64,000 nucleotides of DNA, taken from NCBI GenBank assembly GCA_903829945.1, contig CAIKRV010000054.1:1-64000 (forward strand), given 5' to 3'. This DNA is from an uncultured bacterium. Its GTDB lineage: Bacteria > Bacteroidota > Bacteroidia > CAILMK01. A program made the position numbers and the translations under genes. Every line of letters begins with the position of its first letter. Positions within the stretch are counted from its first letter, which is position 1. The notes beneath the pieces were generated by a model. That model searched no databases and was not told the DNA's origin. It was given only the letters and a program-made list of their open reading frames with translations. Of this stretch, positions 1 through 64,000 are shown one piece after another.

Positions 1-731
1 AATACCAACATAAACCTTCCCAAAGGACTGATTCTGTAAACGGCAGGTTTAAATATAAAAATTCCTATAAACGGAACAAATAAACAAATGGCAGCAGCAT
101 AGTCCCCATGACCGGCGAAGAATGGATGGGGTGCATAATTTCCATACAATTGCTCCCAGTGCGCTATAGCATGCCTAATCAACGCATATATAATAACTCC
201 CAATAGGGATAAGCTGAATAAAAGTATGTACCTTCTAATGTTTTTAAATTTCATAAAAACATTAGTACCGATAAAATAAAAAACTACTGCAAACCAAAGT
301 TTAGATATAAAGAATTTTATGGATACTACAAACATTGAACTAAAGCAGGCCGTAAATAAAATCCATAAGAGATTTATAATTATAACTATAGTCAAAGGAT
401 GCCTTAGTATTTTCTTATCATAGCGTCCATCCAAAATAATTTTTAGAAAGAATAAACACATTAATAAAAGAAATAAGGGCTCAGTGGGGAGATCGACACT
501 AACTCCAAAATCTTTTAAATCTACTTTTAAACTTAGGGGAGTACAAAAGGCAAGAAACAAAAAAACTTGATCGGGATAGTAAAAGGCCCCCCAAATGACG
601 ACTACGACAAAAGGGACCAACATAAACCAATAGGTCTCTTCCACCATAAAATACATATTGATGCTAATAAACGCAAGCATCAATGTGTAATAGAGAAAAT
701 TCTCTTTATACTTCTGAATTAGGCTTCTCAT
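1..731 (-). CDS. O-antigen ligase/polymerase-like membrane protein (3' part missing)
   Basis: An open frame of 243 codons starts at ATG 731 and runs off the left edge without a stop, so the C-terminal part is missing. It is strongly hydrophobic with six or seven predicted membrane segments. The stretch HPFFAGHGDYAAAICLFVPF resembles the conserved H-x-DY loop and following helix of O-antigen ligase/Wzy-type proteins. Such proteins polymerise or ligate lipid-linked glycans at the periplasmic face of the inner membrane. The start overlaps the end of the Wzz-like gene by 26 bp, and a flippase lies upstream, so the genes are probably co-transcribed. The family call rests on topology, one motif and context. 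Polymerase and ligase cannot be told apart from this fragment. Confidence 0.7.
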   Translation of the reverse strand, partial: MRSLIQKYKENFLYYTLMLAFISINMYFMVEETYWFMLVPFVVVVIWGAFYYPDQVFLFLAFCTPLSLKVDLKDFGVSVDLPTEPLFLLLMCLFFLKIILDGRYDKKILRHPLTIVIIINLLWILFTACFSSMFVVSIKFFISKLWFAVVFYFIGTNVFMKFKNIRRYILLFSLSLLGVIIYALIRHAIAHWEQLYGNYAPHPFFAGHGDYAAAICLFVPFIGIFIFKPAVYRISPLGRFMLV

Positions 732-1770
732 TCATCAAATTTGCGAACTGTTTCTGAAGCTTATATTTTTTGAAATTGCCAATAAGTGCACAAACAATAA
801 TACTACAAGTAAAGGCAGAAAGCATTGCCAATCCTACTAATAAAAATCGTATTGGATAAGATTTTTTCTCTGCAGGTACCGCTCCACTGATTACAAATTT
901 GTGTGATAAATTTTGTTTGGCATCCACTTGTGCCTGGTGCATTTTTGCTTCAATATCCGTAAGTTGATTTACTTCTGACTTTAATTGATCCGATAACTTT
1001 TTATGGGTAGGACCATACTCTGCCAATAGTTTTTCTTGATCTTTAATTTCTCTGGCTACGGAAGTATTTCCGGACATCAAAGCCCTATTGTATTGCTCCG
1101 TAAGAATTGCAGGCTGTTCTTCATAATTCAACACGCCAAGTTCACCGAGCTTACGCAATGAGTCCGCAATTATATTTATAAAATGTTCCTTTTCATGAAA
1201 ACGGGCTTCCACAATCCGCAAGGCGTCAGAGGCTCTTTCTTGTTGAAGTTTGGTTTTAAAAGTATCCACATAAGCTGCAATTTCATTAGCTATTAAGGCA
1301 GCGGTATCCGGAGATTCATCCAAAACTGTAATTGCAACAGACATATATTCCGTACGTTCATAGCGAACATTATCATGGAAAATATTTTCCAAAGTAGTAT
1401 GAGGATAATCTGATTTAGGATCAATATCATAATGCCTCATAAGATGAAACTTATTGGCAATATGCGTAGTTATTTCATCAGATTCAAGAACCTGAAGTAA
1501 TTGTTCCGCTTCATTTTCCTGACCGAATGCAAGTAGGTCCAATTGGTCAGCGGTGGTACTCAATAAGGCACGTGCAATGGAATTGGTCCGTACCGGATAT
1601 ACAATTACACTTGACTTATACTTGGGATGAATAAAGAAAGGAGCACTAAAAATAAAGGCCAAAATTCCTGCTCCAAAAGTGGTAAATAAAATCGGCTTCC
1701 TAAATTTAATTAAAAAGTCAACAACATTGGCGAAATTAAATTCGCCCTGCCTTTCCGGGTTTCCAATCAT
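706..1770 (-). CDS. Wzz-like polysaccharide chain-length determinant
   Basis: This 354-residue protein has the polysaccharide co-polymerase architecture: a short cytoplasmic N-terminus, a membrane segment near residues 28-48, a long periplasmic part rich in heptads (about 160-290), and a second membrane segment near 308-330. A proline-containing stretch (PAEKKSYP) precedes the second segment, as in Wzz proteins. Family members set the length of O-antigen or capsule chains made by a Wzy polymerase. No C-terminal tyrosine-kinase domain is present, so this is not a fused Wzc. The start ATG overlaps the stop of the flippase (ATGA), and the downstream gene starts inside its 3' end. This indicates one translationally coupled unit. 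Confidence 0.82.
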   Translation of the reverse strand: MIGNPERQGEFNFANVVDFLIKFRKPILFTTFGAGILAFIFSAPFFIHPKYKSSVIVYPVRTNSIARALLSTTADQLDLLAFGQENEAEQLLQVLESDEITTHIANKFHLMRHYDIDPKSDYPHTTLENIFHDNVRYERTEYMSVAITVLDESPDTAALIANEIAAYVDTFKTKLQQERASDALRIVEARFHEKEHFINIIADSLRKLGELGVLNYEEQPAILTEQYNRALMSGNTSVAREIKDQEKLLAEYGPTHKKLSDQLKSEVNQLTDIEAKMHQAQVDAKQNLSHKFVISGAVPAEKKSYPIRFLLVGLAMLSAFTCSIIVCALIGNFKKYKLQKQFANLMNEKPNSEV

Positions 1771-3215
1771 TTGTTATTCAATTTAAGTAATTCCAGGAAG
1801 AATCCCGGTTTTATTAGTTTTAAAATCAGTGCAAAGGTAATATTAATAATACATAATAAGAGAACCGATAACCACCATTGAGCAAGGTAGTGACTTCCAA
1901 ATTGAAAGCTAAATAGAGCCAAAATCAAAAATCCAAGTGTTCTTAGGGCCACATTTAAGGGAACATGCATTCCAAATAATTGGTGTGCTTTATACATCTG
2001 CACCCCACTTACAATTATTTGCGTACCTAAAGTGGCAAATACGGCACCTAAGGCTCCATATTGACGAATTAATACAAAATTCAAAATTACATTTACCAAA
2101 ACGCCAGCGCCTGAGCTTATATTAAGAAAACGAATATTGCCATTGGCCGTCAGCAAGGTTCCATAAATGTAAACCGTAGAAATGGCTAATTGTGTAAACA
2201 TTAAGCAACCAAATACCATTCCCAAGTAATGATCCGAGCTATTATGATATAATAAATGCATTATTTCATTCCGATAGTAAAAAGATGTGAGTGCCAATAA
2301 GAAAGAAGGAATCATTAATAGACTATAGGTGGTGCTTACGGTATGTTGCAAAGGCTCTTTACGCTTGATCATTCCACTAAATACTGGTAATAAGATAGTT
2401 GCGAATAAAAAAGCAACCATATTAAAGGCATCTAAAAGTCGATAAGCTTTATAATAAGTACCAGCTTCCAAAGCACCTTTGGGCAACATTCTTTCAATCA
2501 TAATAACATCGATCCGGGTATAGATGGTCATTAAAATACCTAAAAGTGCATAAGGATAGCTTTCTCTTAAAATTACTCTTAGAAACAAAATATTGATTCT
2601 TGGTTTAAAATAGGCACTGTGTTTAAATACTAAAACCAATGCAAAAATTGCTGTAATAAAATAGGCAAAGGTTTGTGCATAAATAAACCATTCAATTTTT
2701 AAGGATTGGTGCAATACGCCTCCCCACAGTAAAAAGCTGCAAAAAATAATCATTAAAGTTCTATCCAGAACAGAAACTATGCTATCAATCCTAAATAAGT
2801 GCAAACCTGCCAAATTTGCCCGGAAATACAATATAATTGAGGCTAAAACTTGATTAAAAAGCAATAAAAATAACAAATAAATACTAAAGCCATGATAACC
2901 TAAAATTAACCCAAAAATCAAGGATATAATTATATAAACGGCACAAAGTATAAGTTTGAGAGGGATAAATGAAGAAATATATTTTGAAAGCAGACTTGGG
3001 TTTTGCGCCAACATTTTATTGGTATGGGTATGCAAACCAGGATCTAAAATTATTTGTAGCAATAAAGAAAAGCTAAATAAGGAGGCATAAAGCCCATAAT
3101 TAGCCTCCCCTACCGATAATTGAACATTTCTATCAATACCTAATATCCAAAACGGCTTAATCAGCAAGTTCAAAAATAGAAGTAAAAATAGACTACGAAA
3201 GTGCTTTGGCTGCAT
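1767..3215 (-). CDS. Wzx-type polysaccharide flippase
   Basis: A 482-residue polytopic protein with about 12-14 hydrophobic segments and an N-terminal pattern typical of the MATE/MVF polysaccharide flippases (Wzx, RfbX). These proteins move undecaprenyl-linked oligosaccharides across the inner membrane. I chose ATG 3215 over the in-frame TTG at 3239 because a perfect -7 box (TATCTTTG, 3230-3223) would put the transcription start downstream of the TTG. It is the first gene of a coupled unit with the Wzz-like and Wzy-like genes. The gene is divergent from coaD. Substrate specificity cannot be read from the sequence. Confidence 0.85.
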   Translation of the reverse strand: MQPKHFRSLFLLLFLNLLIKPFWILGIDRNVQLSVGEANYGLYASLFSFSLLLQIILDPGLHTHTNKMLAQNPSLLSKYISSFIPLKLILCAVYIIISLIFGLILGYHGFSIYLLFLLLFNQVLASIILYFRANLAGLHLFRIDSIVSVLDRTLMIIFCSFLLWGGVLHQSLKIEWFIYAQTFAYFITAIFALVLVFKHSAYFKPRINILFLRVILRESYPYALLGILMTIYTRIDVIMIERMLPKGALEAGTYYKAYRLLDAFNMVAFLFATILLPVFSGMIKRKEPLQHTVSTTYSLLMIPSFLLALTSFYYRNEIMHLLYHNSSDHYLGMVFGCLMFTQLAISTVYIYGTLLTANGNIRFLNISSGAGVLVNVILNFVLIRQYGALGAVFATLGTQIIVSGVQMYKAHQLFGMHVPLNVALRTLGFLILALFSFQFGSHYLAQWWLSVLLLCIINITFALILKLIKPGFFLELLKLNNK

Positions 3216-3222
3216 TTGTATG

Positions 3223-3230
3223 CAAAGATA
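3223..3230 (-). promoter_or_regulatory. -7 element of flippase operon
   Basis: TATCTTTG matches the Bacteroidota sigma-A -7 consensus TAnnTTTG exactly. It lies 7 nt before the ATG at 3215, so the mRNA would have almost no leader. A clear -33 element was not identified. Confidence 0.6.
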
Positions 3231-3309
3231 AGGGCACAAGATATACGTAATAAAGAGTTGGAAGTAAAATTTTGAATGCTATTGCCTAAATATTTCCAAA
3301 AGGCAGTAC

Positions 3310-3317
3310 TATATTTG
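3310..3317 (+). promoter_or_regulatory. -7 element of coaD, nearly leaderless
   Basis: TATATTTG is a perfect TAnnTTTG match and ends only 4 nt before the coaD ATG at 3322. A weak -33-like TTG lies at 3282-3284, with spacing longer than usual. If used, the message is leaderless or nearly so. Confidence 0.6.
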
Positions 3318-3321
3318 CCTA

Positions 3322-3792
3322 ATGGAAAGGATTGCAATTTTTCCGGGGACTTTTGACCCCCCAACCTTAGGACATCATGATATTATTGAACGTGCTGTTA
3401 AAATATTCGATAAGGTTTACTTGGGTGTAGGTGAAAATTCCTCTAAAAATAATTTATTACCTTTTGAACAAAGGGTTGCCTTACTCAATGAAATATATAA
3501 AGAAAACGATAAAATCCAAGTAGAAGGTTATCATGAATTGACTGTAAATTTTTGCAAGAAAATTGGGGCAAGGTTTATTATACGGGGCTTGCGATCAGCC
3601 ACTGATTTTGATTATGAACGTAATATTGCAGAGATGAACTTTCAATTAGAGGGAAGCATAGAAACAGTTTTTTTAATTAGCAGGCCCCAATATGCTGCCA
3701 TTAATTCAAGCATCGTGCGTGAAATCCTGAAAAACGGAGGAAAAATTAGTCAGTTTGTCCCCAATATTGTTTCGCAACTGATTAAATTATAA
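3322..3792 (+). CDS. coaD: Pantetheine-phosphate adenylyltransferase
   Basis: Catalyses the fourth step of coenzyme A synthesis: adenylyl transfer from ATP to 4'-phosphopantetheine, giving dephospho-CoA in the cytoplasm. The 156-residue length is normal for bacterial PPAT. Visible signatures are the nucleotidyltransferase motif TLGH (T15, H18) after GTFDP, the RGLR...DFDYE block at residues 88-99, and SSIVRE at 129-134, equivalent to the ISSTxxR motif. The N-terminus aligns with the family from residue 1, so the ATG at 3322 is secure although the promoter box sits just before it. The gene is divergent from the flippase and convergent with the PAP2 gene, with two bases between the stops. Confidence 0.97.
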   Translation: MERIAIFPGTFDPPTLGHHDIIERAVKIFDKVYLGVGENSSKNNLLPFEQRVALLNEIYKENDKIQVEGYHELTVNFCKKIGARFIIRGLRSATDFDYERNIAEMNFQLEGSIETVFLISRPQYAAINSSIVREILKNGGKISQFVPNIVSQLIKL

Positions 3793-3794
3793 GA

Positions 3795-4580
3795 CTATAA
3801 CTTCATCTTTAAGGATTTATTATACTTTCTGACTTGCTCCCGTTTATAAATAAAAACTCCGGTACTTATCCCTAGGGCGGCACCTCCTAATACATCAGAA
3901 GCCCAATGGTCATTATCATGTATTCTAGATAAACCACATAATCCGGCCAAAGTATAGGCTACTATAGGGACCCATGTTTTATCATGGTATTCGCAAGCAA
4001 TAATTGCAGCCATGGAAAATGCAGATTGGGTATGTCCTGAAGGGAAAGATGTGGCATTGGTAAATATCCCGTTTGGCCATCTAAAAGGACCATCAAAAGT
4101 ATATTGACTGTTGCTGGCATACGGTCGGTACCTATGGATTAATTCTTTCCAAACTGTGGTATAGGCTCCGCCAATAAAAAAGGTTTCCATGCCTAAACAC
4201 GCAGTTTCCCTGCTACGCGTATCTTTTGTAAGGGTACCATATAAATAAAATAATCCCATAACTGGAATGGAATATCTACCATCACCCCATGGCATAAAGG
4301 CATAAGAAGCTAAGCTATTACTAAAATTGCTTCGATTTTTTTGAGTAAAATCCTTTATGGATCTATCAGCACTGCTTAAAATTGCCACAGAAGATATAGT
4401 TGCTGCAAAACCTAAATAATTATTCTTATTCCATTTCACAGGAGCTATGACAAGCGCTCCGGCATCTTTAAAACAATTTCCAAAATACTGCAAATCAGGA
4501 CGTGGCAATCTTAAAGTATCTTGTGCACGCAGTTGGTGTCCATAGAAACTAAAAATTAAGAGCCATATTAAGCACCTCAT
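3795..4580 (-). CDS. PAP2-family membrane-associated phosphatase
   Basis: A 261-residue exported protein with a signal sequence (MRCLIWLLIFSFYGHQLRAQ). It carries all three PAP2 phosphatase motifs: K-x6-RP at about 145-153, PSGH at 190-193 and SR-x5-H-x3-D at 218-229. Family members dephosphorylate lipid phosphates such as undecaprenyl pyrophosphate, phosphatidylglycerol phosphate or lipid A. Which substrate applies here is unknown. An upstream in-frame TTG (4619) would add 13 residues. I prefer ATG 4580 because it gives a clean signal peptide and follows a TAGTTTTG box at 4594-4587. The gene is divergent from fumC. Confidence 0.88.
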   Translation of the reverse strand: MRCLIWLLIFSFYGHQLRAQDTLRLPRPDLQYFGNCFKDAGALVIAPVKWNKNNYLGFAATISSVAILSSADRSIKDFTQKNRSNFSNSLASYAFMPWGDGRYSIPVMGLFYLYGTLTKDTRSRETACLGMETFFIGGAYTTVWKELIHRYRPYASNSQYTFDGPFRWPNGIFTNATSFPSGHTQSAFSMAAIIACEYHDKTWVPIVAYTLAGLCGLSRIHDNDHWASDVLGGAALGISTGVFIYKREQVRKYNKSLKMKL

Positions 4581-4586
4581 AATCTG

Positions 4587-4594
4587 CAAAACTA
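4587..4594 (-). promoter_or_regulatory. -7 element of PAP2 gene
   Basis: TAGTTTTG fits TAnnTTTG and lies 6 nt upstream of the ATG at 4580. It supports that start over the upstream TTG. Confidence 0.5.
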
Positions 4595-4698
4595 AGAATA
4601 TAATCCTTATAGCAAACAATACAGGTATTTTTAAGAATGCTGGAATCGAACAAAAAATATATTACCGTTTCCCGTTACAACGTCGCAAAGTCTCTTCT

Positions 4699-4706
4699 TA
4701 TCTTTG
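4699..4706 (+). promoter_or_regulatory. -7 element of fumC
   Basis: TATCTTTG, a perfect TAnnTTTG match, ends 17 nt before ATG 4724. It lies inside the upstream open frame extension, which argues against the longer start. Confidence 0.6.
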
Positions 4707-4723
4707 CCAAAAATTTTAGCATT

Positions 4724-6118
4724 ATGAATTTTAGGATTGAAAAAGACAGTATCGGGGAAGTTCAAGTACCAGCAGATAAGTATTGGGGAGCCCAAACAGA
4801 AAGATCAAAGGAAAACTTCAAGATAGGAGGTAATTATATGCCAATTGAAGTAATCAGGAGTATGGCAATTCTTAAAAAAGCTGCTGCTTTGGCCAATACA
4901 GAGTTAGGCGTTTTATCCATGGATAAGGCCGAACATATTGGCAAAGTTGCAGACGAAATAGTGGCCGGAAAATTAGATACAGAATTCCCATTGGTGGTTT
5001 GGCAAACCGGTTCAGGTACCCAAACAAATATGAACCTTAACGAAGTTATTTCCAACAGAGCGCATGTTTTAAATGGCGGGAAATTGGATGATCCAAAAAA
5101 GATTATTCACCCAAATGACGACGTGAATAAATCACAATCCAGTAATGATACTTTCCCTACCGCCATGCACATTGCTGCATATTCTTATGTAGTGGAAATG
5201 ACCATCCCGAAAATAAAAATACTTAAAGATACTTTACAAGCCAAGGTTGAACAATTTACAAATATTGTAAAAATTGGTCGTACACATTTTATGGACGCTA
5301 CGCCTTTAACTTTAGGTCAAGAATTTTCCGGATATGTATCCCAATTAAACCACAGTATCCGGGCATTAGAAAAAGCATTGGAAGCAGTTGCTGAATTAGG
5401 CATTGGCGGTACCGCAGTTGGAACAGGATTAAATGCACCGAAGGGCTTTGATGTTTTAACTGTAAAACATATTGCAGCCATGACCGGTCATCCTTTTATC
5501 CCTGCAGAAAATAAATTCGAATCTTTAGCTGCACATGATGCCATGGTAGAATTATCCGGGGCATTAAAACGTACAGCGGTAGCACTGATGAAAATTGGTA
5601 ATGATGTAAGAATGCTTAGCAGTGGCCCTCGCTGCGGTATAGGAGAAATTATTATTCCTGCCAATGAACCGGGATCCTCCATTATGCCGGGAAAAGTTAA
5701 TCCGACGCAATGTGAAGCACTAACCATGGTATGTGCACAGGTGATCGGAAATGATGTAGCTGTAAGTGTAGGTGGCATGAGCGGACATTTTGAACTAAAT
5801 GTTTTTAAACCGATGATGTTGTTTAATGTACTTAATTCTGCTCGCTTATTAGGAGATGCTTGCGTATCCTTCAATGAGCATTGTGCAATGGGTATTGAGC
5901 CAAATTTAGAAAGAATCAAAATGCATTTAGATAATTCTTTAATGCTAGTAACCGCTTTAAATACCCATATAGGCTATGATAACGCTGCTAAAATTGCAAA
6001 AACCGCCTACAATGAAGGAACAACTTTAAAAGAAGCAGCAGTAAAATTAAACTTACTTACAGCAGAGCAATTTGATGCGTGGGTAAAACCTGAAGAAATG
6101 GTTTCAGGATTGAATTAA
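4724..6118 (+). CDS. fumC: Class II fumarate hydratase
   Basis: Interconverts fumarate and L-malate in the TCA cycle, as a cytoplasmic homotetramer. From ATG 4724 the protein has 464 residues, the usual class II length. It carries the superfamily signature [15 protein letters not shown] at about residues 315-330, with the mobile catalytic Ser loop, and the SSNDTFPTA block near 138-146. A longer frame opens 29 codons upstream, but it has no family similarity and overlaps the -7 box, so it was rejected. The oxygen-stable, iron-free class II type fits an aerobe that also has a superoxide dismutase in this window. Confidence 0.97.
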
Positions 6119-6133
6119 ATTAACTCATTTACT

Positions 6134-6310
6134 ATGAATACTAACAGTTCTCGAAAAGGGAAATATTTACTTCCCATCGGACTCGCAATTTTGGGTATTG
6201 CAGCAGCAGTAGCCATCACCGTAGTTTTATTAAAACAACAAGAATCGGAAGAACAAGAATCCGAAAGGGATGTTGAAAATTATGACATGAAGAATGTCCC
6301 TGTTTTATAA
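6134..6310 (+). CDS. Small single-pass membrane protein (58 aa)
   Basis: A 58-codon frame starts 15 nt after fumC (ATG 6134, TAA 6308-6310). It encodes a basic N-terminus (NSSRKGK), one hydrophobic helix (about residues 11-34, rich in Ala, Ile, Val and Leu), and a highly acidic tail (EESEEQESE-like) after KQQ. This is a normal N-in single-pass layout. Its end overlaps the start of the next gene by 17 bp in another frame, so translational coupling is likely. I do not recognise the family. Being coding is supported by spacing, the TM pattern and the tight overlap, but not by homology. Confidence 0.6.
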   Translation: MNTNSSRKGKYLLPIGLAILGIAAAVAITVVLLKQQESEEQESERDVENYDMKNVPVL

Positions 6311-7433
6311 ATATATTTCAGGTCTTTTAACCATCCTTTGTATTTTAAAATTTCAGGATGGTTTTGCTACCACTAATGATAGCACCAATACATCAAGGAT
6401 CATAAGCAGTGATTTCCCCTCTTGGTTTATTGGTGCTAAATTTTATGGTGGTTATACCTTTTCACCTTATGAGCGAATTAAAAATCTTGAAGCTCATACT
6501 TTAGATTTTGAACTTATTGTTTCAAAAGCCACCTTTGGTGATAAGACCTGGCAGCAAGTCCATGCTTATCCCCGTTTAGGGCTTGCCATTAATTACATTA
6601 ATTTAGGAAAACCTGAAATAACCGGTAATGTTTTAGCCATCATTCCGCATCTGCAATGGCATCTCATCGGACAAAATGCTTCTGTACTGGGAATACGCTT
6701 TGGAACCGGAATAGGTTATTTTAATACCACTTTTGATCCACTCCATAACTATAGAGATAAAGCCATTAGTACGCCTATCAATGTATGTTTGCAATTAAAT
6801 GCAATCTACACTCAAAAGATTAATAAATACCTTGAATTAAATTCAGGCCTTGGAGTGACTCATTTTTCAAATGGATCTTGGAAATTGCCCAATGCAGGAT
6901 TTAATATTCCTGCCATTTTTATAGGTGGCAATTATATTCTTCATCAAAATGAAACATTAGTACATCATAGTGCTGAGGAATTAGCAGTGAAAAAACCATA
7001 TTATTTTTATGCATATTCCTCCATCAGTTTCGAAACACAGGGCTTTAATGGAGAAAATCATTATACGATTTATTCATTGTCTGCTTGCGTAGGAAAACAA
7101 TTAGCAAGAAGAAGTAAAGTCGGAATAGGTTTTGATGTATTTTACGACCCAACCATAGTAACAGATAGTGCAGGAGCCATTACTTCTGCAAAACATCCTA
7201 CTGATAATTTACAGGCAGGAATAAAAGTAGAACATGAATTGGTTTTAGGTAATTTGGGATTAATAACCAATTGGGGGGTATATATATTACACCCTGCTAA
7301 TGAATATGGACCTTTTTATCAAATCTTAGGGGTAAAATACAATTTGAATCCAAAAATTTTTGTTGGAACATTTTTAAAAACACATTATTTTACTGCTGAT
7401 TTTATTCAATTAGCACTTGGATATAGTTTTTAA
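6294..7433 (+). CDS. PagL/acyloxyacyl hydrolase-like outer membrane protein
   Basis: A 379-residue protein with an N-terminal signal segment (about 1-26) followed by alternating aromatic/polar beta strands ending in the C-terminal Phe of GYSF, typical of an outer-membrane barrel. The segment GLGVTHFSNGSWKLPN (about 183-198) matches the His-x-Ser active-site strand of lipid A 3-O-deacylase (PagL) and related Bacteroidota barrels. In PagL the triad is completed by a Glu 12 residues after the Ser. Here that position appears to be Asn, so activity is uncertain. The protein may trim lipid A acyl chains or be a non-catalytic relative. It follows fumC and the small membrane protein in the same direction. 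Confidence 0.6.
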   Translation: MSLFYKYISGLLTILCILKFQDGFATTNDSTNTSRIISSDFPSWFIGAKFYGGYTFSPYERIKNLEAHTLDFELIVSKATFGDKTWQQVHAYPRLGLAINYINLGKPEITGNVLAIIPHLQWHLIGQNASVLGIRFGTGIGYFNTTFDPLHNYRDKAISTPINVCLQLNAIYTQKINKYLELNSGLGVTHFSNGSWKLPNAGFNIPAIFIGGNYILHQNETLVHHSAEELAVKKPYYFYAYSSISFETQGFNGENHYTIYSLSACVGKQLARRSKVGIGFDVFYDPTIVTDSAGAITSAKHPTDNLQAGIKVEHELVLGNLGLITNWGVYILHPANEYGPFYQILGVKYNLNPKIFVGTFLKTHYFTADFIQLALGYSF

Positions 7434-7440
7434 AATCAGA

Positions 7441-8265
7441 TTAATATTGTTCCTTTTCATTCGGAAAATCTTTGGCCTTTACGTCTTTTACATAAGCGCC
7501 TACCGCACCATTAATCTCTTCGGCTAAATTCAAATATCTTCTTAAAAATCGAGGTGAAAATTCTGTAGTTAAACCTAACATATCATGTAGTACCAATACT
7601 TGACCATCTACGCCGCCACCTGCTCCTATTCCTATGGTTGGAATACTTAAAGCTTGAGTAACTTTCGTGGCAAGCTCGGCAGGTATTTTCTCCATCACTA
7701 GTGCAAAGCATCCGGCTTCTTGAAGTAAAATGGCATCTTTTAATAACTTTTCAGCCTCTTCCTCCTCTTTTGCCCTTACGTTATAAGTTCCAAATTTATA
7801 AATTGATTGCGGTGTAAGTCCCAAATGCCCCATTACTGGTACACCTGCAGATATAATTCTGGCAACACTTTCTATAACTTCACTGCCACCTTCCAATTTT
7901 ACGGCATGAGCACCACTTTCTTTCATAATTCTAATCGTGGAATCTAAGGCAGTTTTTGAATTTCCTTGATACGATCCAAATGGTAAATCAACAATTACTA
8001 ACGCTCTTTCTATAGCTCGCACCACAGAGGAAGCATGGTATATCATTTGGTCTAAAGTTATTGGAAGCGTAGTAATATGCCCAGCCATTACATTCGAAGC
8101 TGAATCTCCAACCAAAATTGCATCAATACCGGCAGCATCCACAATTTTTGCAAGTGAATAATCATATGCCGTTAGCATAGCAATTTTTTTTCCTTTTTCC
8201 TTCATTTCTTGCAAAACGTGAGTTGTTATTTTTTTGTATTTATTAGGTGCAGGATGTACTGACAT
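7441..8265 (-). CDS. panB: 3-methyl-2-oxobutanoate hydroxymethyltransferase
   Basis: First committed enzyme of pantothenate synthesis. It transfers a hydroxymethyl group from methylene-tetrahydrofolate to 2-oxoisovalerate, giving ketopantoate. At 274 residues it is full length. Recognisable blocks are [19 protein letters not shown] near 29-47, [12 protein letters not shown] at about 52-63 (the metal-binding Asp is in VGDS), KLEGG near 122-126 and [17 protein letters not shown] near 207-223. The stop of the upstream secreted-protein gene is separated from this start by one base, so the two are read together. With coaD 4 kb away, this supplies two CoA-pathway enzymes, though not in one operon. 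Confidence 0.96.
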
Positions 8266-8266
8266 A

Positions 8267-9856
8267 TTAATTTGCTTTTGGTGTTGATTTATCGCTTGGT
8301 TTTGTGTCTGTTTTAGGCATGGGTTTTATTGTCCCACTTTTTGCCTTAAGTTTATCTTCTAATTCTTTAATCTTCTTCGTTAATTCTTCATTTTTGGTCT
8401 GCTCCTTTTTGAGGTTATCACTCAAAACAATAATAATATCTCCATCTTTAGCTTTAGAAATATTGTCCTTCAGACCCTTTAATTCTGCATTATCTTGCTT
8501 TAACTGTTCATTCTCTTTACTGAGGATTTCATTTTTATTTTGTTCAACATCCAAAGCAGATTTTAACTTGCTGTCCAAATATTTATTTATATAAGCCTGC
8601 AATTCCGCATTTTTTAATTTGACTTGTTTCAATTCAGCTACTAAATTTTCATTCTCCTTTTTGAGTGCTAAATTTTCCTTTCGTGCATCACCCAATGCAA
8701 TACTCAAAGTATTAATATTTTTGGGGATACTATCCTTAGTTACTGTAGCTGCCGTTTCGTTTACCGCTTTCCCGGTTTGTTCTGCCGGATGAGATTTATG
8801 ATCCTTTTTCGTTTTACCCTCCACTTTTTTCTCTTCCTTTGGGAGAACTGCTAATACTTTGGTTGCCGTATCCTTTGGAATAGGAGCATCCTGAACTTTA
8901 ACAGGTGTGGTATTATTTTCTGATGATGCTTCTTCTTTAACTTTTTTGGAAGCACTTACCTTTTTATCATTCTTTGGGTTTGAATTAGCAGGAGCTTTTG
9001 TTCTTAAAGAGCTTGCAGGGTTTCCTGAATTTACTACTACCTCATCCTTGGTTGAATTTATGGTATCTTTAACCGGTGTAGAAGTTGATTTTGTTGCGGT
9101 ATTTGATGCCGGCGTATTTAATTTATTTGGAGTCTTTTCAATGACCGGATTAGTGGTAATTGCTTTGGCCGATTCAGCGGGTGGTGCTTCAGAATTGTTT
9201 CCAGCCTCCTCACCGTATATTGTAAAATCCGAAATGGTAGCCTTGGATTTACCGGTAAGCAGGAAACCGAATTCACCGCTGAGGGCAAGCAATTTATTAT
9301 GAAAAGTGATTAGTTGTACATCATTGAAAGAAATAATAATTACCCCATTTTCTTGAGTTAAAACAATTTTATTTTCTTCGCCTGCTTTATTCAAGGCTTT
9401 AAAATCCACCCATCCGCCGGTGGTACGTTGGCCGGTTAGTGGTTTAAAAATATTAGCCTCAATAATACAAATCCTATACTTTTGATCCTTATTAATTTGC
9501 ACAATATAACCACTTTGTAATTTGTTTTGTGCACAAAATACTAAACCAATTGCACCATCGCTACTTGACTCCAGGCGAACATTGGTTTCCAATTTATAAA
9601 CTTCAGGCTTTTTATCCCATCTAAGAGGAGCAAAGGCTTTTTTCGTAGATTCAAGGCAAGCCAAAGAATAATGCCCTTGTTCGATGGCAAAATTGAAATT
9701 GGAATTATTAATTTGAGGCCAAAAAGCTTTGTCCGCAACAGTGAATTTGCAGGATAAAAGTTTTTGTGTAAAATTAACGTGTTGGGCGTAACTTTGAACC
9801 CCGAATTGGAGTATAAGTAAAAGGGCTACTAAAAAAGGCTTTAATTTACTTGTCAT
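8267..9856 (-). CDS. Secreted protein with jelly-roll domain, low-complexity linker and coiled coil
   Basis: A 529-residue protein with a signal peptide (about 1-24, ending QSYAQ). Residues about 30-215 look like a concanavalin-like/DUF1080-type beta sandwich ([24 protein letters not shown]-like region, then [10 protein letters not shown]). Next comes a long linker rich in Lys, Pro, Ser, Thr and Ala (about 220-375). A strongly heptad-patterned coiled coil (about 385-500, many ENxxLK repeats) and a Pro/Thr/Lys tail follow. It could be a periplasmic or surface structural protein, with the beta sandwich binding sugar or protein. No catalytic residues were identified. It sits one base upstream of panB, which looks like shared transcription rather than shared function. 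Confidence 0.7.
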
Positions 9857-9883
9857 TATTTAGTCCTTTGAGGGATACTGCTA

Positions 9884-9891
9884 CAAAAATA
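9884..9891 (-). promoter_or_regulatory. -7 element of secreted protein-panB unit
   Basis: TATTTTTG fits TAnnTTTG, 27 nt upstream of ATG 9856. It is the likely promoter for the secreted protein and panB. Confidence 0.45.
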
Positions 9892-9914
9892 GACATATCA
9901 AAACATATAATAGA

Positions 9915-10952
9915 ATGCAAAAGTGCTTTTTATATTTTTCCGTCCTCCTTGGTCTCCTCAGCAGTTGTAAGACTGATTTTGAGGTTAATGACCCATGGAA
10001 ACAGGAAAATATTATTTATGCTTTAATGACCAATAAGGATAGTATAAATACTTATACGCTCAAAGATTCCGACTATTTATCCTCTGTACAGTATTTCAGC
10101 ATTACAAAAATGTTTTCAAATACAGGTGGCAATGCCGGTTCAATAGCCAAAATATCTGATAGTCTGTATAATAAAAATTGGGTCGTCACCCTTTATGAAT
10201 TTAACGGAAGTACCCTAAGTGATTCATTTACTTTAATAACAACTACATCTATACCCAAAGATTCAGGTGTTTTTGCTTACCCTTATCAAGTGCTCTACCG
10301 TACCCCAACCGGATTTATTTTAAAACCCTCACGTACTTATAAAATTAAGGTTTACGATACTAAAACAAAGTTTACCAGTACTGCTAATACTAGTGTTATT
10401 CAAAAAATTCAATTTCAATATACGCCCAATGCAACCTATTTATTTAGGTTTATCCCCAATACCAGTAGTCCAATTACCTTTTATTCAGGGGCTAATGCAA
10501 AATTCTATGACCTTACTTATACCATTCATTATTGGGAATGGCCGGGAGTTGATACCTCTAGTAAGGTAGAGAAAACGATCCCTTGGCCTATCTTTAGAAA
10601 TAGTTTGAATGCAGGATTGAGTGGAGGTGAAACAGTAACCTATGGAGTCCTAGGTTCAGACTTTTTTAACAGAATTTATAATGCTGTACCCGTAAATCCG
10701 GGCGTGCATCGAAAAATAAAAGGTATTGAAGTTTCAATAGCCGGAGGGGGTGATGATATTTATACATACATATCAGTAAATAGTCCTAGTATTGGAATTG
10801 TTCAAAAGAAAACAGATTACACCAATATAAATAACGGTTATGGAATATTTTCCAGCCGATCAGAAACGAAATATTTTTTACCGGTCAACGGCCAAACTAT
10901 AGATACCTTAATGTTAAAATCACCAACCAATACTTTAGGATTTATAAAATAA
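9915..10952 (+). CDS. Hypothetical lipoprotein
   Basis: A 345-residue protein beginning with a lipoprotein signal peptide whose lipobox is LLSSC, with acylated Cys at 18. The mature part is beta-rich and Ser/Thr/Asn-rich, with the early motif DFEVNDPWKQENIIYALM. This N-terminal pattern is common among uncharacterised Bacteroidota lipoproteins, and I can assign no precise function. It is probably on the periplasmic or outer face of the outer membrane. It is divergent from the panB unit and followed by the superoxide dismutase gene with its own promoter, so it is likely a single-gene transcript. Confidence 0.75.
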   Translation: MQKCFLYFSVLLGLLSSCKTDFEVNDPWKQENIIYALMTNKDSINTYTLKDSDYLSSVQYFSITKMFSNTGGNAGSIAKISDSLYNKNWVVTLYEFNGSTLSDSFTLITTTSIPKDSGVFAYPYQVLYRTPTGFILKPSRTYKIKVYDTKTKFTSTANTSVIQKIQFQYTPNATYLFRFIPNTSSPITFYSGANAKFYDLTYTIHYWEWPGVDTSSKVEKTIPWPIFRNSLNAGLSGGETVTYGVLGSDFFNRIYNAVPVNPGVHRKIKGIEVSIAGGGDDIYTYISVNSPSIGIVQKKTDYTNINNGYGIFSSRSETKYFLPVNGQTIDTLMLKSPTNTLGFIK

Positions 10953-10995
10953 AGGCATAACAATTATAAAATATACCAAATACATAAAATTCTAA

Positions 10996-11003
10996 TAAAT
11001 TTG
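10996..11003 (+). promoter_or_regulatory. -7 element of superoxide dismutase gene
   Basis: TAAATTTG fits TAnnTTTG. It leaves an AT-rich leader of about 40 nt before ATG 11047. Confidence 0.45.
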
Positions 11004-11046
11004 TTAGAAGATTTTAACTAAATTAAACAATTAAAATTATATAATT

Positions 11047-11652
11047 ATGGCATTCAAATTACCTGATCTACCTTATGCTTATAATGCACTAGAACCTCAC
11101 GTAGATGCACGAACTATGGAAATACATCATGGTAAGCATCATAAAGCTTATACCGACAATCTCAATAAAGCTATAGAAGGAAAACCTGAGGATCAAATGG
11201 CAATTGAAGATATTATCAAAAATATAAACAATTATCCGGTAGCCATTCGCAATAATGGTGGCGGATATTGGAATCACTGTATGTTTTGGGAAATCATGTC
11301 CCCAAATGGTGGTGGCATTCCAGGTGGAGATTTAGCAGCAGCAATTGATGCAAGTTTTGGTACATTCGATAAGATGAAAGAAGAGTTTAACGCCGCTGCA
11401 ACTACCAGATTTGGATCAGGATGGGCCTGGTTATGTAAAATGGCTGACAGTAGTTTAAAAATCTGTTCCACGGCTAATCAAGATAATCCATTGATGCCTA
11501 TTGAAGGTCATTGTGGAGGCACCCCAATTCTTTGCTTAGATGTATGGGAGCATGCCTATTATCTCAATTATCAAAATCGTCGTCCGGATTATATTGAAGC
11601 ATGGTGGAATGTAGTAAATTGGGAAGAAGTAACGCGCAGATTTAAATCTTAA
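11047..11652 (+). CDS. sodA: Superoxide dismutase, Mn-type
   Basis: Converts superoxide to hydrogen peroxide and oxygen in the cytoplasm. The 201-residue protein has the four metal ligands H27, H77 ([10 protein letters not shown]), D165 and H169 ([11 protein letters not shown]). The residues that distinguish metal types are Mn-like: Gly rather than Gln in the NNGGGYWNH block, and Gln145 in [10 protein letters not shown]. These match E. coli SodA rather than SodB. A cambialistic enzyme cannot be excluded. The gene has its own promoter and is followed by a hairpin with a T run, so it is monocistronic. Confidence 0.95.
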
Positions 11653-11668
11653 ATTTAAAACAAATAAA

Positions 11669-11717
11669 CATTGCGAATGAAGCGAATATTTTTTCGTTTT
11701 GTTCGCAATGATTTTTT
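11669..11717 (+). terminator. Rho-independent terminator after sodA
   Basis: Inverted arms cattgcgaa (11669-11677) and ttcgcaatg (11702-11710), with an inner gcgaa/ttcg pairing, are followed by a six-T run at 11712-11717. It lies 17 nt after the sodA stop. Confidence 0.7.
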
Positions 11718-11730
11718 ATAATTATCTCAC

Positions 11731-12495
11731 TTGATTTCATTAGCATTTAAAAAATACGGAGACCATCCTAAGCACTTAATTATTCTACATGGATTATTTG
11801 GTACGCTTGATAATTGGCATACTTTAGCCAGTGCTTTTTCCGAACATTTTACGGTATGGACGATTGATCAAAGAAACCATGGACGATCGGAACATCATCC
11901 TCTTTTTAATTATTATATCATGGCTGCTGATTTGGCAGATTTTATGGAGCAACATGAAATTGAAAAAGCCTCCATCATTGGTCATTCTATGGGAGGAAAA
12001 ACTGCCATGCAATTCAGCTTCGATTATCCTGAAAAAATAAATAAACTCATTATCGCTGATATTGCTCCACGTGCTTATGAAGCTAGTCATAATGATTTAA
12101 TTGATGCATTACATTCTTTAGATTTAAGTTTGATAAAGAAAAGAAGTGATGCCGAAGAAATGCTTGAAAAAAGCATAAAAGAATTAAGTACGCGTCAATT
12201 TTTATTAAAAAACCTGACGCGCGAAACAGATGGCTATGTATGGAAAATGAATCTTCCGGCCATTACTGCCAATTATGATGCTATCATTGGTAATGTAGAT
12301 GATGATAAAACATTTCTTGGCCCTACTTTATTTATTAAAGGGGAAAAATCAAATTACATTTCAAAGGAAGATGAGTTTAATATCAGTCGTAAATTTCCAA
12401 ATTCAAAAATTATAAGTATTGCTAATGCCGGACATTGGGTCCATGCTGATGCGCCAAAAGATTTTTTTGCTGAAGCAATGAAGTTTTTATTATAA
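11731..12495 (+). CDS. Alpha/beta hydrolase, YbfF-type esterase
   Basis: A 254-residue cytoplasmic alpha/beta-hydrolase. Visible elements are the oxyanion-hole region ILHGLFG near 18-24, the nucleophile elbow GHSMGG with Ser86, Asp110 in IADIAP, and His235 in AGHWVHAD. This gives the Ser-Asp-His order seen in E. coli YbfF. YbfF-type enzymes hydrolyse short acyl and palmitoyl-CoA-type esters. The natural substrate is unknown. No ATG is available at the conserved N-terminus, so the start is TTG 11731, close behind the sodA terminator. The gene converges on the permease gene with one base between. Confidence 0.88.
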   Translation: MISLAFKKYGDHPKHLIILHGLFGTLDNWHTLASAFSEHFTVWTIDQRNHGRSEHHPLFNYYIMAADLADFMEQHEIEKASIIGHSMGGKTAMQFSFDYPEKINKLIIADIAPRAYEASHNDLIDALHSLDLSLIKKRSDAEEMLEKSIKELSTRQFLLKNLTRETDGYVWKMNLPAITANYDAIIGNVDDDKTFLGPTLFIKGEKSNYISKEDEFNISRKFPNSKIISIANAGHWVHADAPKDFFAEAMKFLL

Positions 12496-12496
12496 C

Positions 12497-13690
12497 CTAT
12501 TTTAAACGCACATCCAAGGCATCGCGTAAGCCGTTCCCTAGCATATTAAATGCAAGCACCATTAGCATGATGGCTATGCCGGGAATTAGTGCCAAATATG
12601 CCGCATCCATTACAATATAACTAAAATGTTCGTTAAGCATTACCCCCCAAGATGGAGCCGGTGCTTGGACACCAATTCCTAAAAAACTTAAACCTGATTC
12701 CAGGACTATTGCGGAAGCAAAATTAGAGGCAGCAATAACCAGTACAGGGCCAATAATATTGGGTAGAATATGACGGAATATAAGTCGTATGTTTTTAAAA
12801 CCAAGTGCCCTTCCCGCTTGAACATAATCTAACTCTCTTGTACTTAAAATCTGACCACGAATAATTCTAGCAACTTCTACCCACATTGTTAACCCAACCG
12901 CAATAAATACCTGCCAGAATCCTCTTCCCAGAATTAACGAAATTGCCATCACCAACAGCAAAGTTGGTATACTCCATACCACGTTAATTACCCATTGGAT
13001 AGCCATATCTATCCATCCGCCAAAAAAGCCGGCAAATGAACCCAAAAGGATTCCTAAAACCAAAGAAATTAATACTGCAATAAAACCCACGGATAATGAT
13101 ATACGAGTACCTAATAAAACACGGCTCAACATATCTCTACCATATCTGTCTGTTCCCAACCAATAATACATATTTATTATAAATTTATTTCGAACCATTG
13201 ATTGTAATTCCGGAAGGGTGTTTACATGCTTTAAACCATAAATATCAGAAAAACTAATTAAATTATTAGTATGCAATATAACAGTAGACGCAGAAACCGG
13301 AAATACAATTTCAGCGAGATGGTAAGATTCTATATTTGCCTTTTTAACAGTTCCTCCATAAGCTTGCAAATAAATAGAATCACCTTTAAAAAAATAAGAA
13401 TTATAAGGCCTCAAATTATAATTGTAATCAACCCCTGAAATAAAATAATCAAATAAAGAAGCTGAATTATTCAGTTTGTTTTTCCAAACTTTAAGCATGC
13501 TAACCTGAAATCCCGGTTTACGTGTTTCCAACTCTATAATTTGTTCATTGGCATTCGGAGAATGGTCCGGTAAAATTGACGGTCCGGTTATAGCAATTAG
13601 TGTACAGCAGATAATATAAATAAGTCCGATAAATGCAGGTCGGTTCTTTTTGAATCTTTGCCAAGCGTAATATGATAGGGAATGACTCAA
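12497..13690 (-). CDS. OppC/DppC-type ABC transporter permease
   Basis: A 397-residue inner-membrane permease. The OppC_N-like first membrane segment (about 18-36) is followed by a long periplasmic insert to about residue 150, then the binding-protein-dependent transport domain with about five membrane helices (about 185-390). The EAA loop reads EVARIIRGQILSTRELDYVQAGRALG. Relatives import di- or oligopeptides, nickel or similar. No ATPase, partner OppB permease or substrate-binding protein is encoded nearby, so it is an orphan subunit here. The large periplasmic insert is longer than in E. coli DppC and is common in Bacteroidota homologues. The start is TTG 13690, 10 nt after the winged-helix gene. 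Confidence 0.88.
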   Translation of the reverse strand: MSHSLSYYAWQRFKKNRPAFIGLIYIICCTLIAITGPSILPDHSPNANEQIIELETRKPGFQVSMLKVWKNKLNNSASLFDYFISGVDYNYNLRPYNSYFFKGDSIYLQAYGGTVKKANIESYHLAEIVFPVSASTVILHTNNLISFSDIYGLKHVNTLPELQSMVRNKFIINMYYWLGTDRYGRDMLSRVLLGTRISLSVGFIAVLISLVLGILLGSFAGFFGGWIDMAIQWVINVVWSIPTLLLVMAISLILGRGFWQVFIAVGLTMWVEVARIIRGQILSTRELDYVQAGRALGFKNIRLIFRHILPNIIGPVLVIAASNFASAIVLESGLSFLGIGVQAPAPSWGVMLNEHFSYIVMDAAYLALIPGIAIMLMVLAFNMLGNGLRDALDVRLK

Positions 13691-13700
13691 ATTTTTAATA

Positions 13701-13970
13701 TTAGTCTCTACTATTATGTGCCATTAAACCTTCTTTGGTGGCTAAATAATGGTAGGCATGCATATTATCTGCATCATAAATAAAACTCCTTACAAAATCA
13801 TTTTGATCTTCGTCCCAGCGCATTGCCACAACATAACGCAGATCTATTAATTGCTTTAAACTATCAGCAATAATATTCGCACTACCGTTGACTTCTTCAA
13901 CAATTTTTTCAAAAGGCTCCACGAAATAGAGCGCATTTAAAATATCATATTCAATATCTGTAAATTTCAT
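13701..13970 (-). CDS. Small winged-helix-like protein
   Basis: An 89-residue acidic protein. The first 50 residues (FTDIEYDILNALYFVEPFEKIVEEV...LKQLIDLRYVVAM) have the helix-turn-helix and wing pattern of small winged-helix proteins. A C-terminal strand-helix follows, ending YLATKEGLMAHNSRD. The shape suggests a DNA- or protein-binding module, but I do not recognise the family. Its start overlaps the stop of the glycosyltransferase gene (ATGA), and the permease gene follows after 10 nt, so it is translated within that operon. It may regulate the operon or be a small partner of the glycosyltransferase. Neither is shown by the sequence. Confidence 0.6.
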   Translation of the reverse strand: MKFTDIEYDILNALYFVEPFEKIVEEVNGSANIIADSLKQLIDLRYVVAMRWDEDQNDFVRSFIYDADNMHAYHYLATKEGLMAHNSRD

Positions 13971-15115
13971 TTTACTATCCTACCCTTCCATTTATATTTT
14001 CCAAAATTACCATAAATACCTATAAATAACACATAAACTATATGTAAAAAAGAAGCCGGAATTACCCACTTAATCAGTGCCCTTTGCTTGAAAAATTTAA
14101 GCACTTCTCTATAAAAATCATATTCAACACTTATTTTAACAACCAATAACCACATGGTCACCAAAACAAATTGAAATTTATAAAAAGCCAAGATTAAACA
14201 TGCTAAAATACTTAAGTTATAAAGATAATTAAGTATCAAAATAATGGTAATCCATTTATTTTTGTAGGTGGTACTTTTAGATACCCATCGCTTTCTTTGC
14301 TGAATAAATTGACTGAGATGATCACAAGCTGCAGTATAAACAATCGCGTCAGGATGTTTCAAAAAAAGAATTTCGTGAGGATATTTTTCATGAATTTTGT
14401 GCATCAGTAATTCATCGTCACCTGATGCAATACCATCAATGTTTTCATATGCACCTACTTCATAAAACACTTCTTTTTTATAAACTAAATTTGCCCCGTT
14501 GCAAAGTATAGGATGCTTTCGTTGAATACAAGCAGCACCAATGGCTATAAGCCCAAGGAATTCCAAAGATTGAATGCGCTGAAAAAAGCTTTTATTGGAA
14601 TAAAAGGATAAAGGGGCTGAAATAAATACCGGATTTTCATCAGTAATAAAAAATGCAATTGTTTGAAGCCATTTTTCATTACGCAAACAGTCTGCATCAG
14701 TGGTGATGATCCATTCATTTTTAGCAGCGTCTATACCAACCTTTAATGCCGCCTTTTTGAATGAATTCTTAACCTTAGGATAGTCACTCATCGCAAGTAA
14801 GCTAATAGAGATATGCGGGAATTCTTTAATAATTTGCTTTACCGTTTCAGCAGTTTTATCTTCTGAATAATCATCTACTATAATGAGCTCAAATAAATTC
14901 GAAGCATAGCTTTGGTTAATTAGGCGAAGTAAGCAAAATCCAATATTTTTTTCTTCATTTCTAGCCGGAATAATAATTGAAAATTTAGGTTCGATCGAAT
15001 GCTCTGTGGGAATATAAGTACGCAAACGAACCCATCCATTTTTAAAATAAACCATTAAAAATACATAAAATAGTGCTAACGCTTGAGTAGCATATATGAC
15101 AATTTTAATGATCAA
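13967..15115 (-). CDS. Membrane-anchored family 2 glycosyltransferase
   Basis: A 382-residue processive-type GT2. It has an N-terminal membrane helix (about 3-23) and a GT-A catalytic domain with IIVDDYSED (about 78-86), a D-x-D site in TTDADC (about 138-143), the acceptor-site GDDELL (about 231-236) and QQRKRW (about 270-275). Two or three C-terminal membrane helices follow. This layout is shared with cellulose synthase-like and glycolipid synthases, which add sugars from UDP-sugars at the inner membrane. Product unknown. It follows the LPTI-type gene by 30 nt and overlaps the winged-helix gene. With the flippase-like neighbour, a role in making and moving a glycolipid is a reasonable inference. 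Confidence 0.85.
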   Translation of the reverse strand: MIIKIVIYATQALALFYVFLMVYFKNGWVRLRTYIPTEHSIEPKFSIIIPARNEEKNIGFCLLRLINQSYASNLFELIIVDDYSEDKTAETVKQIIKEFPHISISLLAMSDYPKVKNSFKKAALKVGIDAAKNEWIITTDADCLRNEKWLQTIAFFITDENPVFISAPLSFYSNKSFFQRIQSLEFLGLIAIGAACIQRKHPILCNGANLVYKKEVFYEVGAYENIDGIASGDDELLMHKIHEKYPHEILFLKHPDAIVYTAACDHLSQFIQQRKRWVSKSTTYKNKWITIILILNYLYNLSILACLILAFYKFQFVLVTMWLLVVKISVEYDFYREVLKFFKQRALIKWVIPASFLHIVYVLFIGIYGNFGKYKWKGRIVK

Positions 15116-15145
15116 AAATTTAATATTTTAAAAATTGAAAAATCA

Positions 15146-16201
15146 TTAGGGGGTAAACGATGAGTCAAACGTAATTGCCTTTTGTTTTCTTGATTTACCC
15201 ATCACCAAAAATATCAAACCAAACATACCCGGAAAAGCAAGATTTATAAACCATAAAGTATAAGAGGCTGCCAAAACACCTGTCGTATGACTGGTGAAGC
15301 TTGAAAAAAAGAAAACAGCACTGGCACCTCGAACGCCCAATTCAGTTAGGGTTGTTGTTGGAATGATTGTTTGAATAAGGTAAATTAAAAACAACAATAA
15401 TAAGCCATCCACAATAGGAATTCGAACACCAAAAAAATATGTCAGTAATAAAAACTGTGAACAAAAAACAAGATATCTTAAAATTGATAATTGTAAAACT
15501 TTATTTAATTCCTGACGCGAATAAAATTTATAAACTCTTGCATATTTTTTAATCTCTTTCAGCCAAGTATAATTAGGAATATATTTTCTAATTTTTCCTA
15601 TGTGCAGATATAAAAAAACTAAACAACAACTTAAAATAATTATCAAAGCTGCAACCCCAATCAATAGGTAATAATTTCCTAATACGTTACCTATAAAATA
15701 TAAAACACCAATGCCCCCCAAAATCAGGGTAACAATTAATTGTGCTGCATTACCGGCCAAGGTAGCAAAAATACCTTTCATCCTTAGTCCTTCAGGTACA
15801 AAAAGTATTCTTCCTAGATATTCCCCGGCTCTATTAGGCACCCAAAGACTAATAGAAGTGCCGGCCAGAATTGCCTTGAATGCTGTTTGATAACTTACAG
15901 GAATAAATTTATTTATTAAAATTTTCCACTTCCAAGCCTCTAAACCCCAATTTACACCTATTAGTAATAAACTTATTCCAAATAATAAAATTCCTTGTGT
16001 ATTTTGAAATGCATCTTTTAAAAGTCCAAAAGAATTTTCAAAATCTCTACTTTTCCAAATGTGCACATACAAGTACCAAAGGGTAATAAAAGTTATACCT
16101 AAACGAAATGAAAAAAAGATAAGATTCTTTAGTCTCGGATTTCGAGCAACTGAAAAGAATCTAAAATGAAACCTGTTGCTATTTATAGCTTTATTTTGCA
16201 A
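15146..16201 (-). CDS. LPTI/UPF0104-type flippase-like membrane protein
   Basis: A 351-residue polytopic protein with about eight membrane helices, matching the lysylphosphatidylglycerol synthase transmembrane region family (UPF0104; also AglD/MprF N-domain). The catalytic soluble domain of MprF is absent, as usual for this subfamily, whose members are tied to lipid or glycolipid translocation. The motif SISLWVPNRAGEYLGR (about 115-130) fits the conserved N-terminal half. The start is TTG 16201: an in-frame TAG directly precedes it and no ATG exists before the first helix. It is the first gene of an operon with GT2, winged-helix and permease genes, behind a well-formed promoter. Confidence 0.8.
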   Translation of the reverse strand: MQNKAINSNRFHFRFFSVARNPRLKNLIFFSFRLGITFITLWYLYVHIWKSRDFENSFGLLKDAFQNTQGILLFGISLLLIGVNWGLEAWKWKILINKFIPVSYQTAFKAILAGTSISLWVPNRAGEYLGRILFVPEGLRMKGIFATLAGNAAQLIVTLILGGIGVLYFIGNVLGNYYLLIGVAALIIILSCCLVFLYLHIGKIRKYIPNYTWLKEIKKYARVYKFYSRQELNKVLQLSILRYLVFCSQFLLLTYFFGVRIPIVDGLLLLFLIYLIQTIIPTTTLTELGVRGASAVFFFSSFTSHTTGVLAASYTLWFINLAFPGMFGLIFLVMGKSRKQKAITFDSSFTP

Positions 16202-16223
16202 CTAAGAAAATTTTTAACCTATT

Positions 16224-16254
16224 CAAAGATAAAGTATTTTAGTGAAAATACAAA
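16224..16254 (-). promoter_or_regulatory. Consensus promoter of LPTI-GT2-permease operon
   Basis: TTTG (16254-16251), a 19-nt spacer and TATCTTTG (16231-16224) match the Bacteroidota promoter consensus in both boxes and spacing. A leader of about 20 nt precedes TTG 16201. Confidence 0.75.
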
Positions 16255-16278
16255 CTTTGGAGACTATCTATCTAATAA

Positions 16279-18042
16279 TCAAAGCACTAATTCTGTAAAC
16301 TGCAATTCATATAATTGCCGATAAAGACCACCATGTGCCAATAATTGATCATGTGTTCCACGCTCTTTTATTTCCCCTTTATCCATTACAATAATTTGAC
16401 TGGCATTTTGAATAGTAGATAATCTATGCGCTATTACAATAGAAGTCCTTCCTTTCAATAATACCTCGGTAGCGTGCTGAATCATTTCCTCTGTTTCTTG
16501 GTCAATACTAGAGGTTGCTTCATCAAGAATTAAGATTTTGGGATTTTGAATGATTGCCCTGATAAATGAAATTAATTGCCTTTGTCCGGTAGAAAGGGTT
16601 GCTCCTCGTTCTTGAACCTGATAATCGTATCCGCCGGGTAAACGTTCTATAAAATCATGTGCACCTACCAATTTTGCTGCATGTATAATTTCATTTTTAG
16701 AAATTTTATCGTTGAATAATCGAATATTATTTAAGATGGTATCTGAAAATAAAAAAACATCTTGCAAAACAACTGCAATATTTTTTCGCAACCATTCCAA
16801 TTTTAAGTCTTCAATCTTCAAATCATCAATTAAAATTTGTCCGTTTTGATAAGCGTATAATCGATTGATCAAATTTATAATAGAAGATTTACCCGCTCCG
16901 GTATGTCCAACAATTGCAAGTGTTTTTCCTTCATCTATAGTAAAAGAAATATCTTTTAGCACTAAACTATCATCATTGTAACCAAAATTTACATTTTTAA
17001 ATTCAACTTTGCCTTTTAGCTCAGGGACCAAGTTACCTAGATCAGGAATTGCATCCTCTTCGTCTAAGACTTGAAATACTCTATCTCCGGAAACAATACC
17101 CATTTGTAAGGTGTTAAATTTATCTGCAATCTGACGAATGGGCCGAAACAAAAGGTTTAAGTATAGTATAAAACCCACCAATACCCCAAAGGTCATTGTC
17201 GAAGTAACAATGGCACCTGCGGCATACCATACCATTAATGCTATTGAAACAGCAGAGAGCACTTCTATAACCGGGAAGAAAATTGAATAGGCAAAAATGG
17301 ATCTGATATTTGCATTTCGATGAAGTTCATTTATTTTTTTAAATTTTCCCATTTCCTCATCCTCCCTATTAAATACCTGAACAATTTGCATTCCTGTGAT
17401 ATGTTCCTGCAAGAAGGCATTTAACCTTCCCACTTGAGTTCTTACATCTTGAAATGATTTTTTAATGCCTTCTTTAAAAAAATATGCTGCTATCCACAAA
17501 AAAGGGAGAACCGATAAACTTACCAAACTCAATTTCCAGTTGGTATAAAACATGATGCCTAATGCCACAGCCATCACCAAAACATCCGAAAGTATACTGA
17601 AAAAGCCCTCGCCAAATATATCAGCAATAGTTTCAATGTCTGAAACTGTTCTTGTAATCATTGTTCCAACCGGTGTACGATCGTAAACTTTTAAACGAAA
17701 ATGAAGAATATGTTGAAACATTTTTCTCCGTAAACGCAAAATTGCCATTTGACCAAGCCAGGAGGTTGTATAACTTTGCGAATACCCTATAAATACTTGA
17801 GTCACCAAGAGCCCTAATATAATTGCAGCGTAATTCTGCAATCCATTAAAATCTTTAACCATAATATAATGGTCAATGGCATATCGCACAACAAATGGAA
17901 TGGCAGGTCCTACTATGGCAGTTAGTACTGTTAAAATCAGAGCACGACTAAAGGTCCATTTATAGTCGGAAACTAAACCAAGAACTCGACGCAACACGCG
18001 TAAATCAAATGCTTTTCCGGTAACTTTATAATCGAATGCCAA
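16279..18042 (-). CDS. MsbA-like ABC exporter (fused permease and ATPase)
   Basis: A 587-residue half-transporter. The type IV exporter membrane domain has six helices (about 30-315). The nucleotide-binding domain follows, with Walker A GHTGAGKSS, signature LSTGQRQL, Walker B ILILDEATSS and the H-loop VIAHRLST. Homologues export lipids, peptides or drugs as homo- or heterodimers, and the substrate is not deducible. The signature has LSTGQ rather than LSGGQ, a variant seen in exporters. No ATG lies near the expected N-terminus. TTG 18042 is the best start, and the frame stays open a little upstream. It lies between the LPTI operon and chrA with its own spacing, so it is probably a separate transcript. 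Confidence 0.9.
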   Translation of the reverse strand: MAFDYKVTGKAFDLRVLRRVLGLVSDYKWTFSRALILTVLTAIVGPAIPFVVRYAIDHYIMVKDFNGLQNYAAIILGLLVTQVFIGYSQSYTTSWLGQMAILRLRRKMFQHILHFRLKVYDRTPVGTMITRTVSDIETIADIFGEGFFSILSDVLVMAVALGIMFYTNWKLSLVSLSVLPFLWIAAYFFKEGIKKSFQDVRTQVGRLNAFLQEHITGMQIVQVFNREDEEMGKFKKINELHRNANIRSIFAYSIFFPVIEVLSAVSIALMVWYAAGAIVTSTMTFGVLVGFILYLNLLFRPIRQIADKFNTLQMGIVSGDRVFQVLDEEDAIPDLGNLVPELKGKVEFKNVNFGYNDDSLVLKDISFTIDEGKTLAIVGHTGAGKSSIINLINRLYAYQNGQILIDDLKIEDLKLEWLRKNIAVVLQDVFLFSDTILNNIRLFNDKISKNEIIHAAKLVGAHDFIERLPGGYDYQVQERGATLSTGQRQLISFIRAIIQNPKILILDEATSSIDQETEEMIQHATEVLLKGRTSIVIAHRLSTIQNASQIIVMDKGEIKERGTHDQLLAHGGLYRQLYELQFTELVL

Positions 18043-18105
18043 TGGATAAAAATATTTAATGCAAAATTCCGTAAATTCTATGATACAAACTAATCTTTTT
18101 AAGAA

Positions 18106-19227
18106 TCAAAGGAAGTTTAAAAGATAACCTAACAATGATGAGCCCAAAATAATCCAAAAAGAGCTTAATTTTTTAAAGTAGAATATTGTGATAGCAGCTA
18201 AAATACCAATAGCAGCGCTTTGCCAAGTGATAATCGTTAGTCTACCCATCTGTATGGCCACGGCAAACATCAGCGCTATAGCAGCGGCATTTACTGCATC
18301 AATAAAACTGGATGCAACAATAGATGTTCTCACCTTTTTTACAAATGGATTTAAAAGTGCGACAAAGAAAAAGGAAGGAATAAAAATAGCAGCCGTAGCA
18401 ATACAAGCACCACTCCAACCGTTGAGTTGATATCCAATAAAAGTAGATGCCGACAAAACCGGTCCCGGTGTAAATTGGCCAACGGCAATAGCGTCCATAA
18501 GCTCTTGTCTGCTTATCCATGCCAAATGCTTTACTAATTCATCATCCAAATAGGCAAACAATACATATCCACTTCCAAATAGGACAGCACCAATTTTAAA
18601 AAATACCCAAAATAATTTAGCATTTGAAAATGCTCCTATTTTTGGTAGTGTAGGCATTAATATAAATGGAGCAAATGCTTTAATTTTAGGAGAATTTCCC
18701 AAAGACTTAATTAATCCCGATACGCCGGCTAAACAAATTAAAAAAATCTCATTAATCCCGGTGATTGCTGCAGCAAGAATAATAATTCCTAAAATCCACA
18801 AATAAGTGTTTTTATAAACTTTCTTGCCAAAATTAAAAACGGCATTGATAATAATTAAAATCACTGCAGGTTTAATTCCGTAAAAGAAACCTTGGAGTGC
18901 CGGAATGCTATGATAATTCTTGTAAAACCATGCAAAAATACCAGTGATTAGAACGGAAGGAATAATAAATGATAATCCACCAAAAATTAATCCTAAATAA
19001 CCTGCACGTTCTAATGAACAATGGATTGCCATTTCTGTGGAATTGGGACCGGGAATTAAATTGGTAGCGCCTACCAAATCTATAAAATGCTCCTGACTTA
19101 ACCATTTTCGTTTTGAAACTATCTCCTTTTCCATCATGGCAATATGAGCAGCCGGCCCACCAAAGGAACTAAACCCCAATTTAAAAAAAACAATAATTAC
19201 TTCCTTCAAATTTTTTATTGATGCCAT
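18106..19227 (-). CDS. chrA: Chromate transporter family protein, two-domain
   Basis: A 373-residue polytopic protein made of two homologous CHR halves. The first has FFKLGFSSFGGPAAHIAMM near 13-31 and NLIPGPNSTEMA near 55-66. The second has FFKIGAVLFGSGYVLFAYL near 210-228 and AVGQFTPGPVLS near 248-259. Full-length ChrA proteins are linked to chromate efflux coupled to sulfate or proton motive force. Many homologues have unknown ions. It follows the cytochrome lipoprotein gene by 6 nt and thus belongs to a truA-cytochrome-chrA operon. Chromate resistance is a family inference, not shown by context. Confidence 0.9.
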   Translation of the reverse strand: MASIKNLKEVIIVFFKLGFSSFGGPAAHIAMMEKEIVSKRKWLSQEHFIDLVGATNLIPGPNSTEMAIHCSLERAGYLGLIFGGLSFIIPSVLITGIFAWFYKNYHSIPALQGFFYGIKPAVILIIINAVFNFGKKVYKNTYLWILGIIILAAAITGINEIFLICLAGVSGLIKSLGNSPKIKAFAPFILMPTLPKIGAFSNAKLFWVFFKIGAVLFGSGYVLFAYLDDELVKHLAWISRQELMDAIAVGQFTPGPVLSASTFIGYQLNGWSGACIATAAIFIPSFFFVALLNPFVKKVRTSIVASSFIDAVNAAAIALMFAVAIQMGRLTIITWQSAAIGILAAITIFYFKKLSSFWIILGSSLLGYLLNFL

Positions 19228-19233
19228 GAGATA

Positions 19234-19707
19234 TTAATGCTTCTTAAAATCTTGATCAGGAAATGAAGATTGTTCAGGTATGGTAATCACATTAAAGCTG
19301 TGATTGCTGGCCCGGTGACAATTATTACATTGATTAGTAGTTAATATATACGCTCCCTTAAAAGAAGATAAATTCTTTGCTTCAATAGCATGATCCAAAC
19401 TATCCAAGGCCGGTAAAATCATCGGCAAATATTTCAATTCATTTCTATCAGCACAGTTTTTCTTGATATCATCCAAAACTTCATGCATTTCATCCATTTC
19501 AAATTTGGCCAACTCCCAATTCTGATTTATTCCGGCAAACCAAATTTTAATATGGTGCGTTTGTACCCCTAACATGAACTCTCCTAAGCCTGGAGAATAA
19601 GCTGAATGTGCTTGGACGGAATCCTTTTTATCCTTGGTTACTTGACCATTTTCTTGCTTACAAGAAAAGAAGAAAACAATAAGAAATCCGAATTTAAAAT
19701 ATTTCAT
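19234..19707 (-). CDS. Monohaem c-type cytochrome-like lipoprotein
   Basis: A 157-residue exported lipoprotein with lipobox FFSC (Cys16). A helical domain contains one haem-attachment site CNNCH (C127, C130, H131). The placement of CxxCH near the C-terminus of a helix bundle recalls the cytochrome c-prime layout. A possible distal ligand is not obvious; M45, H51 and H52 are candidates. The protein would be anchored in the periplasm or outer membrane and could carry electrons or bind gas. Its ATG overlaps the truA stop (ATGA) and chrA follows by 6 nt. I do not recognise a named subfamily. Confidence 0.72.
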   Translation of the reverse strand: MKYFKFGFLIVFFFSCKQENGQVTKDKKDSVQAHSAYSPGLGEFMLGVQTHHIKIWFAGINQNWELAKFEMDEMHEVLDDIKKNCADRNELKYLPMILPALDSLDHAIEAKNLSSFKGAYILTTNQCNNCHRASNHSFNVITIPEQSSFPDQDFKKH

Positions 19708-20462
19708 AAAATGGATTTTTCAATTAATAAGCCTTTGGGATATTCAACATTCCATAAATACAAACCTTCTGCCGGTGCTGCACCAAATGCCTTGCTGCGA
19801 TCCTTATTTTTAATGATCTCTTCATACTCCAATGGAGAAATTTTACCTTTTCCGACTTCCAACATTGTACCGGTAATAATACGAACCATCCCTCTAAGAA
19901 ATCGATTGGCAGAAATTGTAAAAATTAGTTTGTTTTCTTCAAGCGTCCAATATGCATCAATAATTGTACAAAGATGATGCTCTTCCTCCGGTGCAAACTT
20001 ACTCAACGCCTCAAAATCGGAATATTTTTTTGTAATCATTGCTACTTCTTGTAGTTTTTCAAGGTCAGGCATTTGATATACCTTACCTGCATATCCGATG
20101 GAAAGTGGATCCTTGCCAATGGCTACAAAATATTTATACGTTCTTGAGATGGCACTCCACCTTGCATTTGCATCAGGCAATTGAGGAATAAAAACTTTTT
20201 GAATGGCAATATCTAACGGCAGAAAACTATTGATCCTATTGATAAAATTTGCAGGCAATTCCGAATCATAATCAAAATGCAAAAAAAACTTCTTTGCATG
20301 CACTCCCGTATCAGTTCTTCCACATCCCAGACAGTTAATTACTGCACCCAATTGCAAGCTTAACTTTTCATTTAATACCTGCTGAACGGAACTTGCATTA
20401 TCTTGTATTTGCCAACCATGATACGCAGAACCATTATAAGATATTTGAAGGAAGTAACGCAT
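19704..20462 (-). CDS. truA: tRNA pseudouridine(38-40) synthase
   Basis: Isomerises uridines 38-40 in the anticodon stem-loop of tRNAs. The 252-residue length is typical. The catalytic Asp51 lies in GCGRTDTGVHA, and the second family block RFLRGMVRIITGTMLEVG is at about 187-204. It is the first gene of a tight three-gene unit with the cytochrome-like lipoprotein (4-bp overlap) and chrA. The product is cytoplasmic, so the grouping joins unrelated functions and probably reflects shared transcription. Confidence 0.96.
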   Translation of the reverse strand: MRYFLQISYNGSAYHGWQIQDNASSVQQVLNEKLSLQLGAVINCLGCGRTDTGVHAKKFFLHFDYDSELPANFINRINSFLPLDIAIQKVFIPQLPDANARWSAISRTYKYFVAIGKDPLSIGYAGKVYQMPDLEKLQEVAMITKKYSDFEALSKFAPEEEHHLCTIIDAYWTLEENKLIFTISANRFLRGMVRIITGTMLEVGKGKISPLEYEEIIKNKDRSKAFGAAPAEGLYLWNVEYPKGLLIEKSIL

Positions 20463-20507
20463 TTAAATAGGATGACATCAATAAAAGATTTGTTAAGCAA
20501 GTTTATT

Positions 20508-21794
20508 TTAAGCATTCATAATATCTTCAATTTCGTCAGCTTCAATTATAGAAGGCATTAAATTAATGGCAGCCCCATTTGTCACTAAAAAATCACTTTC
20601 AATTCTAATGCCTAAATCCTCTTCAAGAATATAAATCCCCGGTTCAACCGTAAAGACATTATTTTCTTGCATGGGTTGGTATCTGGATCCCAAATCATGC
20701 ACATCCAACCCTAAATAGTGAGAAATACCATGCATGAAATACTTCTTATAAGCCAGACTGGCCGGATTTTGATTTCTTATTTCATCCATAGTTAATAAAC
20801 CTAAATCTGCAAGTTCTTTTTCCATCATAGCGCCCACTGCATCTTGATAATCTTTTAAGATTGTGCCCGGTTTTAACAAATTACTTGCCGCATAAAATAT
20901 TTTTAGAACTGCATTATATACTTGTTTTTGGCGCTTGGTAAACCGACCATTTACAGGGGCACAACGAGTCATATCAGAAGCATAGTTTGCATATTCGGCG
21001 CCAAAATCCATCAATATCATATCACCATCCTTACATATCTGATCATTTTGAACATAATGTAATACGCAAGCATTTTTACCTGAAGCAATAATTGGATCAT
21101 AGGCATGCCCTCTTGAACCATTTCGAATAAATTCGTGAATAATTTCAGCTTCAATTTCGTATTCATTTACACCAGGTTTAATAAAACGTAACACACGATC
21201 CCAAGCTTTGGCGGTAATTCCGCAAGCATGTTTCATAAGTTCAATTTCAGGTGCTGATTTTATAGAACGTAAAGCATGCATGATGGGTGCACTACGTTCG
21301 TAATGATGTAAAGGAAATCGTTCTTTAATTTGCAAGGCATATCTTAGGTCGGCATATTGCAATGTTGTAACAAATCTATCATGTTCATTGAGGTTTAAAT
21401 AACAATTTTTTGCTAAATTCATAACTATAGGAAAAAGTGATTCCCATTTATTACCCCAATGAATATTTCTAATACCGGAATTCTTTTCAGCTTGATCCTT
21501 GGATAATTTTTGTCCTTCCCATATAGATATTGTTTCATTCGTTTCACGAATGAAAAGCATTTCACGAAAGTCCTCATTTGGGCAATCGGGGAACATGACT
21601 AGAATAGTTTCTTCTTGGTCTATACCGGAAAGATAAAACAAATCTGTATTTTGCCAAAAGCCTAAAGTTCCATCAGCATTTCTTGGTAATCTATCATTAG
21701 AAAAAAATATAGCAACAGAGTTAGGTTTCATTTCTTTTTTGAAACGCGCTCTATTTTCAATAAAAAGTTTGCTGTCAATAGAAGAATATCGCAT
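20508..21794 (-). CDS. pepP: Xaa-Pro aminopeptidase (aminopeptidase P)
   Basis: A 428-residue M24 metallopeptidase that removes an N-terminal residue preceding proline. An AMP_N domain occupies about 1-130. The pita-bread catalytic domain (about 175-415) shows the five metal ligands in order: Asp in MDFGAEY, Asp in SDMTR, His in HGISHYLGLDVHDLG, Glu in VEPGIY and Glu in IRIESD. The start ATG 21794 gives the usual AMP_N beginning MRYSSIDSKLFIENR. No partner genes are closely spaced: truA lies 45 nt downstream and the MBL gene 26 nt upstream. A loose operon is possible. Confidence 0.94.
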   Translation of the reverse strand: MRYSSIDSKLFIENRARFKKEMKPNSVAIFFSNDRLPRNADGTLGFWQNTDLFYLSGIDQEETILVMFPDCPNEDFREMLFIRETNETISIWEGQKLSKDQAEKNSGIRNIHWGNKWESLFPIVMNLAKNCYLNLNEHDRFVTTLQYADLRYALQIKERFPLHHYERSAPIMHALRSIKSAPEIELMKHACGITAKAWDRVLRFIKPGVNEYEIEAEIIHEFIRNGSRGHAYDPIIASGKNACVLHYVQNDQICKDGDMILMDFGAEYANYASDMTRCAPVNGRFTKRQKQVYNAVLKIFYAASNLLKPGTILKDYQDAVGAMMEKELADLGLLTMDEIRNQNPASLAYKKYFMHGISHYLGLDVHDLGSRYQPMQENNVFTVEPGIYILEEDLGIRIESDFLVTNGAAINLMPSIIEADEIEDIMNA

Positions 21795-21820
21795 ATAAGT
21801 TGATTTTATATTTATTAAAA

Positions 21821-23236
21821 TTAATTAGTACTCACTGTAGATAAGCCTGCCGCTTTCCATGAGTTCATACCGCCATATACATTATAAACCATTTCAAAGC
21901 CTGCTGCCTGTAATATACTTGCAGCAATACTGGAGCGATGACCTCCTCCGCAAATACAAAAAATTGTTTCATCATTTCCCGGAAGCTTATCCAATTTATC
22001 TTTTAATTCACCAAGATAAATATGACGAGCACCTTTTATATGACCTTCTTTCCATTCGCTATCCGTTCGAACATCCAATACTGTCAATTTTTCTCCGGCA
22101 TCCATCATATCATCTAAAAACAAAACTGATGCTTGAGGAATATCTCTAAAATCTGCGCCGCTAGCCACCCATGCATTAAATCCTGATTTTAAATATCCGC
22201 CAATATTATCCAAGTCTACCCTCATTAAGGAGCGAATGGCATGTTCCAAATCAATTTCATGCTCCACTACCAAATAAATTGGCATATCATAAGGAACTAC
22301 CCATGCTGCCCAGAAAGAAAGTTCATCACCCATATTAATGTTTAAAGCATCGGGAATATGAGCCCCTCCAAATGATAATGGGTGTCTTAGATCCAGAACC
22401 ACTCCATCTGATAAAGCATCATTTTCAAATTGAGCGGCATCTAAGGATGTAATTGATGGTATTCCACCCAAAAGCGCTTGACCTTTGGCATTTGTTTCCT
22501 TCATCAGTAAATAATACTCCGGAAAAGGAGGAGTTGAAGCAAATATCCTGGACAAAAATTCATCCTCAGTCATTTTTTCTTTCAAATAAACATTCACCTC
22601 TCTTTCCGTACCCATCGTAGAATGTGAACCCTTAGTTAAATTGGCGCCACAAAGTGATCCTGCACCATGACCCGGATAAACCAAAACATTATCATGCAGA
22701 CCTTGTAATTTGGTATTAATGCTATGATATAGTTTTTTGGCAAGAGCTAATTTTTCTACTTCGCCTAAAAGATCGGGACGCCCGACGGAACCCATAAACA
22801 AGAAATCACCACTTAAAAATATTTTAGGCTGTTCAAAGGAATCCACAGCATCAAACAAAATAAAGGAAAGATGCTCAGGCGTATGACCAGGTGTATGTAA
22901 AACCTTTACTTTTACTGATTTCCCAAGTAAAATCTCCTGTTGATCCACCAACTCTGTATGTTTAAGGGTATATTCATATTTTTCTCCTGTATCATAAGAG
23001 GAAAGCATTAATTCTGCACCGGACAGGTTGGCTAATTCATTTGCACCTGAAGCAAAATCTGCATGTATATGAGTTTCAAGTATATATTTAATTTTATAGC
23101 CATGCTGAGCAGCCAAATCCATATATGTATCTACATCTCGTTTAGGATCAACTACTAATGCGATTTTATCAATTTCACAAGCTATAAAGTATGAAAATTG
23201 TGAAAGTCCTTTATCTTCAATCTGTCTAAAAAACAT
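21821..23236 (-). CDS. MBL-fold hydrolase with two rhodanese domains (persulfide metabolism)
   Basis: A 471-residue cytoplasmic protein. An N-terminal metallo-beta-lactamase domain of persulfide dioxygenase type has THIHADF (H56, H58, D60), TPGHT (H118), SGD (D144) and YPGHG (H190). Two rhodanese-like domains follow, near 258-350 and 370-468. The first lacks a catalytic Cys. The second has the active loop FCICGGGHRSS. This matches ETHE1/CstB-type proteins that oxidise or transfer persulfide sulfur. The residue after D60 is Phe where ETHE1 has His. It is divergent from a small coiled-coil gene and is not next to other sulfur genes. Confidence 0.88.
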   Translation of the reverse strand: MFFRQIEDKGLSQFSYFIACEIDKIALVVDPKRDVDTYMDLAAQHGYKIKYILETHIHADFASGANELANLSGAELMLSSYDTGEKYEYTLKHTELVDQQEILLGKSVKVKVLHTPGHTPEHLSFILFDAVDSFEQPKIFLSGDFLFMGSVGRPDLLGEVEKLALAKKLYHSINTKLQGLHDNVLVYPGHGAGSLCGANLTKGSHSTMGTEREVNVYLKEKMTEDEFLSRIFASTPPFPEYYLLMKETNAKGQALLGGIPSITSLDAAQFENDALSDGVVLDLRHPLSFGGAHIPDALNINMGDELSFWAAWVVPYDMPIYLVVEHEIDLEHAIRSLMRVDLDNIGGYLKSGFNAWVASGADFRDIPQASVLFLDDMMDAGEKLTVLDVRTDSEWKEGHIKGARHIYLGELKDKLDKLPGNDETIFCICGGGHRSSIAASILQAAGFEMVYNVYGGMNSWKAAGLSTVSTN

Positions 23237-23249
23237 ATTTATTGTGGGG

Positions 23250-23279
23250 TTGAAATTGTGTACAAATATCTTAATTTTG
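23250..23279 (+). promoter_or_regulatory. Promoter of coiled-coil protein gene
   Basis: TTG (23250-23252), a 19-nt spacer and TAATTTTG (23272-23279) fit the Bacteroidota consensus. The implied start of transcription supports ATG 23321 over the upstream TTG 23291. Confidence 0.55.
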
Positions 23280-23320
23280 TAAAGAACTAATTGAAAATAT
23301 TAAGTAATAAATTGAACAAT

Positions 23321-23674
23321 ATGCAAACTACTAATAATGAGCCACTTCACAAGGAAAATGAATTTTTATTCAATGAATTAACCTTGTGGCATAACGAATT
23401 AATGTTTTACAACAAGATGTTACTTCGCTTGGCCGCTCTTGATGTTCCAAAAAGTGATACCGACCAAATGGAAGAATTTAAAAGTCGCTTCGACAATTTG
23501 CAAGATAAATTAGTTAAGATGCATGAATCCATGTTAAACAGCAATCAGAGTCATGAAAATGGTATATCTGAAAGTATTTTAGCAAGTAATCGTGAAAAAA
23601 TTCACGGATTTGAAAAAGAATTCAAAGCACTTAAAAATGACTTTTTTGTTTTTTCCGATAGAGAAGACTACTAA
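23321..23674 (+). CDS. Small coiled-coil protein of unknown function
   Basis: A 117-residue, charged, almost wholly helical protein without signal or membrane segments. Heptad-like spacing covers about 10-60 and 85-115. I do not recognise a family. An in-frame TTG 30 nt upstream (23291) is a less likely start because the promoter would place it within about 12 nt of the transcript end. It precedes the DUF3347 lipoprotein gene by 40 nt in the same direction. The two might share a message, but one product is cytoplasmic and the other exported. Confidence 0.65.
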   Translation: MQTTNNEPLHKENEFLFNELTLWHNELMFYNKMLLRLAALDVPKSDTDQMEEFKSRFDNLQDKLVKMHESMLNSNQSHENGISESILASNREKIHGFEKEFKALKNDFFVFSDREDY

Positions 23675-23714
23675 ATAAACAAAACCAATTTTTTAGTACC
23701 CTTAATCGAAGTTT

Positions 23715-24320
23715 ATGAATTTAGTTAAAATTACACTCACAAGTTTATTTTCACTTACACTTTTAATGAGCGCATGCTCCAGCGGTAATTCTTCCACCAA
23801 TAATGCAAAAGCCGAAAGTGAAAATACTGAGGAAAAAGCTCCTGTGGTAAAAGTTAAAATCCAGAGCGATGTTTTGAATCAACCCTATGATCAGTATTTA
23901 TTATTAAAGGATGCTTTATTTAATAATGACATTGATTTAGCTAAAAATTCTGCAAAGGATATGAAAGCGGCATTTGCTCAAGTAGATGTTAAAAATATTC
24001 CCGCAAGCCTAAATGAACAATGGTCAGAATTGAACAAAACTTGCAACGAAGAATTAAGTAAAATAGAGCAATGTTCCAAGATTACCGATGCCAGATTATC
24101 TTTTTCTGCTTTATCAGATGTCTTCTCTGAGGCAGTGAAAGTATTCGGCTTAAAAAAAGGCAAAGCCTATTTACAGCACTGTCCAATGGCAAAAAATGCC
24201 AAAGGTAGTGAAGGTGCTGATTGGTTAGATAAAGATGAAGCTATTGCCAATCCTTATTTTGGTGCCAAAGACGAAATGAAAGGTTGTGGTGAAACCAAAG
24301 AAAGTTATACTTTCGAATAA
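23715..24320 (+). CDS. DUF3347 lipoprotein
   Basis: A 201-residue lipoprotein (lipobox LMSAC, Cys21) with a DUF3347 domain. The early motif DQYLLLKDALFNND is at about 58-71. The C-terminal signature is HCPMA (about 156-160), then WLDKDEAIANPYFGAKDEMKGCG. The conserved Cys, Met and His residues suggest metal binding, and DUF3347 domains are often found beside copper/silver efflux proteins. No efflux genes are in this window, so a metal role is inference. A hairpin terminator follows and is shared with the convergent TPR gene. Confidence 0.85.
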   Translation: MNLVKITLTSLFSLTLLMSACSSGNSSTNNAKAESENTEEKAPVVKVKIQSDVLNQPYDQYLLLKDALFNNDIDLAKNSAKDMKAAFAQVDVKNIPASLNEQWSELNKTCNEELSKIEQCSKITDARLSFSALSDVFSEAVKVFGLKKGKAYLQHCPMAKNAKGSEGADWLDKDEAIANPYFGAKDEMKGCGETKESYTFE

Positions 24321-24334
24321 TACTTATTATCTAA

Positions 24335-24379
24335 AAAATAGAAGAAAGGTAAGCAGTTTGCTTACCTTTCTTCTATTTT
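24335..24379. terminator. Bidirectional terminator, 21-bp stem, overlaps CDS end
   Basis: Arms 24335-24355 and 24359-24379 are perfectly complementary with a 3-nt loop. A and T runs on the two sides serve both strands. The right arm also encodes the last codons of the convergent TPR protein, so the terminator is partly coding. Confidence 0.85.
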
Positions 24380-25333
24380 ACCCATTTGTAAAAATTTTAA
24401 CCACTTTGCTAAAAACCCATCCGATAATTTTGCATCAGGTGATAGTATAGCCATTAAATAGGTATTAACTTTCCCATTTATAATTTTTACTAATTGCGAC
24501 TGAGATTTGGAGGAATTATTATATCCCGGGCACTCTATGAAAAATATAATAAAAGGATTCGGCCCCAGGCTATCTTCTTTTACTAAAGTAATATGAGAAT
24601 CCGGACATATTTTTTTATTCTCTTGTATGATTTTTTGCATGAAAGATTTTAAGGGAACCTTAATTTCTTTATAAATAACCTCAGTGGATGCTACAGTAAA
24701 ACTTTCCATACTTTCAACTTTTTTAACAAACTCTCGAAATAATTGTTTTTCGTTATTTTCTCGAGTAACTCCTACCCAATTTTCTTCTTCATTCCAAGGA
24801 AAAACTAAATCTTCCCGAATAACATCTTTTCTTTTACAAATTGCATTGAGAAAATATCCTGCGCCCGGTTCATGCAAATCATACGCCTTTTGAAAATCCA
24901 TACAAGCGGTATCCTTTATTCCCAAACTATATTGCATTTGTGCGCGAAATAAATAAGCACTGCCGCTATTAGGATTTATTTCCAATAAATGATTTATACT
25001 GATGATTGCATCGGTATTTCTTTTCATGGCTGCCCAGCAAACTGCATGATTAAATATTGCATTTTCATCCTTTGGATTTTTAATAATTATATAAGTATAA
25101 TCAAGTATCGAACCCTTATAATCTTTAATTGCAAATTTTGCCGCTGCCCTATCCGACCATGCCTCCAATAGCATAGTATCCGCCTTAATGGCTTTATCAT
25201 ATTCCTTAATGGCTCCTAAATAATCACGTTTTGCAGCTTTTTCAATACCAAGCTCATGGTACACTTTAGCCGATTGTGCAAATAACCCAAAGTGTAAAAA
25301 AAGTAAGACAAATATTTGAGTAATTGATTTCAT
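24362..25333 (-). CDS. Secreted TPR protein
   Basis: A 323-residue protein with a signal peptide (about 1-19, ending GLFAQ). Three or four tetratricopeptide repeats occupy about 20-155; GAIKEYDKAIKADTMLLEAWSDRAAAKF is one repeat. The C-terminal half (about 185-320) is not recognised and may hold an uncharacterised beta-alpha domain. It is exported, probably a periplasmic scaffold or binding protein. It begins 11 nt after cdaA, so it looks like the third gene of a folP-cdaA-TPR operon. The 3' end lies within the shared terminator. Confidence 0.8.
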   Translation of the reverse strand: MKSITQIFVLLFLHFGLFAQSAKVYHELGIEKAAKRDYLGAIKEYDKAIKADTMLLEAWSDRAAAKFAIKDYKGSILDYTYIIIKNPKDENAIFNHAVCWAAMKRNTDAIISINHLLEINPNSGSAYLFRAQMQYSLGIKDTACMDFQKAYDLHEPGAGYFLNAICKRKDVIREDLVFPWNEEENWVGVTRENNEKQLFREFVKKVESMESFTVASTEVIYKEIKVPLKSFMQKIIQENKKICPDSHITLVKEDSLGPNPFIIFFIECPGYNNSSKSQSQLVKIINGKVNTYLMAILSPDAKLSDGFLAKWLKFLQMGKIEER

Positions 25334-25344
25334 GTGTTATGGAT

Positions 25345-26145
25345 TTAAGATACCATTTCGTAATATTCCTCTTGCAGAACATTTACTAAATCGTTGATGG
25401 GTATATTTGGAACTATTTCACCTTTATTTGCAATAGCAATTTGACCGGTTTCCTCTGAAATAATAATTGCTATGGCATCGGAATGTTCACTTATTCCAAT
25501 TCCAGATCTATGCCTAAGTCCATATTCTAAAGGCAAATCTTGTCTATCAGAAACCGGTAAAATACAAGATGCAGCCACTATAATATTTTTAGTAATGATA
25601 ACAGCTCCATCATGAAGAGGATTCTTATTAAAAAAAATTGCTTCAAGTAATTTTGCACTCAATTCAGCATTCATATATATGCCTGTACTGCCATATAACT
25701 TCAATTCTGAAGTTCGGCCAACAACCATTAATGCTCCGGTTTTAGTTGAAGAAAAATAATGACACGCCTTAGCAATTTCTTCAAAATTTATTTCTTGCTC
25801 TTCCAGTTTATTCCAATTCCAAGGTAGAAAACGCTTCCATTGACCTTCATTGCTAAACAGCATATGATTTTTTCCGATAAGTAATAGGAACCGTCGAATT
25901 TCCTGTTGAAACACCACCAATAATGCAATTGCTCCTACACCAATAAATTGTCCTAAAATGGTAGATAATAATCGCATATGCAATGCACGTACAATAAACC
26001 AAAAGACATAAATAAATAAGAACCCAATAAATACATTCAGAGCAATAGATCCTTTTAATATTTTATACATCATGTATAGTATCACTGCCACCGCAAGGAT
26101 ATCTATAATATCTATAAAATTGAATTCAAGAAAACCAAATCTCAT
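25345..26145 (-). CDS. cdaA: Diadenylate cyclase (CdaA)
   Basis: Makes the second messenger c-di-AMP from two ATP at the inner membrane. The 266-residue protein has three N-terminal membrane helices (about 12-80) and a DisA_N/DAC domain with the catalytic motifs DGA (179-181) and RHR (211-213). The following GISEHSDAIAIIISEETG block is also typical. CdaA-type cyclases govern osmolyte transport and envelope homeostasis. Its ATG overlaps the folP stop by 4 bp (ATGA), giving the folP-cdaA pairing frequent in Bacteroidota. No regulator or phosphodiesterase is visible in the window. Confidence 0.94.
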   Translation of the reverse strand: MRFGFLEFNFIDIIDILAVAVILYMMYKILKGSIALNVFIGFLFIYVFWFIVRALHMRLLSTILGQFIGVGAIALLVVFQQEIRRFLLLIGKNHMLFSNEGQWKRFLPWNWNKLEEQEINFEEIAKACHYFSSTKTGALMVVGRTSELKLYGSTGIYMNAELSAKLLEAIFFNKNPLHDGAVIITKNIIVAASCILPVSDRQDLPLEYGLRHRSGIGISEHSDAIAIIISEETGQIAIANKGEIVPNIPINDLVNVLQEEYYEMVS

Positions 26146-27014
26146 TTTTGAGTAATATTATTATTTAAGATCTGAACCAATTGCAAAACTTGTACCGCTT
26201 CTTTTACATCATGTACTCTTAAAATATCTGCGCCTTGTAATACAGCTATAGTATTTAAAACACTAGTTCCATTGAGTGCATTTTCCGGTTTTGTATGAAG
26301 TACTTTATTAATCATGGATTTCCTGGAAACCCCAATAAGTAATGGCTGCTGGAGCATACTAAACAAATGCAATTTATTTAATAATTCATAATTGTGCGCT
26401 ACGGTCTTACCAAAACCGAATCCAGGGTCCAAAATAATATCAATAAGGCCGGCAGCATGGGCTTCATTGGCCTTTTCCTGAAGAAAAGATAAGACTTCTA
26501 ATGAAACATCTTTATAAATGGGATCTACCTGCATGGTTTTAGGGGTGCCTTGCATGTGCATCATCACATATGCAGCTTTGGCTTTTAGGATGGTATTAAG
26601 CATTTTTGCATCAGCCATACCGGCACTAATGTCATTAATCATATGAGCACCGAGAGAAAGTGCGGCCTCAGCAACCTCGCTTCTAAAAGTATCCACACTT
26701 AGTATCAATTCCGGAAAATGTTGAATAATAGCTTTTACGGATGGAACTACCCTCCGTAATTCTTCACCAACGCTAATTTCATCCGCACCCGGACGAGTAG
26801 AATATCCACCAATATCAATAAAGGTTGCACCTGCTTTAAGCATTAATTCAGCTTGACGTAATTGGGCATCCGGTTCAGTAAAATTACCTCCATCGTAAAA
26901 AGAATCTGGGGTTATATTTAAAATGCCCATAACTTTCCCTCCGCTGAGATCAATAAGTCTTCCTCGGCAATTAAGCGTTTTTTTTCGCTCAGAAAGGGAT
27001 TGATATTGTAGCAT
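26142..27014 (-). CDS. folP: Dihydropteroate synthase
   Basis: Condenses p-aminobenzoate with dihydropterin pyrophosphate in folate synthesis, in the cytoplasm. The TIM-barrel signatures are VMGILNITPDSFYDGG near 28-43, the second pterin-binding block IDIGGYSTRPGADE near 66-79, MINDIS near 120-125, DPGFGFGKT near 193-201 and SRKSMI near 233-238. The 290-residue length is normal. It is the first gene of folP-cdaA-TPR. The divergent DUF1599 promoter lies immediately upstream of its start. Confidence 0.96.
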   Translation of the reverse strand: MLQYQSLSERKKTLNCRGRLIDLSGGKVMGILNITPDSFYDGGNFTEPDAQLRQAELMLKAGATFIDIGGYSTRPGADEISVGEELRRVVPSVKAIIQHFPELILSVDTFRSEVAEAALSLGAHMINDISAGMADAKMLNTILKAKAAYVMMHMQGTPKTMQVDPIYKDVSLEVLSFLQEKANEAHAAGLIDIILDPGFGFGKTVAHNYELLNKLHLFSMLQQPLLIGVSRKSMINKVLHTKPENALNGTSVLNTIAVLQGADILRVHDVKEAVQVLQLVQILNNNITQK

Positions 27015-27018
27015 AGAT

Positions 27019-27026
27019 TAAATTTG
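27019..27026 (+). promoter_or_regulatory. -7 element upstream of DUF1599 gene
   Basis: TAAATTTG fits TAnnTTTG, 5 nt beyond the divergent folP start. The leader to ATG 27106 would be about 75 nt and contains the direct repeats. Confidence 0.4.
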
Positions 27027-27046
27027 CCTACGAAATTAAGCAATAA

Positions 27047-27092
27047 GTACAGGCAATTTGAATTTTAAAGAAGCATATTGTACAGGCAATTT
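27047..27092. repeat. 13-bp direct repeat in folP/DUF1599 intergenic region
   Basis: The sequence gtacaggcaattt occurs at 27047-27059 and again at 27080-27092, 33 bp apart (about three helical turns), with no mismatch. The first copy lies in the presumed -33 region of the folP promoter. It may be an operator pair or a small duplication. Confidence 0.6.
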
Positions 27093-27105
27093 ACAAAAAA
27101 ATTAT

Positions 27106-27648
27106 ATGTCTTTCCCTGAATACGACCTTCAATTAACTAAATGCAGAGATGTTTTTACCAAAAAAACCCATGATTACGGTACCTCATGGAGAGTTATGCG
27201 TATTTCATCCCTTATAGACCAAATATTTATTAAGGCTCAACGAATCCGATCTATAGAAGAGAAAGGATCTCAAAAAATAGGAGATAGTATTGAATCTGAA
27301 TACTTAGGAATTATTAATTATTGTATTCTCACCTTAGTACAAATGGATTTAGGAGAAACATTAAATGATGAGATTGACCATGGCAAGTTATTTGCAATGT
27401 ATGATTCGAAGATTAATGAGGCAAAAGCCTTAATGGAAAAGAAAAACCATGATTATGGTGAAGCATGGCGTGAAATGTGGATTAGTTCATTGACTGATTT
27501 AATTTTAAGTAAGCTACTAAGAATCAGGCAAATAATTTCAAACAAAGGCAAAACACTAATGTCGGAAGGAATTGATGCCAATTTGTATGATATGATAAAT
27601 TACAGCATATTTGCCATGATCAAATTATCCCAAGAAAAAAATAAATAA
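27106..27648 (+). CDS. DUF1599 protein (internally duplicated)
   Basis: From ATG 27106 the product has 180 residues in two homologous halves. Each has a (T/N)HDYG-x2-WR-x-M-(R/W)-ISSL motif: THDYGTSWRVMRISSL (about 20-35) and NHDYGEAWREMWISSL (about 115-130). This is the DUF1599 family, a nucleotide-modification/thymidylate-like helical family of unknown role that is nearly confined to Bacteroidota. A TTG at 27058 would add 16 residues with no family similarity. The product is cytoplasmic. It sits 7 nt before the DoxX-like gene, a conserved pairing in the phylum. Confidence 0.82.
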   Translation: MSFPEYDLQLTKCRDVFTKKTHDYGTSWRVMRISSLIDQIFIKAQRIRSIEEKGSQKIGDSIESEYLGIINYCILTLVQMDLGETLNDEIDHGKLFAMYDSKINEAKALMEKKNHDYGEAWREMWISSLTDLILSKLLRIRQIISNKGKTLMSEGIDANLYDMINYSIFAMIKLSQEKNK

Positions 27649-27655
27649 AGCAATT

Positions 27656-28837
27656 ATGGCAATACGTTTAGAATCAATTCGTAAAAATATTACTACCATT
27701 TGTCGACTTTTGGTTGGAATATTATTTATCATTTCAGGACTTATCAAGGCCAATGATACTACAGGATTTGGATATAAACTTGATGAATATTGGTACGTAT
27801 TTCACATCCCATTTTTAAACCCAATTTCAGTTTATTTGGCCATGTTTATATGTGTTGTTGAAATTGGATTAGGGATAAGTTTATTACTGGGAACATTTAG
27901 AAAAATAACCTTGAATTTATTAATCTTAATGATTGTATTTTTTACTTTCCTTACTTTTTACTCTGCTTATTTTGATAAAGTAAAGGAATGTGGTTGTTTT
28001 GGAGATGCATTAAAACTTACACCTTGGCAAAGCTTTAGTAAAGATATTGCTCTTTGCATTTTAATTGGAATTTTATGGCTCAACCGTAAATTTATCAAAC
28101 CGCTCTGGCTGAAAGATGGAAGAGGTGAAAGGATTCTTTATGGTGGCATAATCCTATCCATTGTATTTACTATTTACTGTTGGTACTATTTGCCGGTAGT
28201 CGATTTTTTACCTTATGCCGTAGGAAAAGATATTGTTAAACAAATGACCATACCACCCGGGGCACCTGTTGATAAACTAGAAATGAAATTCATATACCAA
28301 AAAGATGGAAAGGATTTTTTCATATCCATGAATCAATTGGATTCCTTTAGTAAAAGACCTGATTTTGAAACATATAAGTATATTGATAGAAAAGATGTTT
28401 TAATCAGTAAAGGATATGAACCTCCTATTCATGATTTTGTAATTTATGCTGATGTACAAGGAGGCAATGGAAGAATGGAAGTAACTAAAACCTTTTTGGA
28501 CCAAAAAGGTTTTAAATTGGTTATTGCACATCAAATCCTTGAAACCTCAAACTTGAAATCACAAAAAGATATAATTAAATTAGTTCAAGAAATTTCAAAA
28601 CATGGAATTCAAATATGGGGTTTAACTTCTTCATCCTCAGAAGTTATTGAAAAGTATAAAAAAGATAATGGCGTTAATTACAATTTTTATGCCGCGGATG
28701 GAACAATGTTAAGAACAATGATAAGAGCTAACCCCGGGATGCTGTTATTGAAGGATAATGTAATTATCGGAAAATGGCCCGGTACTATGACTCCAAGTGC
28801 TAATGACATCATAGAATTGATGAAAAATACGAAATAA
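27656..28837 (+). CDS. BT_3928-like DoxX/MauE membrane protein with C-terminal periplasmic domain
   Basis: A 393-residue protein. The first part (about 1-170) has four membrane helices of the DoxX/MauE type with the signature KECGCFGD (C112, C114), seen in quinone- or disulfide-linked membrane proteins. The C-terminal part (about 200-393), probably periplasmic, has the alternating strand-helix pattern of a thioredoxin-like fold but no CxxC. The two cysteines of CGC may pair or act in redox. It begins 7 nt after DUF1599 and is probably co-transcribed with it. The function of this Bacteroidota family is unknown. Its stop directly abuts that of the convergent YtxH-like gene. Confidence 0.82.
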   Translation: MAIRLESIRKNITTICRLLVGILFIISGLIKANDTTGFGYKLDEYWYVFHIPFLNPISVYLAMFICVVEIGLGISLLLGTFRKITLNLLILMIVFFTFLTFYSAYFDKVKECGCFGDALKLTPWQSFSKDIALCILIGILWLNRKFIKPLWLKDGRGERILYGGIILSIVFTIYCWYYLPVVDFLPYAVGKDIVKQMTIPPGAPVDKLEMKFIYQKDGKDFFISMNQLDSFSKRPDFETYKYIDRKDVLISKGYEPPIHDFVIYADVQGGNGRMEVTKTFLDQKGFKLVIAHQILETSNLKSQKDIIKLVQEISKHGIQIWGLTSSSSEVIEKYKKDNGVNYNFYAADGTMLRTMIRANPGMLLLKDNVIIGKWPGTMTPSANDIIELMKNTK

Positions 28838-29038
28838 CTAAACGCCGTATTCTTCCGTCAAATCTGAAACCTTGTTTTCTAAATTACTTAGATGACTGGC
28901 AATCTTGTCTTTAGTTTTATTAGCTAAATCCTTTAGGTCTCCTAATATTTCATCTTTAGAATCCTCTGATGCTAAATAAACGGCTGCAGCTCCAATAGCA
29001 ATGCCTGTAAGTAAACCAAGGATAAATTTATTGTTCAT
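28838..29038 (-). CDS. YtxH-like small membrane protein
   Basis: A 66-residue protein with an N-terminal Gly/Ala-rich membrane helix (FILGLLTGIAIGAAAVYL) and a charged helical tail with amphipathic heptads (LKDLANKTKDKIASHL). This is typical of YtxH-like stress-related proteins. An upstream frame extension starting with TTG was dropped because a TATATTTG box at 29064-29057 places transcription after it. Function is unknown, and many homologues are induced by general stress. Confidence 0.75.
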   Translation of the reverse strand: MNNKFILGLLTGIAIGAAAVYLASEDSKDEILGDLKDLANKTKDKIASHLSNLENKVSDLTEEYGV

Positions 29039-29056
29039 AATTCTAATTTTAAGTAG

Positions 29057-29064
29057 CAAATATA
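29057..29064 (-). promoter_or_regulatory. -7 element of YtxH-like gene
   Basis: TATATTTG, a perfect TAnnTTTG match, lies 18 nt before ATG 29038. Confidence 0.55.
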
Positions 29065-29220
29065 CTGATTCAAGCTAAAGGAAATTCTATGGTTTTAAGT
29101 TCAAAAATGAAATAAACAAGTAACTGTTCAGCTTTTAATTTGACTTGATAAAGACAGGCTTAAAACAACAACAAATCACAATAAATAGTGAATAATAGGC
29201 TCAAATTGGGTAATTTGTTG

Positions 29221-29228
29221 TACCTTTG
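29221..29228 (+). promoter_or_regulatory. -7 element of DEAD-box helicase gene
   Basis: TACCTTTG fits TAnnTTTG and is followed by a leader of about 85 nt before ATG 29320. That is unusually long for this window. The leader has a 6-bp hairpin (29281-29286 with 29292-29297, loop 29287-29291). Confidence 0.5.
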
Positions 29229-29319
29229 CACAAACTCTTATTCATTATATCCTCAAAATTTCATTTATTGCTTTGAGAAGAAGACCCCTTAGGTCTTGAT
29301 AAGATTATTTATATTTATC

Positions 29320-30993
29320 ATGGAAAAAATTAAATTCAGCGAACTAAATCTTTCAGAAAATACACTAGCATCCATTACGGATATGGGCTTTGAATTTGCC
29401 TCTCCTATTCAGGAGCAAGCCATTCCCTTTTTATTGGCGGGTAGAGATTTAATTGGTCAAGCTAAAACCGGAACCGGTAAAACAGCAGCATTTGGAATAC
29501 CTGCAGTTGAAATGCTTGATGTTAATAGAAAGGAAGTACAAACCCTTATCATGTGTCCAACACGTGAACTTGCCATGCAAGTATGCGATGAAATAGGTAA
29601 AATTTTAAAACATCATAAAAAAGCAAGAGTAACTGCAATTTTTGGTGGGGCATCCATTGATCGACAAATTCAGGAATTGCGCAGAGGTGTACATATTGTG
29701 GTAGGAACTCCAGGTAGAATTATGGATCATCTAGATAGGGGCACCTTGCATTTAGAAAATGTAAGCATGGTAATACTGGATGAAGCAGATGAAATGCTTG
29801 ATATGGGCTTCAGAGATGATATTGAAGCAATTTTAAAAGAAGTGCCCGACCAAAGACAAACAGTATTTTTCTCTGCTACGATGTCTAAACCGATATTGCA
29901 GCTTACCAAAAAATATCAAAACGATCCGCATATTATCAAAGTTGCCAGTGATGAATTAACTGTAAACTCTATTGAGCAAAAATATTTTCCCATCAAGGAA
30001 AAAGATAAAACCGAAGTAACGGAACGCCTTATTGATTTATATGAACCTAAACTATGTTTGGCATTTTGCAATACTAAACGTAAAGTGGATGAATTAGTTG
30101 CTGATTTGCAACAAGGCGGATTTTTTGCTGAAGCATTGCATGGAGATATGCGTCAAGCGCAGCGTACACAAGTAATGAATAAATTCAGACAAGGTGTGAT
30201 ACAAATTTTAGTAGCCACTGACGTTGCAGCTAGAGGCATTGATGTAGAAGATGTAGAGATGGTAATTAATTATGATATTCCATTAGATTCAGAATATTAT
30301 GTGCATCGTATTGGCAGAACGGGAAGAGCCGGTCGCTCAGGATTAGCCTTTAGTTTGGTTACCAGACGCGAGCAAGGCACTTTGAAAGATATAGAACGTT
30401 ATGCAAAAACTAGAATAGAAGAAGCTAAAATTCCCACTGCTCGTGATATAGAATCTAAGAAAAAAGTAAAATTCTTAGAAAAAATAAAAACTACTATACA
30501 TGATGGCGCCCTTACAAAGTATAGCAAATGGGTGGACGAATTAGTGATTGAAGGATTTACTGAAATGGATATCGCAGCTGCGCTCATTAAAATGGAAGTG
30601 CATCATCAAATTTCCGAAATGGAAAAACAAGAAATCCAATCTGAAAGTTTTTATGAAGCTCCTTCCTCGAGCAGAGGGTCCGGAAAATTTGAAAAAAGAG
30701 GTCCATCAGGTGCAGGCGGAGGTAATAAAAGAGGTGGAAGATCCGGTCAAAAAAATAGCCGATTATTTATTACATTAGGAAAGAAAGATAGAATTAGTCC
30801 TAGAGATATTGTAGGTGCAATTGCCGGTGAAACCGGACTTGCCGGTAATATGATTGGCAATATTGATATATATGATAAATTCAGCTTTGTAGAAATCCCT
30901 GAAGAATTTGCAGAGGATGTAATTAAGAAAATGAAGAAATCACAAATTAGAGGGAATAAATTTAAAATTGAAATAGCAGAAGCTAGAAAATAA
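29320..30993 (+). CDS. deaD: DEAD-box RNA helicase with C-terminal DbpA-like RNA-binding domain
   Basis: ATP-dependent RNA unwinding in ribosome assembly or RNA decay. From ATG 29320 the protein has 557 residues. The helicase core shows the Q-motif (SPIQEQAIP, about 28-36), Walker A AKTGTGKT (48-55), PTREL, DEAD (154-157), SAT and HRIGRTGRAGR (about 325-335). A Gly/Arg/Ser-rich linker (about 450-475) and a DbpA-type RRM (about 480-555) follow. The layout is that of CsdA/DeaD cold-shock helicases. Eight extra upstream codons exist from 29296 but lack similarity. A convergent-gene terminator follows. Confidence 0.95.
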   Translation: MEKIKFSELNLSENTLASITDMGFEFASPIQEQAIPFLLAGRDLIGQAKTGTGKTAAFGIPAVEMLDVNRKEVQTLIMCPTRELAMQVCDEIGKILKHHKKARVTAIFGGASIDRQIQELRRGVHIVVGTPGRIMDHLDRGTLHLENVSMVILDEADEMLDMGFRDDIEAILKEVPDQRQTVFFSATMSKPILQLTKKYQNDPHIIKVASDELTVNSIEQKYFPIKEKDKTEVTERLIDLYEPKLCLAFCNTKRKVDELVADLQQGGFFAEALHGDMRQAQRTQVMNKFRQGVIQILVATDVAARGIDVEDVEMVINYDIPLDSEYYVHRIGRTGRAGRSGLAFSLVTRREQGTLKDIERYAKTRIEEAKIPTARDIESKKKVKFLEKIKTTIHDGALTKYSKWVDELVIEGFTEMDIAAALIKMEVHHQISEMEKQEIQSESFYEAPSSSRGSGKFEKRGPSGAGGGNKRGGRSGQKNSRLFITLGKKDRISPRDIVGAIAGETGLAGNMIGNIDIYDKFSFVEIPEEFAEDVIKKMKKSQIRGNKFKIEIAEARK

Positions 30994-31010
30994 TTTAATT
31001 TGAAATAAAT

Positions 31011-31041
31011 AAAAATGGCATCTCAAAAGGATGCCATTTTT
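31011..31041. terminator. Bidirectional terminator between helicase and LysM genes
   Basis: A 12-bp perfect stem (31011-31022 with 31030-31041) with a 7-nt loop, ending in A and T runs for both strands. It closes the helicase transcript and the long minus-strand operon. Confidence 0.85.
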
Positions 31042-32794
31042 ATTTAACCCGGATTTTTTGACCTAATTTTACTGCATTATCATTTAACCCATTCCAAGTT
31101 TTCAGATCATTAATATTTACTTTAAACTGCACGGATAAGCTATATAGTGTTTCACCTTTTTGCACAATATGATATAACTTAATATTATCTGGAACGGCAG
31201 TTGTATTAGTACTCGTTTGTAATGGCATAATACGTAATTTTTTTCCACTACTAATTCCATTGCCATTCAAGTGATTCCAAGCTCGTAAACTATCGATTGA
31301 TATTTTGTATTTATTGCTAATGGAAAATAAAGTCTCTCCACTTTTAACAATATGAATTTCCCTTGGTAGCGTGTCTAATTTATTATGAGTATTCTTTATT
31401 AAAGTATCATTGTTTGTTTTTATAACTTGGGTAGGAGTATTTAAAGCATCAGTATTGCGATTAGATAAAGAATCCCTTTTTATAATTATACTATCCTTCT
31501 TCAAAGACTTAGGAGGATAGCCGGTTCCTGAATGAGATTGATCTAATATCATAGTTCCCTTGTTGTGCAATGTATCTTCCGGAGTTTTGTACTCTTTAGG
31601 AAGCTTTGCCAAAGTATCAAAATGAATTCGTGGTTGTTTGGCTCTTTCATTAATATTTTTATCCAAATTAGTTAATGTTGAGTCCAAACGCTTAGGTAAA
31701 CTGGTATCAAAAGAAGGTAAATTGAGCTTTCTGTAAATAATTATATCCGGCTTAAAATTCGAATCTTTTAATTCTTTAAGTACATTTACTCCTTCTTTCT
31801 TACGAGGGAAAATTTGTTCTTTAGGTAAAAGTTCAGGGGCGGAATCGCGTTTTGTTTGTAGAAATATTTTTTCACCGGGTTTAGGTTGCATGCCACATTC
31901 CATTCTGTTCTTTTTATACAATTGTTTCAATTGTATTCGAAACATTTGCGAAATCATATACATGCCTTCACCATTATGAACCACGTAATAGGATTGTGTA
32001 CCTGTCTTAGCCTTTTGCTTCAAATACAAAAGTGTACCCGGTTCCGGTTTATCCCAATCGCATAAGTCATTGTATTTTCTTAATAAAGCAGGACTAATAT
32101 TATGTCTTGCGGCAATAGCTTCTAAACTATCTCCATGTTTTATAATACAAGCAGGCAACCCATTAAATTCAAAATCTTTAGTTGAATCGGCAAATCGAAC
32201 AGCATTTAAACTTACCAAGGCATTGGTAGAATCTATAAGCCTAGGCTCATCAAATAAATTTAAATGATACGTTTCAATAGAGCTGATTAGAAGCTCGGGA
32301 TAATGCGGATTGGTGGCGTATCCGGCTTCTTTTAAGCCATTGGCCCAACCCTTGTAATCCTTTGGATCCAATTTAAAAAGGAATGCGTAACGCTTACTCG
32401 TTGATATAAATTCGGAATGGTCATAATAGGATTCTTCAGGCTTTTCATAAACCCTAAAACACTCTTGAGGCTTATCATCATCTAATAACATGATTTTACC
32501 GCCCCAATCCTTTTTGCACTTTATTCCAAAATGATTATTCGCCTCCCTAGCCAAGTGACTATTGCCATTGGAAGATTCCAAAATTCCTTGAGCCAAAGTT
32601 ATACTTGCCGGAATTCCGGTCCTTCGCATTTCAATAATAGCTAAATTCTTATATTTGTCAATATACTCCTGGGTAGTAAATTTTTTATCTTGCCCTAAAG
32701 AAGTATTAGAGAGTGCTAAGAGAACAACAAAATAAAATGTTGCACCAAAACTTTTGGTAGATAATTGTGCAATTATTTTAGATAGTGTATACAA
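31040..32794 (-). CDS. Secreted glucosaminidase with four LysM domains
   Basis: A 584-residue peptidoglycan hydrolase. It has a signal segment (about 15-35), then an N-acetylglucosaminidase (LytB/FlgJ-like) domain at about 40-180, with the catalytic-type Glu in QGILESSNGNS and the block NNHFGIKCKKDWGG. LysM domains lie near 215-262 and 270-318. A disordered Lys/Pro/Thr/Asp-rich linker covers about 320-480, and two further LysM domains lie near 483-527 and 540-584. It would cleave glycan strands during division or growth. The start is TTG 32794, since no ATG precedes the signal sequence. It is the last gene of a six-gene operon, 20 nt after the methyltransferase. Confidence 0.88.
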   Translation of the reverse strand: MYTLSKIIAQLSTKSFGATFYFVVLLALSNTSLGQDKKFTTQEYIDKYKNLAIIEMRRTGIPASITLAQGILESSNGNSHLAREANNHFGIKCKKDWGGKIMLLDDDKPQECFRVYEKPEESYYDHSEFISTSKRYAFLFKLDPKDYKGWANGLKEAGYATNPHYPELLISSIETYHLNLFDEPRLIDSTNALVSLNAVRFADSTKDFEFNGLPACIIKHGDSLEAIAARHNISPALLRKYNDLCDWDKPEPGTLLYLKQKAKTGTQSYYVVHNGEGMYMISQMFRIQLKQLYKKNRMECGMQPKPGEKIFLQTKRDSAPELLPKEQIFPRKKEGVNVLKELKDSNFKPDIIIYRKLNLPSFDTSLPKRLDSTLTNLDKNINERAKQPRIHFDTLAKLPKEYKTPEDTLHNKGTMILDQSHSGTGYPPKSLKKDSIIIKRDSLSNRNTDALNTPTQVIKTNNDTLIKNTHNKLDTLPREIHIVKSGETLFSISNKYKISIDSLRAWNHLNGNGISSGKKLRIMPLQTSTNTTAVPDNIKLYHIVQKGETLYSLSVQFKVNINDLKTWNGLNDNAVKLGQKIRVK

Positions 32795-32814
32795 GCAAAC
32801 TATTTAATTGATAA

Positions 32815-33450
32815 TTATATTTTACGCATTACCATAATACCATCTCGAACAGGGAAAAGCACATTTTCGACACGGGTATCTTTTTGAATTTTATCATTAA
32901 ATGCAATTAAGGCCCTGGTATCTACATCAGGTTTGGATTCAATAACTTTACCACTCCAAAGTACGTTATCCGCTAAAATAAAACCACCTGAATTTACTTT
33001 ATCAATTACCAAATCGAAATAGTTACTATAATTAATTTTATCTGCATCTATAAAAACAAGATCAAAGTTACATGCTAAAGTAGGAATAATATGCATTGCA
33101 TTTCCAATCCGATAATCAATTTGAGATTCGAAACCTGAATTTTTAAAATACGATTTCACCATATCTTCAAGTTCTTTATTAATATCAATAGTAATTAATT
33201 TTCCATGATCCTTTAAACCTTCGGCCAAGCAAATGCCAGAATATCCGGTAAAGGTTCCAATTTCCAATATGGTAGTTGGCTTTATCATTAAGCTGAGCAT
33301 CCTGAGCACCTGTCCTTGAATATGTCCGGATACCATGCGAGGCATTAATACTTTTTGATAAGTTTCACGTTCCAATTGATATAATAATTCACCTTCATAA
33401 CGTGAATGCTGCTCAATATATTCTTGTAATTTTTCAGGTAAAAAATCCAT
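32815..33450 (-). CDS. Class I SAM-dependent O-methyltransferase (CCoAOMT family)
   Basis: A 211-residue cytoplasmic methyltransferase. The SAM-binding motif is ILEIGTFTGYSGICLAEGL near 60-78. The metal/acceptor-site block is DLVFIDADKINYSNYF near 130-145, followed by GGFILADNVLWSGKV. This is the cation-dependent catechol/caffeoyl-CoA O-methyltransferase family. Bacterial members methylate catechols, tRNA 5-hydroxyuridine (TrmR) or unknown small molecules. It lies between the M16 peptidase gene (11 nt) and the glucosaminidase. Substrate not inferable. Confidence 0.9.
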   Translation of the reverse strand: MDFLPEKLQEYIEQHSRYEGELLYQLERETYQKVLMPRMVSGHIQGQVLRMLSLMIKPTTILEIGTFTGYSGICLAEGLKDHGKLITIDINKELEDMVKSYFKNSGFESQIDYRIGNAMHIIPTLACNFDLVFIDADKINYSNYFDLVIDKVNSGGFILADNVLWSGKVIESKPDVDTRALIAFNDKIQKDTRVENVLFPVRDGIMVMRKI

Positions 33451-33461
33451 ATTATATTTTA

Positions 33462-34691
33462 TTATGCACTTTCATAAATCAAGGAACTCATATGTTCCGG
33501 TCTAAGAAAAGAATTACAAATTTCTTGAATTTCTTCAGCAGTAACTTTCTCCACCTTTTTTAGAAAATCTTTATACGAAACATATTTTCCAAAATCCAAT
33601 AAACTACGAGCTTGTAATTGCATTTTTACGGCATGATTCTCTTCCATCAATGCAGATTGCCCCATCAATTGTAATTTTGCTTTTTGTAATTGTTCAGGTG
33701 ATAATTTTTGTTTGCAAAGTTTATCAAGTTCCTTATTAATTAAATCTCGACATTGATTTACATTCTTCTTATCACAAGCAAAATAAATAGTAAATACTCC
33801 TGTATCAAAATAAGTTGAATAATTAGAAGAAATACTGTAGGTTAATCCATGTTTTTCACGAACAGACATATTTAATCTGGAACTCATTCCTGCAGCCCCT
33901 AATATGTTATTAATTATTGCCAAAGCATACCTTCTATGGTCATGTCGACCAAAAACCATGGTACCAATCATACAATGCGATTGTGTGAAATCTGTTTTTT
34001 TAAATTCTTCAAATACTTGCAATTTTGAGGGCGCCACGCGTACAATCTCATGAACATTTTTCCCGTCCAAATGGGATAAATATTTTCTTGCAAGTTTTTC
34101 ACCTTTTGAAAAACTAAGATTTCCCGCAATTGAAAGTACTATATTGGAAGGGACATAATATTGATTTTTGAAGGTTTTAATGTCGGATTTCTGTAGTGCA
34201 TTTACACTTTTCTTGGAACCTAGAATATTAAAACCTAAAGAATGTTTTCCAAATAAATGTTCATAAAACACATCATGAATACTTTCATCCGGAGTATCAT
34301 CATACATTTCAATTTCTTCAATTATTACTTTCTTTTCCTTTTGAATTTCCTTTTCAGGAAAGGTGGCATTAAAAGCAATATCACAAATAATATCTACTGC
34401 CCTATCAGCATATTCACTGAGGCAAGAGGCATAGTAGCAAGTTCGTTCACGAGTGGTGAAAGCATTCAACTCACCACCCACGTCCTCAATAAAAGAAAGA
34501 ATATCATCAGATTTTCGTTTGGAAGTACCTTTAAAAACACTGTGCTCAATAAAATGTGCTATTCCATTATTTTGCTTAGTTTCATCTCTACTGCCTGAAT
34601 TAATCATTATACCACAATGTATAATGTGACTATGTTGAATATTCGTTTGGATAAAACGAGCGTTATTTTTTAATTGTATAATTTTATGCAT
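33462..34691 (-). CDS. M16 family zinc peptidase
   Basis: A 409-residue insulinase/pitrilysin-type protease. The inverted zinc motif HFIEH (H46, E49, H50) is followed by the distal Glu region EEIEMYDDTPDE about 75 residues on. The two homologous M16 halves are both present. Single-copy cytoplasmic or periplasmic M16 peptidases of this size resemble mitochondrial processing peptidase beta and PqqL-type enzymes. There is no signal peptide, so it probably acts in the cytoplasm. It follows phhB by 6 nt in the same operon. Confidence 0.92.
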   Translation of the reverse strand: MHKIIQLKNNARFIQTNIQHSHIIHCGIMINSGSRDETKQNNGIAHFIEHSVFKGTSKRKSDDILSFIEDVGGELNAFTTRERTCYYASCLSEYADRAVDIICDIAFNATFPEKEIQKEKKVIIEEIEMYDDTPDESIHDVFYEHLFGKHSLGFNILGSKKSVNALQKSDIKTFKNQYYVPSNIVLSIAGNLSFSKGEKLARKYLSHLDGKNVHEIVRVAPSKLQVFEEFKKTDFTQSHCMIGTMVFGRHDHRRYALAIINNILGAAGMSSRLNMSVREKHGLTYSISSNYSTYFDTGVFTIYFACDKKNVNQCRDLINKELDKLCKQKLSPEQLQKAKLQLMGQSALMEENHAVKMQLQARSLLDFGKYVSYKDFLKKVEKVTAEEIQEICNSFLRPEHMSSLIYESA

Positions 34692-34697
34692 TAATAT

Positions 34698-34925
34698 TTA
34701 TAGGGCATCCATTTGTTTAGCCAGCAAATAATCTTTTTCAGTTATTATATCTCCGGATGTATGAGTATATAATTTTACATGAATTATATTGTAAATATTT
34801 GTCCATTCAGGATGATGGTCCATTTGTTCAGCAATTGCTGCAGCCTTATTCATCCAAGCAATAGCAGAGGAAAAATCTTGAAAAGTAAAAGTTTTACAAA
34901 GTTTATGATCAATTTCCTGCCACAT
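34698..34925 (-). CDS. phhB: Pterin-4a-carbinolamine dehydratase
   Basis: A compact 75-residue protein with the PCD signature: HHPEW (37-41), NIYN, and THTSGDITEKDYLLAK (about 54-69). H37, H38 and H55 are the expected active-site histidines. It dehydrates 4a-hydroxytetrahydrobiopterin, recycling the cofactor of phenylalanine hydroxylase, or serves as a molybdopterin-related pterin dehydratase. The FAH-family gene 11 nt upstream fits phenylalanine/tyrosine catabolism, though no hydroxylase is in the window. The loop reads THTSGD where most members have THDxGG. The active His is kept. Confidence 0.9.
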   Translation of the reverse strand: MWQEIDHKLCKTFTFQDFSSAIAWMNKAAAIAEQMDHHPEWTNIYNIIHVKLYTHTSGDIITEKDYLLAKQMDAL

Positions 34926-34936
34926 CTATTATTGAT

Positions 34937-35941
34937 CTACTTTTTATATTCATTAATTATTGACCAATTGGAAGCTTCTTTTACCATGGTGTTTTCAAGG
35001 GAACCTAATCCCGTAATTTCCAGCACCACTTTATCACCATCTTGCAGCCATTGCGGTTTATAATCTTTATTGTTAATTAAGCCCGTACCATTTAATTCCA
35101 GGAAACAACCGGTTCCTACAGTACCGGAACCAATCACATCCCCGGGAAAAATATCAACACCATAAGAAGCGCGTTCAATTATTTCTGCAAAGGTCCAATC
35201 CATATCAGCCATATTTCCTCTCGAAACCTCAATACCGTTAACACTGCAAGTCATTTCAAGATTATATTGTGCGCCGACATGATTTTCTTTAGGAGCAACT
35301 TTAAAAGCTTCCAATTCATCCGGAGTTACCAACCAAGGGCCAATGCTCGTTGCAAAATCTTTGCCTTTAGCAGGGCCTAGATTTAGCAACATTTCATCCA
35401 TTTGTAAAACACGCGCGCTTAGGTCATTCATAATCATATAACCGGCAATATATTGATCCGCGTCAGCAGCCTTAATATTTCTTCCTTTTTTACCAATAAC
35501 AATAGCACTTTCCAATTCAAAATCTAATTTTTGGAAATGATCAGGCATACATGAAACATTTCCCGGGCCACAAATGCTATTATGATTGGTAAAATAAAAT
35601 ATCGGATATTGATCAAATTCGGGAATCATAGGCACTCCCCTATTCCTTCGAGCTGCAAATACATGTTGACGAAAAGCATATCCATCTCGACAGGAGGTAG
35701 GATGTGGAACAGGCGCTAAGATTTTTACTTCAGAATAATTCAAACCCTTAAAATTTTCAGGGTTGTTTTTAATTTCTAAGTCCAATTGTTTTGCTGCATT
35801 CATTACAGTTTCACCAAATTTTAAGAAATCGGCCATATTTGAAGGCAAAGCAGGATTTAATTCATGTATAGAATATAATTTATCTTTAACGAGAATGGCT
35901 AAATTATCAGCGCCATGATGTTCAAAAGAGACAAGCTTCAT
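34937..35941 (-). CDS. Fumarylacetoacetate hydrolase-family protein
   Basis: A 334-residue cytoplasmic FAH-fold enzyme. The metal-binding E-x-E of DFELESAIVIG (about 140-150), SARVLQMDE near 174-182 and GKDFATSIGPWLVTP near 192-206 are in place, and PGDVIGSGTVGTGC follows. The N-terminus is the usual beta domain. The last step of tyrosine degradation, fumarylacetoacetate to fumarate plus acetoacetate, is plausible given the adjacent phhB. Other FAH-family reactions are possible. It begins 35 nt after the nifU-like gene and 11 nt before phhB in a six-gene run. Confidence 0.88.
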   Translation of the reverse strand: MKLVSFEHHGADNLAILVKDKLYSIHELNPALPSNMADFLKFGETVMNAAKQLDLEIKNNPENFKGLNYSEVKILAPVPHPTSCRDGYAFRQHVFAARRNRGVPMIPEFDQYPIFYFTNHNSICGPGNVSCMPDHFQKLDFELESAIVIGKKGRNIKAADADQYIAGYMIMNDLSARVLQMDEMLLNLGPAKGKDFATSIGPWLVTPDELEAFKVAPKENHVGAQYNLEMTCSVNGIEVSRGNMADMDWTFAEIIERASYGVDIFPGDVIGSGTVGTGCFLELNGTGLINNKDYKPQWLQDGDKVVLEITGLGSLENTMVKEASNWSIINEYKK

Positions 35942-35976
35942 CTTAACTTATAATTAAATTTAAGTGCGATTTTTGA

Positions 35977-36225
35977 TTATTTAATTGCCTCCACGGCAAT
36001 TATTTCAGGAACTGCCCTGCGGATTGCTTCTTCAATGCCGGCTTTCATAGTCATGACACTCATATTACAATCACGACAATTACCTAAAAGTTTAATTTGT
36101 ACTTTCATGTCGGAATCAATGGATATTAATTCCACATCTCCACCGTCATCCTTTAAAAAAGGACGAATGGTTTCCAAGGCATTTTCAACCTTTACTTGCA
36201 AACTATCTTTTTCAATGATGTTCAT
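35977..36225 (-). CDS. NifU-like Fe-S scaffold protein
   Basis: An 82-residue NifU C-terminal-domain (Nfu) protein. It carries the cluster-binding CxxC (C50, C53) in GNCRDCNMSVMTMKAGIEEA, and the fold otherwise matches NfuA/Nfu1 C-terminal domains. It assembles or delivers 4Fe-4S clusters in the cytoplasm. It stands at the head of the minus-strand operon and just downstream of the Mrp gene, another Fe-S carrier, but a terminator and promoter separate the two. The promoter box lies only 4 nt before the ATG. Confidence 0.92.
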   Translation of the reverse strand: MNIIEKDSLQVKVENALETIRPFLKDDGGDVELISIDSDMKVQIKLLGNCRDCNMSVMTMKAGIEEAIRRAVPEIIAVEAIK

Positions 36226-36229
36226 TCCA

Positions 36230-36237
36230 CAAAGATA
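36230..36237 (-). promoter_or_regulatory. -7 element of nifU-like operon, nearly leaderless
   Basis: TATCTTTG is a perfect TAnnTTTG match ending 4 nt before ATG 36225. It directly follows the mrp terminator, so termination and re-initiation are fused within 50 bp. Confidence 0.65.
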
Positions 36238-36240
36238 CTA

Positions 36241-36279
36241 AAAAGAATCCGCACATTTGAAATGTATCAAATGTGCGGA
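36241..36279 (-). terminator. Rho-independent terminator of the mrp operon
   Basis: Perfect 13-bp arms tccgcacatttga (36248-36260) and tcaaatgtgcgga (36267-36279) with a 6-nt loop. A TTCTTTTT tract follows on the minus strand. It ends the mrp transcript. Confidence 0.9.
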
Positions 36280-36299
36280 AATATACTAAATATTCATTC

Positions 36300-37361
36300 T
36301 TAGACTAAGGTGGAATTCAGTATGGCTAATTGTTGAGCAACTTTTTCAGCCATTTCATTAAATGGTCCGGAAAACAGTATGTCCTCATTTAGTACTGCAG
36401 GAAGCCCCAAATCAGAATCTGCAGCCAAAGTTCCAATAATTGGAATTTGTGCTAAAAGTGGAATATTATACAGCTCTGATAATTCCATTCCGCCTCCTTC
36501 GCCAAAAATCCTATATTTATGGTCAGGAAGTTCTTTTGGAGTAAAATAACTCATATTTTCAACTATACCTAAAATAGGGATATTCAGAGCTTTATGACTG
36601 AACATTTCAATGCTTTTTTTGGTATCAGCCAGTGAAACTTGCTGCGGAGTAGTAACCATTACAACCCCAGAAAGTGGAAATTGCTGTGCTAAAGTCATGT
36701 GAATATCGCCCGTTCCAGGGGGTAAATCCACTACTAAATAATCTAATTCACCCCAGGCCACATCTACTAATAACTGTTTTAAAGCACTGCTGATCATAGG
36801 TCCGCGCCACAATAAAGCTTGATTTTCATCTAATAAACAACCAATTGACATGGCTTTTATGCCATATTTATCAAATGGAAATATAGTTACTGTTTCACCT
36901 TTATCCTCCACTTCCGGTCTTAAACCCCTAATGCCCATCATTAATGGTAATGAAGGACCGTATATATCTGCATCTAAAATTCCTACTTTAGCTCCTGATT
37001 TACCTAGTGCTATTGCTAAATTAGTTGCAACAGTAGATTTACCAACACCACCCTTTCCTGATGCAACAGCGATAATATTTTTAATGCCCGGTAATTCTTC
37101 TCTATTTCTCTGTCCGGAAGCCACTTTTGACCCAAAGGTAATATCAACTTCCAAATCCTTATTGACTAAATGATGTATAGCATTTATACAAGCATTTCTT
37201 ATCATATCTTTCATTGGGCAAGCCGGTGTGGTTAATACCAATGAAAAAGTAACTTTATTGTTATTTATCTCCAAGTCCTGCACCATGCCTAAGCTTACAA
37301 TGTCTTTATGCAAGTCAGGGTCATCAACATTTCGGAGTGCGTCTAATATTTTATCCTTCAT
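36300..37361 (-). CDS. mrp: Mrp/ApbC P-loop ATPase, Fe-S carrier
   Basis: A 353-residue cytoplasmic ATPase. The N-terminal FeS_assembly_P/MIP18-like domain is at about 1-90. A MinD/Mrp P-loop domain with the deviant Walker A SGKGGVGKST (101-110) follows. ENMSYFTPKELPDHKYRIFG (about 265-284) stands where many Mrp proteins have a CxxC cluster site; here no CxxC is seen, as in other Bacteroidota homologues. It inserts or carries 4Fe-4S clusters. It follows the OB-fold protein gene by 20 nt and is closed by a strong terminator. Confidence 0.94.
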   Translation of the reverse strand: MKDKILDALRNVDDPDLHKDIVSLGMVQDLEINNNKVTFSLVLTTPACPMKDMIRNACINAIHHLVNKDLEVDITFGSKVASGQRNREELPGIKNIIAVASGKGGVGKSTVATNLAIALGKSGAKVGILDADIYGPSLPLMMGIRGLRPEVEDKGETVTIFPFDKYGIKAMSIGCLLDENQALLWRGPMISSALKQLLVDVAWGELDYLVVDLPPGTGDIHMTLAQQFPLSGVVMVTTPQQVSLADTKKSIEMFSHKALNIPILGIVENMSYFTPKELPDHKYRIFGEGGGMELSELYNIPLLAQIPIIGTLAADSDLGLPAVLNEDILFSGPFNEMAEKVAQQLAILNSTLV

Positions 37362-37381
37362 GTAATTTCTTTTTTAGCAAT

Positions 37382-37819
37382 TTATTTAACTATTGAACAA
37401 GAAATCAAATCTATTTGAGTTTCCCCAAGCAAATCATCTTTCGTAGAACCTTTATACAAACCTTTTAATTTAAGTGGCGCACCTTCTTTTAATGACTGAA
37501 CATCCTTTACATCTTCACCACTAAAGGAACAAGAAATAACTACATCCTTCTCCTTAAAAAATACACTCATACTATTTCCTGCACCTTTTTCTAGTGAACT
37601 TATATTACCACTTATTTGCAAGTTTTTCTTTGCAAATTTTTGTTCTGAAGTTGATGCATTTGATGATACTTCTTTGATTAATTCTGTCGTGCTTAGCGTA
37701 AAATCAGCTTTGAGCTGACCTGCTCCTTGGGTAGGACGATTGACATACCATAAAACTATTCCACGTACTACTACACCTACGCCTACTAAAACGAGTATAA
37801 CTTTAAAAAATTTGTTCAT
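37382..37819 (-). CDS. Secreted/anchored OB-fold (tRNA_anti-like) protein
   Basis: A 145-residue protein with an N-terminal membrane anchor or signal (about 4-23) and a five-strand OB-fold-like domain (about 50-140). That domain contains LQISGNISSLEKGAGNSMSVFF and ends with CSIVK, resembling the tRNA_anti-like lipoprotein family of Bacteroidota. It is probably anchored outside the cytoplasmic membrane, with function unknown. It is the first gene of a two-gene unit with mrp, although one product is exported and the other cytoplasmic. The gene diverges from the YceI gene across a 165-bp region with inverted repeats. Confidence 0.75.
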   Translation of the reverse strand: MNKFFKVILVLVGVGVVVRGIVLWYVNRPTQGAGQLKADFTLSTTELIKEVSSNASTSEQKFAKKNLQISGNISSLEKGAGNSMSVFFKEKDVVISCSFSGEDVKDVQSLKEGAPLKLKGLYKGSTKDDLLGETQIDLISCSIVK

Positions 37820-37877
37820 AACATTAGTAAATATATTATTGCAAAGTTATGCTTTATATGCATTCCAATACCTGAAT

Positions 37878-37963
37878 TTTATCATGACTTAAACTTATGG
37901 ACATATGATAAATATCAATATTATAAACCAACTTTTGGCATTATCTTCGCATGTAGTATACTA
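37878..37963. promoter_or_regulatory. Divergent regulatory region with inverted repeats
   Basis: Arms tttatcat (37878-37885) and atgataaa (37905-37912) form an inverted repeat with a 19-nt spacer. Downstream lies a 10-bp palindrome tagtatacta (37954-37963). The region sits between divergent OB-fold and YceI genes, with a TATCTTCG -7-like box between the elements. The sites could bind regulators. This is weak evidence in AT-rich DNA. Confidence 0.3.
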
Positions 37964-37984
37964 TATCAAATAATAACTATTTTT

Positions 37985-38539
37985 ATGAAAACTAAATTAT
38001 TCTTACTGGCATTTACATTAATTCTCATTTCACTTCAAAGTAAAGCGCAAGATTTTATCACCAGGACCGGTCATATTACCTTTGTTTCTTCTACCCCAAT
38101 GGAAACTATTGAAGGGAACAATTATTCTGTTTCTTCCATTTTAAATACCAAAACCGGAGAATTAATATTCTCTTTATTAAATAAGTCCTTCCAATTTAAA
38201 CAAGCACTTATGGAAGAGCACTTTAATGAAAAATATATGGAGTCTGACAAATATCCGAAAGCAACTTTCAAAGGAAAAATTAAGGATATTAGTAAAGTGA
38301 ATTTTTCAAAAGATGGTATTTACCAAGTTGAAGTAGAAGGCGAATTATCCATGCATGGCGTCACTAAAACTGTTACTGAACCCGGTACCATTGAGGTTAA
38401 AGGTGGAGAAATTATTGCAAAAGCGAACTTCAATGTTGTTCCTGAAGATTATAAAATAGAAATACCTGCTTTAGTAAGGGAAAAAATTGCTAAAATTATT
38501 CCTATAAAAGTGGATATGGATTACAAGCCGAAGAAATAA
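37985..38539 (+). CDS. YceI-family periplasmic protein
   Basis: A 184-residue exported lipocalin-like protein with signal peptide (about 1-21, ending SKAQ). The YceI fold shows the early beta strands GHITFVSSTPMETIEGNN, a middle block YPKATFKGKI near 100-109 and the late motif MHGVTKTV near 135-142. Family members bind polyisoprenoids or amphiphiles in the periplasm, and the ligand here is unknown. It is divergent from the OB-fold/mrp unit and lies 68 nt upstream of rlmN. Confidence 0.88.
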   Translation: MKTKLFLLAFTLILISLQSKAQDFITRTGHITFVSSTPMETIEGNNYSVSSILNTKTGELIFSLLNKSFQFKQALMEEHFNEKYMESDKYPKATFKGKIKDISKVNFSKDGIYQVEVEGELSMHGVTKTVTEPGTIEVKGGEIIAKANFNVVPEDYKIEIPALVREKIAKIIPIKVDMDYKPKK

Positions 38540-38563
38540 ACATTTCGGAATATTTACCAAAAA

Positions 38564-38594
38564 TTGAATAGGGAACTAATTACACGTAACTTTG
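38564..38594 (+). promoter_or_regulatory. Promoter of rlmN
   Basis: TTG (38564-38566), a 20-nt spacer and TAACTTTG (38587-38594) fit the Bacteroidota consensus. The leader would be about 10 nt before ATG 38608. The boxes lie within a large dyad. Confidence 0.6.
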
Positions 38595-38609
38595 TAGTTA
38601 GTTCCCTAT
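38568..38609 (+). promoter_or_regulatory. 16-bp inverted repeat spanning rlmN promoter and start codon
   Basis: Arms 38568-38583 and 38594-38609 pair with one mismatch around a 10-nt centre (38584-38593). The -7 box is at the centre, and the right arm covers the short leader and the first two bases of the ATG. As DNA it may be an operator. In read-through RNA it would form a hairpin hiding the start codon. It has no T run, so it is not a classical terminator. Confidence 0.65.
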
Positions 38610-39645
38610 GTCGCTTATAAATATTCGCCATTTAACCAAAGAAGAAATCTCAAAAGAATTAAGCCTTTTGGGAGAACCTAGTTTTCGTGCCAACCAAATA
38701 TGGCAATGGCTATGGGAAAAGAACGTTGCAAGTTTTGAGGAAATGTCCAATTTACCGCAAGCTTTAAGAGAAAAACTAAGTCTGAACTTTAAAATCTACA
38801 AACTAAGCATTAATAATAAGCAAGTTAGCACTGATGGCACGATAAAACTTGGATTTAAATTATATGATAATGAGCTAGTTGAAGGTGTTCTTATCCCTGC
38901 GGACGATAGGATGACCGCCTGTATTTCTTCACAAGTAGGTTGTAGCCTAGCCTGCTCTTTCTGTGCCACTGCCAGGTTACCGAGAAAAAGGAACTTGTTT
39001 TTTGATGAAATTTATGATCAGGTGGCGAATATTAATAAAATTGCCCTTGAACATTATTCTAAAAAACTGACTAACATAGTTTTTATGGGTATGGGGGAAC
39101 CCTTACTAAATTATACAAACGTAATAAAAGGGATTGAACGCATAACTGCAGATGACGGACTTGGTATGGCTACCAAAAGGATTACCGTTTCTACTGCAGG
39201 TATTGCAAAGATGATCAAGAAATTAGCGGATGAAGAGGTAAAGTTTAATTTAGCCTTATCATTGCATGCTGCTACCGATGAAAAGCGTAACACCATCATG
39301 GCTATCAATGAAACAAACAATCTTGAGGCGCTTAAGGAGGCTTTACAATATTTTACGGATAAAACTGGTACACGAGTAACCTTAGAATACGTGATGCTTA
39401 GTGGATATAATGATGGCAAAGAGGATGTTATAAGTTTAGCAACCTTTTGCAAAAAGTTGCCTTGTAAAGTCAATTTAATTGAGTACAATCCTATTGAAAA
39501 TGGAATATTTAAGAAATCGTCCGGCAATGCATTGCACCGATTTAAAGACTATTTAGAAGCAAATCACATCATTGCAAACATTCGTAGGAGCCGGGGTGAG
39601 GACATTGACGCGGCTTGTGGACAGTTGGCTAACAAAGAGTTATAA
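38608..39645 (+). CDS. rlmN: Dual-specificity 23S rRNA/tRNA adenine-C2 methyltransferase
   Basis: A radical-SAM enzyme methylating C2 of A2503 in 23S rRNA and A37 in some tRNAs. The 345-residue length is typical. The radical-SAM cysteines are C112, C116 and C119 in GCSLACSFCATA. The resolving Cys near the C-terminus is in DAACGQLA (about 338), and MGMGEPLLN and SLHAA also match. The start ATG 38608 sits inside the right arm of the dyad. It is followed by a barrel gene with its own promoter, so it is probably monocistronic. Confidence 0.96.
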   Translation: MSLINIRHLTKEEISKELSLLGEPSFRANQIWQWLWEKNVASFEEMSNLPQALREKLSLNFKIYKLSINNKQVSTDGTIKLGFKLYDNELVEGVLIPADDRMTACISSQVGCSLACSFCATARLPRKRNLFFDEIYDQVANINKIALEHYSKKLTNIVFMGMGEPLLNYTNVIKGIERITADDGLGMATKRITVSTAGIAKMIKKLADEEVKFNLALSLHAATDEKRNTIMAINETNNLEALKEALQYFTDKTGTRVTLEYVMLSGYNDGKEDVISLATFCKKLPCKVNLIEYNPIENGIFKKSSGNALHRFKDYLEANHIIANIRRSRGEDIDAACGQLANKEL

Positions 39646-39729
39646 AAAAGTATGACGCTTTAAAAAGGAATAAGTTACATTCCTGAAACAATTTTTTCTA
39701 AAATTAATCGTTACGATTATAAAATTGAT

Positions 39730-39737
39730 TATTTTTG
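39730..39737 (+). promoter_or_regulatory. -7 element of outer-membrane barrel gene
   Basis: TATTTTTG fits TAnnTTTG and precedes ATG 39765 by 27 nt. It overlaps the in-frame TTG 39735, excluding that as a start. Confidence 0.5.
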
Positions 39738-39764
39738 CCATTCTTAAAAGCAATTTGTCAAAAA

Positions 39765-40676
39765 ATGAACGGAAAGAAAGCACTAGCCATGTGCGGTAGA
39801 ACACTGCTAACCGCATTATTAATCTTAGGATTCAAGGCTACAGGGTTGGCCCAGACAACATATAATATTGGTGTCATTGGTGGTGGGCAATATACAAACA
39901 TGAGTTGGGATGGTCCTTCAAGTGTAACTATGTATACTCCAGGTACTACTTACAAAACTTGGACCGGCAGGTTCAGTTATTTGGCAGGTCTTACCCAAGA
40001 GTTGCGTTTTGGAGATTATTTTTCAGTTCAATTAGATGCAATGTATTCAGATCGTGGTGCATGGCATGTTAATTCTGATTCTACTGATTATATTGATCGT
40101 GTGGCTTATCATCATTCTTCTCGTGATGAATCATTCCAATATGTGGATGGTCATTTATTGTTTAAATTCAATATTCCTATCGGTTACGAGCGTGTAGTTC
40201 CTTATGATCGTCCTGGTAAAAGAGCCTTTTTAAGCGTTTATGCAGGTCCTTATTTTGGATACTTGATGGGATATACTTCCACCGGCTATTCAGATACTTT
40301 GGAAATTGCAAAAGTAAATCGTGATTCTATCGTACGTTCTTCAGTAGATCGTACTACTTATACTACCAGCAACTTTAATAATAAGGTTCGTAAACAAGAT
40401 CCTGTATTGAAAACTGATATTGGAATTACTGTAGGTGCCGGTATTAACTTCCTTATTGGTGAAGGTGGTACATTTGGAATTGATTTCAGATATTCTACCG
40501 GTTTAGGTAGCATTGATAATTTCATGTATGGAACTAAAGTAGTATCAAAAAGTGATGATCCTACACAACAAGCAGTAGTTTATAATTATGCTAATGTAAA
40601 ACATAGTGGAATTTTCCAAGTATTATTAAGTTATAAGATTAGGCTTATTGGAGCTGGTCCAAACAGATATTTCTAA
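39765..40676 (+). CDS. Outer-membrane beta-barrel protein (porin/OmpA-like family)
   Basis: From ATG 39765, 303 residues with signal peptide (about 1-29, ending GLAQ). Alternating beta strands follow, with aromatic girdles (GVIGGGQYTNMSWDG near the N-terminus), ending with a terminal Phe (RYF). This is the porin-family/outer-membrane-barrel pattern widespread in Bacteroidota. Ligand or substrate unknown. It has its own promoter and a strong terminator, so it is monocistronic. The codon choices look adapted (many GGT and CGT), which suggests higher expression than its neighbours; that is an impression from reading. Confidence 0.8.
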   Translation: MNGKKALAMCGRTLLTALLILGFKATGLAQTTYNIGVIGGGQYTNMSWDGPSSVTMYTPGTTYKTWTGRFSYLAGLTQELRFGDYFSVQLDAMYSDRGAWHVNSDSTDYIDRVAYHHSSRDESFQYVDGHLLFKFNIPIGYERVVPYDRPGKRAFLSVYAGPYFGYLMGYTSTGYSDTLEIAKVNRDSIVRSSVDRTTYTTSNFNNKVRKQDPVLKTDIGITVGAGINFLIGEGGTFGIDFRYSTGLGSIDNFMYGTKVVSKSDDPTQQAVVYNYANVKHSGIFQVLLSYKIRLIGAGPNRYF

Positions 40677-40713
40677 AAGCCCTAATAATTAAAATTTTAC
40701 ATAAAAAATAACT

Positions 40714-40739
40714 GGGGCGGATGATATCCGCCCCTTTTT
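40714..40739 (+). terminator. Rho-independent terminator after barrel gene
   Basis: GC-rich 9-bp arms ggggcggat (40714-40722) and atccgcccc (40726-40734) with a 3-nt loop, followed by TTTTT. It lies 38 nt after the barrel stop. Confidence 0.9.
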
Positions 40740-40774
40740 CATTTACTAATATTTTCATTACTTAAATTGAATTT

Positions 40775-41242
40775 ATGAAACGGGTAGTATTAATTCTTTT
40801 TATTGGCTTGGCAATAGCTTCTTGTAAACGAACAAATAAGGAAGCTGAGGAACTTAATAAAAAATTTCATGCCTTAACAAGTCTTGATGTAAGCAAAGCT
40901 CATGAATTGGATGAGGCTTATAAAGCTTATTTTGTTAATCATCCCAATGATACCATTTTACCCGCTTTATATTATCAGGATGCTCAACTAAATGTTACTT
41001 TCTTGAAGGACAATGATAATGCACTGAAGTTATTAAATAAAATTTTATCTGATTTTCCGGGACATAGAAGAACACCTGACATTTTATTATTTGAAGGTTT
41101 TATATACGAAAATAACTTAAAGGATACCACCAAGGCAATCCAACAATATACTCGAATCCTACAGCAATATCCTAAACACGAACTTGCAAGTCAAGCTGAT
41201 TTCTGCATCAAATCACTTCGAAGCGGAGCTTTACCGAAATAA
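40775..41242 (+). CDS. TPR lipoprotein
   Basis: A 155-residue lipoprotein with lipobox AIASC (Cys17) and two or three TPR-like helical pairs (about 60-150). The block AIQQYTRILQQYPKHELASQADFCI resembles the BamD/YbgF-type repeats. It probably sits on the periplasmic side of the outer or inner membrane as a protein-protein adaptor. It lies 24 nt before trmB in the same direction. Whether it plays a BamD-like part cannot be said. It is shorter than BamD. Confidence 0.78.
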   Translation: MKRVVLILFIGLAIASCKRTNKEAEELNKKFHALTSLDVSKAHELDEAYKAYFVNHPNDTILPALYYQDAQLNVTFLKDNDNALKLLNKILSDFPGHRRTPDILLFEGFIYENNLKDTTKAIQQYTRILQQYPKHELASQADFCIKSLRSGALPK

Positions 41243-41266
41243 AAACTGCCCAATCAATTTATTAAT

Positions 41267-41908
41267 ATGTCGAGGAAGAATAGTGTTAAGATGGCGGAAA
41301 TAAGTGGGATGCCAAATGTATTTGAAGATCCTGAAAAAATGAAAGGAGATTGGTACAAAAGCTTCTTTAATAATGACCAACCATTGGTCTTAGAATTGGG
41401 TTGTGGAAGAGGGGAATATACGATAAGTATGGGCCGTCGATTTCCTGATAGGAATTTTATTGGGGTAGATATAAAAGGACCGAGAATATGGAAGGGGGCG
41501 AAAGCGGCTTTACAAGAGAACTTAAAAAATGTAGCTTTTGCTCGTTTTAGGATTGAATATATTACAGAAAAGTTTCCTGCAGAGTCAGTGTCCGAAATAT
41601 GGATTCCGTTTCCGGATCCCTTTCCAAGAGAAAGCAAATCCGGTAGACGCCTTAGTTCACCTGAATTTTTGGCTCGCTATAAGCCATTATTAAAAACGGA
41701 TGCCATCCTCCATTTTAAAACCGATAGTGATGCCCTGTATGAATGGACCTTGCAAACCTATCTTGATAAAGGCATAGAACTGCTTGCCTATACTGATGAC
41801 TTATACCAATCAGAATTTCTCAATGAAAATACAGGAATACCCTCCAAATATGAAGGCATCTTCATGGCCGAAGGTAAAACTATAAAATATATCCAGTTTA
41901 AGATTTAA
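41267..41908 (+). CDS. trmB: tRNA (guanine(46)-N7)-methyltransferase
   Basis: A 213-residue SAM methyltransferase placing m7G at position 46 of tRNAs. SAM motif LELGCGRGEY lies near 44-53. The acidic motif I/II region continues to FIGVDIKGPRIW near 65-76. The catalytic-site block WIPFPDPFPRESKSGRRL near 111-128 corresponds to the usual FPDPWPK, with Phe in place of Trp. HFKTD near 149-153 also fits. The start ATG 41267 lies 24 nt after the TPR lipoprotein, and the two could be co-transcribed. Confidence 0.94.
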   Translation: MSRKNSVKMAEISGMPNVFEDPEKMKGDWYKSFFNNDQPLVLELGCGRGEYTISMGRRFPDRNFIGVDIKGPRIWKGAKAALQENLKNVAFARFRIEYITEKFPAESVSEIWIPFPDPFPRESKSGRRLSSPEFLARYKPLLKTDAILHFKTDSDALYEWTLQTYLDKGIELLAYTDDLYQSEFLNENTGIPSKYEGIFMAEGKTIKYIQFKI

Positions 41909-41916
41909 TGGAGGAT

Positions 41917-41947
41917 TTTGAGTTTATTTAGATTTTACTTAAATTTG
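41917..41947 (+). promoter_or_regulatory. Consensus promoter of LamG/T9SS gene pair
   Basis: TTTG (41917-41920), a 19-nt spacer and TAAATTTG (41940-41947) give a full Bacteroidota promoter match. The start codon TTG 41973 follows after 25 nt. Confidence 0.75.
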
Positions 41948-41972
41948 TTATTAAATATTAATTTAAATTACC

Positions 41973-43637
41973 TTGAAAAAACTTCAACTCCTCCTTGTCT
42001 TGCTTTTTCCTATTTTTTCGAATGCACAAATAGACCTATCAAAAGGCCTTATTGCAGAATGGAATTTCAATGATAGTACTGCTACTGACAATACTGGACA
42101 TGGCTATAATGGTACAATTTCTGGTACTAAAAATATTGCTGGTCCTGTAGGTAACGCAAAATGGTTCAATGGAAAAGGGGATAAAATCACTATTAAAAGT
42201 AAAACAGGATTAAATTTTGGCACACGTGCAAATTTTTCAATATCTCTTTGGTTTAGAAGCGACACCACAGCATTAGGCAATTGGAATGGGGCACCACTAA
42301 TTTCAAAATTAAATGGCTCAAGCACTTCAACCGATTATGTGGTTTTTTTAGAAGATCAAGGAACTGGGATAAAATTAAAATGGGGCACAGGAGATGCGAG
42401 TGACACAAATTCATGGATGATTACACCAGAACCAAAGCCTCATCAGTGGCATCATATAGTTACAACTATTAGTGATTCCTTTACAGGCTCAAAACATATT
42501 TATCCTAAACAAATATTTATTGATGGTAAACTAATAAAAAGCGGTATTGCCTATGTTAAAGGTGACTCGATTACAAATGTAATTACTATGGGTGATTTCT
42601 TTAGCGATTACGATTATAATTACCACTATTTATTGGGTGCATTAGATGAGGTAAGAATTTATAATCGAGTAATAAACGATTCAGAAATTATGGCGCTATA
42701 TAAACATAATTATGCTACCACTTCCTTATCTGGAAATATTAAAACTTCTGGAGGAACAAATTTAAAATCATCTAAAGTTTATTTGGTAAAATTAAATACA
42801 GCTGATACTTCAATTAGTGCAATAGATTCACTTGTTACAGATACAAATGGAAACTATAGTTTTAAAATTAAAACTACGGATACTATATTATATATAGTTG
42901 CATACCCTGACTCGAATTTATATCCAAAGGAATTTATTACTTATTATGACTCAGCAATAACCTTTGATAATGCAAAGTCAATAAAAATTAATAAAGGTGT
43001 AAACGCCTTAAATTTCAATACTTTATCTGGTAGCAATGCTGGAGGAACAGGATTTATCGGTGGAAAAATTTATTTATGTAGCGCTTGTAAAAAATCAGGA
43101 GGATTACCTGGTAAGAATATTAGAGTAATACTTACAGATACTCTTGGAAAAATACAGGCTGAAACTTTAACTGATAATGCGGGTAGTTTTCAATTTAAAA
43201 ATTTGGCTTTAAAATCTTATTTAGTTTTAATTGATAAACCATATGTAGACAATACAAAAGCACCAAAAATAAACTTAAGCGAAAGTGTGGTAAAAAACAA
43301 CTTACAATTTACACTCTATCCAACTTATCTTGAACTTGATGTTACTACTGGAATTAATGAGGGAATATACTCTTCTACTATGTTTACCATGTTTCCAAAT
43401 CCAGCCAGTTACCAAATAAATTTTAACTATAATAGTCAAAAAAATACCAATTTAAAATTTCAGATTTATGATGCAACTGGAAATCTAGTTTCAAGCTTTA
43501 ATGATGTTTGTAGTGCTAATGTGAAATTCAATAGAACGATGGATATAAGAGAACTCAATCTTCATTCAGGAATATACATGGTAAGACTTACTACAGAAAA
43601 TCAAATCATTCTAAAACAATTAATAATAAACAAATAA
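41973..43637 (+). CDS. LamG-domain T9SS cargo protein with type A sorting domain
   Basis: A 554-residue secreted protein. Signal peptide about 1-18 (ending SNAQ). A LamG/concanavalin-like domain is at about 22-245 (GLIAEWNFNDSTATDNTGHG start, LDEVRIYNR end). Two beta-sandwich modules of carboxypeptidase-regulatory/SpaA-like type follow at about 250-345 and 360-450, the second carrying CSACKKSGG. A type A T9SS C-terminal sorting domain is at about 470-554 (MFPNPAS to LKQLIINK). It is likely delivered to the cell surface or medium by the T9SS. LamG domains bind sugars or proteins. The start is TTG 41973. A 1-bp overlap couples it to its paralogue. Confidence 0.87.
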   Translation: MKKLQLLLVLLFPIFSNAQIDLSKGLIAEWNFNDSTATDNTGHGYNGTISGTKNIAGPVGNAKWFNGKGDKITIKSKTGLNFGTRANFSISLWFRSDTTALGNWNGAPLISKLNGSSTSTDYVVFLEDQGTGIKLKWGTGDASDTNSWMITPEPKPHQWHHIVTTISDSFTGSKHIYPKQIFIDGKLIKSGIAYVKGDSITNVITMGDFFSDYDYNYHYLLGALDEVRIYNRVINDSEIMALYKHNYATTSLSGNIKTSGGTNLKSSKVYLVKLNTADTSISAIDSLVTDTNGNYSFKIKTTDTILYIVAYPDSNLYPKEFITYYDSAITFDNAKSIKINKGVNALNFNTLSGSNAGGTGFIGGKIYLCSACKKSGGLPGKNIRVILTDTLGKIQAETLTDNAGSFQFKNLALKSYLVLIDKPYVDNTKAPKINLSESVVKNNLQFTLYPTYLELDVTTGINEGIYSSTMFTMFPNPASYQINFNYNSQKNTNLKFQIYDATGNLVSSFNDVCSANVKFNRTMDIRELNLHSGIYMVRLTTENQIILKQLIINK

Positions 43638-44641
43638 TGAAAAAGTTAATTTTTTTCCTGTTTCTTTTACCGTTTACCACAAATGCACAAGTAAATCTAA
43701 CTAATGGCCTAATAGCAGAATGGAATTTTGATGATAGTACTGCCAATGACCATTATCATAATTTTAATGGGACCACATTAGGTAAGCCAACATATATCCA
43801 AGGAATTAAAGGTGCTGCAATACATTTAAATGGAAAATCAGATTGGATAAAGGTACTTTCTAGACCTGGATTAAACATAGGAACAAAATCAAATATCTCA
43901 ATATCATTTTGGTTCAAGAGTGATACTCAAAACGTCGGCTTAGCAAATCCCGAAGCATTAATAGCTAAAACAGGTGGAGGTAGTGGAAATACAGACTACA
44001 TGATATTTTTAGAAAACCAAGGAAGTGGTATGAAACTAAAATGGGGTACAGGATCCTCTGCAGATTCTGTAGCATGGATGGTAGTAAATAATCCTACACC
44101 ACATAATTGGCATCACATTGTAGGAATCTTATCAGATTCTACAACTGCTTCAGGAACAGTATACCCTAAGAAATTATATATTGACGGTATTTTAATACGA
44201 AATGAAGTTGCTCTTCAAAAAGCTGATTCAATCGATACTGCTGCTTTACAAATTGGATCCGTATTTAGCAATGGCGATTACAAACGTCACTACTTTTTTG
44301 GTGCTCTTGATGAAATCCGTTTTTATAATAGAATACTTTCGACAAATGAAATTAACAACTTATACAAAACTGTATATACTGGTATAACTGATGAGCAAGC
44401 AAAAGAAAATATAAAAATTACAATTTTACCAAATCCTTCTACTGGAATCTATGCTATAGAATATCCAATTGCAAAGTATCAGTATAGTATATATAATCCG
44501 GATGGAAAAGAAGTATTGAAATCATTCTCAAATAATTCAATTTCACATTTTGATATTAGTAAATTTTCAAATGGAATTTATATTTTAAGAATAGAATCCG
44601 ATTTAGGTTTAAGTACTCAAAAATTAATTTTACAGAAGTAG
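43637..44641 (+). CDS. LamG-domain T9SS cargo protein, short paralogue
   Basis: A 334-residue secreted protein paralogous to the preceding one. It has a signal peptide (about 1-17), a LamG domain (about 20-248) with the same start (GLIAEWNFDDSTANDHYHN) and end (LDEIRFYNRILS), and a shorter type A T9SS sorting domain (about 262-334, TILPNPSTG to KLILQK). It lacks the two beta-sandwich inserts of the neighbour. Its ATG overlaps the upstream stop by one base, so it is coupled. A tandem duplication with domain gain or loss is the simplest account. Confidence 0.87.
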   Translation: MKKLIFFLFLLPFTTNAQVNLTNGLIAEWNFDDSTANDHYHNFNGTTLGKPTYIQGIKGAAIHLNGKSDWIKVLSRPGLNIGTKSNISISFWFKSDTQNVGLANPEALIAKTGGGSGNTDYMIFLENQGSGMKLKWGTGSSADSVAWMVVNNPTPHNWHHIVGILSDSTTASGTVYPKKLYIDGILIRNEVALQKADSIDTAALQIGSVFSNGDYKRHYFFGALDEIRFYNRILSTNEINNLYKTVYTGITDEQAKENIKITILPNPSTGIYAIEYPIAKYQYSIYNPDGKEVLKSFSNNSISHFDISKFSNGIYILRIESDLGLSTQKLILQK

Positions 44642-44653
44642 TTAAATACCAAT

Positions 44654-44698
44654 AAAAAAAGAGCGGCCAAATTACAATAATTTGGCCGCTCTTTTTTT
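44654..44698. terminator. Bidirectional terminator after LamG pair
   Basis: Twenty-one-bp perfect arms (44654-44674 and 44678-44698) around a 3-nt loop. The core is GC-rich (gagcggccaaatta), with A and T runs either side. It serves the LamG pair and the convergent methyltransferase. Confidence 0.92.
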
Positions 44699-44707
44699 AT
44701 TAATTAC

Positions 44708-45769
44708 TTATTTGATTAATTTCCTAATTAGATTTTTTAATCCAAGTGCACCTAATATGATTCCAATTGGCTTTCCAACTTTTCTCGACCAATAAGACCT
44801 ATTTAAAAACCATTTATGTCTGAATTGGGTTTGAATTAAATATTCCTTTATTTTTTCAGGATAATTTTCCAACGATGGGTCACATATAGTTTTGATATCT
44901 TTTGGTGTCCAGTCCAAAGGTTTTCTAATAATAAATTTACACCATTCATCTCCATATAAAACCTCTAATCCAAATTCTTTAAAAAAAATCCTTAAATATG
45001 CTTCATAAAAATTAAATATATGTGCATTCTGGAAAAAATTAATAGGGTTAATATATTCCCTCTGCAAATCAAAAATACCTGGCACAGCAAAAATTAAATA
45101 ACCGCCTTTTTTAATCGTTTTCAAAATACCTTGAAGTTCCTTAATCGGATCAAGAAAGTGCTCAAAAACTAGCGATAAAATTATTACATCAACTTCTTCG
45201 TCCTTAATATGGTGTGTAAACTCACCATACTTAAGATTTAAACCATGATTTCGTCCATATTCAAGGTATCTTTCATCAAAATCACAACCTGCTGTTTTGA
45301 ACCCATACCTTTGAAATGGGAAATGAATACCTCCTGCACCACATCCTATTTCAAAAACATATAAATTTTTATCCTTAACATTTGAATATTTTAAAAACTT
45401 ATTTAAATATTCCGCACCTAATTTCTGTTGAAGTTGGAAAAAATCCTCCCTCGGAGTGCTAGCTCCACCATATAAACTTCTATATTCATTTGAATAAAAA
45501 GCAATTGTAGAAGGTTCGTCAAGAATTTCAGTAGCTCTAATTAATCCGCACTTTTCGCAAATAGCGTTTTCCATTGCAATTCCATAACGGTCTTGTTTGG
45601 TTACAACATATTCAGGGCGAATATTAGAATTACCACATAAGCAATTCAATTTCATGAATTTATATTCACCAGCAGCAACTTTATCCTTAAAAACCTTTAA
45701 AGCTTGTAGTTGGATATTTGAAAGAGGGATCGTTGGTTTTCCATCGGTCCCATTTAAAGGAAGTGGCAT
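44708..45769 (-). CDS. SAM-dependent methyltransferase with zinc-like Cys cluster
   Basis: A 353-residue cytoplasmic protein. An N-terminal Cys cluster CLCG (C43, C45) with CEKCG (C71, C74) could bind zinc. A class I SAM methyltransferase domain follows, with VFEIGCGAGG (138-147), FDERYLEYGR and a motif near VIILSLVFEHFLDP (about 195-208). This architecture occurs in sugar C-methyltransferases and related enzymes of glycan loci. It is 52 nt from the DUF115-like gene and probably modifies a sugar or lipid-linked glycan of the nonulosonate cluster. Substrate unknown. Confidence 0.82.
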   Translation of the reverse strand: MPLPLNGTDGKPTIPLSNIQLQALKVFKDKVAAGEYKFMKLNCLCGNSNIRPEYVVTKQDRYGIAMENAICEKCGLIRATEILDEPSTIAFYSNEYRSLYGGASTPREDFFQLQQKLGAEYLNKFLKYSNVKDKNLYVFEIGCGAGGIHFPFQRYGFKTAGCDFDERYLEYGRNHGLNLKYGEFTHHIKDEEVDVIILSLVFEHFLDPIKELQGILKTIKKGGYLIFAVPGIFDLQREYINPINFFQNAHIFNFYEAYLRIFFKEFGLEVLYGDEWCKFIIRKPLDWTPKDIKTICDPSLENYPEKIKEYLIQTQFRHKWFLNRSYWSRKVGKPIGIILGALGLKNLIRKLIK

Positions 45770-45821
45770 ATTTAACTTTTAATTAAAAAAACATACAAAA
45801 GTACCATATAAAATGGTAATA

Positions 45822-46715
45822 TCAAATTATATAAGCGAGGGATTCATGCGGCAACATCCCATTTAACCAGGAATCTTTTGAAAGACTTATTATTTGTGCC
45901 TTAGGGTAATATTTCTTCATGCTGTCCAAATACTTATCATATTGAATAAATGTATTCATTGAATACTGGTGGGCTTGTATAATATCTGCCCAAGCGCCTG
46001 CATCTGAAGCATTTTTTCTGCTATCCTTTTCTTTATCATAAAAATGTGGGATAACATTATTAAAATCTCGCAACACAGTATGATCACATCCTAACAAATA
46101 TATCTTTTCATATCCCATGGACAAGAGTACCGGTAAAATCATTAAAGGCCCTGATTGAGGCCATAAAATGGGTTGTTCCAAATTTACTTTGCCCACCTTG
46201 ACGTGATAAGCAAGATAGAGATAATGTACTTTCCTATTTTTAAATAAGTTGTATTGTCTTACCAAGGGTTCATCAGTTGCACCCAAAATAATTTGCGTTT
46301 CTGCAGGCAATTTTATATCAGCCTCCCTCATCCATGAAATAAAATTATCTAAAATTAAAGGCGGATGGAATGGAGCAAAAAAATGAAATTTAGGTGCAAT
46401 AGTATTTAAATCCTGATGTAAAAAGAAATTACTTACGGAGAAGCAGTCTTCTCCTTTTAGGACGCTTAAGTCTTCTTGCTTTATGCTAGGACCGGTGGCC
46501 AATACAAATGCCCGCTTACCGCTTCCTAAGCCCTTTAGAGAAGTATTTGATTTAAGCAACTGCCGGTTCGAAAATTGAAACTTAATATTATTACTGAATT
46601 GAAGTAAAAAATAATAAAGTGCCGGGGGCAACCAGGATTGTACCAATGTTTTTTTATGTGCACCCACTTTTATTAATTTTAGACTTTTTGCATTATTTCC
46701 AACATGAGATTGCAA
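45822..46715 (-). CDS. DUF115/MptE-like glycan-locus protein
   Basis: A protein of up to 297 residues. A P-loop-like start GSGKRAFVLATGPSIKQED (about 65-83) and the following SNFFLHQD block match the DUF115/6-hydroxymethylpterin pyrophosphokinase MptE-like fold. That fold in bacteria occurs in motility-associated and sialic-acid-linked glycosyltransferases (Maf). The start is uncertain: TTG 46715 lies 37 bp inside the upstream gene, while GTG 46667 begins 12 nt after that gene's stop. Position beside NeuB-like and CMP-sugar synthetase genes suggests transfer of the activated nonulosonic acid, but this is inference. Confidence 0.68.
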   Translation of the reverse strand: MQSHVGNNAKSLKLIKVGAHKKTLVQSWLPPALYYFLLQFSNNIKFQFSNRQLLKSNTSLKGLGSGKRAFVLATGPSIKQEDLSVLKGEDCFSVSNFFLHQDLNTIAPKFHFFAPFHPPLILDNFISWMREADIKLPAETQIILGATDEPLVRQYNLFKNRKVHYLYLAYHVKVGKVNLEQPILWPQSGPLMILPVLLSMGYEKIYLLGCDHTVLRDFNNVIPHFYDKEKDSRKNASDAGAWADIIQAHQYSMNTFIQYDKYLDSMKKYYPKAQIISLSKDSWLNGMLPHESLAYII

Positions 46716-47842
46716 ATTTCTCTTACGGCACCTTCCCCACCCTTTTCTTTTGCCACGTATTTGGATACTTTCCGGATTTCCTTTTCTGCATTAGACGGAC
46801 AAGCAGGAAAACCTACTTCTGACATACATTCCAAATCATTCAAATCGTCCCCTATATATGCAATATTGGACATAGATAATTTGTTGTCCTCACAAAATTT
46901 CTTTAAGAAGCTTGGCTTATCCAAAATACCAATGTAGCAATCGTCTATTTTTAATTTTTTAGCTCGCGCGCTTACAATAGCTGAATTTTCTCTGGTTAAT
47001 ATGACAATGCGGATGCCTAGTAGATCCCGAATAAGCTCCAAACCTTTGGCATCACGGGTATTAAACTTCTTGAGTTGTTCACCTTCTGCGGAATAATACA
47101 TTCCGGCATCTGTAAGTGTTCCATCTACATCACTGATCAATACCTTAATTTGTTCGATAGTGGATTTATAGACACTTCCTTGTCTTTTCCTTAATTGCAA
47201 TTCAACAAACTCCCAATCACTCGGCTCATCTATTTCCAAAGCCGTTTCTTCGGCCATTTCATAAATTCCGATTTTACCGCCAAGTCTGCATTTTCCTGCT
47301 TGCAATAATCCCTTTTTAGTAAAATAGAAGGCTCCGTTTTCCATCATCCAACCTTCAAAATTTTGACGCATGGGTCGTTGAGCAGGATTATAATTTATAG
47401 GACGACCTTCTTTGTTCCAAAAAAATCTTTTTACTAATACACCGGTGGCCAATGAATCCAATTGTTCAAATTCAAATTGTTTCCAAGCCGCAATAAAATC
47501 ATTTTCTTGAACCAAAGGTGAAGTTACCTGAATGGTACACATGATATCAAAATCATATTGCTCTGCGATATACAACATTACAGATTCTGTACTAGCGTTA
47601 TCGGTAGCTAATTCTGCAGGACGCATGGAAACTTCTAAGGGTATTCCCGAATAACGCACTATATCTGCAATTATTTCAGAATCAGTAGATACTATAATTT
47701 TACTAAAAATTCCGGAATGGTGCGCCGCTTCAATAGCATGCATACATAATGGCTTTCCGGCCATTGGTTTTATATTTTTACCGGGAATACTTTTAGAGCC
47801 ACCACGTAATGGAACTAAAGCAATAATATTAGCAGAACTCAA
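46679..47842 (-). CDS. neuA: Fused CMP-nonulosonate synthetase and KdsC-like HAD phosphatase
   Basis: A 387-residue two-domain enzyme. The CMP-sugar synthetase domain (about 1-225) has the motif VPLRGGSKSIPGKN (10-23), TSPL near 107-110 and DWEF near 209-212. The KdsC-type HAD domain (about 232-387) has DVDGTLTDAG (D238, D240), TREN near 283, K309, GDDLND (331-336) and KGGEGAVRE. The fusion could couple 9-phosphate removal to CMP activation of a nonulosonic acid, as in CMAS-like two-domain proteins. Its ATG overlaps the neuB-like stop by 4 bp (ATGA). The true sugar (sialic acid, legionaminic, pseudaminic or KDN-type) is unknown. Confidence 0.85.
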   Translation of the reverse strand: MSSANIIALVPLRGGSKSIPGKNIKPMAGKPLCMHAIEAAHHSGIFSKIIVSTDSEIIADIVRYSGIPLEVSMRPAELATDNASTESVMLYIAEQYDFDIMCTIQVTSPLVQENDFIAAWKQFEFEQLDSLATGVLVKRFFWNKEGRPINYNPAQRPMRQNFEGWMMENGAFYFTKKGLLQAGKCRLGGKIGIYEMAEETALEIDEPSDWEFVELQLRKRQGSVYKSTIEQIKVLISDVDGTLTDAGMYYSAEGEQLKKFNTRDAKGLELIRDLLGIRIVILTRENSAIVSARAKKLKIDDCYIGILDKPSFLKKFCEDNKLSMSNIAYIGDDLNDLECMSEVGFPACPSNAEKEIRKVSKYVAKEKGGEGAVREICNLMLEIMQKV

Positions 47843-48705
47843 ATTTTTCTTTTTAGCTTTTTGCGCTGAACTTTTTCAATATCAAGAATTTCTTCTTTTT
47901 TATAGGTTAAAGCCTTGGAGGTAGCTCGCAAATCTCTGGATAATTTTCTCATTCCATCAGGCTCCAAGCTGGCAGCATGGTCAGTACCTTTAGAGGTTCT
48001 ATCTAAAGTAAAATGTCTTTCAAAATAGGTGGCTCCAAGGGCAAGTGCAGCAATATCTACTGCAATCCCGAGATGATGACCTGAAAATCCAATGGCTTTA
48101 ACATCCTTTCCGTACCTGGTTTTTATGCGCTCAATTTCTAATAAGCAAATATCTTCAAAAGGCACAGGATAGCCGGAGGTACAGCTATATAAAACAATAT
48201 CTTTATTTCTATTTCTTTTGGAGAAAAATTCCATTATTTTATCCTCTTCAGCATACGTAGTCATGCCTAATGAAATATGAATTTCACCGGGGAAATGATC
48301 GCAAAGATATTGATACATTTCAAAGTCCAAATTGCAAGCTGAGGGAATTTTAAGCATATGAGGTTTTAAGGCACTCATTTCCTTAGCGGCGGTCAAATCC
48401 CATACGGAAGTAGAATATTCCACACCTTCCTTATTGGACCATTGCAATAATTGTTCATGCTGCTCCTTATTAAATTCCAGGAATTCTCTATGTTCACCAT
48501 AAGTGGCACCAAAAGAATTGACCGGATTAGGATGAGGGGCATTATATTCTTCCGGAGATAAAAGTTCTCGATTGGTTCTTTTTTGAAACTTAACGACGTC
48601 CACTTTACAAAAGCCGGAAGCAATTTTAATCATTTCGTGGGCCAGTTCCATGTTTCCGCCATGGTTACAGCCAATTTCTGCAATTATGATAGGTTTGATA
48701 TCCAC
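47839..48705 (-). CDS. neuB: Nonulosonic acid synthase, NeuB-like, without SAF domain
   Basis: A 288-residue TIM-barrel synthase condensing phosphoenolpyruvate with an N-acetylhexosamine (or phosphate) to a nine-carbon acid. Recognisable elements are AEIGCNHGGN (about 9-18), KFQKR near 39-43, YSCTSGYPVPFED, GFSGHHLG near 210-217 and ERHFTLDR with SKGTDHAASLEP. The family's C-terminal antifreeze/SAF domain, usually giving about 340 residues, is absent. It is coupled to the fused CMP-synthetase by a 4-bp overlap. No NeuC epimerase or aminotransferase genes are in the window. Confidence 0.88.
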   Translation of the reverse strand: MDIKPIIIAEIGCNHGGNMELAHEMIKIASGFCKVDVVKFQKRTNRELLSPEEYNAPHPNPVNSFGATYGEHREFLEFNKEQHEQLLQWSNKEGVEYSTSVWDLTAAKEMSALKPHMLKIPSACNLDFEMYQYLCDHFPGEIHISLGMTTYAEEDKIMEFFSKRNRNKDIVLYSCTSGYPVPFEDICLLEIERIKTRYGKDVKAIGFSGHHLGIAVDIAALALGATYFERHFTLDRTSKGTDHAASLEPDGMRKLSRDLRATSKALTYKKEEILDIEKVQRKKLKRKI

Positions 48706-48757
48706 TGTTTAAATATTTATTACAAAGTAAAGGATTTTTAAGGACTAAAGGTTCATT

Positions 48758-50065
48758 TTAGGATCTAACACTTTTAAGCCCCTTCCTAATAATCAAAATT
48801 GGTAAAAATGCCTGAGATTGTAAGAAAAAGAGCTCTCGAATAGGCTTAAATGCCAAGTTAAGAAATAAGAGTGACAAAAATTGTGTAATTACTGTTGCAA
48901 AAGCTGAACCATAAACACCCCAAAAAGGAATTAGCAAAATATTTAAAATTACATTCATAATGGAAGAAATTGCGGTTGTATAAAATAGCTGCTTTTGATT
49001 GGAAGTAATTGTCATATAAATACTTCTTAAGCCTCCATTACAAGTAAAAATAAATCCAATCATCTGAATTTTTAAAATACTTGCCGATTGCGTAAAACTA
49101 TGCCCAAATAAGAATGGCATGCCAAAATCAGCAAAAAACAAAACACCTAATGCAATGACATAAGAAATTATAGTATAAATTTCACTAATAAGTCGGTACC
49201 TCTGTTTAAATAAAACTTTATCACGTAGATATAAATCATTTAACAATGGGAAAAACGATGTATTTAATATCATAATAACAACTACTCCCATTTGGTAAAT
49301 CTTTGCAGAAGCAGAATATCCTCCAACTGAAGTATCCCCTAAAAAAACACCAATTAAAACTTGGTCAATGTAAGTATACAGAAAGGTTGAAACATGTGCT
49401 AAAAATAAAGGCCAACCTTCTCTAAAAGTATAATAAGTTCTAGCTAACGTTACATGCCATTTCGATAATTTCAAATTTAATTGATATTTGTAAACCCATA
49501 TCATACCACCTGCACCTAATATAAATTCAACTGTATATAAAATTGCAAAACTTATAAGGGGAAAATGCATAAGTAAACATACTATCTTTAGTACATTCAT
49601 AAAAAGAAAAACAGGACTTTTAGACCATACACTTAGTTTAGATTTTAATTGTGATCTAAAATAAAGATCAATAACATCAAAGGCTTGAAAAATATAACTA
49701 AGGGCTACTATTGCTACTATATAATTTACCAATAAATCGTTTGGACGAATGAAGTCAATTATAATAATACAAGAAGAAAAAGTAATAATTGCCCCTATAA
49801 AACGGAAAAAAAAACCTGATCCTAATATTTCATCCCTCTTATCAGGATGATTAAGTAAGTCGCGTATTATAATTGAATCGAATCCAAATGTTACTAATGG
49901 AGCAAATATGGAAACAAATGCAAGAGCAAAATTAAAGGTGCCGAATTGAGTAATGCCTAAATATCGTGCTATTAGAATTCCTACTATTGCGCGAATAACC
50001 TGGTCTAAGGTAAGCCAGGAAATATTTTGAAATACCTTTGTTAAATAAGGAGATAATTTAAACAT
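48758..50065 (-). CDS. Polysaccharide flippase (Wzx-type)
   Basis: A 435-residue polytopic protein with about 12-14 membrane segments, of the Wzx/MVF flippase family (N-terminal block LDQVIRAIVGILIARYLG, FGTFNFALAF). It is not closely alike the flippase at 1767-3215 by eye. It probably moves the lipid-linked glycan that the nonulosonate genes help make. It lies 52 nt upstream of the neuB-like gene, so it may head this minus-strand unit. The WG-repeat gene is 30 nt further upstream. Confidence 0.87.
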   Translation of the reverse strand: MFKLSPYLTKVFQNISWLTLDQVIRAIVGILIARYLGITQFGTFNFALAFVSIFAPLVTFGFDSIIIRDLLNHPDKRDEILGSGFFFRFIGAIITFSSCIIIIDFIRPNDLLVNYIVAIVALSYIFQAFDVIDLYFRSQLKSKLSVWSKSPVFLFMNVLKIVCLLMHFPLISFAILYTVEFILGAGGMIWVYKYQLNLKLSKWHVTLARTYYTFREGWPLFLAHVSTFLYTYIDQVLIGVFLGDTSVGGYSASAKIYQMGVVVIMILNTSFFPLLNDLYLRDKVLFKQRYRLISEIYTIISYVIALGVLFFADFGMPFLFGHSFTQSASILKIQMIGFIFTCNGGLRSIYMTITSNQKQLFYTTAISSIMNVILNILLIPFWGVYGSAFATVITQFLSLLFLNLAFKPIRELFFLQSQAFLPILIIRKGLKSVRS

Positions 50066-50095
50066 TTTATTCAGTCCATTTGTAAATGGCCATCA

Positions 50096-51178
50096 TTAAT
50101 TCTTTTTAAATTCTCCTCGTCTATTGAGGTAACCTACAGCTCCTCCTTTAACGATTACGATTGCGATTCCATTTTTATAATTATGTACATCTTGGAAAAA
50201 TGGACCTGCTACTTGTGTGCCGATTTTATCTACAAATCCCCAACCCACCGTATTCATTTCTTTTTTGCTTACCAAGTCCTTTAGTTGGCCTTCCGCTTTG
50301 CCTTTATAGGTTTTTTCTGCATATTTTACTGCGGCAAAACCTTCCACAAATTCCCTCACTTCCAAATATTGTGGTGCCACTACTACTTGTCCTGCCATAT
50401 TTGCAAAGCCCCACTTGCCATCTTCAGAAATAGCCGCAATCCCTTCTACAAAATCTCGTATAATTTCATAATGCGCTTCTAAAATAAAATGTCCCCTCGG
50501 GTCTATCAAGCCCCATTTATTTCCATCCAATGTTGCATGGGCCATTCCTTTATCAAAAGGCATAATTTTCGCAAATTGAGGCTGGATGATCCACTGTCCG
50601 GTCAAGTCCAAATATCCATATTTACCATTCTTTTTACACAAGGCCATTCCATCCTTAAACTCGCCTATTTCATCCATTTCTGCAGGAATGATGGTTTTAC
50701 CTTCCATGGATATTAATCCCTTCTTACCATTAAGTTCAATAGAGGCCGTTTGGATTTCTCTATTCGTCTCCTTTTCAAAAAACTCAGAGGCGTGGTCGTA
50801 CATTGGTTGAATCACAAACTGAGCACTTGGATTAATATAACCATATTTTCCGTTTTCATCCCGTATTCTCGCTAATCCGCTATGGAACTCTGAAATTTCA
50901 GTATATTTTAATGGAATTACGATTTGAGCATTAGAATCAATCATACCAAATTTTCCATTTTTACCAAGGATGGCAAAACCATTGTACCAATCGTCCAAAC
51001 GATCATATTCGCAAGGCAAAACTATTTTACGCGCTGCACCGAATGTGCGCAAGCCCCATTTTTGATTATCCTGTATGCGCAAAAAATAATACTTCTTCTT
51101 GGTTTGCTGACCAAATCCTATACCGGGTAAGGTGGATAGAAGTAAAAATAAAAAAAACGCTCTTTTTAAAATTGTCAT
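50096..51178 (-). CDS. Secreted WG-repeat protein
   Basis: A 360-residue exported protein with signal peptide (about 1-22, ending GFGQ). About eight tandem WG repeats follow through the rest, recognisable by the (K)(W/Y/F)G-(L/Y/F/M)-(I/L/V)(D/N) core: NQKWGLR, NGKFGMID, NGKYGYIN, NGKKGLIS, NGKYGYLD, GNKWGLID, DGKWGFAN and GWGFVD. WG repeats form beta-propeller-like folds of unknown function. The protein is periplasmic or surface-exposed. Its promoter box (TACATTTG, 51208-51201) lies 22 nt before the ATG, and the flippase gene follows 30 nt downstream. Confidence 0.87.
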   Translation of the reverse strand: MTILKRAFFLFLLLSTLPGIGFGQQTKKKYYFLRIQDNQKWGLRTFGAARKIVLPCEYDRLDDWYNGFAILGKNGKFGMIDSNAQIVIPLKYTEISEFHSGLARIRDENGKYGYINPSAQFVIQPMYDHASEFFEKETNREIQTASIELNGKKGLISMEGKTIIPAEMDEIGEFKDGMALCKKNGKYGYLDLTGQWIIQPQFAKIMPFDKGMAHATLDGNKWGLIDPRGHFILEAHYEIIRDFVEGIAAISEDGKWGFANMAGQVVVAPQYLEVREFVEGFAAVKYAEKTYKGKAEGQLKDLVSKKEMNTVGWGFVDKIGTQVAGPFFQDVHNYKNGIAIVIVKGGAVGYLNRRGEFKKN

Positions 51179-51200
51179 CTTTTCATGTCATTTAGCTTCG

Positions 51201-51208
51201 CAAATGTA
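51201..51208 (-). promoter_or_regulatory. -7 element of WG-repeat gene
   Basis: TACATTTG fits TAnnTTTG, 22 nt upstream of ATG 51178. Confidence 0.5.
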
Positions 51209-51269
51209 GGAAAAAACTTCATTTAAAAGGTGATTATTAAGGCAAGAATCAGCACTCAGGGCTTTTTAG

Positions 51270-51277
51270 TACTTTTG
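51270..51277 (+). promoter_or_regulatory. -7 element of LOG-family gene
   Basis: TACTTTTG fits TAnnTTTG and lies 17 nt before ATG 51295. It is divergent from the WG-repeat promoter, with about 60 bp between the two boxes. Confidence 0.5.
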
Positions 51278-51294
51278 TTCCTAAATGAAATTTT

Positions 51295-52008
51295 ATGTCA
51301 AAAGATGGGATTGATAAAATTGAAGAAGCATTTGAGGACCGCCGTTGGTCTGAAATAAAGGCGGAATCGTCGTGGCAAATTTTTAAAATTGTAAGTGAAT
51401 TTGTTGAAGGCTTTGAAAAGCTAAATAAAATTGGGCCTTGTGTGACTATGTTTGGCTCAGCAAGAACCAAACCAGATACAAAATATTACAATTTAGCGGT
51501 AGATATTGCCTACAAACTTACCAATTCAGGATATGGTATTATAACAGGTGGTGGGCCGGGTATTATGGAAGCCGCTAATAAAGGTGCCCAAACAGATGGA
51601 GGGAAAAGTGTAGGCCTAAATATTGATTTACCTTTTGAACAGCATCCTAATCCGTATATAGATGCTGATAAACTGATCAACTTCAATTATTTCTTTGTAC
51701 GTAAGGTTATGTTTGTAAAATATGCACAGGGCTTTATTGTACTTCCCGGCGGCTTCGGTACAATGGATGAACTATTTGAGGCAATAACCTTAATTCAAAC
51801 ACAAAAAATCGGTAAGTTTCCTATTGTTTTAATTGGGACAGAATACTGGGAAGGCTTAGTTAAATGGTTGAATGATATTGTTTTAAAAAGTCATGAAAAT
51901 ATAGGCCCCGATGATTTAAATTTAGTTTTTCTCACAGATTCAGCGGATGAAGCGGTAGCCCATATTAATAAATTCTACAGTAAATACTTACTCTCTCCAA
52001 ATTTTTAA
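51295..52008 (+). CDS. LOG/TIGR00730-family nucleoside-5'-monophosphate phosphoribohydrolase
   Basis: A 237-residue Rossmann-fold protein. The first nucleotide-binding block is TMFGSAR near 51-57. GGGPGIMEAANKGA near 84-97 and the catalytic PGGFGTMDELFE near 153-164 (the PGGxGTxxE signature) are present. Family members cleave N6-modified AMP (cytokinin nucleotides) or other nucleoside monophosphates, releasing ribose 5-phosphate. The biological substrate in bacteria is uncertain. An unusual helical N-terminal extension (about 1-45) precedes the core. It has its own promoter. Confidence 0.9.
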   Translation: MSKDGIDKIEEAFEDRRWSEIKAESSWQIFKIVSEFVEGFEKLNKIGPCVTMFGSARTKPDTKYYNLAVDIAYKLTNSGYGIITGGGPGIMEAANKGAQTDGGKSVGLNIDLPFEQHPNPYIDADKLINFNYFFVRKVMFVKYAQGFIVLPGGFGTMDELFEAITLIQTQKIGKFPIVLIGTEYWEGLVKWLNDIVLKSHENIGPDDLNLVFLTDSADEAVAHINKFYSKYLLSPNF

Positions 52009-52048
52009 AAGCTGTAAAATTTAGAAACATTATAAAATATTTTTGACT

Positions 52049-52056
52049 TAACTTCG
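52049..52056 (+). promoter_or_regulatory. -7 element of gcvH (TAACTTCG variant)
   Basis: TAACTTCG differs from TAnnTTTG at one position. It lies 21 nt before ATG 52078. Confidence 0.4.
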
Positions 52057-52077
52057 CGACTTTAAAAACTAAGTAAA

Positions 52078-52455
52078 ATGAATATTCCAGAGAGCCTAAA
52101 ATACACCAAAGATCACGAATGGGTACGCATAGAAGGTGATTACGCAATTATTGGTATTACTGATTTCGCACAAGGCGAACTAGGTGATATTGTTTACGTA
52201 GAAATTGAAACTGCAGGAGATGCCTTAAATCAACATGAAGTATTTGGTACGGTAGAAGCTGTAAAAACAGTTTCTGATTTATTTATGCCGCTATCAGGTA
52301 CCGTTGAGGAAGTTAATCCAAAATTAACCAATGAACCTGAAGCCGTAAATAAAGATCCGTTTGGTGATGGCTGGATGATTAAAGTAAAAATCAGTAATCC
52401 TTCTGAAATAGACAGCTTATTGAGTGCGGCTGATTATCAAAATTTAGTACATTAA
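52078..52455 (+). CDS. gcvH: Glycine cleavage system H protein
   Basis: Carrier protein shuttling the aminomethyl group between the P and T proteins of glycine cleavage. The 125-residue length is normal. The lipoylated Lys63 lies in GTVEAVKTVSD (57-67), and the surrounding hybrid-motif fold matches. It is followed by a hairpin terminator at 52477-52508 and then VanZ and TonB genes. The P, T and L partner genes are not in the window. Confidence 0.97.
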   Translation: MNIPESLKYTKDHEWVRIEGDYAIIGITDFAQGELGDIVYVEIETAGDALNQHEVFGTVEAVKTVSDLFMPLSGTVEEVNPKLTNEPEAVNKDPFGDGWMIKVKISNPSEIDSLLSAADYQNLVH

Positions 52456-52476
52456 TTATCAAATTATAAATTTAGA

Positions 52477-52508
52477 AGCCCGCGAGTTTAAACTCACGGG
52501 CTTTTTTT
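52477..52508 (+). terminator. Rho-independent terminator after gcvH
   Basis: Arms agcccgcgagttt (52477-52489) and aaactcacgggct (52490-52502) have one mismatch and are followed by TTTTTT. It ends gcvH transcription 22 nt after its stop and lies just before the VanZ start. Confidence 0.85.
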
Positions 52509-52525
52509 ATACTACTGATTAACTT

Positions 52526-52897
52526 GTGATAAATAAGATTTTAGAAAAACACTATTTATTAAGCTTTTCATGGGCCACTATTGTATTAATTCTTAGTGGA
52601 TTACCAGGAAATGATCTTCCTCATTTTGCCATTAAGGGAATTGATAAGTTCGTCCATTTTAGCATGTATGGAACACTAGCGTTTTTCTTAATGAATTCAA
52701 CATGGTATTTGGCTAGGAAAATGCCTTTATCGAACTTAAAGATGCTTAGTGTTTTCGTAATTAGTGCCTCCTATGGACTAATCATGGAGGTTTTGCAACA
52801 AACCATTTTTATTCAACGTAGTTTTGACCTATGGGATGAAGTTGCTAATACTATTGGTGCAATTTTCGGTATTATCATTTATAAATTAATAAGATAG
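52526..52897 (+). CDS. VanZ-family membrane protein
   Basis: A 123-residue protein with about four membrane helices and the VanZ hallmark GIDKFVHFSMYGTLAFFL (about 38-55) and LWDEVANTIGAIFGII (about 101-116). VanZ-like proteins contribute to glycopeptide tolerance in some Firmicutes, but the Bacteroidota homologues are of unknown role. The start is GTG 52526, 18 nt after the gcvH terminator T run. It is followed by the TonB-like gene 51 nt on. Confidence 0.82.
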   Translation: MINKILEKHYLLSFSWATIVLILSGLPGNDLPHFAIKGIDKFVHFSMYGTLAFFLMNSTWYLARKMPLSNLKMLSVFVISASYGLIMEVLQQTIFIQRSFDLWDEVANTIGAIFGIIIYKLIR

Positions 52898-52948
52898 CTT
52901 CATTCATCTGCTGTTACTTTTTTATTGGTATTTTCGTAAGATACAAGC

Positions 52949-53683
52949 ATGAGAATAAAGGTGCCAACTTTTTATAGCTCCAAACATGATTTAATCATCT
53001 TTGAAGATAGACCTAAGGATTATGGTGCCTTCCAATTACGCGGATTATATTATACCAGGTTAAAAAAATCATTCATATTAACAATAGTTTTTATTGTTAT
53101 TATATTACTGCTTCCATGGTTTTGTAAATTATTTTCCAATGAAAATAAAATTTCAGTTTTGGTAAATTTAAGTGGTGGAGGGGCAAATGCCACTAGCCTA
53201 CCGGAACCGCCGGGATTACATCAAAAATCGATCAGTAACCTTGCCACAAAAAGGATGAGCATACCTCAAGTAAAGGAAAAACTAAATTCCGATACTAGCC
53301 ACTCCATTTCACAGTCCAATGGAACTTCAAATTCCGGAAATGAGGAAAATTCTTATGAAGGTAATGGCGGAAATGGAGACGGCTTTTCTAATTTAGAAAT
53401 CCAACCAAGTTTTCCGGGTGGAGTGGATCGTGCCAATGAATTTATTCGTCAAAATATAAATTATAGTTCCAGTGATAGAATGAATGGTACCGTCATTGTA
53501 GGATTTATAGTAGGTATGGATGGCGAAATAAGTGACATTCATATTATTAAAAGCCTAAGTCCAGCACTCGATAAAGCTGCCATAGAAGTAATAAAAGCTA
53601 TGCCTGAATGGAAACCCGGCTACCAGAATGGAAAACGTGTAGATAAGGTTCCCGTACAAATAAGCATTGGATTTACCATATAA
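52949..53683 (+). CDS. Energy transducer TonB-like protein
   Basis: A 244-residue protein with one membrane segment (about 40-61) and a low-complexity Ser/Asn/Gly/Glu-rich spacer (about 85-150). A C-terminal TonB domain lies at about 150-244, with FPGGVDRANEFIRQNINY, GTVIVGFIVGMDGEI and AAIEVIKAMPEWKPGYQNGKRV. This is the typical Bacteroidota TonB C-domain. It would couple proton motive force to outer-membrane TonB-dependent transport. ExbB/D are not in the window. The upstream VanZ gene may share transcription. Confidence 0.85.
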   Translation: MRIKVPTFYSSKHDLIIFEDRPKDYGAFQLRGLYYTRLKKSFILTIVFIVIILLLPWFCKLFSNENKISVLVNLSGGGANATSLPEPPGLHQKSISNLATKRMSIPQVKEKLNSDTSHSISQSNGTSNSGNEENSYEGNGGNGDGFSNLEIQPSFPGGVDRANEFIRQNINYSSSDRMNGTVIVGFIVGMDGEISDIHIIKSLSPALDKAAIEVIKAMPEWKPGYQNGKRVDKVPVQISIGFTI

Positions 53684-53712
53684 AAAAAGGTCGTATTTCT
53701 ACGACCTTTTTT
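53683..53712. terminator. Bidirectional terminator between TonB and PKD genes
   Basis: A 13-bp stem aaaaaaggtcgta (53683-53695) with tacgacctttttt (53700-53712) around a 4-nt loop, with A and T runs on either side. It overlaps the last base of the TonB stop. Confidence 0.88.
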
Positions 53713-53732
53713 ATTATTTGATTAGGATTTCG

Positions 53733-56700
53733 CTACTTCAGTAGTGTTATTATTCCCTTCTTAAAGAATATTTGTTTATCCATACCATGAGCTTCAATTT
53801 GGTAAATATAAATATCAACTGGGCATTCCTTATATGCTTTTGCTGAATGATCATTACCAAACTGTCCACCCCATTTAGCATGTAAATCATTGGTGGACCA
53901 GACTAATTCACCCCATCGATTAAATATTTTGAAACTATACTGTAAATCAATAGGGTTAATGCCATTAAATACAGCTACAGATACCACTGCGAAAGAGTCA
54001 TTCAAACCGTCTCCATTCGGAGTAAAGGCATCCGGCAAATACAATCGAGAACAATTCAACAAACATCTTGAATTTGAAATACTAGTTGAAATAGACAAAT
54101 TAGAATCCGGATCAGGTTTGGAATAGGCTACAATTCTATAGCAAGCCGGTCCATTTAACTCTTGATGGATGGAGTCATCACCTGCTGAATCTTTTGTTGC
54201 ATTTAAATTCTTATAATTCACCCAATTGCCAGAGGCATCTTTAATTTGTAAAACATAATGATCCACACCGGCATTAAAGCTATCATAAGGCACCCATAAG
54301 AAGCTAAATTGTTCATTTGGACATTGACCAACCACTCCTGCCTGCAGTAAGATTGATGTACCCCAATTGGATGGTCCTGCTTCATTTGGATTTTGACCAT
54401 CAGTTATATTTCCGCACTTATCAACTACTTTAACCCTATAACGATAGGACAAACGATTAACGTGCGTTCTATAATCTACAAATGAATCCTGATTTGGACC
54501 AATGCTATCATAACCATTAATCCAATTACCACTGCTATCCATTCGATCAATTATGAATGCTTTCACATTAGGTTGCATACTTCCTGTCCAACGAGTAACT
54601 GTATATTTATCATTGACAACTGTTGTGTATAATAAATCTAGGCGTTTGGTTTGGAAAGTATAGTTTGGAGATGCGCTATCTCTATTTGAATTAGAATTTA
54701 AAGTACTGTCTGTTGGATGGACTGCCACGATATAATATTTATAAAGTCCATTACAAACATTATTACTATCCGTAAATGTAGTATCGATTGATCCTGAGGC
54801 TTGTCTATTAACAGTACCAATCAAGGTATAACCTGGAGTTTTATTATCATTTCTCCAAACTTGATATGCTACAGGTCCACTTAATCCAGCCGTATTCGTA
54901 ATAGTACTCCATCCAACGTAATTTGACCAAATTAAATTAATGTAAGGTGCTGTACCAATTGGATTTGGGGTCGTTCTTAAGACCATGGTATAATGAGGAG
55001 CTCCTGGGAATGAAGTAAAACCACATAAATCAGACCTATCTAAGGCATATCCATAAGTATTATCATAGACATCTGTAGTATTGTCATAATAAGTGTCTGT
55101 GCTTGGGTTCGTAATGTTTGCCCAAATAGGTGTACCGGCATACCCCATATCTGACCTAAACAAATCAAATTTGGTAAAGTTACCGGAAACATCCTTCTTC
55201 CATTTAACAATAATTGCTCCTTTGGTTCCATTTTGTGCATTCAAATCAACTGATACAGAAAGTACAATCGGAGAATCTGGACGACGGAATGGAATGGTAT
55301 ATACAAATGCCGGTTTAAGCAAGGTATCAATACAACCAAAAGAATTGGTTATTATTAATTGAACATCGTGAAAACCTCCATAGGTATATTTATGCGTTGG
55401 AGTAGTATCAGTAGCAATAGTGCTACCTGATACACTATAATTATAGGTTGTAGTATCACCAAAATCCCAAGAATAGGAAGTAATGGTTGAACTATACATA
55501 TTAGTATCCCTAGGAGTAAAGGTAAAGAAATCACTCGGACAAGTAGTATCTTTATCTACTATAAAATTAGCTTTAGGTTTACCATTAATAACAATGGTCT
55601 TAATAATGGTTGAATCCGCACAATGTGCTGTACTTACCAATAACCTCACTGAATAATTGCCTGGAACAGTATAAGTATGAGATGGATTTGCAACACCTAC
55701 GGCATCAATAATTCCATCATTATTAAAATCCCATTGATTTCTAAGAGTATCGTTATAATTACTTTGATCAAGGAAATGAATAGTATATGGAGCACAACCG
55801 GTTAAACTATTTGAAGCCCCAATACGTGCTACAGGAGGACGGTATAACTTAATGGAATCCGTGTAAGTAGCATAGCAAGTAGAGGTAGATTTATCACTGG
55901 CTACCATTTGCAAGAAGTAAACTAAACTATCCTTACTTAAATCCGTATATTTATAATCATGAGTAATAGATGTGAAATTACCATTATAAGCAGGGCTTCC
56001 GTCCCTAAAGTCTAAACTTAAATCAGTTATATTAACACTATTATTAGTAATTGTAATTGTGGAATCACCACAGGCACTAGTTGCATTTAAAGTAAATTTA
56101 GGTACTGGACCGTTTAAGTGAATATAGCTCGTTCGTTTGAATGTATCCAAACAACCAAAACTATCTTTCACTACCAATTGGACATCAAAACCTGACGGAT
56201 TATTTGTCGCATAAATATGGTACCATCCGGTAGTGTCTGTGGTAGAATCAACCATTTTATCTCCATAATCCCAATAGTACATTTGTACATTATTCCTCTG
56301 TTGTATAGAGTCAAAACTAATTATTTGCGGTGCACAACCTGAATATTGATTAAAACTCATAAAATAGGCACGCGGGTGGACTATTTTAATGGTGTCAACG
56401 GTATCTTTATAGCAACCACTCGAGGGGTTCAAATCTCCAATTCCTATACTATGCTTTATTACATAAGTACCTGGAGTACTAAATATAATTTTTGGTTGCT
56501 TCGAATATGGTGAATCTATCGTGACTGTTGAACTAGCTACTGATTTATAAATACAAGACCAATAAAAAGAATCCGGATTATATAAACTTTGATCCTTAAA
56601 CTGAATTGGTGTTTTTGAACAGCCAACTTTTGGCGCTTGAACAATTGCTTTTGTTCCTAAATGTAAAAAGGCGCTCTTTTTAACTACTGTAGAACAACCA

Positions 56701-58772
56701 GAACTATTTATAATTAATACTTGAATATCAAATGATTTTTGACTAGACTTACTAAAGTCCGCTACTACTGCCGTATCTGTGGAATCAATTTTTGTTTGAG
56801 CGTTAGTCGGCGTAAATTTAGTATTGGCGGAATCCGACGATTTCCAAATAATACCCCCGGTCTTTCCAAATACGGGACTGGATGGATTTGCAGATGAAAT
56901 CACTACCGATGCCTTGGCCTTTCCTGAACCTATACATGTATTTATTGCAGTAGATTTAATACTGGCTGCGGTTCCATCTACATAAATTGCTTGTTTAGTG
57001 GATATAAATTTACATGCCTTACTAATTGTAACAGTAAGTTGTAAATCAAAAACCCCCATGGAGTCCATTTCTATACTAGGCTTTTTACCATTATACTTAT
57101 TTACTAATATTTTGGTTCTTCGCGTTGTAGACCATGAATAAGAATAAGGATGAGTAATAGTATCTTTAGGTGAAGTTAAATTTTTAATGCTTAGCGTTTT
57201 ACCGGCGCAAACGATAGTATCAGCAACCGTGAATGCAGGTATAGGACTATTAACAGAAATGAAGTTGTTTTTCGTAACTGAGTCTTCACAAGTTAATTTA
57301 CCGCCATTTGGATCAATAATTTTCAACTTTACCGCAAAAAAGCCTGAATCTGTAGCACCAAGAGTTAATGTTGTAGTGTCAGTTGTAACAACTTGTGAAG
57401 TTATTAAACGAGGTGAAGTTAGAGAGGTATCATAAACATACCAATAATATTTTGCACCTTTATAAGCATTTAAACTCTTAACAAAAACTTTAGCAGGTTT
57501 TAAACAGGTAGTATTACTTTGGTCAGGACAAGTAAAATCCGCTTTTGGCGGTAAAATATTATATAAGGCAGGGATTGTAACACTTGGCGCACACCTATTA
57601 GATGCCCCATTATATACAAATGCCAGAGTCATATCACTCAGCCCATTTGTAGTAAAGGTGAAATTTGGATTAATCGGATCCTTACCTGATTTGGAAGATG
57701 AAACACTTGTAACATAAGTATATCCTTGTTTACCTCCGCTTAAAGCAGTTTGGGTAATATGGTATGCAGCCGGTGAACCGGTACAGAAAATATTATTAGG
57801 GGTATCAGTAGTCCAATAATATTTTGTGATAATTGCCTGTTGGGTAAATGAATCCGTACAGCCATTTTTTAAAGTAATCTTCAATTTAACTGACTTAGAA
57901 TTACCAACAATGGTGTCAATTCCAGTATAGACATGGGTAGGATTTTTTGCTGTATCAGTTTTACCGTCACCAAAATCCCAGAAATATTTAGCACCGGTTA
58001 CATCTAAACCGGAAGTAAGATTGGTTGGAGAAAACTTTGCCGTTACACTATCCCTATGGTATCTGCCAAAGGTAAGTTGTGTACAAATATCAGGTTGAAG
58101 AGGTACCGGTAAAAAGATGTATTTAGGTAAGGTGTCAAAAGTTACGCAACCGTATGAATCAGTAACCTGTAATAAAACATCATAATTACCATATTTTGGA
58201 ATTGTAAAGGTATCAGTATTACTGCCGCTTGAATCTACTTTTGAATTAAAATAACCTGATGCATTGCCCTTTGAACTTTTTATTAACCATTGTCTAATCT
58301 TTATTGGGCCGGTTGTACTATCATAAAGCTGAATGAAAAATGGTTGACTACAGAATTTTAAATTTGCCGCCTTTACGACTGGAGTACCAATTCCATTAAT
58401 AAACACATTTTGTGAATCCATAGAACATGTATCTCCCAAAAATTTACCAGATTTATTATTGGTAATCAACATCCTAACTTTATGGATGCCTTTTTGGTAG
58501 GCTGGAGACCATACGGTATCTCCACCTGGGACGAATCCTTTACCATCACCAAAATCCCATTTAATGGATACACTATCCGTTGCTGCTACAGCCGGAGAAG
58601 TCGCAATTTGTATTGGACGACCGTTTTTCTTGATACAACCAGTATTGGTTATTACCTTAAATGTCCATGTTTTGGAACATTGGGCACTGGCTTTCTGAAT
58701 TCCGAAAGGTAGTAAAAGCAATATCGTAAGTGCAATACGGTGCGAGTAGCTCTTTGCGAAAAATCTGTGCAT
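53733..58772 (-). CDS. Giant PKD-repeat T9SS cargo protein with type B sorting domain
   Basis: A 1679-residue secreted protein with signal peptide (about 1-31). Many PKD-like beta-sandwich repeats span about 40-1190, with motifs WDFGDG, WDYGD, LDFRDG, WDFNNDG and WDFGDTT. A long fibronectin-III-like part (about 1190-1570) follows. A T9SS type B C-terminal domain, the gliding-motility-associated C-terminal family (FTPNGDGLNDSF to KGIITLLK), occupies about 1590-1679. It is likely exported by the T9SS to the surface or biofilm matrix as an adhesin or scaffold. The promoter box TACTTTTG (58849-58842) sits in the gap before it. Its upstream neighbour is a paralogue. Confidence 0.9.
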   Translation of the reverse strand: MHRFFAKSYSHRIALTILLLLPFGIQKASAQCSKTWTFKVITNTGCIKKNGRPIQIATSPAVAATDSVSIKWDFGDGKGFVPGGDTVWSPAYQKGIHKVRMLITNNKSGKFLGDTCSMDSQNVFINGIGTPVVKAANLKFCSQPFFIQLYDSTTGPIKIRQWLIKSSKGNASGYFNSKVDSSGSNTDTFTIPKYGNYDVLLQVTDSYGCVTFDTLPKYIFLPVPLQPDICTQLTFGRYHRDSVTAKFSPTNLTSGLDVTGAKYFWDFGDGKTDTAKNPTHVYTGIDTIVGNSKSVKLKITLKNGCTDSFTQQAIITKYYWTTDTPNNIFCTGSPAAYHITQTALSGGKQGYTYVTSVSSSKSGKDPINPNFTFTTNGLSDMTLAFVYNGASNRCAPSVTIPALYNILPPKADFTCPDQSNTTCLKPAKVFVKSLNAYKGAKYYWYVYDTSLTSPRLITSQVVTTDTTTLTLGATDSGFFAVKLKIIDPNGGKLTCEDSVTKNNFISVNSPIPAFTVADTIVCAGKTLSIKNLTSPKDTITHPYSYSWSTTRRTKILVNKYNGKKPSIEMDSMGVFDLQLTVTISKACKFISTKQAIYVDGTAASIKSTAINTCIGSGKAKASVVISSANPSSPVFGKTGGIIWKSSDSANTKFTPTNAQTKIDSTDTAVVADFSKSSQKSFDIQVLIINSSGCSTVVKKSAFLHLGTKAIVQAPKVGCSKTPIQFKDQSLYNPDSFYWSCIYKSVASSTVTIDSPYSKQPKIIFSTPGTYVIKHSIGIGDLNPSSGCYKDTVDTIKIVHPRAYFMSFNQYSGCAPQIISFDSIQQRNNVQMYYWDYGDKMVDSTTDTTGWYHIYATNNPSGFDVQLVVKDSFGCLDTFKRTSYIHLNGPVPKFTLNATSACGDSTITITNNSVNITDLSLDFRDGSPAYNGNFTSITHDYKYTDLSKDSLVYFLQMVASDKSTSTCYATYTDSIKLYRPPVARIGASNSLTGCAPYTIHFLDQSNYNDTLRNQWDFNNDGIIDAVGVANPSHTYTVPGNYSVRLLVSTAHCADSTIIKTIVINGKPKANFIVDKDTTCPSDFFTFTPRDTNMYSSTITSYSWDFGDTTTYNYSVSGSTIATDTTPTHKYTYGGFHDVQLIITNSFGCIDTLLKPAFVYTIPFRRPDSPIVLSVSVDLNAQNGTKGAIIVKWKKDVSGNFTKFDLFRSDMGYAGTPIWANITNPSTDTYYDNTTDVYDNTYGYALDRSDLCGFTSFPGAPHYTMVLRTTPNPIGTAPYINLIWSNYVGWSTITNTAGLSGPVAYQVWRNDNKTPGYTLIGTVNRQASGSIDTTFTDSNNVCNGLYKYYIVAVHPTDSTLNSNSNRDSASPNYTFQTKRLDLLYTTVVNDKYTVTRWTGSMQPNVKAFIIDRMDSSGNWINGYDSIGPNQDSFVDYRTHVNRLSYRYRVKVVDKCGNITDGQNPNEAGPSNWGTSILLQAGVVGQCPNEQFSFLWVPYDSFNAGVDHYVLQIKDASGNWVNYKNLNATKDSAGDDSIHQELNGPACYRIVAYSKPDPDSNLSISTSISNSRCLLNCSRLYLPDAFTPNGDGLNDSFAVVSVAVFNGINPIDLQYSFKIFNRWGELVWSTNDLHAKWGGQFGNDHSAKAYKECPVDIYIYQIEAHGMDKQIFFKKGIITLLK

Positions 58773-58841
58773 ACTAATTCAAAAGTTTTGTAGTTCAGTT
58801 TGTTTAATAATCAGGCGCTAATACCCAATTATTGCAAAATA

Positions 58842-58849
58842 CAAAAGTA
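58842..58849 (-). promoter_or_regulatory. -7 element of giant PKD gene
   Basis: TACTTTTG fits TAnnTTTG, leaving a leader of about 65 nt before ATG 58772. It lies between the two giant genes. Confidence 0.45.
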
Positions 58850-58906
58850 AAGAAAAATTCTATAATAGCCATGCACTTATGGAAAAATGAACCTAAAACT
58901 AAAAAA

Positions 58907-61900
58907 TTAACGTAGCAGCATAATATTGCCCTTATAATAATAAGAACGGCCATCTAAACCTTGGGCGCGCATGATATAAATATAAACACCAACCGGGAGT
59001 TTAATTCCATTCATGGTTCCATCCCATGAGCTACTTAATTTATTGGCTTCAAAGACTTTCTCTCCCCACCGATCAAATATTTTAAGACTATATGCATTTA
59101 GGTTGTCTGTATTATCTGTTATAAACATGTTTATTGGTGACCATGTATCATTCAAACCGTCATGATTTGGTGTAAAGGCATTGGGCACAAATGACCTTGA
59201 TGGCAAAATGGCACAACTTATATTTGATACACTGCTATCTGTGGCAGCATTTGCATAACTAATGACTCTAAAACAATATGCAGTATCACTTTCTGGCTTT
59301 ATATCATTGAAAATAAAGCTCGTATCTGTTCCGTTGACACTAGCAATTGTTTGAAAAATATTATTTTGATATTTCAATTGAACTAAAGTGTTTTTTATAC
59401 CATTAGTCCACTGGGTATAATTATTCCAGTACAATGCTATTTTATCATCTTTTATAAAATTATTTAATAAAATAGTTTTCCCAACATTACTGTTTGGACT
59501 TATATTCCCACATTTGTCCTCATTGCGTACTCTATAAATATAACTCTCTATATTAACATTCACTTTTGAATCCAACATGAAAGTATCACCTGTGGTAAAA
59601 TAACGATAAGTCCAACCCATTTTTGAATCAAATCGATCAATATAATATTGTGAAGAATTGAGTTGTTGACTTTTTTCCCAAAGGACCTTCACACTATTAG
59701 TTTCAGTTACTGTAGCACTATTTAAATATATAGGGGTGGTATTATAAACATAAGGTGGGGTAGCTGAAGCCATATTACTTAATGACAAGTAGTTAGCACT
59801 TTGTCGTATGGCAGTAACATAATAAGTGTATTTATGCGCACATAAATCATTATCAAGATACTGATTTATTCCTGCTGCAACATCAGTTAAAAACGTAAAA
59901 ACACCTCCATCCGTTGATCTATAAATCTTATATCCCGCCAAATCATACCATCCTGTATATGGCGTCCAATTTAATAAAATTGAAATTCCATTATTTGCCT
60001 TAGCATGAAGAAGAATAGTACAATGTGATTGAGGATCTATAGATTGTTTATTGCAATCTGAGCTTGAGGCCAAACTATAGCAATAAGAATTAGAATTTGT
60101 ATTGATTTTATTTGTCCCAATTAGCGAATCTGTAAAAATGGTATCACTTTTTACCCCTTCAAAATATGAAACAGAATCTCTAGTTAAATTATAATTTCCA
60201 AAATATTGCAATTTGCTTTTTTGCCATACAACTCTTATTCTGTTTGAATCTAAAACCGAAACATAAAGAATTTTCGAAATTGAAGGTGGCATTGAATCCT
60301 TAACATGTATAAAATTAAACACACTCGTATCCTTGCATCCATTAATAGTACCCACAATTTCCTCTATACTATGGAATCCGGGGCTTAGGAAAGTAAAGGA
60401 AGGTGCTGCCGAGGTATCTACATCATTACTGACAGCAGATTCATTAAACTTCCAATAATAATTACTTATGCCTCCTTTGACAATACTTTTATCAGTAAAA
60501 TTAACAGTTTGCTTAGGACAAATTAAAGTATCACTCACTGAAAATTTTGCTAAAGGCTTTGGATAAATATTTATAAGGTTAGTTTTTAAAGACGTGTCTG
60601 AACAACCAGCAACACCTATAACTATTAATTTTACACTATACCAACCAGATTTAAGTATTCTCGTTGGGTTTAAAGTAGTATCATCGATGTTGCCATCATT
60701 ATTAAAATCCCATAACTGCCTAAAGCCACCACTAGTTGTATCTTTATAATTAATACTTAGTGGTTCACAACCTTTTGTTGCACTTACAGTAAATCCGGCA
60801 TTTGGTTTTCTGTAAAGTTTTATAGTGTCTTGTTGAATAGCGCTGCACCCAACACTATCATATACTTTAAAAATACAAACCAGCTGGCTCGAATCAACAC
60901 CTAAACCGCCTTTAAAAGTATAAACATGGGCTTTTATTACATTACTATCCTTTGTTCCATCTCCATACGCAATGGAATAATTATCAATATTGGTACTAAA
61001 ATTAGAAAAGCGAATGAGTTCACTCCCGCAAATATGATGGGAACTTAATTTTAAATTTGCCTTTGGTACAGGTAAGACAGTAATATAATTACTTTTAGAA
61101 ACTGTTTCAGCACAACCTCCGGCGTTCTTTACAGTTAAAGTTACTTTATATGTTCCAGGAGTCGTATAAATAAAGCTAGGCGACTTAGTAGAATCATCAA
61201 TAATTCCATCACTATTAAAATCCCAATAATATTTTCGAGCACTCAAAGAAAGATTCGTAAAACTAGCATTAAATGGAGCACATCCGGCAGTAATAGTTGC
61301 CTTGAAATCCGGAACTGCCGCACGATACAATTTAACAGAATCTTTATAAAACGCTTTACAATTACTGGCATCTAATGCCACCATAGTTGGAAAGAAAAAT
61401 TGTGAATCTAAAGTATTACTTGATAATTTATAAAAATGATTATGAATTTGAACAGTATCTTGAGCAGAACCGTCATCATAATTCATTACAAATTTTTTAA
61501 TGTTTTGAGAGGTGTCTTTAAATTTAACAAATATACTGTCACAAGCCACATGTGCGCTTAATTGAAACCCGGGTGCCGGACCAATAATATGCAAGAAACT
61601 CTTCTGGTTAATCACCAACTTACATCCAATGGTATCCATTCCTATCAAGGTAATATTATATCCTTTAGGATTATTTTTAAAATATAAGTGTCCCACTGAA
61701 GGAGGATCAGATCTGGTATTTAAAAAACTATCACCGTCGCCAAAATACCATGTAAATGTTTTCACATCTGTTGAAGTATTTAAAAACTTTACGGCTGCAG
61801 GTGCACAATAGGCGGTATCCCCGGAAGTAACTTTAAAAGACAAATGACCAACTGCCAATTGTTGAATAAAGGTATCTGCCGTATCGGTACATATACCATT

Positions 61901-64000
61901 TGAATAAGTTTTAGAAACTACCAATCTTATGGTATAAGAGGTGTCTTTAGTATAAATAATACTTGGACTTTGGTCTGTATCCGAAGGCGTAAAACTTGCG
62001 CCTGAAGCCGGTACAACTGTCCATTTATAATGTGTAGGATTATTGGTTGAAGCATTAAAAATTTTGGTAGGTGTACCCATACAACCATTAGCAGAAACCG
62101 TAAGTTTAGCCTTAACACCCGGACATAAACTAGTGGTTACATCTTTAGAACAATGTTGGGAGTCCAACATGGTAGCAATAATATTAAAACATCCACCTGA
62201 GGACAGGGCTACATCAGCTCCAGTATCTGACTGATTACTGAAGGTAGTTCCTGCAGTTGGTTTAGATGACCAAGTAAGCTTTGGAATATTGGTAATTGTA
62301 TCCGGATACCGTTCAACAATTTTAAAGCTGAAATGAACTTTTAAAGGTGGGCAACCTAAAAATACACCTCTGGGTATTAATTTGCCAACAAATCCATTAA
62401 CAGTTAAATAAGCGAATTTTCTAATGGTATCTGCACACCCGGAATTAGTTGATACTGTTAATATAACATTATATCTGGCAGGATGTGTTGCAGTGAAAGT
62501 CAAGTTCTTTGTCGTACTGGTAACGGTAAGTGCCGGACTATCTACATCCTCAATAGTCCATCCATAGGTATAAGGATTCTTCTTATCATCAGGAGGAGTA
62601 GTTAAATTACTTAATTTAATACTTTTTCCTAGGCAAACTGTAGGACTATCAGCTATAAAATCTGCTTTAGGTTTTCTTATAACGATATATGCATCCCTAC
62701 GTGCAGTATCAACGCAACCTGAGGTGGTTGTAATTGTAAGCTTTACATCAAAAACACCAGCCTTAGGTAAAAAAGCACTTAATTTTGGTGTGTTTGAAGA
62801 TCCTATAGAAGTAAAACTTATCAGTTTTCCTAAAGTATCATAAAATTCCCATTTGTAACTTGGCGTGCCGCCACCGGAGGAAAAAGAATTCCATTGTAAA
62901 TTTACAGTATCATTGATCGTACATAATAATCGTTTGGGAGAACTAAAATCAGCTTTAGTTCCTATTACTTTTAAACATGAAGGACTTTTTATGGTATTTG
63001 TACAACCATTACCTGAATATATCCATGTTAAAGTTAGGGATTGATTTCCAGGTTGTGTAAACCAAGCTGTATCATTGGTATTATTAACAGTGCCATTATT
63101 CAATAGCCAAGTAAAATAACTTTTATTAGCACCTTTTGCAGTATTAGTTATGTGAAAAGGACTATTAATACAAGCAGAATCCGGATTTACTTTTATTGAA
63201 GGTTCTACAAAATCCTTATAGGTAGTTTTATATACACAGCCATCAGAAGTGGTGATTGAAAGAGTTGCATCATTTTTACTGGTTGCAGAAGAATAAAAAA
63301 TACTCGGAGGAGAACTGGTCGTATCCGAACTTGGGCTACCTCCTGGAAAACTCCAATTGTAATGAGAAATTGTACGTCCTGAAAGGCTGACAGATGGCTT
63401 ATAACTCGCTTTAAAATTGCTGGTATTTTGAATAATATCTGCGCAAAAATATACCGATGCCGGATCAGATACAGTTACAAACTTATTGTCAGAGAAAATA
63501 CTTACACAACCATAACTATTGGTAACGCGCAAAGCCACACTCTTAAAACCTATAGAGGTAAAAGAATCCTTTATAGAAGCAGTGGTATCTAAATAAGAAA
63601 CACCGTCAATTACCCAATCTCTTTTAACAGAATTTGGCGTACTATCAGTAAATGTAATTACCCTTTGTCCGTTACATAAATATTTACTTGGCGAGCAAGT
63701 AACTGTAGGAATAGGTGCAGGAAGTATTTCAAACATATCCTTTTTGGTCACGGTACAGGTACTTCCTCCACTTAAGGTAACAGTAAGTGTTACTGTATAT
63801 TTGGCGGCTGTAGTAAATATTTTATAAATGGTATCACGTCCGGAAACTGAACCTGAACCGAAATCCCATGAAAAACTACTTCCAGAGGGAAATCCGGAGG
63901 CAGTAAACTTAACTTGAGCAGGAGGACATGCTTTACTAACCTTTAAATCGGATTTAAAATCAATTCCGGCACATTGAGCATTCACATGGTGATGACTCAA
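58907..64000 (-). CDS. Giant PKD-repeat T9SS cargo protein, 5' end cut off
   Basis: At least 1697 residues. The right edge cuts the gene inside its signal peptide: the visible N-terminus reads SHHHVNAQC, where cleavage would be just after AQ, so only a short piece is missing. Tandem PKD-like repeats (WDFGSG, WSFPGG, WYFGDG, WDFNSDG, WDFNNDG, IAYGDG) span most of the length. A fibronectin-like part follows, then a type B T9SS sorting domain at the end (FTPNHDGLNDTW to GNIMLLR). Paralogous to the next gene (53733-58772) in the same direction. Expected to be a secreted adhesin or matrix protein. Confidence 0.9.
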   Translation of the reverse strand: MSHHHVNAQCAGIDFKSDLKVSKACPPAQVKFTASGFPSGSSFSWDFGSGSVSGRDTIYKIFTTAAKYTVTLTVTLSGGSTCTVTKKDMFEILPAPIPTVTCSPSKYLCNGQRVITFTDSTPNSVKRDWVIDGVSYLDTTASIKDSFTSIGFKSVALRVTNSYGCVSIFSDNKFVTVSDPASVYFCADIIQNTSNFKASYKPSVSLSGRTISHYNWSFPGGSPSSDTTSSPPSIFYSSATSKNDATLSITTSDGCVYKTTYKDFVEPSIKVNPDSACINSPFHITNTAKGANKSYFTWLLNNGTVNNTNDTAWFTQPGNQSLTLTWIYSGNGCTNTIKSPSCLKVIGTKADFSSPKRLLCTINDTVNLQWNSFSSGGGTPSYKWEFYDTLGKLISFTSIGSSNTPKLSAFLPKAGVFDVKLTITTTSGCVDTARRDAYIVIRKPKADFIADSPTVCLGKSIKLSNLTTPPDDKKNPYTYGWTIEDVDSPALTVTSTTKNLTFTATHPARYNVILTVSTNSGCADTIRKFAYLTVNGFVGKLIPRGVFLGCPPLKVHFSFKIVERYPDTITNIPKLTWSSKPTAGTTFSNQSDTGADVALSSGGCFNIIATMLDSQHCSKDVTTSLCPGVKAKLTVSANGCMGTPTKIFNASTNNPTHYKWTVVPASGASFTPSDTDQSPSIIYTKDTSYTIRLVVSKTYSNGICTDTADTFIQQLAVGHLSFKVTSGDTAYCAPAAVKFLNTSTDVKTFTWYFGDGDSFLNTRSDPPSVGHLYFKNNPKGYNITLIGMDTIGCKLVINQKSFLHIIGPAPGFQLSAHVACDSIFVKFKDTSQNIKKFVMNYDDGSAQDTVQIHNHFYKLSSNTLDSQFFFPTMVALDASNCKAFYKDSVKLYRAAVPDFKATITAGCAPFNASFTNLSLSARKYYWDFNSDGIIDDSTKSPSFIYTTPGTYKVTLTVKNAGGCAETVSKSNYITVLPVPKANLKLSSHHICGSELIRFSNFSTNIDNYSIAYGDGTKDSNVIKAHVYTFKGGLGVDSSQLVCIFKVYDSVGCSAIQQDTIKLYRKPNAGFTVSATKGCEPLSINYKDTTSGGFRQLWDFNNDGNIDDTTLNPTRILKSGWYSVKLIVIGVAGCSDTSLKTNLINIYPKPLAKFSVSDTLICPKQTVNFTDKSIVKGGISNYYWKFNESAVSNDVDTSAAPSFTFLSPGFHSIEEIVGTINGCKDTSVFNFIHVKDSMPPSISKILYVSVLDSNRIRVVWQKSKLQYFGNYNLTRDSVSYFEGVKSDTIFTDSLIGTNKINTNSNSYCYSLASSSDCNKQSIDPQSHCTILLHAKANNGISILLNWTPYTGWYDLAGYKIYRSTDGGVFTFLTDVAAGINQYLDNDLCAHKYTYYVTAIRQSANYLSLSNMASATPPYVYNTTPIYLNSATVTETNSVKVLWEKSQQLNSSQYYIDRFDSKMGWTYRYFTTGDTFMLDSKVNVNIESYIYRVRNEDKCGNISPNSNVGKTILLNNFIKDDKIALYWNNYTQWTNGIKNTLVQLKYQNNIFQTIASVNGTDTSFIFNDIKPESDTAYCFRVISYANAATDSSVSNISCAILPSRSFVPNAFTPNHDGLNDTWSPINMFITDNTDNLNAYSLKIFDRWGEKVFEANKLSSSWDGTMNGIKLPVGVYIYIMRAQGLDGRSYYYKGNIMLLR

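Follow-up and report, generated by a model that had tools for sequence, protein, structure and literature searches.

The start codon of rlmN in the window, i.e. the whole stretch of 64,000 nucleotides that was analysed, is reached by a near-perfect dyad centred on the predicted promoter of the gene, and we conclude that this dyad is probably a genus-restricted operator in double-stranded DNA, where a regulator of rlmN, most likely a repressor, would bind as a dimer or higher-order assembly. This reading is based on the position of the dyad well above chance and first among 163 promoter-like boxes, on its retention in a same-genus genome (G001) despite a changed spacer, on the same layout at OxyR-like, ArsR-type and SRPBCC-ArsR genes, and on a predicted rlmN mRNA that would lack the left arm. 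The features of the region, all located on the forward strand, are as follows.

37985..38539 (+): yceI, passing the Pfam PF04264 cut-off, 68 nt 5' of rlmN
38564..38566 (+): possible -33 TTG, 20 nt 5' of the -7 box; weak, read from the sequence
38568..38584 (+): left arm of the dyad, ATAGGGAACTAATTACA
38587..38594 (+): predicted -7 box TAACTTTG (TAnnTTTG), mostly within the dyad loop
38593..38609 (+): right arm of the dyad, TGTAGTTAGTTCCCTAT, ending within the rlmN ATG
38599..38600 (+): predicted transcription start, placed by the box-to-start distance reported for Flavobacterium johnsoniae (PMC6847099)
38608..39645 (+): rlmN, 345 aa, TIGR00048 with 375 bits against a cut-off of 290

A dyad far above chance overlaps the predicted rlmN core promoter

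The dyad covers 42 bases (38568-38609; ATAGGGAACTAATTACA CGTAACTT TGTAGTTAGTTCCCTAT) and consists of two 17-base arms, which pair at 16 of 17 positions, and a loop of 8 bases. Its sole mismatch, T38580 opposite G38597, would become a G-U wobble in the RNA form. A preliminary description of this DNA had reported arms at 38568-38583 and 38594-38609 with 15 of 16 positions paired, which we could reproduce, the full dyad being one pair longer. It had also placed the -7 box at the centre and the ATG (38608-38610) at the end of the right arm, and both positions are correct; that the dyad covers promoter and start codon holds if the -7 box is used.

To judge the dyad against chance, we used a sample of 665,303 bases, comprising the window and 40 stretches of its own genome (G000). 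This sample contains 53 inverted repeats with a score of at least 12 (54 on the joined string) and 30 with a score of at least 14, compared with means of 3.7 and 0.67, respectively, in six first-order Markov copies; from their position and A/T tails, most of the real repeats can be read as terminators. Around the 163 TAnnTTTG boxes located up to 60 nt from an ATG, the rlmN dyad ranks first (score 14), followed by a dyad at an OxyR-like gene (12) and a terminator-like site (11), whereas at 647 TAnnTTTG boxes within ORFs a score of 12 is attained once and 14 never. In addition, the DNA fold of the dyad strand is strong (z = -5.6), with none of 200 shuffles equally good. These results confirm that the dyad is real, lies far above chance and overlaps the predicted core promoter.

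The dyad is a single copy in its own genome, in which we found no second copy of the site, and a repeated or mobile element was rejected on this basis. A search of positions 38300-39000 against Rfam gave only rliB, at 17.3 bits (E 0.49), whereas the gathering score is 40. No regulator gene was recognised in the ORF list between 36500 and 41500; that neither a regulator gene nor another copy of the site was found counts against the operator.

Predicted promoter and transcription start of rlmN

The box TAACTTTG fits the -7 consensus of Bacteroidota sigma-A, TAnnTTTG (TAHHTTTG) (PMC6847099, PMC9723704), and so does TAATTTTG, the corresponding box in G001; the three commonest motifs reported for F. 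psychrophilum are likewise TAnnTTTG variants (PMC9723704). Of 109 distinct rlmN loci sampled, 34 have such a box in the last 50 nt before residue 5 of RlmN, compared with 16 that have it in the preceding 50 nt and 2 on the opposite strand, and a box ends at most 20 nt from the ATG in 75 of 484 sampled ORFs of the window's own genome. The rlmN promoter resembles other Bacteroidota sigma-A promoters in having TAACTTTG near the start, whereas the strength of its dyad is unmatched by the other 162 boxes. The -33 element (TTTG/TTG) is described as weak in F. johnsoniae (PMC6847099), and the distance between TTG and box is 20 nt in the window and 16 nt in G001.

In F. johnsoniae, the -7 box is reported to span -12 to -5, and probable promoters start 4 or 5 nt after the box (PMC6847099). 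Based on this distance, transcription of rlmN is predicted to start at 38599 or 38600 and to give a leader of 8-9 nt. Leaders of such length count against the operator, since they are a minority in F. johnsoniae, in which 13% of leaders have up to 10 nt and 87% have more (PMC6847099); for F. psychrophilum a median leader of 24 is given, and 5.5% of mRNAs are leaderless (PMC9723704).

With a start at this position, a protein bound to the dyad would occlude the -7 box together with the start point and the bases immediately 5' of the box, and RNA polymerase would be barred from the rlmN promoter. Upon release of the protein, a near-leaderless rlmN mRNA would be made, which starts 8-9 nt before the ATG. 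We infer that TAACTTTG sets the start, that a protein binds and that its binding represses. The autoregulation or coupling to the ribosome state that had been considered in the preliminary description finds no support in our analysis.

The dyad is retained in a same-genus genome despite a changed spacer

Including the window's own genome, we compared 4 genomes of the family and 12 of the order, among them one of the same genus, G001, which is 78% complete and carries rlmN on contig CAILMK010000757.1. The order yceI-rlmN is kept in G001, and yceI stands beside rlmN only in the loci of these two genomes (5 of the 112 loci sampled). The spacer between the two genes is 204 nt long in G001 compared with 68 nt in the window and is otherwise dissimilar; 90 nt ahead of the dyad it holds a T-tailed terminator of yceI (11 pairs, -20 kcal/mol). 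The dyad itself still adjoins the rlmN ATG in G001 and is identical at 33 of 42 bases, with 12 consecutive bases of the left arm (GGAACTAATTAC, 38572-38583) and also TTTGTAGTT unchanged.

Between the window and G001, 11 of the 17 pairs are invariant and two differ at both of their bases. The remaining four no longer pair in G001; two of these lie at the helix ends and two in the middle of the arms. Simulations with the observed number of changes per arm yielded at least 2 compensated pairs in 2.7-5.5% and at least 12 kept pairs in 10-18% of the cases, so that the covariation of the arms between the two genomes is suggestive only; in a shuffling approach the observed covariation was reached in 129 of 500 trials, as expected with two sequences, and the simulations are the fairer of the two tests, though weak as well. 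Both the loss of 4 of 17 pairs and the number of informative relatives, i.e. one, count against the operator.

The comparison with G001 also bears on the read-through hairpin of the preliminary description, an alternative that we consider quite unlikely. According to this explanation, the dyad acts as RNA in a transcript running from yceI into rlmN, where the 17-pair stem would either hide the AUG or serve as a yceI terminator without a U run; if the AUG was hidden, only mRNA from rlmN's own promoter would be translated. Indeed, the RNA fold of the dyad with its flanks is strong (z = -6.4), the only mismatch forms a G-U pair, which is kept in both species, and no terminator was found between the two genes in the window, so that a hairpin could still form there. 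However, the dyad persists in G001 even though the T-tailed terminator lies between it and yceI there, and the hairpin of G001 is weaker (z = -2.05). Moreover, the loop is formed by the -7 box, which would be superfluous for an RNA element, and an rlmN mRNA starting at 38599 or 38600 would lack the whole left arm and therefore could not form the hairpin. Compared with a DNA operator, an RNA hairpin is disfavoured. A usual terminator of yceI was rejected, as it had been in the preliminary description: the bases 3' of the right arm (GTCGCTTATA) contain no T run, none is listed between yceI and rlmN in the window, and G001 has a separate terminator.

Since the left arm lies outside the -7 box and the leader, the 12 identical positions within it also argue against another explanation, namely that the dyad is a functionless quasi-palindrome on an ordinary promoter, which templated mutation, with strands switching at an imperfect repeat, created or improved. 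This we regard as unlikely, although the window has the better dyad (16 of 17 pairs, compared with 12 of 17 Watson-Crick pairs in G001), one event could explain both doubly changed pairs, which adjoin each other, and the dyad is restricted to the genus. Upstream regions of these two genomes are often little alike: among 21 ortholog pairs whose upstream space measures 45 nt or more, 12 are identical at 12-21 of 45 positions, and nine at 31-42. With 31 identical positions rlmN is the lowest of these nine, and near rlmN, where 10 ortholog pairs were compared, seven have 11-20 identical positions, rlmN has 31 and the others have 34 and 42. This rank (9th of 21) counts against the operator, and identity alone does not distinguish rlmN. 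Of the eight pairs above rlmN, we judged four to be conserved non-coding upstream regions, and the other four to be coding sequence in front of a wrongly placed start codon. What is distinctive at rlmN is a conserved element that lies 5' of the -7 box and is complementary to the leader.

Among the same 21 pairs, the highest upstream identity (42 of 45) belongs to an outer-membrane beta-barrel gene (PF13568, ATG at 39765), whose upstream region at 39705-39764 of the window has no Rfam match and whose TATTTTTG box and leader are unchanged in G001.

Similar dyads are located at promoters of regulator genes

The second-best promoter dyad of the sample, GATATTATCTATCTTTGTATAGATAATATC (L149:10292-10321, G000:C18), fronts an OxyR-like LysR gene that is divergent from an AhpC/TSA gene and whose 226 bits fall short of the curated cut-off (329). 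It is perfect, with arms of 12 and a loop of 6 bases around the -7 box TATCTTTG, and it is like the rlmN dyad in centring on a -7 box near the ATG; it differs in its sequence, in the seven additional nucleotides before the ATG and in fronting a regulator gene. Autoregulation is known for OxyR-type regulators and may apply here. No homologue of the OxyR-like gene was matched in any of the other three genomes of the family.

Another perfect dyad, AATTATTAATCG-TAACTTTG-CGATTAATAATT with 12-base arms (L171:251-289, G000:C97), matches a covariance model built from the two rlmN sites weakly (E 0.1); it is followed by a single T, the ATG of an ArsR-family gene (PF01022) and then a methyltransferase gene. 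A still weaker match (E 4.1) was obtained at an SRPBCC-ArsR operon of G001. At this operon, GTAACTT..AAGTTAC palindromes flank a -7-like box in all four genomes of the family (L173-L176), the box being TTACTTTG in the window's own genome (L176, G000:C37) whereas the other three have TAnnTTTG. Regulators of these kinds typically bind the promoters of their own genes. As at these ArsR-family operators, inverted repeats flank the box at rlmN, and the right-hand element lies between box and ATG. In contrast, the sites are unlike in sequence (no more than 12 of 14 positions agree, over part of the site), the rlmN arms are not clearly palindromic themselves, rlmN is not a regulator gene and no regulator gene adjoins it. 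By analogy, a dyad on the -7 box may act as an operator signature in these genomes, and the preliminary description's view of the site as operator-like DNA is supported, given that the dyad is kept in G001 and that genes of known regulator kinds have the same layout.

At other ArsR-type genes (L178 in G000:C74, L177 and L181), different short repeats, e.g. GTAACC..GGTTAC, flank a TATATTTG-like box before the ATG, so that the layout recurs there with a different sequence.

The agreement over 14 positions mentioned above could mean that the ArsR protein of the SRPBCC operon targets rlmN itself, via GTAACTTTGTAGTTAG at 38586-38601 (operator: GTAACTTNNAAGTTAC). The site matches the operator at 12 of 14 positions; 665 kb contain 3 sites of this quality, of which two are inside ORFs and the rlmN site alone is intergenic. 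It lies 6 nt before the rlmN ATG, compared with 8 nt between the real operator and its ATG. Nevertheless, we consider this very improbable, since half of the match is the -7 box itself, the match drops to 10 of 14 in G001, its axis differs from that of the 17-bp dyad, and the site was picked after the fact.

Distribution and potential significance of the rlmN dyad

The 109 distinct rlmN upstream regions mentioned above derive from 112 loci minus 3 duplicates, namely the best 30 of one search, the best 80 of 281 of another and two that were added. Apart from the window and G001, the other 107 of these 109 lack the motif, with 15 of 24 arm bases as their best agreement, and have no dyad above a score of 9, which counts against the operator. 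Outside rlmN, the two-site covariance model found 6 weak matches in the order and, with stricter filters, 2 further ones in the class. In 395 genomes of the class, matches with E up to 0.02 occur in 5 genomes; three of these are neither G000 nor G001, and their matches are not at rlmN. Apart from the ArsR and SRPBCC-ArsR sites, the non-rlmN matches L165, L170 and L244 are inside ORFs, L166 precedes a ParA-like gene by about 230 nt, L167 precedes an ORF by about 44 nt and L245 is downstream of an ORF.

RlmN is an iron-sulphur enzyme that methylates 23S rRNA and tRNA. Tentatively, and with more doubt than confidence, we suggest that this methyltransferase is under a dedicated repressor in this genus, with a site spanning the entire core promoter, by which m2A levels would be set transcriptionally in a signal-dependent manner. 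If this is true, an rRNA/tRNA methyltransferase that is usually regarded as housekeeping would be subject to dedicated transcriptional control. In Enterococcus faecalis, RlmN is described as a redox-sensitive switch, and erythromycin did not significantly alter the level of rlmN mRNA (PMC10336011); in a study on DtxR of Corynebacterium, RlmN appears in a table of differentially expressed genes (PMC13001254). Within the open-licence literature, no title or abstract opening among the papers listed concerns an rlmN operator in Bacteroidota, which is weak evidence of absence, and we found no paper there on inverted-repeat operators of ArsR in Bacteroidetes. While switches of this kind are familiar, one on the housekeeping gene rlmN that is found in a single genus is unusual.

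If the dyad is indeed an operator, it would represent a compact bait for the discovery of the regulator. Furthermore, a dyad with a TAnnTTTG loop just before an ATG may be suggested as an operator finder for Bacteroidota; in the present sample, this combination of dyad and box found, with few other candidates, the OxyR-like and the ArsR-type genes.
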